In this document: positions 1 through 30,130 of the stretch, one piece after another
Numbering within the stretch: position 1 is the stretch's first letter
How the letters are laid out: each line of letters starts with the position of its first letter
DNA from: Candidatus Aerophobota bacterium
GTDB lineage: Bacteria; Aerophobota; Aerophobia; Aerophobales; B3-G15
DNA length: 30,130 nucleotides
Direction of reading: 5' to 3'
Assembly: GCA_014859225.1 (NCBI GenBank)
Contig: JACUUP010000008.1
Coordinates: 1-30,130, forward strand
Notes under the pieces: model-generated
Database searches by the model: none
What the model was told of the DNA's origin: nothing
Seen by the model: only the letters and a program-made list of their open reading frames with translations
Made by a program: the position numbers and the translations under genes

Positions 1-696
1 TCTTGTCTTATCCAGGTGGTAAAAGATTGCCTGCTGCACTTTTTCTTCCGAGCCTTTTTTAATTGCCCTAAATATATCTTTATGATGGTTTAAAGAAACC
101 TCAGTCACGCCAGGAAGCTGATTAGTCTTTCTTCGACTCTCCAGCATAAGGTCAGTAAGTCCTTTGTGTAAAGCTATTAATATTTCATTTCCCGTGGCAT
201 TTACTATAGCCTGGTGAAAATCCAGGTCACTCTGATTAAAAGCCTCTATATCTTTATTTGTAATAGCTTTTTCTTGAAGCTTCAGACATTCTTCCATTTT
301 TCTAAGGTCCTGTTCTTTAGCTCTTTTAGCAGCAGCTATTCCCATTTGGGTCTCTAAAAAAATTCTAACTTCCATTAATTGTAAAAGAGCGGTTTTTTCC
401 TGGAGAAATTGTCTATCCAAAACTTCAGCCAGCGTGCGCATATAATGGTCCAGGTTTACTCCCGTCACAAATGTCCCCTCTCCCTGACGAGTTGTAACCA
501 GGCCCATAGCAACAAGAGATTGAATGGCTTCTCTTACAGAGCGACGCCCGACATGGAAATGCTTGGCCAGTGCCCCCTCTGAGGGTAGCTTTTCTCCGAG
601 TTTGATTTCACCTTTTAAGATTAGCTTTTTCAGTTGAGCAGCAATCTGCTCGGAAATCTTTGAGACCTTTATTGGTTTTATATCCTTAATATCCAT
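1..696 (-). CDS. FadR/GntR-family transcriptional regulator (3' end cut by window)
   Basis: Reading from the ATG at 696 gives 232 codons with no stop before the window edge, so the C-terminus is missing, probably by only a few residues given the usual 230-240 length. Residues about 10-77 form a GntR winged helix: GEKLPSE, then VGRRSVREAI, then the wing TRQGEGTFV. Residues about 100-232 match the helical FCD effector domain of the FadR subfamily, including the D-x-D-F-H stretch at 157-161, H204/H205 and H227 that usually build its metal/ligand site. Members sense acids or fatty-acid-like ligands; the ligand here cannot be read from sequence. It has its own promoter with a palindrome over the -10 box, which suggests autoregulation. 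Targets may include genes beyond the left edge or the aldehyde oxidoreductase gene upstream, but nothing shows this directly. Confidence 0.9.
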   Translation of the reverse strand, partial: MDIKDIKPIKVSKISEQIAAQLKKLILKGEIKLGEKLPSEGALAKHFHVGRRSVREAIQSLVAMGLVTTRQGEGTFVTGVNLDHYMRTLAEVLDRQFLQEKTALLQLMEVRIFLETQMGIAAAKRAKEQDLRKMEECLKLQEKAITNKDIEAFNQSDLDFHQAIVNATGNEILIALHKGLTDLMLESRRKTNQLPGVTEVSLNHHKDIFRAIKKGSEEKVQQAIFYHLDKTR

Positions 697-764
697 GTGT
701 ATCCAAATCCATATAGAGTCTCGCTTTAAGCCGAGTTTTACGTTCTAAATTCCAATTTACAGTC

Positions 765-790
765 ATATGGCATAGGATATTATGCCATAT
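765..790. promoter_or_regulatory. Palindromic operator, likely for the FadR-type regulator
   Basis: ATATGGCATA (765-774) and TATGCCATAT (781-790) are perfect inverted repeats of 10 bp separated by 6 bp. The site lies 69 bp upstream of the regulator start and covers the whole -10 box and half of the promoter spacer on the minus strand. A dimeric winged-helix regulator bound here would block RNA polymerase. That the neighbouring FadR-type protein is the binder is an inference from position. Confidence 0.7.
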
Positions 791-806
791 CAAAGAGTAA
801 TGTCAA
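779..806 (-). promoter_or_regulatory. Sigma70-type promoter of the FadR-type regulator
   Basis: On the minus strand TTGACA (806-801) is a perfect -35 box, followed after 16 bp by CATAAT (784-779), a five-of-six match to the -10 box. A transcript would begin near 772 and have a leader of about 75 nt before the ATG at 696. The -10 box lies inside the palindrome at 765-790. Confidence 0.7.
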
Positions 807-822
807 GCCTTTAATCTTGACA
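801..822. repeat. Second short inverted repeat over the -35 box
   Basis: TGTCAAG (801-807) and CTTGACA (816-822) are perfect 7-bp inverted repeats with an 8-bp spacer. The left arm is the -35 hexamer of the regulator promoter. This could be a second protein-binding site or chance; it differs in sequence from the 765-790 palindrome. Confidence 0.4.
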
Positions 823-1002
823 GAATTTGATTTAGAAGGCTTGCCTGGATTAAGTCAATGCTTGATTAATGTAAAGTAAATAGTCCAATCACAGGAAAAT
901 CAACGAAAATTTAAATACCCGGATAGAAGAGGATGTGTTGAAACTTAGTTTGGATGAACTGATATTGAGAATATTCAACTCTATTTAAGAATTTTCATAG
1001 CC

Positions 1003-2922
1003 TCACCGGACAGACTTGCCCACCTTTTCCAGCTCATCAATAATCCAGGGAAGGTCAAGGTCAATAAGTTTTGCCTTTGTGGGGATTGATGTTTCAGGGT
1101 CCCAGTTCATTATCTTATAGTAAAGCTTGCGCATAGTTTTTAGTTCATCGGGGTCATACCTTGCTCCTTCGCGGGGACCTGTTTTAATTGGCTCAAAAAT
1201 TCTCTGCGGAAGCCAGTCATCATCGGGGGTAAAGCCTTCCCTTATGTTAAAGGCTCTAAACATATTTATCCTTCTTTCCCCCAGTTTCATTATTTCCCAG
1301 AGACTCATCTCCCAGCCGGTGACTGCAGATGCTATAGCCACAAGGTGAGCCATTGTAAAGGTCCTCACCGGGGCAAAAGCAAGCACACAAAGACAAAGAG
1401 AATCCATAAAACTGAAATGAAACTGAAGGTAGCGAAACATCCTCAATTTCTGGTAGTCCATACCAGTTGTCTTGCATCTCTTTAAAAGACCAAGAGACTT
1501 CATCTGCTCCACAAATATATCAGGAGCATTAAAGTCAAAGTCAGTATCGTGCTCTACCACCACATGGTCTGCTCCAATAGGGGAAACTGCATAGCCAAAA
1601 CCAACCATCCCTTTAACCCTTCCATCATGCATTCCCATCTCCTCGCCTTTTACCTGAATGGCAAATTTTTCTGCACCTTTTCCAAATCTCTCAGCAGCTC
1701 TTTTAGTTCCTTCAGCCAGTATATCACCCATTCCCTCCCGTTTTGCAATTTGCTCCACCATCTTCACCATGGCATCAGCATTACCAAAATTTAATTGTAT
1801 TCCTTTGGTATCTTCCTTAGCTATGATTCCATTTTCATAGCATTCCATAGCAAAGGCAATGGTTGCTCCAGTTGAAATTGTATCAAGCCCATATTTGTTG
1901 CAAAGCTCATTTGCTTTGGCAACAGAAACTAAATCAGATACCCCGCAGTCAGAACCTAAGGCAGCTAAGGTTTCATACTCTGGCCCACCATAAAAAGGGT
2001 CAATCTGATAAGGTTTATCCGCTCCTACCACCCTTTTACATTTAACCGGACAGGCATAACAGCCCTCTCCTTTTTGGAATATGGTCCTGTGCATAGTTTC
2101 AGCAGAGATTCCCTCTGCTCCTTCAAAAAAGCCTGTTTGAAAGTTGCGGGTGGGAAGCTGCCCATCTTTGTTCAGTACCATGAGACCCTCACCCGTCCCA
2201 AGGTCGTGCAGCCCTGCATTGGAGGGATTATCCATAAAATTTTGGCTGAACCACTTTGCCCATTTTATCACTGTATCTTTATCTTGCATTTTTATTTTAT
2301 CATGCCCTCTTACCGCAATAGCTTTAAGATTCTTTGACCCCATTACCGCGCCCATTCCCAAACGTCCATTGGCGTGCTTGCACTCATTTAAAATACAGGC
2401 AAACCTTACAAGTTTTTCCCCGGCTACCCCTATAGCTAAAACCCTGATTTTATCATCTCTTAGCTCTTCTCGAAGGCTTGTTTGAGTCTCCCCCGTAGTT
2501 TTTCCCCAAAGATGGGAAGCTTCTCTTATCTGTGCTTCCCCGTCACTAATCCACAGGTATACCGGCTCGCTTGCTTTACCTTTTACCACAATAGCATCAT
2601 ACCCTGCAAATTTTAATTCAGGTCCCCAGAACCCACCCGCCTGAGAGTCAGCTATAGCTTGGGTTAAAGGAGATTTGCAAACAACAGAATGGCGGGAAAA
2701 CCCGGGAGCAGGAGTCCCGGTCAGGATGCTGGGAGCAAAAACAATGAGAGCCTCCGGATCAAAGGGGTCAACTCCTAACTTCATCTCTCGTAAAAGATAG
2801 TAGGCTCCGAGGACCGCTCCCCCCATGTACGTTCTGTAAAAATAATCATCATGCTCTTCTACTTTAACTTCCTTTGTAGAAAGATTAACCCTTAAAATCT
2901 TACCGTTATATCCGTAAGGCAT
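1003..2922 (-). CDS. aor: Aldehyde ferredoxin oxidoreductase (tungsten/molybdenum pterin enzyme)
   Basis: The 639-residue protein belongs to the AOR family, which oxidises aldehydes to carboxylic acids (or runs in reverse) with ferredoxin as partner, using a bis-pterin tungsten or molybdenum cofactor in the cytoplasm. It starts with the AOR N-terminal domain (MPYGYNGKILRVNLS, residues 1-210). The [4Fe-4S] ligands are visible: C288, C291 and C295 in GCYACPVKCKR, and C512 in DSLCLC, five residues after an Asp as in characterised AORs. The conserved GPEYETLAALGS lies at 312-324. Length is slightly above the Pyrococcus enzyme (605). A strong GGAGAGGAGG site precedes the ATG. The MoaD-like gene 64 bp upstream fits a role in pterin cofactor synthesis. 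The aldehyde substrate and the choice of W versus Mo cannot be told. Confidence 0.95.
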   Translation of the reverse strand: MPYGYNGKILRVNLSTKEVKVEEHDDYFYRTYMGGAVLGAYYLLREMKLGVDPFDPEALIVFAPSILTGTPAPGFSRHSVVCKSPLTQAIADSQAGGFWGPELKFAGYDAIVVKGKASEPVYLWISDGEAQIREASHLWGKTTGETQTSLREELRDDKIRVLAIGVAGEKLVRFACILNECKHANGRLGMGAVMGSKNLKAIAVRGHDKIKMQDKDTVIKWAKWFSQNFMDNPSNAGLHDLGTGEGLMVLNKDGQLPTRNFQTGFFEGAEGISAETMHRTIFQKGEGCYACPVKCKRVVGADKPYQIDPFYGGPEYETLAALGSDCGVSDLVSVAKANELCNKYGLDTISTGATIAFAMECYENGIIAKEDTKGIQLNFGNADAMVKMVEQIAKREGMGDILAEGTKRAAERFGKGAEKFAIQVKGEEMGMHDGRVKGMVGFGYAVSPIGADHVVVEHDTDFDFNAPDIFVEQMKSLGLLKRCKTTGMDYQKLRMFRYLQFHFSFMDSLCLCVLAFAPVRTFTMAHLVAIASAVTGWEMSLWEIMKLGERRINMFRAFNIREGFTPDDDWLPQRIFEPIKTGPREGARYDPDELKTMRKLYYKIMNWDPETSIPTKAKLIDLDLPWIIDELEKVGKSVR

Positions 2923-2986
2923 AGTTTCCTCCTCTCCTTTATATTTCTCATGCCGCAGTAACCTTCTGAGTATAAATTACATTTAT

Positions 2987-3259
2987 TCAGCCACCACTTA
3001 TAGGAGGCATTATACAAATCTCATCCCCATCTTTTACCTTTGCATCTAAACTGCACCAGGTTCCGTTTAAAGCTAAAGTTACAGCAACTCCCCCATCTCT
3101 GGTAAATATTCTTCTTTTAATCTTTTCTCCTCCATACATACCAACTATCTTATCAACTATTCGTTCCACTGTATTATTATCCTCTTCAAGTTCTACCTCA
3201 GCGCTCTGGATACCCGCTACGATACTCAAACTGCCAAGTAATTTTACTATTACTTTCAC
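2987..3259 (-). CDS. MoaD/ThiS-family sulfur carrier protein
   Basis: This 90-residue beta-grasp protein ends in PPISGG, the diglycine tail that is adenylylated and thiocarboxylated in MoaD/ThiS sulfur carriers. MoaD-type carriers hand sulfur to precursor Z to make molybdopterin, the cofactor of the oxidoreductase encoded just downstream, so a dedicated pterin role is likely; MoaD-like genes commonly accompany AOR genes. The start is GTG at 3259, with AGGAAAG about 9-11 nt upstream. The rest of the protein (residues 1-60) shows the expected hydrophobic beta pattern, including VKLLGSL near the N-terminus. ThiS cannot be excluded from sequence alone, but no thiamine genes are nearby. Confidence 0.85.
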   Translation of the reverse strand: MKVIVKLLGSLSIVAGIQSAEVELEEDNNTVERIVDKIVGMYGGEKIKRRIFTRDGGVAVTLALNGTWCSLDAKVKDGDEICIMPPISGG

Positions 3260-3342
3260 AGGTTTTCTTTCCTAAAAGCTAATTTTCTTACCCTTTTTGT
3301 GTGCTAAAGGTCACCACTAAAGAGAAACTCACACATACAGGG

Positions 3343-3825
3343 CTACAGCTTGTACCCGATGTCTCGTAGAAGTTTTTTGCGGGCTTTAATATCATCTTCT
3401 TTTTCTACCCCGCGGGAGGAAAATCCATCAACAACTCCCAAAACAGCCCTCCCCTGGTCTGTTTCGCCAATTATTACCTGGACAGGATTTGCCGTTGCGC
3501 AGAATATAGAACAAACTTCAGGACACATCTTAACCTGATTTAGTAAATTAATGGGAAAAGCATCTTTTAATAAAATTACAAATACATGTCCACAGGATAA
3601 GGCACTTGCATTTTTAATAGCAACTTTTTTAAGCTCATCATCATTTCCCTCAGCTCGAACAAGACAAGGACCTGATGCCTCACAAAAGGCAACTCCAAAC
3701 TTTATCCCGCAAGATGATGTGGCTAAAATCTCGTACAAATCCTCCGCTGTCTTTATAAAATGAGTCTGGCCTAAAATAATATTACAACCCTCGGGAATAT
3801 CCATTTTCACCACCTTAAATTCCAT
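3343..3825 (-). CDS. Adenosine-specific kinase family protein (PF04008)
   Basis: The protein of about 160 residues matches the small family described as adenosine-specific kinase, known mostly from archaea and some anaerobic bacteria. Recognisable stretches are the N-terminal KMDIPEGCNIILGQTHFIKT, the middle PEVCSIFCATANPVQVII and the end GVVDGFSSRGVE with IGYKL at the C-terminus. I place the start at the ATG at 3825 (MEFKVV), because GGGAGGTGAT lies five nt upstream; an in-frame ATG at 3852 lies inside the end of coaX and has no such site. The ribosome site overlaps the coaX stop at 3830-3832, so translation is probably coupled. Physiological role is uncertain; nucleoside phosphorylation is known only from family annotation. 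Confidence 0.85.
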   Translation of the reverse strand: MEFKVVKMDIPEGCNIILGQTHFIKTAEDLYEILATSSCGIKFGVAFCEASGPCLVRAEGNDDELKKVAIKNASALSCGHVFVILLKDAFPINLLNQVKMCPEVCSIFCATANPVQVIIGETDQGRAVLGVVDGFSSRGVEKEDDIKARKKLLRDIGYKL

Positions 3826-3829
3826 CCTA

Positions 3830-4603
3830 TCACCTCCCGTTATGTTTTCCACCCCTCAGGGCAATGAAGTTTAAGCCCTGCAAGGTTAAATTAGGGTTAA
3901 CCTCTTTAATCTTCTCACACTCCAGGCTAATAACCCTTCCCCAGCCTCCGGTGGCAATAACATTAATTTCCTGACCTATTTCCTTTTCTATTCTGTCAAG
4001 TATCTCCCTGACCATCCCTACACTGGTATAAAATATTCCCGAGATTAGATTAGCAGTGGTATTTTTCCCGATAACACGGTCAGGTTTCTTAAACTCTACG
4101 GGAAAGAGCCGCTCTGCCCTCTGCCATAGACTTTCAGAGGCAACACGAATACCCGGAGCAATAACTCCACCTACATACTCTCCTCTTTCAGAAATAACAT
4201 CAAAAGTGGTAGCGGTACCAAAATCAACAACTACTGCTGGCATCTTATACATACTTTTAACAGCAACAGCATTAGCTATCCTATCAGCTCCCACCTCCTC
4301 TGGATTATCACAAAGAATAGGAATACCAGCTATCTTGTGAGTGAGCTCCAGCGGGGAAACTCTAAAATATCTGGGCATAGCTTTTCTTATAGGAACAAGA
4401 GCACTTTGAGCTACAGAAGAAATTACTACTATATCTATGCAGGTTTTCTCTGGCGATATCTCTAACCAGTTTTTCAATAAGATACCCCACTCATCAGATT
4501 CTTTATCAGGATGGGTGGAAAAGGTGCCTCTCAGGAGCATCTTCTCTTTTTTAAAAAGTCCTGTTTTTATGATGGTGTTACCAATATCTATAACCAGATT
4601 CAT
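3830..4603 (-). CDS. coaX: Type III pantothenate kinase
   Basis: CoaX phosphorylates pantothenate with ATP in the first step of coenzyme A synthesis; it belongs to the ASKHA fold and needs a monovalent cation. The phosphate-1 motif DIGNTIIKTG is at residues 6-15, followed by the family motifs GADRIANAVA, VVDFGTATTFDV and GGVIAPG. The length of 257 residues is normal. The start at 4603 overlaps the last 26 bp of the biotin ligase gene, and the stop overlaps the ribosome site of the next gene, so the three are one transcription unit. Clustering of birA and coaX is common in bacteria. Confidence 0.95.
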   Translation of the reverse strand: MNLVIDIGNTIIKTGLFKKEKMLLRGTFSTHPDKESDEWGILLKNWLEISPEKTCIDIVVISSVAQSALVPIRKAMPRYFRVSPLELTHKIAGIPILCDNPEEVGADRIANAVAVKSMYKMPAVVVDFGTATTFDVISERGEYVGGVIAPGIRVASESLWQRAERLFPVEFKKPDRVIGKNTTANLISGIFYTSVGMVREILDRIEKEIGQEINVIATGGWGRVISLECEKIKEVNPNLTLQGLNFIALRGGKHNGR

Positions 4604-5240
4604 GGATACCTGCTCCCTGGGGAATAAATTCTTTAGCTTTATCCATAAAGGAAAGGGAATCTACCTGTGAGAGAGCGTAAAGACCTTCCAGTTCCTCAAG
4701 AAAAAGGTCCAAAAAGTACAAGGGAGATGTAAGTCTGTGGGTCTCCAGCAAAAGTGAGGTAGACAAATCTTGAAGTGAGGCGGGAAAACTTTCAACATTT
4801 AGATTCACCCCCACCCCCAGAATAGCAAATTTTACCTGTCTCTCCTCAATTTTTATCGTACACATAACTCCCCCAACTTTCTTTTCCCTGATTAAAATAT
4901 CGTTTGGTAAGCTAATACAGGCAGGTAAACAGGTGAGCTTTTTAATTGTCCTGACAACTGCTGTTGCTCCCATTAAAGGATACATAGAGGTATTATTTAA
5001 CAGAAAATTGGGACGCAAGATGAGGGAAAACCAGAGTCCCCCGCAAGGTGAAAACCATTCTCTCCCTGTGCGTCCTTCTCCCTTAAACTGTTCATCCGCT
5101 AAAACTACAGTTCCCTCCTTTCCACCCTTCTCAGCAAGGGAAAAGGCTAATTTGTTTGTAGAGCCAACACGAGCAAAATGATATACTGTTTTGTCAAATA
5201 CCCTACCTTTAGTTTCTCTTGTTTGTAAGTTATATCTCAT
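4578..5240 (-). CDS. birA: Biotin--[acetyl-CoA-carboxylase] ligase, catalytic domain only
   Basis: The enzyme activates biotin with ATP to biotinyl-AMP and transfers it to the lysine of biotin carrier domains. Visible motifs: STN at 27-29, the biotinyl-AMP loop KGEGRTGR at 53-60 (GRGRRG-like), LPNDI at 111-115 (usually KWPNDI), KKVGGV at 120-125 with the catalytic-region lysine, and LGVGVNLN at 141-148. There is no N-terminal winged helix, so it is unlikely to act as a repressor. At 220 residues it also stops short of the usual C-terminal SH3-like domain: after KEFIPQGAG only nine residues remain, and coaX begins inside this end. It starts with an ATGA overlap with the ribF stop. Confidence 0.9.
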   Translation of the reverse strand: MRYNLQTRETKGRVFDKTVYHFARVGSTNKLAFSLAEKGGKEGTVVLADEQFKGEGRTGREWFSPCGGLWFSLILRPNFLLNNTSMYPLMGATAVVRTIKKLTCLPACISLPNDILIREKKVGGVMCTIKIEERQVKFAILGVGVNLNVESFPASLQDLSTSLLLETHRLTSPLYFLDLFLEELEGLYALSQVDSLSFMDKAKEFIPQGAGIHESGYRYW

Positions 5241-6184
5241 TGGTATATAGCCTTCTCTAATAAGCCACTACTATTTAGTATCTGTTCTGCTTTTTCTTTG
5301 TCCCTTTCCAATTGTTGGGAAAGATGTGCAGGAGATGGGAAAAAAACTATATCTCTTATCTTTTCTACAAGATAAACCTTTAACATCTTCTCGTAAAGTT
5401 GATTGTTAAAATTTATTATATGGACTTCAACCCCGCAAGTTAAATCGCCAAAAGTAGGTCTTGCACCAATATTTATCAGAGCTTTGTGGTTTTTTCCTCC
5501 CAATTCCACATAACCGACATAAACCCCACCTGGAGGAAGTAATTTCTCGGGATGGGACTCAATATTTGCGGTAGGATAACCAATCTCACGACCTTTTCCC
5601 CTCCCACAAGTTACCTTACCCATAAGGGTGGGGTAGTGCCCCAAACCCCGGGCAACCTTCTGTATCTTTCCCTCCTCTAACCACCTTCTAAGTAAAGAGC
5701 TGCTGACCTTTTCCCTCTTAAATTTAACATAAGGAATAACCCTGAGTCTGTAACCAAATTTAGATTGTTTTTTGTATAAAAAACTAATATTTCCTTCTTT
5801 CCTGCGACCAAAATTAAATCCTTCTCCCACCAGAATCTCATGAATGTAGAAAATCTCACTTAACTTTTGTAAAAACTGTTCGGGAGAAAGACTTGCAAAG
5901 CGGGAATTGAAAGTGAAAACCTGAATTAAATCAACCCCCAGGCTCTGGAAAATTTCCTCTTTTTCCTCCCAGGAAGTTAAAAATTTCATCGGCCTACCAG
6001 AAAAGAATTCATTTGGATGGCAATGGAAACTAACGATGCAGCTTTGAAGATTGTTTAGTCTGGCTCCTTCTACAACATCCTTTATAATTTTTTTATGTCC
6101 CCGATGAACCCCATCAAAAAATCCTATTGTTAAGCAAACAGCTGATTTTTCCCCTGAATTAGAAAAATCTTTTCTGATTATCAT
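5237..6184 (-). CDS. ribF: Bifunctional riboflavin kinase / FAD synthetase
   Basis: RibF converts riboflavin to FMN and then FAD. The N-terminal nucleotidyltransferase half shows TIGFFDGVHRGHKKII (HxGH-type ATP site, residues 20-35) and GFNFGRRKEG; the C-terminal kinase half shows GYPTANI and PPGGVYVGYVELGG. Length (315) is standard. It starts 2 bp after the truB stop and its own stop overlaps the birA start as ATGA. The truB-ribF pairing is the usual bacterial arrangement. FAD made here would serve the Etf and acyl-CoA dehydrogenase flavoproteins encoded in this window, though that is only a general link. Confidence 0.95.
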   Translation of the reverse strand: MIIRKDFSNSGEKSAVCLTIGFFDGVHRGHKKIIKDVVEGARLNNLQSCIVSFHCHPNEFFSGRPMKFLTSWEEKEEIFQSLGVDLIQVFTFNSRFASLSPEQFLQKLSEIFYIHEILVGEGFNFGRRKEGNISFLYKKQSKFGYRLRVIPYVKFKREKVSSSLLRRWLEEGKIQKVARGLGHYPTLMGKVTCGRGKGREIGYPTANIESHPEKLLPPGGVYVGYVELGGKNHKALINIGARPTFGDLTCGVEVHIINFNNQLYEKMLKVYLVEKIRDIVFFPSPAHLSQQLERDKEKAEQILNSSGLLEKAIYQ

Positions 6185-6186
6185 TG

Positions 6187-7116
6187 CTAAGCAAGCACCC
6201 TTAGATATTTAAATCCTACCTTATCTTTCATGAAGTGAGAGCCACTTTGCAAAGCCACGCCCACAGCAAGAAGTTCATCTCCTTCTGAACAAAATCTCAC
6301 TCTATCACCTTTTTCAAGGTTAGAAGGAAGATGCGCGATATGAGATATATAAAGAGGTCTACCCCATTTTATCAGTTTTTCTGCTTCTTTTTTAACTAAG
6401 ATTTTAGGAAAATCGGGTAGAGTTTTTGCTGGAGAAAAAAGCAGTTTACCAAGTTCACTCCTCTCCACTACTTGCTCAATTTCTTTTAAATCTCTGGCTT
6501 CTGTTAATAAAAAAGGACCCACCCTCGTTCTCCAGAGGAAGGCTTGATAAGCCCCGTATCCTGAGGATTCACCAATATCATGACAAAGACTTCTAACATA
6601 AGTTCCCTTGGAGCAACGAAGTTCAAAGCTGGCTTCAGGATGGATGCCGGGGGAAAATTGAGTTAACTTTAACTCGTAAATATAAACAGGGCGGGGTGAG
6701 ATTTTTATCTTCTGACCTTTTCTTGCTATATTATAAAGACGCTCACCCTGCCAGTGAATAGCTGAGTACATGGGAGGAGTTTGAGATACTCTGCCTTGAA
6801 ACCTGCAAAAAATAGCTCTCACCTCATGCTCAGTCAAGGATGAGGCATCTTTTTCTTCTATAACTTCCCCTTCCTCATCAAAACTTGCAGTGGTAATTCC
6901 AAATATTATTTTTCCTTGATAAGTCTTATCAAGCTCCTGAAGAAAAGGTGTCAATTTAGTTGCCCTACCCATGCAAACAAGAAGAAGACCCTGTGCTGCA
7001 GGGTCTAAAGTTCCGGTGTGCCCCACCTTCTTTTCCCCGGTAAGATTTCTCACCTTTTTCACCACTTCATGAGAGGTTATTCCTGCGGGCTTATTTACCA
7101 AAAGCAAACCATCCAT
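6187..7116 (-). CDS. truB: tRNA pseudouridine(55) synthase
   Basis: TruB makes the pseudouridine of the T loop in nearly all tRNAs. The catalytic motif GHTGTLDPAAQGLL contains the nucleophile Asp38. Other family blocks are the N-terminal GLLLVNKPAGITSHEVV and the middle SCSKGTYVRSL-like stretch (here CSKGTYVRSLCHDIG). Residues about 245-309 form the PUA-like C-terminal domain (GDRVRF, LLAVGVAL). Length of 309 is normal. It lies 12 bp after the DUF503 gene and 2 bp before ribF. Confidence 0.96.
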   Translation of the reverse strand: MDGLLLVNKPAGITSHEVVKKVRNLTGEKKVGHTGTLDPAAQGLLLVCMGRATKLTPFLQELDKTYQGKIIFGITTASFDEEGEVIEEKDASSLTEHEVRAIFCRFQGRVSQTPPMYSAIHWQGERLYNIARKGQKIKISPRPVYIYELKLTQFSPGIHPEASFELRCSKGTYVRSLCHDIGESSGYGAYQAFLWRTRVGPFLLTEARDLKEIEQVVERSELGKLLFSPAKTLPDFPKILVKKEAEKLIKWGRPLYISHIAHLPSNLEKGDRVRFCSEGDELLAVGVALQSGSHFMKDKVGFKYLRVLA

Positions 7117-7128
7117 TTGTGAATCCTT

Positions 7129-7410
7129 TTACAAAATCTCTTTTTTGAAGTCAATTATAAAAAATTCCCGTTCTCTCTCTAAAAACTCCAGAATCTTATC
7201 CAGAACTTTATTGGAATAATTGGTATCCGGGGAAAGAAATGCTATTCCAAGTTTTGTCCTTTGCCACAAGGAATAGTCTCCAATCTCAGCTATAGAAACA
7301 TTAAATTTATTATGTATACGGGAAATTAAACTCTTAATAATCCTGCGCTTATCTTTTAGAGAATTGGAAGAGAATAAGCGAAGATAAATTTCTAAGACGC
7401 CGATGATCAT
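7129..7410 (-). CDS. DUF503 (YlxP-like) small protein
   Basis: The 93-residue protein begins MIIGVLEIYLRL and carries SLKDKRRIIKSL and FNVSIAEIGDYSLWQR, which are the diagnostic stretches of the DUF503 family (PF04456). Its members sit next to infB and rbfA in many bacteria. Biochemical function is unknown to me; the position suggests a link to ribosome assembly or translation. The ATG at 7410 lacks a clear ribosome site, so translation may depend on the upstream infB transcript context; the gap from infB is 46 bp. In this cluster it is followed directly by truB, with no rbfA between. Confidence 0.88.
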   Translation of the reverse strand: MIIGVLEIYLRLFSSNSLKDKRRIIKSLISRIHNKFNVSIAEIGDYSLWQRTKLGIAFLSPDTNYSNKVLDKILEFLEREREFFIIDFKKEIL

Positions 7411-7456
7411 TTAAACGAATGACAAGCACAACGCCTGTCCTACTGATAGCTTATTT

Positions 7457-9136
7457 TTATCTTAATCTTCTTTCCTGGTAAACTTCAATCAGGTCTCCCT
7501 TTTGAATGTCATCCACTCCATCAATCTTTACACCACACTCAAGCCCAGTGGAGACCTCATTAACATCGCGTTCAAATCTTTTAATACTTGCAACCTTACC
7601 CTCGCCCGTGAGCTTATCTTCTCTCATCACCTTTACTTTACTCCCCCGAATTACTTTACCCTCTCTCACATAACAGCCGACCACAATTCCCACGCGAGGG
7701 ATCTTAAATATATCTCTAATCTCAGCCTTTGCGATTAAATCTTCAGCGTAAACAGGTTCCAGCATTCCTGTAAGCGCCAGCTTAATATCCTCAATAATAT
7801 CGTATATTACTTGATATTCCCTGATCTCTACCTCTTCTTGATGGGCAAGGGTTTTAATTTCTGGACTAACTTCAGCGTTAAAGCTAAGTATTATAGCCTC
7901 TGAACTTGAGGCAAGCAATATATCTGATTTTTTAATCTCTCCTACCCCCTGAGATACTACTTCTACTTTCACATTCTCATCGCCCATATTCGTCAGAACA
8001 TCAGCCACAGCTTTTAATGTCCCCTGGCTGTCAGCCCTTAAAACCACATTTAAACTCTTAACTTCCTTTTGAGAGGAGCTAAAAATACTCTCCAGAGTTA
8101 TTATTTTTTCTCTCTTACGCAGGCTCCTGCGCCTTGCCTCTTCTTTTGCCTCATCCGCCATACGCTTTGCTATCCGTTCACTATACACCCTGACAAAAAT
8201 CTGACCGGGTAAGGCTACATCAGAAAGACCCAGAACCTGGACAGGAGTGGAAGGACCAGCATCCTTTAATCTTTCTCCTCTCCAGTTAATAAAAGCTCTT
8301 ACTTTGCCATAAACCTCCCCTCCAATAATAACTTCCCCAATTCTTAATGTTCCTTGCTTTATTATTACAGTGGAAATAGGTCCCTTTTGACGATTTATCT
8401 CGCTTTCCACTACCACCGCTCTCAGTTCTCCCGCAGGGTCAGCGGATAGTTCCATTATCTCGGCCTGCAAAAATATCATTTCTAAAAGCTCATGTAACCC
8501 CTTTTTTTCCAGGGCAGAAACCTCCACACAGATAGTTTCCCCTCCCCACTCCTCCGGGGTCAAATTATACCTGGTAAGTTGTCTTTTAACTCTGTCTAAA
8601 TCGGCATTTTCTTTATCTATTTTATTTATTGCAATTATAATGGGGACATTTGCTGCTCTGGCATGATTTATAGCCTCCTCTGTTTGAGGCATAACTCCAT
8701 CATCAGCAGCTATAACCAGCACAACTATATCTGTAACCTGAGCCCCCTGTGCCCGCATAGCGGTAAAAGCCTCATGTCCGGGAGTATCAATAAAAACTAT
8801 CCTCTTTCCCTGGAAGTATATCTCTGAGGCTCCAATCCTCTGAGTAATACCTCCTGCCTCAGTTTGAGCTACCTGGGTGTTGCGGAGAGCATCCAGGAGA
8901 GTGGTCTTTCCATGGTCCACATGTCCAAGAACAGTCACAATTGGATCTCTGGGGGAAAGGACTTTTTCTTTGGGTTTTTCTGGTAGTTTTTCCTTTAAAA
9001 GCTGCTCAATTTCCGCCTCTTCCTGTGGCGTAAGGCTGCTTAAATTTGTCTTACCTTCTATTCCCCATTCAGACAAAACTCTTAGGAGTTTTTTTGTGGG
9101 AAGTTTTAATTTCCTGGCCAGTTGATAAACTCGCAA
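7457..9136 (-). CDS. infB: Translation initiation factor IF-2 (short form)
   Basis: IF-2 is the GTPase that brings fMet-tRNA to the small ribosomal subunit and promotes subunit joining. One N-terminal IF2N module (YQLARKLKLPTKKLLRVL, residues 4-21) is followed by a short linker and the G domain: GHVDHGKT at 71-78, DTPGHEAF, NKID and SALEKKG. Domains II, III and the initiator-tRNA-binding domain IV follow to the end. At 559 residues it is among the shortest bacterial IF-2 proteins, lacking the long variable N-terminal region of E. coli or Bacillus. The start is TTG at 9136, chosen because AAGGAGGATATC lies just upstream and MRVYQLA is the conserved beginning. Gap to nusA is 16 bp. Confidence 0.97.
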   Translation of the reverse strand: MRVYQLARKLKLPTKKLLRVLSEWGIEGKTNLSSLTPQEEAEIEQLLKEKLPEKPKEKVLSPRDPIVTVLGHVDHGKTTLLDALRNTQVAQTEAGGITQRIGASEIYFQGKRIVFIDTPGHEAFTAMRAQGAQVTDIVVLVIAADDGVMPQTEEAINHARAANVPIIIAINKIDKENADLDRVKRQLTRYNLTPEEWGGETICVEVSALEKKGLHELLEMIFLQAEIMELSADPAGELRAVVVESEINRQKGPISTVIIKQGTLRIGEVIIGGEVYGKVRAFINWRGERLKDAGPSTPVQVLGLSDVALPGQIFVRVYSERIAKRMADEAKEEARRRSLRKREKIITLESIFSSSQKEVKSLNVVLRADSQGTLKAVADVLTNMGDENVKVEVVSQGVGEIKKSDILLASSSEAIILSFNAEVSPEIKTLAHQEEVEIREYQVIYDIIEDIKLALTGMLEPVYAEDLIAKAEIRDIFKIPRVGIVVGCYVREGKVIRGSKVKVMREDKLTGEGKVASIKRFERDVNEVSTGLECGVKIDGVDDIQKGDLIEVYQERRLR

Positions 9137-9152
9137 AGATATCCTCCTTAGG

Positions 9153-10379
9153 CTAATCCAGTTTTTCCTGGGCTTTTTTCAGCATCTTTTCTGCTAATTT
9201 AGGACCAATGCCTTCAACTTCTGTCAATTTCTCAAATCCCCCTCTGACTATATCCTTTAAAGTTAAAAAACCATGCTCTCTCAAAGATGTTAAAGTTTTC
9301 TCTCCTATGCCTGGTAAATCATGCAAAAGAGCTTCTTCTTTTTCTATCTGTCCAAGGGAACGAACATCTATCTGCCAACCGGTGAGCTTTGCCGCTAATT
9401 TCACATTTTCACCATTAGCTCCAATTGCTAAAGATAGCTGGTCGTCTGTAACGATGACCTTCACTTCTTTTCTCTTCTCGTCCATTTTAACTTCCTGCAC
9501 TTGCGCTGGTTTTAAAGCATTTTTTATGAATTCCACAGGGTCCAGGCTATATTTAATTATATCAATCCTCTCCTTACCCATCTCTCTTAAGATAGCTTTA
9601 ATTCTGGAACCGCGCAGACCCACACATGCTCCCACAGGGTCAATTTTTCCATCCTTGGATTCTACAACAACTTTAGCCCTTCTACCTGCATCTCTTTTAA
9701 TTTGTTTAATCTCAACTATTCCCTCAGCAATCTCTGGAACTTCCATTTCAAAAAGTCTGCGCAGAAAATTAGGATGAGTCTGCGAAAGAACAATATGAGG
9801 TCCCCTGGATTCTCTTGTAACTCGCACAACATAGGCAAGAATCCGCTCTCCCTGTCTATAATCTCTGTTGAGAAAAGACTCTCTATCCGGCAAAATCCCC
9901 TCTAATTTACCAAGGTCAATTAAAATAAAACGGTCGGTTTTATATCTAATAGTACCACTTACAAGTTCTCCTTCTTTTTTCTTAAATTCCTCATAGAGCC
10001 TATCTTTTTCCTTTTCTACAATTTGCTGCATCATAACATATTTTCCCGTGCTTGCAGCTATCCGACTTAAATCAAGAGGATTAACCTCCAGCTCTACCTC
10101 ATCCCCTGTTTTGGCTTCGGGATTTATCTTTTGAGCATCTTCAAGAGAAAGTTCTACCGCTCCCTTTTTAGCCTTCTCTACCACAAGTTTTTTGACAAAA
10201 ACCTTAAACTCTCCCTTTTTCTCATCCAAAACTACCTGGAGGTCCCGAGGGGGTCGGGAATATCTCTTTTTATAAGCAAAATAAAGAGCCTCTCTGATAC
10301 CCTCAAGCAAACTATCTTTAGTTAAACCTCTTTCATACTGGATAGATTCAAGTACCGAAATTAAATCTCTATTTTCCAT
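9153..10379 (-). CDS. nusA: Transcription termination/antitermination factor NusA
   Basis: NusA binds RNA polymerase and nascent RNA to control pausing, termination and antitermination. Domains in order: N-terminal polymerase-binding domain (1-125, with TKDSLLEGIREALYFAYKKR), S1 domain (about 130-200, GELVSGTIRYKTDRFILIDL), KH1 and KH2 (about 205-345, including VGLRGSRIKAILREM and LAIGANGENVKLAAKL). A C-terminal helix-hairpin-helix pair (352-408) contains LPGIGEKT and VEGIGPKLAEKM. Length is 408; this HhH tail is seen in a subset of bacterial NusA. It starts one base after the proS stop. rimP, the usual upstream neighbour, is missing. Confidence 0.97.
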   Translation of the reverse strand: MENRDLISVLESIQYERGLTKDSLLEGIREALYFAYKKRYSRPPRDLQVVLDEKKGEFKVFVKKLVVEKAKKGAVELSLEDAQKINPEAKTGDEVELEVNPLDLSRIAASTGKYVMMQQIVEKEKDRLYEEFKKKEGELVSGTIRYKTDRFILIDLGKLEGILPDRESFLNRDYRQGERILAYVVRVTRESRGPHIVLSQTHPNFLRRLFEMEVPEIAEGIVEIKQIKRDAGRRAKVVVESKDGKIDPVGACVGLRGSRIKAILREMGKERIDIIKYSLDPVEFIKNALKPAQVQEVKMDEKRKEVKVIVTDDQLSLAIGANGENVKLAAKLTGWQIDVRSLGQIEKEEALLHDLPGIGEKTLTSLREHGFLTLKDIVRGGFEKLTEVEGIGPKLAEKMLKKAQEKLD

Positions 10380-10380
10380 A

Positions 10381-11709
10381 TTACATTAACCCCATAAATT
10401 GTTGAATAAATTCCCCTTTATCTATTTTTATTAACTCACCATTTTTGCGTTTTTTTACTTCAATCTTTCCCTCTTTTAAGAAAGTCCTGCCAATAATTAC
10501 CTTCAAGGGAATACCCATTAAATCAGAATCTTTAAACTTAACTCCTGCTGAGGTATCTCTGTCATCCCATAAAACATCTATTGAATTTCCCTTCAATTCT
10601 TGGTAAACCTTTTCAGAGAAATCAAAAGTCTGCTCTGAAGTTGGAATGACTACAGCCTTGAAAGGAGCAACTTCTTTTGGCCATATAATACCATCCTCGT
10701 CATTATTTTGCTCAATAATGGCTGCAGGAATACGGGATATTCCAACTCCATAACATCCCATTAAAAGAGGATTTTTTTCTCCTTCTTCATTGGAAAAGAG
10801 AGCTCCCAATTTAGAAGAGTATTTATACCCTAAATGGAAAAGATGACCAACTTCCAGTCCTCTTTTTATCCTTAAAGGAGCATGGCAAACAGAACATTTA
10901 TCTTTTGGCGAAATTAAACTCTCCATAGGCTTTGTATTGGGAGTTTCAACTTCCCCTAAGCATCCCTCACTCACACCTTCATTCTCCTCCACAACAGAGT
11001 TTGCCTTCTCCAGTTTAGAGCAATAACCACAGCTCTCGCACTCTACTATCTTATCCTCTCCCGCAGAGGCAGGTGTTATAAACTCATGGGAAATATCCCC
11101 TCCTATGAGGCCACTTTCTGCTTCAACTAATTTGTATTCCAACCCGCAGCGAGTAAATATTCGCTCATAAGCTCCTCTCATCTCCTGATAAATTTCCTTC
11201 ATCTGAGCCTCATCTTTGCAGAAACTGTAGGCATCTTTCATTAGAAATTCCCTTGACCTGATTATGCCACCCCTCGGGCGAAGTTCATCTCTAAATTTAA
11301 TTTGAATCTGGTAAACAACAACGGGCAATCTCCTGTAAGAGGTTAATATCTCTTTTGCTAAATCTGTAACAATCTCCTCATGGGTAGGGGAAAGAACAAG
11401 CCAGTTTCCTTTACGGTCCTGAAAGCGCAAAAGCTCCTCTCCGTACTCATCCCACCTCCCACTAATTTTCCAGAGTTCAGCCGGCTGGACAAAAGGCAAA
11501 AGAAACTCCTGTGCTCCAACTGCATTCATCTCATCCCTTACAACAGAAACAACCTTATCCAGTACCCTGAATCCCAAAGGTAAAAAAGAATAAATTCCAG
11601 AAGTTACCTGTTTTATCAGCCCGGCTCTTAACATTAATCTGTGACTTACAAATTCTGTTTCCGCAGGAGCTTCCTTGGTGGTAGAAAAAAGATAGCGCGA
11701 AAGTCTCAC
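10381..11709 (-). CDS. proS: Prolyl-tRNA synthetase lacking the INS editing domain
   Basis: A class II synthetase charging tRNA-Pro. Motif 2 is at about 139-163 (FRDELRPRGG, then EFLMKDAYSF), motif 3 at 315-334 (LLMGCYGVGISR), and the anticodon-binding domain at about 350-442. The bacterial-type core is clear (RGLEVGHLFHLGYKYS), but at 442 residues the protein is some 130 shorter than usual. The roughly 180-residue INS domain that clears Ala-tRNA-Pro is absent: residues 256-270, where it would sit, are only a short linker. Cysteines C224, C227, C230, C250, C272 and C275 flank the deletion and may hold zinc. The start is GTG at 11709, with AGAGG upstream; it is the first gene of its operon. 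Confidence 0.95.
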   Translation of the reverse strand: MRLSRYLFSTTKEAPAETEFVSHRLMLRAGLIKQVTSGIYSFLPLGFRVLDKVVSVVRDEMNAVGAQEFLLPFVQPAELWKISGRWDEYGEELLRFQDRKGNWLVLSPTHEEIVTDLAKEILTSYRRLPVVVYQIQIKFRDELRPRGGIIRSREFLMKDAYSFCKDEAQMKEIYQEMRGAYERIFTRCGLEYKLVEAESGLIGGDISHEFITPASAGEDKIVECESCGYCSKLEKANSVVEENEGVSEGCLGEVETPNTKPMESLISPKDKCSVCHAPLRIKRGLEVGHLFHLGYKYSSKLGALFSNEEGEKNPLLMGCYGVGISRIPAAIIEQNNDEDGIIWPKEVAPFKAVVIPTSEQTFDFSEKVYQELKGNSIDVLWDDRDTSAGVKFKDSDLMGIPLKVIIGRTFLKEGKIEVKKRKNGELIKIDKGEFIQQFMGLM

Positions 11710-11749
11710 CTGTTTCCTCTTTTTATATTTTGTTTATTTTGTTCCTTAA

Positions 11750-11777
11750 ATAATATAATTTTAAAGCCTTATGTCAA
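11750..11777 (-). promoter_or_regulatory. Sigma70-type promoter of the proS-nusA-infB operon
   Basis: On the minus strand a perfect TTGACA (11777-11772) is followed after 16 bp by TATTAT (11755-11750), a five-of-six match to the -10 consensus. The start of the transcript would be near 11743, giving a leader of about 34 nt before the GTG of proS. The region is AT-rich as expected. The following eleven genes, down to the aldehyde oxidoreductase, are closely packed and could all be read from here. Confidence 0.75.
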
Positions 11778-11786
11778 CTAATAAAT

Positions 11787-11843
11787 GTAGCCGCACCTTT
11801 TAAGGTGCATGTTTTTTACGCAGGCTCTGAGCCTCGCGGCTAC
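11787..11843. repeat. 57-bp nested inverted repeat (three-stem junction element)
   Basis: The outer arms GTAGCCGC (11787-11794) and GCGGCTAC (11836-11843) are perfect inverted repeats. Between them are two more hairpins: GCACCTT/AAGGTGC with a 2-nt loop (11793-11808), and AGGCTC/GAGCCT with a 1-nt loop (11822-11834), extendable to 11820-11837 with one bulge. They are separated by a T-rich linker. The whole folds as a three-way junction on either strand. The design is that of REP/MITE-like dispersed elements in bacterial intergenic regions; only one copy lies in this window, so dispersal is inferred. Confidence 0.65.
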
Positions 11844-11912
11844 CAAAGGGGAAAAAGAGGAGAGGCTACTTTTACTGGGCGAGATACCAGCGAAGAAGGG
11901 AGCGGTTGATAG

Positions 11913-13526
11913 TTATCTAACTTGATCTAAGCTGTGCACACTTTTCAAAAGTGTTGCCCACCTTCTTATGAGCCATACAATTCTCTCATACAGGTTAGTA
12001 ATATAAAGAAGTGTAGATTTGTCTGGTACATCCAGTGCCGTGTCACTGGTTAAATAAATTCTGCGAATCTTTTCCATTAAATCTCCTCTATCCTCAGTGA
12101 TGTTGATAAGCAAGTCAACCTCAGATTTTTCAGATGATTCCATGGCGTCTACAATTGTCAACAGGATTGTATGTAGTCCCTCAACAACATTATGGATAAA
12201 TTTTTGCAGCGCTACAGAGCACTCGGTATGGTCTATTGTCCTTACTAATTGGTACACATTATCTTCAATAGAAATAATGAGGCTATGACGATTCTGGAGA
12301 TTCAGCAATCGCTCAGACGTTATATGGGAAAGGTTCTTATCAACAAGGGCGGTCAAAAAGGACTGAACCTCTGTGGCAACAGCTGTGGAGGCATTGTGAA
12401 CAGTTTCATAACCAGCGGACTCTGTCAATGTTTTCTCAACCCTCACGTTTTCCAAATAGCCTGGAAGACGTTTGACAAGACGGAGCTGTTCTTTTTCTAC
12501 AAGATCCATAGCTGTTTCCGGGTCATTGAGAGCCTGGTCGTGTATGAACTGCAGCTTTGATAGATCCTCTTCCTCAGTGGGAGGACAGAGCCTTACCAGT
12601 AATTTATAAAAAGGATTAAGGAAAAACGATAAAACCAGAGGCACACCAAAATTGAAAAGCAAAACAATATAGGCCATTTGCTCTTTTAGCTGCGGGGTTA
12701 TTGTGCCAACAAGTCTTTTAACAAGAGGAACATTTAAGTATACTTCCAGGTAAAACATCAAGATAAAAAGAGGTGCGCCCACAAAATTGAACAGAACCTG
12801 CAGCATAACTAACTGTTTGGGTGTTCCCTTCAAGCCGGAGCTCAAGAACCATGTGGTAATGCTTGAGCCAACATGTACCCCGTAGATGAGCATAATGGTC
12901 TGATCAACACTGAATAGCCCGGCTTCTGCCATTGTAATAGCAACGATAACAATACCAATTGCAGTTTGTGAAACAAATGCCAGGAAAGCTCCAACAACAA
13001 AGGCAAGGACATAGGAGTCTTGTATGCGATACAAAAACGATTGAAGCCAGCCAAATTCTGCTAAAGGTGAGACTCCTATTCTAATCATTTGAAGACCATA
13101 AAATAGCAACCCGATGCCAAAGAGTATCCCTATTCCATATCGATACTTGATGGGCTTATCAAAAGCAAAACATATACCGGCAATACTGAGCATGAACAAA
13201 ACCACATATTTTATATCCAGCACCGCCAGCAGTACTAATACAGAACAGCCTGCATTGGCCCAGATTATAATTGGAAGTGCTTTTCTAACGGTCATCAATC
13301 CGCTTGATGTAAGACTGGCAACGATAAAAGTAGCAACCGAGGTACTCTGGGTAACAAACCCGGATAAAGCTCCGCCCAAGCCGGCGAGCAATCCATTGTT
13401 TATCCACTTTGATACCAGCATGCGCAGACGCCGGCTGGCCATCTGCTTGGCATTGTCACTTATTATCTTTACCCCAACAAAAAAAAGGCCAAGACCAGCC
13501 AATATTGTCCCAAAAACTTCCAACAT
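11913..13526 (-). CDS. Na/Pi-cotransporter-like membrane protein with PhoU-like tail
   Basis: The 537-residue protein has about eight hydrophobic segments in residues 1-320 and a soluble helical region at 330-537 resembling PhoU, the layout of the NptA/YjbB Na+/phosphate cotransporter family (PF02690). The first inverted-repeat signature is present at 60-63 (QSTS) after GGALSGFVT. The second is degenerate: Q187 is followed by TAIG instead of SSS. The two GANIGTT-like segments also differ (WANAGCS at 89-95 and GVHVGSS). Transport of phosphate is therefore uncertain; a divergent family member or other anion is possible. It starts 32 bp after the EndoQ-like gene with GAGGTG upstream of the ATG. 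Arginine codons CGC, CGG and CGT seem commoner here than in its AGA-rich neighbours. Confidence 0.8.
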   Translation of the reverse strand: MLEVFGTILAGLGLFFVGVKIISDNAKQMASRRLRMLVSKWINNGLLAGLGGALSGFVTQSTSVATFIVASLTSSGLMTVRKALPIIIWANAGCSVLVLLAVLDIKYVVLFMLSIAGICFAFDKPIKYRYGIGILFGIGLLFYGLQMIRIGVSPLAEFGWLQSFLYRIQDSYVLAFVVGAFLAFVSQTAIGIVIVAITMAEAGLFSVDQTIMLIYGVHVGSSITTWFLSSGLKGTPKQLVMLQVLFNFVGAPLFILMFYLEVYLNVPLVKRLVGTITPQLKEQMAYIVLLFNFGVPLVLSFFLNPFYKLLVRLCPPTEEEDLSKLQFIHDQALNDPETAMDLVEKEQLRLVKRLPGYLENVRVEKTLTESAGYETVHNASTAVATEVQSFLTALVDKNLSHITSERLLNLQNRHSLIISIEDNVYQLVRTIDHTECSVALQKFIHNVVEGLHTILLTIVDAMESSEKSEVDLLINITEDRGDLMEKIRRIYLTSDTALDVPDKSTLLYITNLYERIVWLIRRWATLLKSVHSLDQVR

Positions 13527-13558
13527 AATCAGAGCACCTCAGATATAATTAATGGCGA

Positions 13559-14797
13559 TTAAAAAAGGCTTAACTGTTCAGCTTTTCCTTCCCCTTCTTC
13601 CTCCTCATCAAAAATTTTAACCTTACCGTATACACCATCAAAACCGCACTTAATCTTTACCTTACCCTCTCTCATCCTTTTAATCCCCTCCACTACACGC
13701 TCAGGAATAAATCCATGCATATCTTTTAGAGAAACTTCTAAAAGAACATTCATTTCTCCATCATAGTGGTTGACAATCCGGGTGTAGGTTTCGCCCACTA
13801 ACTTACTTGCAGGCTTTTTCTGTATAGCTTCAGCTACAATCTCCCGCAGAGGAACTATTCTTTTAAAAGGTATGGCATTTTCTGGCTTGAAGCCTTCAGG
13901 TCTATCGGCAAGCTGCTCCACTCGATTCAAAACCCCTACGGTTACAGCTTTTTTACAAACCGGGCAAATCCCATTGTATTTTTTTGTTTCTTCTGGCGAT
14001 AAACTTATATCGCAGTTTCTATGCCCGTCATAATGATACTTTCCTTCCTGAGGGAAAAACTCAATGGTATATAAAATTTTTTGGGGGTCTTTTTGTTTTA
14101 TAGCTTCAAGTATTGCCCTGTAACCCATCTCTACATTGAAGATATTTGCTTCTCTACCTATTTTCTCAGGACTGTGGGCGTCTGAACAGCTTATTAAGGC
14201 GATTTTATCAAGAGAACTAAGCCGCCAATTCATAGAAGGGTCAGAGGATAAACCGGTTTCTCCTGCCAGGATATATCTGGAACAATCTTCAAAGCACTCT
14301 TCAATAGAATCAAAACCAGAGTTTGACCCAAAAAGAGAAAACCAGGGCGTCCATATATGCGAGGGCACCACAAAAACACGCGCATCTATTTGCATCACCA
14401 GTTCCACAAGATGTTTAGCCTCTAACTTCAAAATAGGGCGACCATCAGAATAAAGGTCTCCAAATCTTTCTAATTTGCCGTTTATCTTCTCTACTATGTC
14501 AAAATCAGGTGCAAAAATAATATTGTGGATTTTTCTAACTTTTCCCTCTTTGTAAAATATGTTGTTTACCTCACAGGTTAGTATAAAATGCGTCCTGCCG
14601 TATTTAAATATACCAGGATGAGCGGGAATAAGGGTTTTCTTGAGGTGAGCACACCAGAGAGGGTGGGTAAAATCTCCAGTTCCAAGTAAGTTAATACCCT
14701 TCATCTGAGCAGCCCTATCCAGGTTAGGAATGTCCATATTCTTAGAGGTAGCCCGGCTATACCTGGAATGAATATGAAAATCAGCTATAAAGGTCAT
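13559..14797 (-). CDS. Endonuclease Q-like PHP-domain nuclease with C-terminal clamp motif
   Basis: The protein (412 residues) has a PHP metal-dependent phosphoesterase domain at 1-250: H8-x-H10, D42, E76, H91, H147, D206 and H208 are in the positions expected of metal ligands. A cysteine-rich insert follows (C262, then CPVCKK with C278 and C281), as in archaeal endonuclease Q, which nicks DNA 5' of uracil, hypoxanthine, xanthine or abasic sites. The region 350-396 (GKVKIKCGFDGVYGKVKIF) also fits that family (TIGR00375-type). An acidic linker leads to the very last residues QLSLF, an ideal bacterial beta-clamp-binding pentapeptide. The gene starts 3 bp after the RtcB-like gene. Activity is inferred from family; the nuclease call is strong, the exact lesion range is not. 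Confidence 0.82.
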   Translation of the reverse strand: MTFIADFHIHSRYSRATSKNMDIPNLDRAAQMKGINLLGTGDFTHPLWCAHLKKTLIPAHPGIFKYGRTHFILTCEVNNIFYKEGKVRKIHNIIFAPDFDIVEKINGKLERFGDLYSDGRPILKLEAKHLVELVMQIDARVFVVPSHIWTPWFSLFGSNSGFDSIEECFEDCSRYILAGETGLSSDPSMNWRLSSLDKIALISCSDAHSPEKIGREANIFNVEMGYRAILEAIKQKDPQKILYTIEFFPQEGKYHYDGHRNCDISLSPEETKKYNGICPVCKKAVTVGVLNRVEQLADRPEGFKPENAIPFKRIVPLREIVAEAIQKKPASKLVGETYTRIVNHYDGEMNVLLEVSLKDMHGFIPERVVEGIKRMREGKVKIKCGFDGVYGKVKIFDEEEEGEGKAEQLSLF

Positions 14798-14800
14798 AAA

Positions 14801-15994
14801 CTATACCTTCACAACATAAAGCGGGATGAGCTTTGCTACAATCTCCGCCATATCAAGTTCCATCACTTTGAGCAAAACTTCCCTTCCTCTAAACTGGTAA
14901 GGGATATCCCTTGTATTAGAGATAATTTGTTTACCTCTGTCGTTGGCAACATCCGTTTTAAAATACCTTTTTTCTCCCACCTCATAAACTTCCTCTACAT
15001 TTAAAAGATGGGGAAAAACATAACCTCCACCGTGGGGAATAATATTTGCCTTTTCTAAATAATCATACACGCCAAGCTTTTTGCTTCTATTTTCAAAACC
15101 AAGAGCATCAATTACCTCACAGCTTAAATTTGGCTTACCTCTTAAAAGATATGCTGGAAGGTCGGACCTTAATGTTAAAGGATAGAGCTTGTTATGAAAA
15201 TCATCTATAAAATGACAACCAAGCAAAATCTCATTGTAGTTTAAAAGGCCCTGGTGATTTTCATTAAAGATAAGCTCATAATCACAAAACAAATGCTTTG
15301 CTACAAGTTCTCTTTTTTTCTTGGAAAAATTATGGGCAAACTGATATAATTTAAAAAAACGCTGTGCATTCTTTCCTTCCGCAAGATAAAGCATGCCAAA
15401 AGGAGTATCAAATTTAGTTGCTGCCTCCTTAAGCGAAGCTGATTCATCCCAGTAAAGTCCCCACTTACAGGGACTTTTCTCTTTTAACTCATTGGCTGAG
15501 CCGTGGATTATAAATAGATAAGGCGGAAGATTAACATCTCTTCTGGGTTTAGCGGAAAATATATCAATAAAATGGTTACCTTTACTAAAATCCCATTCAA
15601 CCTCTACATCATCAATAATATTAACATGGGTCTGGAAATGCTCAATTTTTTTTAAAAGGTCGTGCTCATCCGGTAGTTTATACATACCACCCACCAGCAT
15701 TCCGCAAGCATTGGGTTTTGTATCCAGCACTATAACTTCCTCCTCACCTTTTCCCCAGGAAATTTTCCCCCCATATCCAAAACCGCTCATCCACCTTCCC
15801 CTGTTCCGGGTTATAGTCATATCTGGAGACCCAATAAAAACTGCCAGAGGATAAAGACCCATCTTTTGCTGCCAGTAATGTATTTTGGCGAGCCCGTAGC
15901 GCATATTAGATTTGCAAAGTTTACTTCCACTATCAGTGAGGCCGGTAGAAAAAATATGCTCCTCAGCCTGATTTAAAAGCTCCTGCCTATTCAT
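14801..15994 (-). CDS. Compact, divergent RtcB-like RNA ligase family protein
   Basis: At first sight a hypothetical protein of 397 residues, it shows the RtcB (RNA 3'-phosphate/5'-hydroxyl ligase) landmarks in order. C97 in NACGM resembles DIGCGM; N140-H141 in KGNHFIDIF resembles GNHFIEV; H164 in FIIHGSAN resembles IHSGSRG; H247 lies in ENHQGLLNYN; H321 in PHGGGY resembles the guanylylated HGAGR; and the C-terminal KLIPLYVVKV resembles RLRPLGVVKG with K396. Spacings H247-H321 (74) and H321-K396 (75) nearly equal those of Pyrococcus RtcB (75 and 76). The stretch between C97 and H141 is only 44 residues rather than about 105, and the whole is about 80 shorter. The start overlaps the HD gene by 8 bp. 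Ligase activity is inference. Confidence 0.68.
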   Translation of the reverse strand: MNRQELLNQAEEHIFSTGLTDSGSKLCKSNMRYGLAKIHYWQQKMGLYPLAVFIGSPDMTITRNRGRWMSGFGYGGKISWGKGEEEVIVLDTKPNACGMLVGGMYKLPDEHDLLKKIEHFQTHVNIIDDVEVEWDFSKGNHFIDIFSAKPRRDVNLPPYLFIIHGSANELKEKSPCKWGLYWDESASLKEAATKFDTPFGMLYLAEGKNAQRFFKLYQFAHNFSKKKRELVAKHLFCDYELIFNENHQGLLNYNEILLGCHFIDDFHNKLYPLTLRSDLPAYLLRGKPNLSCEVIDALGFENRSKKLGVYDYLEKANIIPHGGGYVFPHLLNVEEVYEVGEKRYFKTDVANDRGKQIISNTRDIPYQFRGREVLLKVMELDMAEIVAKLIPLYVVKV

Positions 15995-16655
15995 CTTCCA
16001 CCTTCACTTTAGTTAAATTGGGGCGGGGGAAGGGAATTTCCTTTACTCCTTTCAACCTGTTTCCTATATCTCTTTTAAGTTTTTGTACAAAAAAGAGAGT
16101 TTCCTCATGAGCCTCACGTCCTATCTCCCTGCTCTCCTTGAATATGAGCTTGTTGTAATCCTCACTTCTTCTAATTATCACCTTTTCAATAATATCCTCA
16201 AGTGAGCCTTTCTTGCCGATTATTCCCCGTAAAAGTCCAACCCATCCAAACCTATCCAGAGTATCCGCATCATAAACTATTTTTTCTTCCATTGTCTCAG
16301 GAGGGATATGGGAAGTGGAGGTATGACGGGTTACAATCCTAACAATCCTTTTACCTGTTTCTGCATCAATTTCGGTAGCTTTGAGAAACTGCTCAACAAG
16401 AGCTGCTCCCCTTAATCCATGCAAAATACCACTCAACTGGTCAACTCTCCCCAGGTCATGAAAAAGCGCTCCACATATTAAAACAAAGGGGTCAACCTGG
16501 TCGGGAACTTTCTTAGCTATCTTGATGGCATTTTTAGCTACCTGGAGAACGTGGGAATAGTCATGTCCTTCCGACTCTGCATGTTTATCTCTCACAAACT
16601 CCTCTATCATTTCCAGAAGTTTTATCTCTTTTTTATTCAAGCTGCGTGAGAACAT
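15987..16655 (-). CDS. HD-domain phosphohydrolase
   Basis: The 222-residue protein has an HD metal-binding fold: HDYSH at 31-35, LFHDLGR with H66-D67, the conserved RHTSTSH at 110-116, and the distal Asp in YDADTLD (D130/D132). Such proteins cleave phosphomonoesters or phosphodiesters of nucleotides and small metabolites; the substrate cannot be told. No sensory or (p)ppGpp synthetase domain is present. It starts one base after the etfA stop with GGGAGAAG upstream and overlaps the RtcB-like gene by 8 bp, so it is translated with that gene. Because RtcB needs 2',3'-cyclic phosphate or 3'-phosphate ends, an HD phosphodiesterase partner is an attractive but unproven idea. Confidence 0.85.
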   Translation of the reverse strand: MFSRSLNKKEIKLLEMIEEFVRDKHAESEGHDYSHVLQVAKNAIKIAKKVPDQVDPFVLICGALFHDLGRVDQLSGILHGLRGAALVEQFLKATEIDAETGKRIVRIVTRHTSTSHIPPETMEEKIVYDADTLDRFGWVGLLRGIIGKKGSLEDIIEKVIIRRSEDYNKLIFKESREIGREAHEETLFFVQKLKRDIGNRLKGVKEIPFPRPNLTKVKVEDE

Positions 16656-16656
16656 T

Positions 16657-17856
16657 TTAACTTCTCCCTGAAGATGTATTTTTCAGTTTCTCCATAAGAA
16701 CAGGTAAAAATCTATTCAAATCTTCAACTATGCCGTAAGTTGCTATATTAAAAATGGGAGCCTCCGGGTCCTTATTTATAGCAACAATCACATCCGAGCT
16801 TCTCATTCCTACCTGATGTTGTATTGCCCCGGAGATGCCACAGGCAATATAGAGTTTAGGCTGCACAGTTTTACCGGTTTGTCCAACCTGATGATAAGAA
16901 GGAATCCATCCCGCATCAACAACGGCACGCGATGCCCCCACCGCTCCACCTAAAAGGTCGGCAAGCTCCCTTATAAGGGAAAAATTCTCCGGTCTGCCAA
17001 GACCTCTTCCTCCAGAAATTATTATTTCTGCCTCCTGCAGGTCTACAACATTGGTCTCTTCCTTTATCTTACCTACAATCTTTACCAGCTCATCCTCACT
17101 CCTCAGGTCAGGTTGCAATTTAATAACTTCAGCTGAAGATAATGAAGTAGGCTGCATGGGACGCATAACCTTTGGTCTAACTGTTGCCATTTGGGGACGG
17201 TGGTAGGGAGTAACAATACTTGCCATTATATTTCCACCAAAAGCAGGACGGGTTTGAACAAGGCACCTTTTCTCCTTATCTATATCCAAAGAAGTGCAAT
17301 CTGCAGTAAGACCGGTTTTAAGACGAGCAGCCACCCTGGGAGCTAAATCTCTCCCCATACTCGTAGCTGCCAAAAGAATAATGTCAGGCTTAAATTCTCT
17401 GATAAGGTCAACAAAAACCCTGGTATAAAAACTGGTGCGATACTCAGCTAATAGAGGATGGGAGACAAAAAAAATCCTGTCTACAGGATACTTCTTTAAC
17501 TCATCTACTTTTTCATCTATTGCATCTCCCAAAAAGATAACTGATAAGCTCTCTACAAGAGCATCGGCTAATTTTCTGCCCGCAGCCAAAAGCTCAAATG
17601 TGGCTGGCATAATCTCTCCCTCTCTTTGCTCGGCAAAGACCCAGACACCCCTAAATGCAGAAAGCTCTACCTCCTTTTGTTCTTCCTCCAGGAGTATAGC
17701 ATCAAAAGGGCACTCCTCCACGCAGGCTCCACAAAATGTGCATCCTGGCATAATATGAGCCTTTCCTTCCTCTAATTTTATCAACGAAAAGGGGCAGGCA
17801 GGAATACATTTTTCACACCCCGTGCAACTATCAGATATTATCTTTATTGTAGCCAT
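16657..17856 (-). CDS. etfA: Electron transfer flavoprotein alpha subunit with N-terminal 2[4Fe-4S] ferredoxin domain
   Basis: Residues 1-60 carry two complete ferredoxin motifs: C11, C14, C17, C21 and C39, C42, C45, C49. Residues about 65-399 are a normal EtfA, ending with the FAD-binding region (ISGGRGLGRPENF, VGASRAVVDAGWIP, QVGQTGKTVQPKLYIACGIS, INKDPEAPIF). EtfA forms a heterodimer with EtfB and passes electrons to or from the acyl-CoA dehydrogenase. A fused ferredoxin domain is known from Etf proteins of anaerobes such as the caffeyl-CoA and lactate dehydrogenase complexes, where electrons are bifurcated to ferredoxin. The start overlaps etfB by 13 bp, with GAGGAATC upstream. Confidence 0.95.
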   Translation of the reverse strand: MATIKIISDSCTGCEKCIPACPFSLIKLEEGKAHIMPGCTFCGACVEECPFDAILLEEEQKEVELSAFRGVWVFAEQREGEIMPATFELLAAGRKLADALVESLSVIFLGDAIDEKVDELKKYPVDRIFFVSHPLLAEYRTSFYTRVFVDLIREFKPDIILLAATSMGRDLAPRVAARLKTGLTADCTSLDIDKEKRCLVQTRPAFGGNIMASIVTPYHRPQMATVRPKVMRPMQPTSLSSAEVIKLQPDLRSEDELVKIVGKIKEETNVVDLQEAEIIISGGRGLGRPENFSLIRELADLLGGAVGASRAVVDAGWIPSYHQVGQTGKTVQPKLYIACGISGAIQHQVGMRSSDVIVAINKDPEAPIFNIATYGIVEDLNRFLPVLMEKLKNTSSGRS

Positions 17857-18647
17857 CTTAAAAGATTCCTCTTTTTTATTTCCTCAATAATTTTATCTGC
17901 TTTTTCCTTTATATCACCCTGTATAATCTCCCCTTTTTTGGGCAACCCTGGAGTAAATGTTCTAATCACCCTGGTAGGGGAGCCATCAAGCCCGATTTTA
18001 TCTTGAGCAAGATTTAAAAACCTGTTATCCCATAGCGGGATTTTAATCTTTTTAGCCTTTAAAAGATTCCTCAGGGACGGGTACCTTGGCTCATTTATCT
18101 CCTTGGTAACTGTAATAAGAGCGGGAAGTTTTATCTCCACCACCTCAAAATAATCTTCCAAGGCTCGCTCAGCTCTTATCATGCCATTCTTAATCTCAAT
18201 TTTACGCACATAAGTTAGCTGTGGAATCCCCAGATGTTCAGCAATACCCGGACCTACCTGAGCGGTATCTCCATCAATTGCCTGTTTACCTGCTATTATA
18301 AGGTCAAAATCTCCCAATCTCTTGATAGCCTCTGAGAGAATATAAGAGGTTGCCCAGGTATCCGAGCCAGCAAAACAAGTATCAGATATAAGTATGGCTT
18401 CATCAACTCCCATAGAAAGAGCCTTTCTTAAAGCATCCTCTGCCTGGGGAGGTCCCATAGAAATACAGGTTACAGAAGCAGCGTTTTTTTCCTTTATCCT
18501 TAATGCTTCCTCCAGTGCATTTTCATCAAAGGGGTTAATGATATTTTTTATTCCTTCCCTTACAATGGTATTATCCACAGGATTTACCTTAACTTTGGTA
18601 AGCTCTTCTGTATCTGGAACCTGTTTAATGCAAACAACTATGCGCAA
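17844..18647 (-). CDS. etfB: Electron transfer flavoprotein beta subunit
   Basis: A 267-residue EtfB beginning MRIVVCIKQVPDT, the standard N-terminus. Residues 125-133 read DGDTAQVGP, the form found in bifurcating Etf of anaerobes; respiratory EtfB usually has DDDxxQTG here. With the ferredoxin-fused EtfA, this suggests a bifurcating complex that couples NADH, the acyl-CoA substrate and ferredoxin. The start is TTG at 18647, fixed by AGGAGG eight nt upstream and by the conserved N-terminal sequence. It lies 12 bp after the acyl-CoA dehydrogenase gene. Confidence 0.95.
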   Translation of the reverse strand: MRIVVCIKQVPDTEELTKVKVNPVDNTIVREGIKNIINPFDENALEEALRIKEKNAASVTCISMGPPQAEDALRKALSMGVDEAILISDTCFAGSDTWATSYILSEAIKRLGDFDLIIAGKQAIDGDTAQVGPGIAEHLGIPQLTYVRKIEIKNGMIRAERALEDYFEVVEIKLPALITVTKEINEPRYPSLRNLLKAKKIKIPLWDNRFLNLAQDKIGLDGSPTRVIRTFTPGLPKKGEIIQGDIKEKADKIIEEIKKRNLLRWLQ

Positions 18648-18659
18648 TTTCTCATCCTC

Positions 18660-19802
18660 CTATGTTTCTTTTAAGATTAAATTTGCTATAATTCCTCTCT
18701 GGATTTCAGAAGTTCCTTCTATTATCTCGAAAAGTTTAGCCTCCCTCATATACCTTTCCACCGGATAATCTTTCATATATCCGTAACCTCCTAAGATTTG
18801 CACTGCCTTGGTGGTAACCCACATAGCAGTCTCTGATGCATATAGTTTACCCATGGAGGCATATTTCTCAAAGGGCATTCCCTTGTCCAGTAGCCAGGCG
18901 GCTTTGTAGAGAAACTGACGGGATGCCTCTATCTTTGTAGCCATATCAGCAAGTATATGTTGAACAGCCTGAAAGCTGGAAATGGTGCGCCCAAACTGCA
19001 CCCTTTCTTTAGAATAATCACGCGCCTTTTTAAAGGCAGCCTCAGCTATTCCTAAAGCACCTATACCCACACCAATCCTTCCTGCGGCAAAAGTTTCCAT
19101 CGCTATTTTGAATCCTTTCTTCTCTCCACCAATAAGGTTATTTTCGGGAACCGGGCAATCTTTTAAAATAAGCTCCACATTGGGTAGAGCCTCAAGACCC
19201 ATTTTTCTGAAATGCTGTCCAAAGGAAAAACCTGTGGTTCCTTTTTTTAGAATAAAAGCAGCAAGCCCCCTTGCTCCTCTTTTCCTGTCCAGATTGGCTA
19301 TTATTATATAAATATCTGCTACTTCTCCATTGGTTATAAAAATTTTGTTCCCATTTAAAATGTAGCCATCTGCATCTTTTTTAGCCGATGTTTGAACATT
19401 GCCAGCATCAGAGCCTGCCTCAGGTTCAGTAAGAGCAAAAGCTCCCAGGGATGTCCCCTTAGCTAAGGGAGGAAGGAACGTGCTTTTTTGTTCCTCGCTC
19501 CCAAAATTTAAAAGGGGAAAGGTGCAAAGAAGATTGGCACCAAAGATAAGACCGGTTGTAGCGCAAGCTCTGGAGATTCTTTCTGCCACCAGGGCCCAGG
19601 TAAGATAATCCATTTCTAAGCCTGCGTACTTTTTAGGAATGGTGATTCCAAAAAGGTCAAGACTGGCTAACCTTTCAATGTTACCTCGTGGAAACTCACC
19701 TTTTTCTGCCACTTCATCAGCTAAAGGTTCAATTTCTTTTTCACTCACCTCATCAACCAACTCCAGAATCATCTTTTGCTCTTCTGTCAAATCAAAGTCC
19801 AT
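18660..19802 (-). CDS. Acyl-CoA dehydrogenase (short/medium-chain type)
   Basis: The flavoenzyme (380 residues) introduces or reduces the alpha-beta double bond of an acyl-CoA. Signature 1 is ALTEPEAGSDAGNVQT, signature 2 is VQILGGYGYMKDYPVERYMRE, and the catalytic base is E362 in EIIEGTSEIQR. Length and layout equal butyryl-CoA dehydrogenase and relatives. It directly precedes etfB and etfA, its expected electron partners. No thiolase, crotonase or hydroxyacyl-CoA dehydrogenase lies in the window, so chain length and direction (oxidation or crotonyl-CoA-type reduction) stay open. The ATG has GGAGAGGGAGA upstream and lies inside the last 11 bp of ruvC. Confidence 0.95.
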   Translation of the reverse strand: MDFDLTEEQKMILELVDEVSEKEIEPLADEVAEKGEFPRGNIERLASLDLFGITIPKKYAGLEMDYLTWALVAERISRACATTGLIFGANLLCTFPLLNFGSEEQKSTFLPPLAKGTSLGAFALTEPEAGSDAGNVQTSAKKDADGYILNGNKIFITNGEVADIYIIIANLDRKRGARGLAAFILKKGTTGFSFGQHFRKMGLEALPNVELILKDCPVPENNLIGGEKKGFKIAMETFAAGRIGVGIGALGIAEAAFKKARDYSKERVQFGRTISSFQAVQHILADMATKIEASRQFLYKAAWLLDKGMPFEKYASMGKLYASETAMWVTTKAVQILGGYGYMKDYPVERYMREAKLFEIIEGTSEIQRGIIANLILKET

Positions 19803-20301
19803 TCTCCCTCTCCAAATTAATTTTATTTTTTAGTTTGCGGGAATAAAAATGGCAAAGGGCAACAGCAATAGCATCAGATGCATCATCAGGGACAGGAAGG
19901 CAAGATAAATTCAAAATATTTTTAATCATATGTTGAATTTGTTCCTTACGAGCTCTTCCGTAACCAGTTATCGCCTGTTTTACCTCCAGGGGTGCGTAGC
20001 TGAAAACTTTACCTCCCCCGGAAGAGACCGCCAGGAGGATAACGCCCCTTGCCTGCCCCACAGAAAGAGCGGTTTTAATATTTTTATTAAAAAATATATC
20101 TTCAACTGCTATTTCTTGGGGAGAAAACTTTTTCACAATTTTTTTCATTTGCCAGTAAATATCTTTCAATCTCTCAACCATATCCTGTTTACTTGAGGTT
20201 CTAAGGCAACCATAATCGGTAAGTTGAGGTAAGGAACATTCTACATCAATCACGCCATAGCCAGTTATGGCTGTTCCAGGGTCCACTCCAAGAATAGTCA
20301 T
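19792..20301 (-). CDS. ruvC: Holliday junction resolvase RuvC
   Basis: RuvC cleaves four-way DNA junctions during recombination as a dimer with RuvAB. The 169-residue protein has the RNase H-like fold with the acidic catalytic residues in VDPGTAITGYG (D7), AVEDIFF (E about 68) and DDASDAIAVALCH near residue 140. The length is standard. It overlaps folP by ATGA and the acyl-CoA dehydrogenase gene by 11 bp. ruvA and ruvB, often next to it, are not in the window. Confidence 0.96.
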   Translation of the reverse strand: MTILGVDPGTAITGYGVIDVECSLPQLTDYGCLRTSSKQDMVERLKDIYWQMKKIVKKFSPQEIAVEDIFFNKNIKTALSVGQARGVILLAVSSGGGKVFSYAPLEVKQAITGYGRARKEQIQHMIKNILNLSCLPVPDDASDAIAVALCHFYSRKLKNKINLERENGL

Positions 20302-21167
20302 AGGTGCACCTTTTGCTTCATTATGGCGTCCAGCAGGTCAACTGCCTGCCTGGTCTGTCTTACATCATGGCAGCGCACCATCCTGGCACCCTCAGCTACA
20401 GCTACACAGGTTGCTGCAATGCCCCCTGCAAGTCTTTGCTGGAGAGGGATATTTAAAACTTTTCCTATAAAAGATTTTCTTGAAACTCCTATCAAAATGG
20501 GTCTTCCTAAAACCTGCAGCTTTTTCAGGTTTTTCAAAATAAAAAGATTATGCTCCACCGTCTTGCCAAAACCTATTCCAGGGTCAACAATAACCTTTTC
20601 TGGAGCAATCCCTGCCTCCTTCGCTATCCTTAAACTTTCCTTTAAGTAAGAGATTATCTCAGGAATTAAAGCCTCGTAGTGGGGATTTTCTTGCATATTT
20701 TTGGGGCTGCCTTTTATATGCATTATAATAAGATGGGCCTTATTTGCAGAGACTATCTGTGCCATCTCAGGGTCAAATCTTAAACCACTTATATCATTTA
20801 CCATCTCTGCCCCTGCCCCGCAGGCTTCCTTTGCTACCTTAGCCTTGTAAGTATCAATGGAGATAGGAACCTGGAAAAATCTATTAATTTTTTTTATGCA
20901 AGGAATGGTCCTTTTAACTTCTTCTTCAAAGCTAATCGGATGAGCACCCGGTCTTGTGGATTCACCTCCCACATCAATGATATCTGCTCCTTCTTTAAGC
21001 ATCTTTTCTACTCGTTCAAGAATCTGTTTTTCTGTTTTATACCATCCCCCGTCATAAAAAGAATCAGGACTGAGGTTTAAGATACCCATGAGCGCAACTT
21101 TTTTTCTCAGGTCTAATGTAGTGTCGGAGAAATTTAAGACAAATTTCTTGAAGTTCGACATTTTCAT
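20298..21167 (-). CDS. folP: Dihydropteroate synthase
   Basis: FolP joins 6-hydroxymethyl-dihydropterin diphosphate and p-aminobenzoate in folate synthesis. Family signatures are ILNLSPDSFYDGG near the N-terminus, DVGGESTRPGA, ISIDTYKA, VNDISGL, VDPGIGFGKT and the end-domain GVSRKSFIG. The 289-residue protein has a 20-25 residue N-terminal extension before MGILNLS. The start at 21167 has no clear ribosome site; the Met two codons later is equally possible. It ends with an ATGA overlap with ruvC. Confidence 0.95.
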   Translation of the reverse strand: MKMSNFKKFVLNFSDTTLDLRKKVALMGILNLSPDSFYDGGWYKTEKQILERVEKMLKEGADIIDVGGESTRPGAHPISFEEEVKRTIPCIKKINRFFQVPISIDTYKAKVAKEACGAGAEMVNDISGLRFDPEMAQIVSANKAHLIIMHIKGSPKNMQENPHYEALIPEIISYLKESLRIAKEAGIAPEKVIVDPGIGFGKTVEHNLFILKNLKKLQVLGRPILIGVSRKSFIGKVLNIPLQQRLAGGIAATCVAVAEGARMVRCHDVRQTRQAVDLLDAIMKQKVHL

Positions 21168-21251
21168 TTAATGTTCAAGGTTAGCTGTAATGATGAAGAA
21201 GTGATTTTATTCATACCTTAAAGAAACGAATAAGGCAAAGATAAACTTATT

Positions 21252-23273
21252 TCAACCTGTTGCTTTCCCATCTAAAATAGAACCTGGCAGTCCTCCTTTT
21301 GTTTTTTTCTTTTCTTTTGTGCCCCTGGTCATTTTAGCTGGAGATGACTTCTTTTTGGAAACTTTTGTCTTTTCTTTTCCCTTTTCTTTCTTCTCATCTG
21401 CTACGACCCTTTCTCCCAGAATTCTCTTAATATCAGCTTCCTCCAGCACTTCCTTTGTCTCAAGTTCCTCTGCCAGCTTGACAAGTTTATCCTTATTTTT
21501 TTCTAAAATAGCATAGCCCTTACGATATGCTGCCTCAATCATGCGTTTAATCTCCTTATCTACTTCGTATGCAAGCTCCTCGCTGTAGTTTTTTTCTTTT
21601 AAAAAATCACGCCCAAGAAAAACCTCATCAGATTCACCATGTAAAGCCACAGGACCAAGTTTTTCACTCATTCCATACTCGGTTATCATTTTTCTAACAA
21701 TATGGGTTGCGCGAGATAAATCGTTTTGAGCACCCGTTGAGATTTCATTAAAAATGAGCTGTTCGCTGGCTCTTCCTGCAAGAAGAACAACCAATTTATC
21801 CAGGAGCTCTGACTTTGTTGCAAGATACTTATCTTCAAGAGGAAGTTGTAGAGTATACCCAAGTGCAGCTGAGCCCCTGGGAATTATAGAAACTTTATGA
21901 ATGGGGTCGGTTTCAGGTAAAAGATTACCCACAACAGTATGTCCGCTTTCATGATAGGCAACAATTTTTTTCTCTTTTTCTCTCATCACTCTTGACTTTT
22001 TCTCCGGTCCGGCTATTACTCTTTCTATTGCCTCTTCAAATTCGACCATTCCAATCTTATTTTTATTTCCTCTGGCAGCTAAAAGAGAGGCTTCATTTAC
22101 CAGATTCTCAATATCTGAGCCTACAAACCCCGGGGTTCTGCGAGCTAAAACCTTAACATCAACATCCACATCAAGTGGGTGGTTTTGCATATGCAGGCTA
22201 AGTATTTCCTCTCTTTCTTTTATATCTGGGGCACCAATGGTCACTCTCCTATCAAACCTCCCTGCTCGTAGTAGCGCCGCATCAAGCACATCGGGTCTGT
22301 TGGTGGCCGCTATAACAATAATCCCTTCTCGGGGAGAAAAACCATCCAACTCAACTAAAAGTTGGTTTAAAGTTTGCTCCTTTTCATCGTGCCCTCCGCC
22401 TATACCGGCAAACCTCTGTCTACCAACCGCATCCAGTTCATCAATAAATATTATACAGGGAGCATTACGCCTGCCCTGTTCAAAAAGGTCTCTAACTCTT
22501 GATGCCCCCACTCCCACAAACATCTCTACAAAATCTGACCCACTTATACTGAAAAAATAAACTCCTGCCTCCCCGGCTACAGCTCTTGCCAGAAGAGTTT
22601 TACCACAACCAGGTGGCCCAACCAGAAGCACCCCTTTGGGAATCTTAGCTCCCATTTTTTGAAATTTCTGGGGATTTTTTAAAAATTCTATTATCTCCCG
22701 CAGCTCTTCTTTAGCTTCTTGCGCTCCAGCCACATCATCAAAGGTAACTCTAATTTTTTCTTTTGAAGCTATTTTTGCTTTACTTTTTCCAAAGGAAAGT
22801 GCTTTATTTCCTGTAGCTCGCATCTGGCGAAATATCCAGAACCATATAGCTATAAAAATAATAATCGGCAGTACCCCTCCTAAAAGACCCACCCACCAAC
22901 CTTGTGTTTCTGGGACAGCTTCTATTTCTATGTTATTTTGTCTTAAAAGGCTGATAAGCTCAGGGTCATCAGGAGCATAGGTACTGACAACCACTCCATT
23001 AATCTTTCCCTTAATGGATTTGCCTCTGATGGTCACCCGCTGTATTCTATTAGCTTCAACCATATTGATAAATTGAGTGTATGTTATCTGTTGTTCCTCT
23101 TCCCTGGAACCCATTCTTACAAAATTGAAAATGGAAATCACCACCACAAACATTATGATAAGCAAAAAAAGATTCTTGCTCCACCTATTCCTGGGTGGAG
23201 GCCCACCTCCTGTGGGTGGAGGTCCACCCTCTGGTGGAGGAGTTTTCCTGTAATCTTTTTTTTCATCATCCAT
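21252..23273 (-). CDS. ftsH: ATP-dependent zinc metalloprotease FtsH
   Basis: FtsH is the membrane-anchored AAA protease that degrades misfolded membrane proteins and regulators. A proline/glycine-rich cytoplasmic N-tail (11-29) precedes membrane segment 1 (34-54), a periplasmic domain (60-125), segment 2 (127-149) and the AAA domain: GPPGCGKT at 219-226, FIDELDAVG at 276-284 and the second region of homology with RAGRFDRR. The zinc protease site is HESGH at 441-445 with D518. The C-terminus after about 620 is a lysine-rich tail not seen in most homologues. The start has GGAGG upstream, which can be masked by the hairpin at 23280-23308. Length is 673. Confidence 0.97.
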
Positions 23274-23279
23274 TTAAAT

Positions 23280-23308
23280 CCTCCACATTAATTGTAATAA
23301 ATGTGGGG
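23280..23308 (-). promoter_or_regulatory. Hairpin that can mask the ftsH ribosome-binding site
   Basis: On the minus strand CCACATT (23306-23300) pairs with AATGTGG (23289-23283) over a 10-nt loop. Two further C residues (23308-23307) can pair with GG at 23281-23280 across one bulged A. Together the four C residues would cover the complete GGAGG ribosome site (23284-23280) of ftsH, which lies 6 nt before the ATG. Such a weak stem that opens at higher temperature would act as an RNA thermometer; this is inference from the sequence. Confidence 0.5.
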
Positions 23309-23353
23309 AAAAATGCAACTGCAAAGCTTGGGTTTCAGGAAGACTCTGGGGGG

Positions 23354-24439
23354 TTATTTAAGAAGCTCTTCTATTACAGCCTCTCCCATCTCACGCGTTC
23401 CTGCTGCGGTAGGGTCATCGGGGCTGGGCTTAAGGTCATAGGTCACCTTCTTACCTTCTTTAATTACTTTTGCTAAAGCTATCTCTAATCTACCAGCTGC
23501 TTTTCTCTCACCCAGGTACTGAAGCATCATAACTGCGGAGAGTATCATTCCAGCAGGATTTACCTTATTCATCCCCTGGTATCGGGGAGCACTTCCATGA
23601 GTGGGCTCAAAAACAGCATACTCATCACCAATGTTTGCTCCCGGGGCAACTCCTAAACCGCCAACAAGACCTGCGCACAAATCCGAAACTATATCCCCGT
23701 AAAGATTGGGAAGTACAAGCACATCATAAATTTGAGGCTTTTGCACAAGTTGCATGCACATATTATCTACCAATCTATCATCAAATTCAATTTTCCCCTC
23801 ATAAGAATGAGCTACCTCTCTTGCGGAAGCTAAAAAAAGCCCATCGGTGAATTTCATTATGTTAGCTTTGTGGATGCAGGTTACCTTTTTGCGATTATTT
23901 GCAAGAGCCCACTCAAATGCCGCTTTTACTATTTTTCTACTTGCTGAGATAGAAATTGGCTTGATACTTATTGCTGAATCCTCCCTGATTTTTTCTCCTT
24001 TTATCCTGTATATAAACTCTATAAATTCTTTTGTATCTGTGTCTCCCAGCTCAAATTCAATACCGGCGTAAAGGTCTTCCGTATTTTCTCTGACAACTAC
24101 AATATCCACATCAGAAAATCTACTTCTTACCCCGGGATAAAGCTTGTAAGGTCTAAGACAGGTGTAAAGATTTAACTCTTTCCTTAAAGCAACATTTACA
24201 CTTCTAAATCCTTCTCCTATTGGAGTGGTGATAGGTCCTTTCCAGGCTACTTTGTTTTTCTTTATAGAATCAATTGTGCTTTCTGGAAGGGGAGTACCAT
24301 ACTCTTTTATCGCTGCCTTTCCAGCACAGGCTATCTCCCAATCTATTTTTACTCCCGTTACTTCTACGCATTCTTGAGCAACTTCTGTTATCTCTGGTCC
24401 TATTCCATCTCCAGGAATCAACGTTACCTTATGCATCAT
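23354..24439 (-). CDS. icd: NAD-type isocitrate dehydrogenase (beta-decarboxylating dehydrogenase family)
   Basis: The enzyme oxidises isocitrate to 2-oxoglutarate and CO2. Length (361) and motifs fit the short NAD-dependent isocitrate dehydrogenase/homoisocitrate group: LIPGDGIGPEI, the substrate loop RSVNVALRKELNLYTCLRP, VVRENTEDLYAGIE, NLYGDIVSDLCAGLVGG and EPTHGSAPRYQG. The S-x-N in the substrate loop and ENTEDLYAGIE point to isocitrate rather than 3-isopropylmalate; no leucine genes are nearby. It would feed 2-oxoglutarate to glutamate synthesis. GGAG is found 10 nt before the ATG at 24439. The 80 bp after its stop lead to ftsH. A repeat element lies just upstream. Confidence 0.85.
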   Translation of the reverse strand: MMHKVTLIPGDGIGPEITEVAQECVEVTGVKIDWEIACAGKAAIKEYGTPLPESTIDSIKKNKVAWKGPITTPIGEGFRSVNVALRKELNLYTCLRPYKLYPGVRSRFSDVDIVVVRENTEDLYAGIEFELGDTDTKEFIEFIYRIKGEKIREDSAISIKPISISASRKIVKAAFEWALANNRKKVTCIHKANIMKFTDGLFLASAREVAHSYEGKIEFDDRLVDNMCMQLVQKPQIYDVLVLPNLYGDIVSDLCAGLVGGLGVAPGANIGDEYAVFEPTHGSAPRYQGMNKVNPAGMILSAVMMLQYLGERKAAGRLEIALAKVIKEGKKVTYDLKPSPDDPTAAGTREMGEAVIEELLK

Positions 24440-24456
24440 CCTTTAAATTCTCCTTT

Positions 24457-24492
24457 CAAAAGTCAAGGGGTCAGCAAAAGTCAAGGGGTCAG
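24457..24492. repeat. Exact tandem duplication of an 18-bp unit
   Basis: CAAAAGTCAAGGGGTCAG occurs at 24457-24474 and again immediately at 24475-24492. The second copy includes the first eight bases of the left terminal repeat of the adjoining 123-bp element, so part of the element's end has been duplicated outward. It sits 18 bp upstream of the icd start codon. Confidence 0.85.
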
Positions 24493-24607
24493 GTCTTGCA
24501 ATATCACATTTTCAACGGTTATAGCTCAAATTTTGAACCTTTGATATAAACCATGTTCATTCTCTAAAGCGTAATTTCTACTATGTGATATTGCAAGACC
24601 TGACCCC
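24485..24607. mobile_element. 123-bp MITE-like element with perfect 25-bp terminal inverted repeats
   Basis: The left arm 24485-24509 (beginning GGGGTCAGGTCTTGCAATAT) and the right arm 24583-24607 (ending GCAAGACCTGACCCC) are perfect 25-bp inverted repeats around a 73-bp AT-rich core that has no coding frame. GGGGTCAGGTCTTG-type ends resemble sequences I associate with REP/IS200-like transposase genes, so this may be a non-autonomous relative; the family assignment is from memory. Its right end is 6 bp beyond the eno stop codon. In RNA it would form a 25-bp stem that could also affect termination or stability between eno and icd. Confidence 0.75.
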
Positions 24608-24613
24608 AATTTT

Positions 24614-26238
<1,625 letters not shown>

Positions 26239-26258
<20 letters not shown>

Positions 26259-26730
26259 AAGATTTCTCCCTGAATGCTAATTTTTTTCTGTAGTCTTTAA
26301 GTTTTTCCCCTAAAGACTCCTGATAGCAAGAGATTATCTCCAGTGCAAAGATAGCTGCATTAAAAGCACCTGACTCCCCAATTCCCATACAAGCCACAGG
26401 GACCCCCGATGGCATTTGAACTATGGAATAAAGAGCATCAATTCCCTGAAGTGGAGTTGAGGAAAGAGGAATCCCAACAACAGGCAGGGTTGTATGAGCG
26501 GCAATTACTCCCGGAAGATGAGCCGCTCCTCCTGCGCCTGCAATAACAACCTTAACTCCTCTTTTCTCCAGTCCCTTAGAAAAAGACACCGTCTCATCAG
26601 GCATTCGGTGAGCTGATAAAATCCTCACCTCCAACTCCACACCAAACATTTGCAGAGCCTCAATGCACCTTTTCATCACAGGCATATCAGACTCACTCCC
26701 CATAACCACACTTACCAGAGGAGATGGCAT
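26239..26730 (-). CDS. purE: N5-carboxyaminoimidazole ribonucleotide mutase
   Basis: Class I PurE converts N5-CAIR to CAIR in purine synthesis. Signatures are VVMGSESDMPVMKR (ribonucleotide phosphate site), SAHRMPDET with the catalytic His, AGAGGAAHLPGVIAAHT and GIDALYSIVQMPSGVPVA. The protein has 163 residues, as expected. purK is not in the window. The ATG at 26730 has AAGGAGTG upstream, which overlaps the hisG stop. It overlaps the next gene by 20 bp. Confidence 0.96.
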
Positions 26731-26741
26731 AACATCACTCC

Positions 26742-27614
26742 TTAATACACAATTTTATTTAATGGATACTCAACTATCCCCTCTCCCCCTGCTTTTTTCA
26801 ACTTGGGGATAAGTTCCCTTGCTTTAAGCTCATCAATTATCGTCTCTACAGCCCACCAACCTTTCTCTGATAGAGGAGAAATTGTTGGTCTGCGCAAGGC
26901 AGGTAAATGCCCTATAACCTTTTGTAAATTTTCCTCAGAAACATTCAATTTTAGCCCCACTTTTCCCATCCCATTAATTGCCCCCTCCAGAAGGATACCT
27001 AAGCTTTTTATCTTTTCTTTTTTCCATTTATCCTTCCAGGATGAAGGGTTGGCTATCAACCAGGTTGTTGATTCAAGAACAATATCAACTATACGAAGAT
27101 TATTTGCCCGAAGAGACCTACCTGTCTCTGTAAGCTCAACAATAGCATCCACCAGGAGAGGTGGTTTAACCTCTGTAGCCCCCCAGGAAAACTCAACCTC
27201 TGCTTTAACCCCTCTTTGCTTAAGATAATTCCTGGTAACCTCCACAAGCTCAGTGGCCACTCTTTTTCCCTGCAGGTGCTCAGGCTTTTGGATGGAAGAG
27301 GCCACAGGAACAGCAAGCACCCATTTCACCTTACCAGGACCTTTCTTTGAATAAGAAAGCTGTTTTACTTTTTCAACTTTCATCCCCCTTTCCAGTATCC
27401 AGTCATATCCAGAAAGTCCTGCATCAAGGATACCTTTTCCCACATAAAGAGGAATTTCCTGGGTGCGTATGAGGACAAGTTCAATCTCATCATCATCTAT
27501 GGATGGATTATACGCTCTTTCTTCTCTTTTAATAGTATATCCTGCACGCTGAAAAAGCTCAACACTCATCCTTTCCAGACTTCCCTTGGGCAGGCCAAAT
27601 TTTATCTTTTTCAT
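26742..27614 (-). CDS. hisG: ATP phosphoribosyltransferase, long form
   Basis: HisG joins ATP and PRPP in the first, feedback-controlled step of histidine synthesis. The catalytic part (1-215) has FGLPKGSLE, DAGLSGYDWILE, VATELVEVTRNYL and the PRPP loop region DAIVELTETGRSLRANNL. At 290 residues it has the C-terminal ACT-like regulatory domain (about 218-290) of the long form, so HisZ is not needed. No other his gene is nearby. The ATG has AAAGGAAAG upstream. The 96-bp gap before it may hold a promoter, but I see no convincing boxes. Confidence 0.95.
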   Translation of the reverse strand: MKKIKFGLPKGSLERMSVELFQRAGYTIKREERAYNPSIDDDEIELVLIRTQEIPLYVGKGILDAGLSGYDWILERGMKVEKVKQLSYSKKGPGKVKWVLAVPVASSIQKPEHLQGKRVATELVEVTRNYLKQRGVKAEVEFSWGATEVKPPLLVDAIVELTETGRSLRANNLRIVDIVLESTTWLIANPSSWKDKWKKEKIKSLGILLEGAINGMGKVGLKLNVSEENLQKVIGHLPALRRPTISPLSEKGWWAVETIIDELKARELIPKLKKAGGEGIVEYPLNKIVY

Positions 27615-27710
27615 AGCTTTCCTTTTTTATTTAATTTATAAATACCATGTAACAGTTTAGCTTTTCTAATGGTTCATTTTAGGAGAACTTACCTGTTATA
27701 TAAGTTTTAT

Positions 27711-29240
27711 TTATCTTTGAGGCACATCTATTTTTTTTAGCTCTTCTTCAACTCTTTGAATAACCAACCTGTTATCCTCCACAACTATCATCTTATCTCC
27801 TACAGGCTTAACATCTCCCCGGGGAGAAATAAAAGAGCTTATCTCTTGGATAGCCTCAGAGGGACTTATATGGGAAAGAAATAAAAATTTCTTTTGAAAA
27901 GATGAGTTATACTCCTCAAGAACGAAAATAGCTGAATCTATGATGGAAAGCTGATAAGCACCATCCGCTATTAAAATAGCATTTTCTTCTCTCATCAGCA
28001 CCAAAGACCCTTCAGCAGATAAAAGATTTTCCACCACAGCCCTCACACCCTCAACCGGGGTAAAAGTTAAACGGTATATTTTCTGCCTTTTCTGTTCCTC
28101 AAAAGTTCCTATTTGATTTACCAAAGTCTGGATAAGATGTATTCTATCTTCTCTATCTCTTACTACAACTGAATTAGGTGGAGCTTCCATAGGATTCACC
28201 TCTACAGAACCATGCGGAGATGTAACTTCTCTTATTTTATCAGCAATCTCTTCGGCGCGCGCATATGTAAAATGAAAAACTTTTTTAACTCGTCCCTCTA
28301 TCTCTCTTGGCTTTAAAATATGTGGTTTTATGGTTATAATTAAATTCTTATCTTCAACCGTATCTATTTGACTTCTAAAAAGACTTCCCAGTATGGGCAG
28401 GTGTGAAAGAACGGGAAGTCCAATGGTTTGCCTTGTCTTTTCCTTGCTTATAAGTCCGCCTATTACCAGAGACTCACCATCTTTCACCGTCACATTGGTG
28501 GGAGATACCTGACGCTTAAATATTGGATGTTGGGCTCCAAACTCTGGAGTAATCTCATAGTTTCCTACCAGGGGAATTATGGACATTTCCACCAGGTCTT
28601 CACCTACTATGCGGGGAAGAACCTGGAGAACTATTCCTACTGTGGCATAATCATAGTGCTCTATAGGAATTCTTCTATCATCTATGGTCTCATACGTTAT
28701 TGAAGATAGATAAGGAACCTCTGTTGTTACAAATACTCCTGCAACTTCTCCTGATAAAGTAACCACGCGCGGATTGGATAAAATTTCCGCTTTACCCTCA
28801 GTTAAAAGCATATTAAGTGCCAGCTCAAATCGCTCCTCCAGGGAAAGTTTGAAAAAACTAAACTCAAGTTTTCCCTCTCCCTGAGCAAGCTCGGCTAAAG
28901 TCCTTGGACCATAAGCCAACCTGCTCCCTTCTCCCAGAGGACCTATAGGCACCTCCAGGCCGGTCAGTCTCTCAAGATACGTCCCAAATCTTTGCGCTAT
29001 CCTTCCGCTTACCTCTACAATACGCGCCTCAATTCTTATCTGCCTTGTTGTGGTGGGAAGTGTGGGAAGAATCTCTTCAATATTTTTCATCTGTTCCCGG
29101 GTAGCTCTTACTGTAATTCGTCCCGTAGAAGGGTCTACCCAGATAGAAGATTCGGCAAAAGAAGGATGTGTACAAAAAAGAATACTAAAAATAAACACCC
29201 CTGCAAATATGCCCTTTTTATGTAGTTTTGTTCTTTTCAT
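27711..29240 (-). CDS. Secretin with C-terminal N1-like modules
   Basis: Residues 1-29 are a signal peptide (cleavage after SFA). A short N-domain remnant (31-64) leads to the secretin pore domain (65-310): IRIEARIVEVS, LSNPRVVTLSGEVAGVF, VGIVLQVLPRI, VKDGESLVIGGLIS and GLPVLSHLPILGSLF. Secretins form outer-membrane rings for type II secretion, type IV pili or related export. Three alpha/beta modules of the N1 (ring-building) kind follow at about 319-378, 387-443 and 450-504, each with a pattern such as SPxGSV then VVVxD. In known secretins these modules precede the pore, so the order is unusual. GGAG lies before the ATG at 29240, 21 bp after the preceding gene. The exact system is not identifiable. 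Confidence 0.85.
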   Translation of the reverse strand: MKRTKLHKKGIFAGVFIFSILFCTHPSFAESSIWVDPSTGRITVRATREQMKNIEEILPTLPTTTRQIRIEARIVEVSGRIAQRFGTYLERLTGLEVPIGPLGEGSRLAYGPRTLAELAQGEGKLEFSFFKLSLEERFELALNMLLTEGKAEILSNPRVVTLSGEVAGVFVTTEVPYLSSITYETIDDRRIPIEHYDYATVGIVLQVLPRIVGEDLVEMSIIPLVGNYEITPEFGAQHPIFKRQVSPTNVTVKDGESLVIGGLISKEKTRQTIGLPVLSHLPILGSLFRSQIDTVEDKNLIITIKPHILKPREIEGRVKKVFHFTYARAEEIADKIREVTSPHGSVEVNPMEAPPNSVVVRDREDRIHLIQTLVNQIGTFEEQKRQKIYRLTFTPVEGVRAVVENLLSAEGSLVLMREENAILIADGAYQLSIIDSAIFVLEEYNSSFQKKFLFLSHISPSEAIQEISSFISPRGDVKPVGDKMIVVEDNRLVIQRVEEELKKIDVPQR

Positions 29241-29261
29241 AGGTCAAGCTCCATGTTAAAA

Positions 29262-30130
29262 CTATTTTTTACCGATAGCCCCAATATTTCCAAGATCTAT
29301 TGTGGGAGAAGAAAGTTGCATCTGCATCCAGGTCCCTGTCTTTAACTGCAATCCCTCTATGTGCTCGGCAGGAACACCTATGGCATTAGCAATAGTTAGA
29401 GCTATTCTTTCTACCGACCCATCCTCTATGTAAAATGTGCGGGTAATCATTTTTGAAGCCCAAACAGGAGAGTTCAACTCCTGGATAATCTTTTCAATTT
29501 CGGCAAAATTTTTCTCCAGGTCGCTAACATATATGACAGATTGTAGCATGGACGAGAGCCTAGAAGTAGTTTCCTTTTCCTCGCAGGTATCGGATGATGT
29601 TTTCTGAGGTATACTGATTACATCTTCTTTTTTCTCTTTTATCTCTTGCGGGAAAGAAAGAATCATAATCTTTCCATGCTGAGAGATTATAGGCTCAAGA
29701 ATAACCTTTGCCTCCTGCGCCGATAAATAAAGCAAGTTATATTTTTTGGTGATAAGCTGATTTTCAATCCTGTCCTCTTTTTGCACAAGATAATCTACCC
29801 TGTCCAGGAATTTTTTAGCATCAACGACGATGAGGCTGTTGGAAGGCTCATCAATATTAAGCTCTCCCTTTTCGGATAAAAGCTCCTTTGCACTGTAGGA
29901 TAGTATCCTAACAGAGACATAACTCAATCTAAACAGCTTTCTTTGAGGAGAAAAGGTATCTTTTTTTTCAATCAAGGAAGCTATCTGGAAAAGCTGATAG
30001 GAGGCATCTTGTACCTTCACAACTTCTTTTTCCACATCAACATCTATCGTCCCCTGAGCAGAAAGGTAGGGAGAGATAAGCACGGTAGCCTCCTCAGGGT
30101 AAAGATAGCTGAGCTTGAAGCTTGCCTCTT
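29262..30130 (-). CDS. Secretin-associated protein of repeated N1-like modules (5' end outside window)
   Basis: The frame stays open to the right window edge and codes FKLSYLYPEEATVLISPYLS there, so the GTG at 30083 is not the real start. The visible part, about 289 residues, contains at least four modules of the secretin N1 kind. They begin at FKLSYLYPEEA (edge), KLFRLSYVSVRIL, KKYNLLYLSAQEAKVI and TRTFYIEDGSVERIA. The third has a polar, lysine/glutamate-rich insert of some 40 residues. There is no pore domain before its stop. It ends 21 bp upstream of the secretin gene, so the two are likely co-expressed and may assemble into one periplasmic structure. Confidence 0.75.
   Translation of the reverse strand, partial: EASFKLSYLYPEEATVLISPYLSAQGTIDVDVEKEVVKVQDASYQLFQIASLIEKKDTFSPQRKLFRLSYVSVRILSYSAKELLSEKGELNIDEPSNSLIVVDAKKFLDRVDYLVQKEDRIENQLITKKYNLLYLSAQEAKVILEPIISQHGKIMILSFPQEIKEKKEDVISIPQKTSSDTCEEKETTSRLSSMLQSVIYVSDLEKNFAEIEKIIQELNSPVWASKMITRTFYIEDGSVERIALTIANAIGVPAEHIEGLQLKTGTWMQMQLSSPTIDLGNIGAIGKK

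Follow-up and report, generated by a model that had tools for sequence, protein, structure and literature searches.

A putative new RtcB-superfamily branch in Candidatus Aerophobota and Asgard archaea

The window analysed here, a stretch of 30,130 nucleotides from the Candidatus Aerophobota contig JACUUP010000008.1, carries on its minus strand, at positions 14801–15994, an ORF encoding a protein of 397 aa, hereafter called RLP (RtcB-like protein). That RLP is a homologue of RtcB is hardly open to doubt, and the protein is best read as a new, unannotated branch within the RtcB ligase superfamily. To our knowledge, RtcB is the known ligase family which uses a guanylylated His and joins 3'-phosphate ends, and nucleic acid is the substrate of every member described. 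A literature search retrieved no paper on an RtcB-like branch of this sort. We lean slightly towards the view that RLP is a metal-dependent, probably His-nucleotidylating enzyme, the substrate of which would be a phosphate or cyclic phosphate other than tRNA exons.

The RLP gene starts with ATG and ends with a stop codon at 14801–14803. The gene upstream (15987–16655, minus strand) encodes an HD-domain phosphohydrolase (Pfam HD, E 1.5e-13), the probable partner of RLP, and shares 8 nt with the beginning of the RLP gene. Next in the operon after RLP, with 3 nt between the RLP stop and its own start, is a gene encoding a PHP-type protein (13559–14797, minus strand), which scores below the TIGR00375 cut-off. 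The 8-nt overlap and the 3-nt gap indicate that RLP resides in a tight operon. Genes for ETF, acyl-CoA dehydrogenase, RuvC and dihydropteroate synthase are located upstream. The ferredoxin-fused ETF alpha, the ETF beta and the acyl-CoA dehydrogenase encoded at 16657–19802 of the window resemble subunits of clostridial acryloyl-CoA reductase, at scores below the curated cut-offs. The prolyl-tRNA synthetase encoded at 10381–11709 measures 442 aa, versus 565 aa in two relatives. Its profile match is split into two stretches, so that the protein seems to lack the editing domain, a middle insertion; L007 looks similar.

Taken alone, RLP had no match among the Pfam, NCBIfam and PADLOC models, and its only PHROGs match was at chance level. 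Searching the PDB with the single sequence gave nothing usable, and a profile search of PDB sequences returned weak unrelated matches only (NiFeSe hydrogenase, QueF-like). The first-pass annotation, made from the sequence without database searches, had called the protein a hidden RtcB-like ligase, and hidden is a fitting term, as no family model catches RLP. Among 24 family members tested, the gathering cut-off of the Pfam RtcB model (PF01139) was not reached, the best E value being 0.016, in 2 members. One member matched TIGR03073 (E 0.03), and the RLP family profile weakly found a canonical RtcB (L104).

The relationship is evident in the predicted structure and in profile comparisons, two of the checks suggested by the same annotation. 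An AlphaFold model of RLP was built with 23 relatives (mean pLDDT 92). When the model was compared to the PDB with Foldseek, 14 of 14 matches at E <= 0.001 were RtcB, with E values of 8e-8 to 2e-5. In VIA-align, the model superposes on ten RtcB entries, including those of Pyrococcus, zebrafish and man, with Z scores of 19.7–22.5 over 302–318 residues at 3.1–3.4 A, and the next fold reaches a Z of 5.6 only. The predicted RtcB fold spans residues 3–397 of RLP, and no rival fold is convincing. The first-pass annotation thereby withstood one half of the refutation it had proposed for itself, a predicted structure devoid of this fold. Profile-profile comparisons of RLP and RtcB gave E values of 1.4e-4, 3.5e-7 and 5.3e-12 with increasing breadth of the profiles. 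The broadest hhalign comparison (probability 97.5) yields an alignment that runs from GYGG and CG in the N-terminal part, through GNHF, the IH motif and the long helix, to HGxG and the C-terminal end with its P-x-x-x-K. A fold matching RtcB only and a profile signal that grows argue that RLP is homologous to RtcB.

RLP shares with RtcB (PF01139; PDB 1uc2, 4dwq, 7p3b) the fold, the order of the motifs, the metal Cys/His set, the His nucleophile, HGxG and the C-terminal P-x-x-x-K. Identity to RtcB is 15–17%, and the score is under the Pfam cut-off. Similarities were also noticed with the compact RtcB paralogues (TIGR03073 release_rtcB / RtcB2; Myxococcus RtcB3), which measure 350–400 aa and make an extra copy besides the canonical RtcB. 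Unlike RLP, these paralogues are caught by PF01139. The RLP profile matched a set of divergent RtcBs with an E value of 1.7e-10. The compactness of RLP, initially taken as a distinctive trait, was rejected as a marker of the branch because other RtcB-family proteins of 350–400 aa are known.

Conservation was scored in 82 aligned members of the RLP family, with identities down to about 21%. C97, H141, H164, H247, H321, G75, G98, R228 and G322 are invariant (82/82). The residues on which the first-pass annotation relied (C97, N140-H141, H164, H247, H321, K396) were found in the minus-strand protein at the positions it had assigned to them; since the five Cys and His residues are identical in all members, the motif set is far above chance. 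In Pyrococcus RtcB, roles have been established for Cys98, His203, His234, His329 and His404, the residue that is guanylylated (PMC10630183, PMC8668186). C97 (codon at 15704–15706, minus strand, as are all the codons listed below) is the equivalent of the metal-binding Cys98. N140-H141 (15572–15577) correspond to Asn202-His203 in the GNHF motif, to which they are aligned, and N140 is conserved in 78/82 members. H164 (15503–15505), aligned to the RtcB IH motif, corresponds to His234, and H247 (15254–15256) to His329. H321 (15032–15034), equivalent to the guanylylated His404, is aligned to the HGAG of RtcB, within the sequence HGGGY which, as originally remarked, takes the place of HGAGR. K396 (14807–14809) matches Lys480, a guanine contact, in the C-terminal alignment, and is Lys in 60/82 members. 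The spacings H247-H321 and H321-K396 are indeed 74 and 75, but the Pyrococcus distances with which they had been equated (H329-H404-K480) are 75 and 76, each one residue longer and hence not identical.

The set of residues binding metal A in RtcB (Cys98, His234, His329) is kept as C97, H164 and H247 in all members. In the set binding metal B (Asp95, Cys98, His203), C97 and H141 are similarly kept. Three residues before the Cys, where the absence of Asp had already been noticed, Pro is found in 76/82 members. In a short-RtcB alignment N95 (15710–15712) falls in the column of Asp95, a ligand of the second metal; the assignment is probable, implies a one-residue deletion, and is made in a region where the register is uncertain. 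In contrast to RtcB, the residue in this column is Asn in most members (78/82), the remaining 4 having Asp. Ligation by human RTCB requires all five metal residues (PMC10944509), and the guanylylation step may therefore be altered or lost in RLP. The nucleophile in the HGxG loop is kept, as both H321 and G322 are invariant. In RtcB the nucleophilic His, the HGxG loop and Asn202, the equivalent of N140, contact the nucleotide, Asn202 at the phosphate (PMC8668186).

Arg238 of RtcB contacts RNA phosphates, and the zebrafish ligase is inactive when this residue is lost (PMC12135372). Arg is found at the aligned position in none of the 82 RLP members. The two other mapped RNA contacts of RtcB lie within the segment missing in RLP, or at a variable position. 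The estimate of about 60 residues missing between the metal Cys and GNHF holds, C97 and N140 being 43 residues apart versus the 104 that separate C98 and N202 in Pyrococcus. The position of the guanine-contacting Glu206 varies across members, and K396 is absent in 22/82, being lost in divergent clades, which suggests that the base may not be guanine. The median net charge is -3 in the RLP family versus +3.5 in RtcB, though canonical RtcBs from the same genomes vary. Judging from the residues conserved, RLP has probably kept its chemistry and changed its grip on the substrate.

A first genome scan carried out with the single RLP sequence found no relatives, and a family profile was needed. Out of 17 genomes from the phylum of the host, 5 contain RLP members, as do 81 of 195 Asgard genomes. 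In the phylum around a Bathyarchaeia member 3 of 250 genomes matched, one of the three with a canonical RtcB only. RLPs are also scattered in bins of Woesearchaeota, Nanoarchaeota, Methanocellales, Thermoplasmatota, Chloroflexi and Actinomycetes. Bacterial RLPs are few, and a quick tree places them in one cluster among archaeal ones (SH-aLRT 92), which suggests that bacteria acquired them from archaea, keeping in mind that bins can be mixed. Viral contigs, phage and plasmid records contained no RLP relative, and a viral or plasmid origin is thus unsupported.

A separate canonical RtcB is present in 18 of 20 genomes carrying RLP. In the host, this gene adjoins archease on another contig (C209), away from RLP. 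The only archease of the host is not beside RLP, and the pairing of RtcB with archease is absent at the RLP locus. In the canonical RtcB of the host (G000 contig C209:10960-13803; L001, L002), PF01139 matches two separate stretches of one frame of 994 aa, as if interrupted by an intein, and long split RtcB frames are found also in other genomes of the same phylum (G003, G007, G008, G010, G015).

Genes encoding one HD subfamily (alignment A5) adjoin RLP not only in the phylum of the host but also in Nano- and Woesearchaeota and numerous Asgard genomes, and the gene order is not always the same; in a Thermoplasmatota genome the HD gene is three genes away from RLP. RLP is found in 16 of 17 Asgard genomes with the HD subfamily, versus 81/195 overall (Fisher p 3e-6, to be taken as a guide only, the species being related). 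In the phylum of the host, all three genomes with the HD gene have RLP (p 0.015), and in the other two RLP genomes the contig ends within the RLP gene. The H, HD, H and D residues are conserved in the HD partners, which resemble YpgQ/YedJ-type HD phosphohydrolases (PDB 5dqv, 3gw7; profile E 1e-12 to 8e-15). Unlike these, they make a tight subfamily of their own, linked to RLP.

Neighbours other than HD are found in other clades; in that of the window the neighbour evidence is HD only. One divergent Asgard clade has GDPD (PF03009) and calcineurin-like phosphoesterase genes near RLP in 11/18 and 10/18 loci, respectively, in varied orientations. Both recur outside this clade: three genomes of a second clade carry GDPD next to HD and RLP, and a member of the same calcineurin-like phosphoesterase family lies beside HD and RLP in genome G296. 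Asgard genomes tested contain one to nine GDPD genes each, which makes repeated adjacency to RLP by chance unlikely. Altogether, the neighbours of RLP point to phosphoester chemistry. Linkage to the PHP gene was seen in the phylum of the host alone, and PHP was rejected as a conserved partner outside it. Genes for methionyl-tRNA synthetase, VWA, HTH and gamma-glutamyltranspeptidase proteins, found near some Asgard RLPs, seem to reflect synteny within clades, and we did not count them as evidence. An uncharacterised family of 440–460 aa adjoins the RLP gene in three distant genomes (L027:7189-8511, L020:7181-8542, L128/L080), and the member tested has no Pfam match. A small, very divergent RtcB-like clade (L105-L107, L151) resides in a lipid head-group setting, flanked on one side by a glycosyltransferase-like gene and on the other by genes for an NTP transferase, a CDP-alcohol phosphatidyltransferase and an inositol-1-phosphate synthase.

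The absence of Arg238 in all members and the maintenance of a separate canonical RtcB make a different substrate the best supported reading, as the first-pass annotation had ventured when it spoke of a distinct RtcB branch. We rate it as fairly probable, from the residues retained, that RLP is still able to transfer nucleotides; chances are about even that its substrate is other than RNA, a lipid or small-molecule diester included. We infer metals, nucleotidylation, class of substrate and direction of the pathway from the observed fold, homology, residues and gene linkage. RLP would bind one or two Mn2+-like ions, through C97/H164/H247 and perhaps through an altered second site made by N95/C97/H141. 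H321 would attack an NTP, probably GTP, and take the nucleotide, probably GMP. The His-bound nucleotide would activate the phosphate end of the substrate, possibly after opening of a cyclic phosphate, as in RtcB, and the last step could be joining to an alcohol, or release. The phosphate end could be made, trimmed or removed by the HD protein and, in other clades, by GDPD and calcineurin-like phosphoesterases. Several points count against this explanation: the probable second-metal Asp is replaced by Asn in 78/82 members, the Glu206 position is variable and K396 missing in 22/82, neighbour evidence in the clade of the window is confined to HD, and RNA might be bound through other residues.

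The last of these points leads to a different role, possible but rather unlikely, as an RNA-repair ligase: an HD or calcineurin-like protein would heal the ends of damaged RNA, and RLP, holding RNA in a way unlike RtcB, would seal a 3'-phosphate or cyclic phosphate to a 5'-OH. HD and calcineurin-like domains do occur in bacterial proteins that heal RNA ends (HD-Pnk, Pnkp), and homology to RtcB and the catalytic set retained by RLP fit such a role. RtcB paralogues with other activities are on record, as a passage of PMC10630183 cites M. xanthus RtcB1-3 for other types of end joining or capping. Yet the loss of the mapped RNA contacts, starting from Arg238, and, with the reservation made above on canonical RtcBs, the negative median charge are at odds with RNA repair, which moreover offers no obvious role for GDPD and lipid-type neighbours.

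Asn in the Asp95 column, the variable Glu206 and the loss of K396 in divergent clades would also suit a phosphoesterase or cyclic phosphodiesterase that simply depends on metal, in which metal and His remain and the nucleotide is never attached; the neighbours, too, are without exception phosphoester hydrolases. Residues contacting the nucleotide would be superfluous in a hydrolase, and the near invariance of the His nucleophile, the HGxG loop and N140 makes this reading improbable. Finally, a chance resemblance between RtcB and an unrelated protein, to which one might resort because RLP itself has no Pfam or NCBIfam match and a sequence profile search of the PDB revealed no relative, is in effect refuted by a fold match to RtcB alone (Z >19), a profile E value of 5e-12 and five positions invariant in 82/82 members.

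Within the preferred reading of RLP as an RtcB-superfamily enzyme with another substrate, we tentatively consider, at less than even chances, that the fold has been put, chiefly in Asgard, to a use unrelated to RNA. By means of a His-bound nucleotide and metal, RLP would process the cyclic or diester phosphates that small molecules or lipid head groups carry. Glycerophosphodiesters and inositol phosphates would be candidate substrates, and the HD, GDPD and calcineurin-like phosphoesterases would take part in the same task. With neighbours that are conserved, the question of the RLP substrate becomes approachable. If the reading is correct, the catalytic plan of RtcB would extend beyond the joining of RNA, and a gene family of Asgard archaea that lacks annotation would gain a testable enzyme activity.
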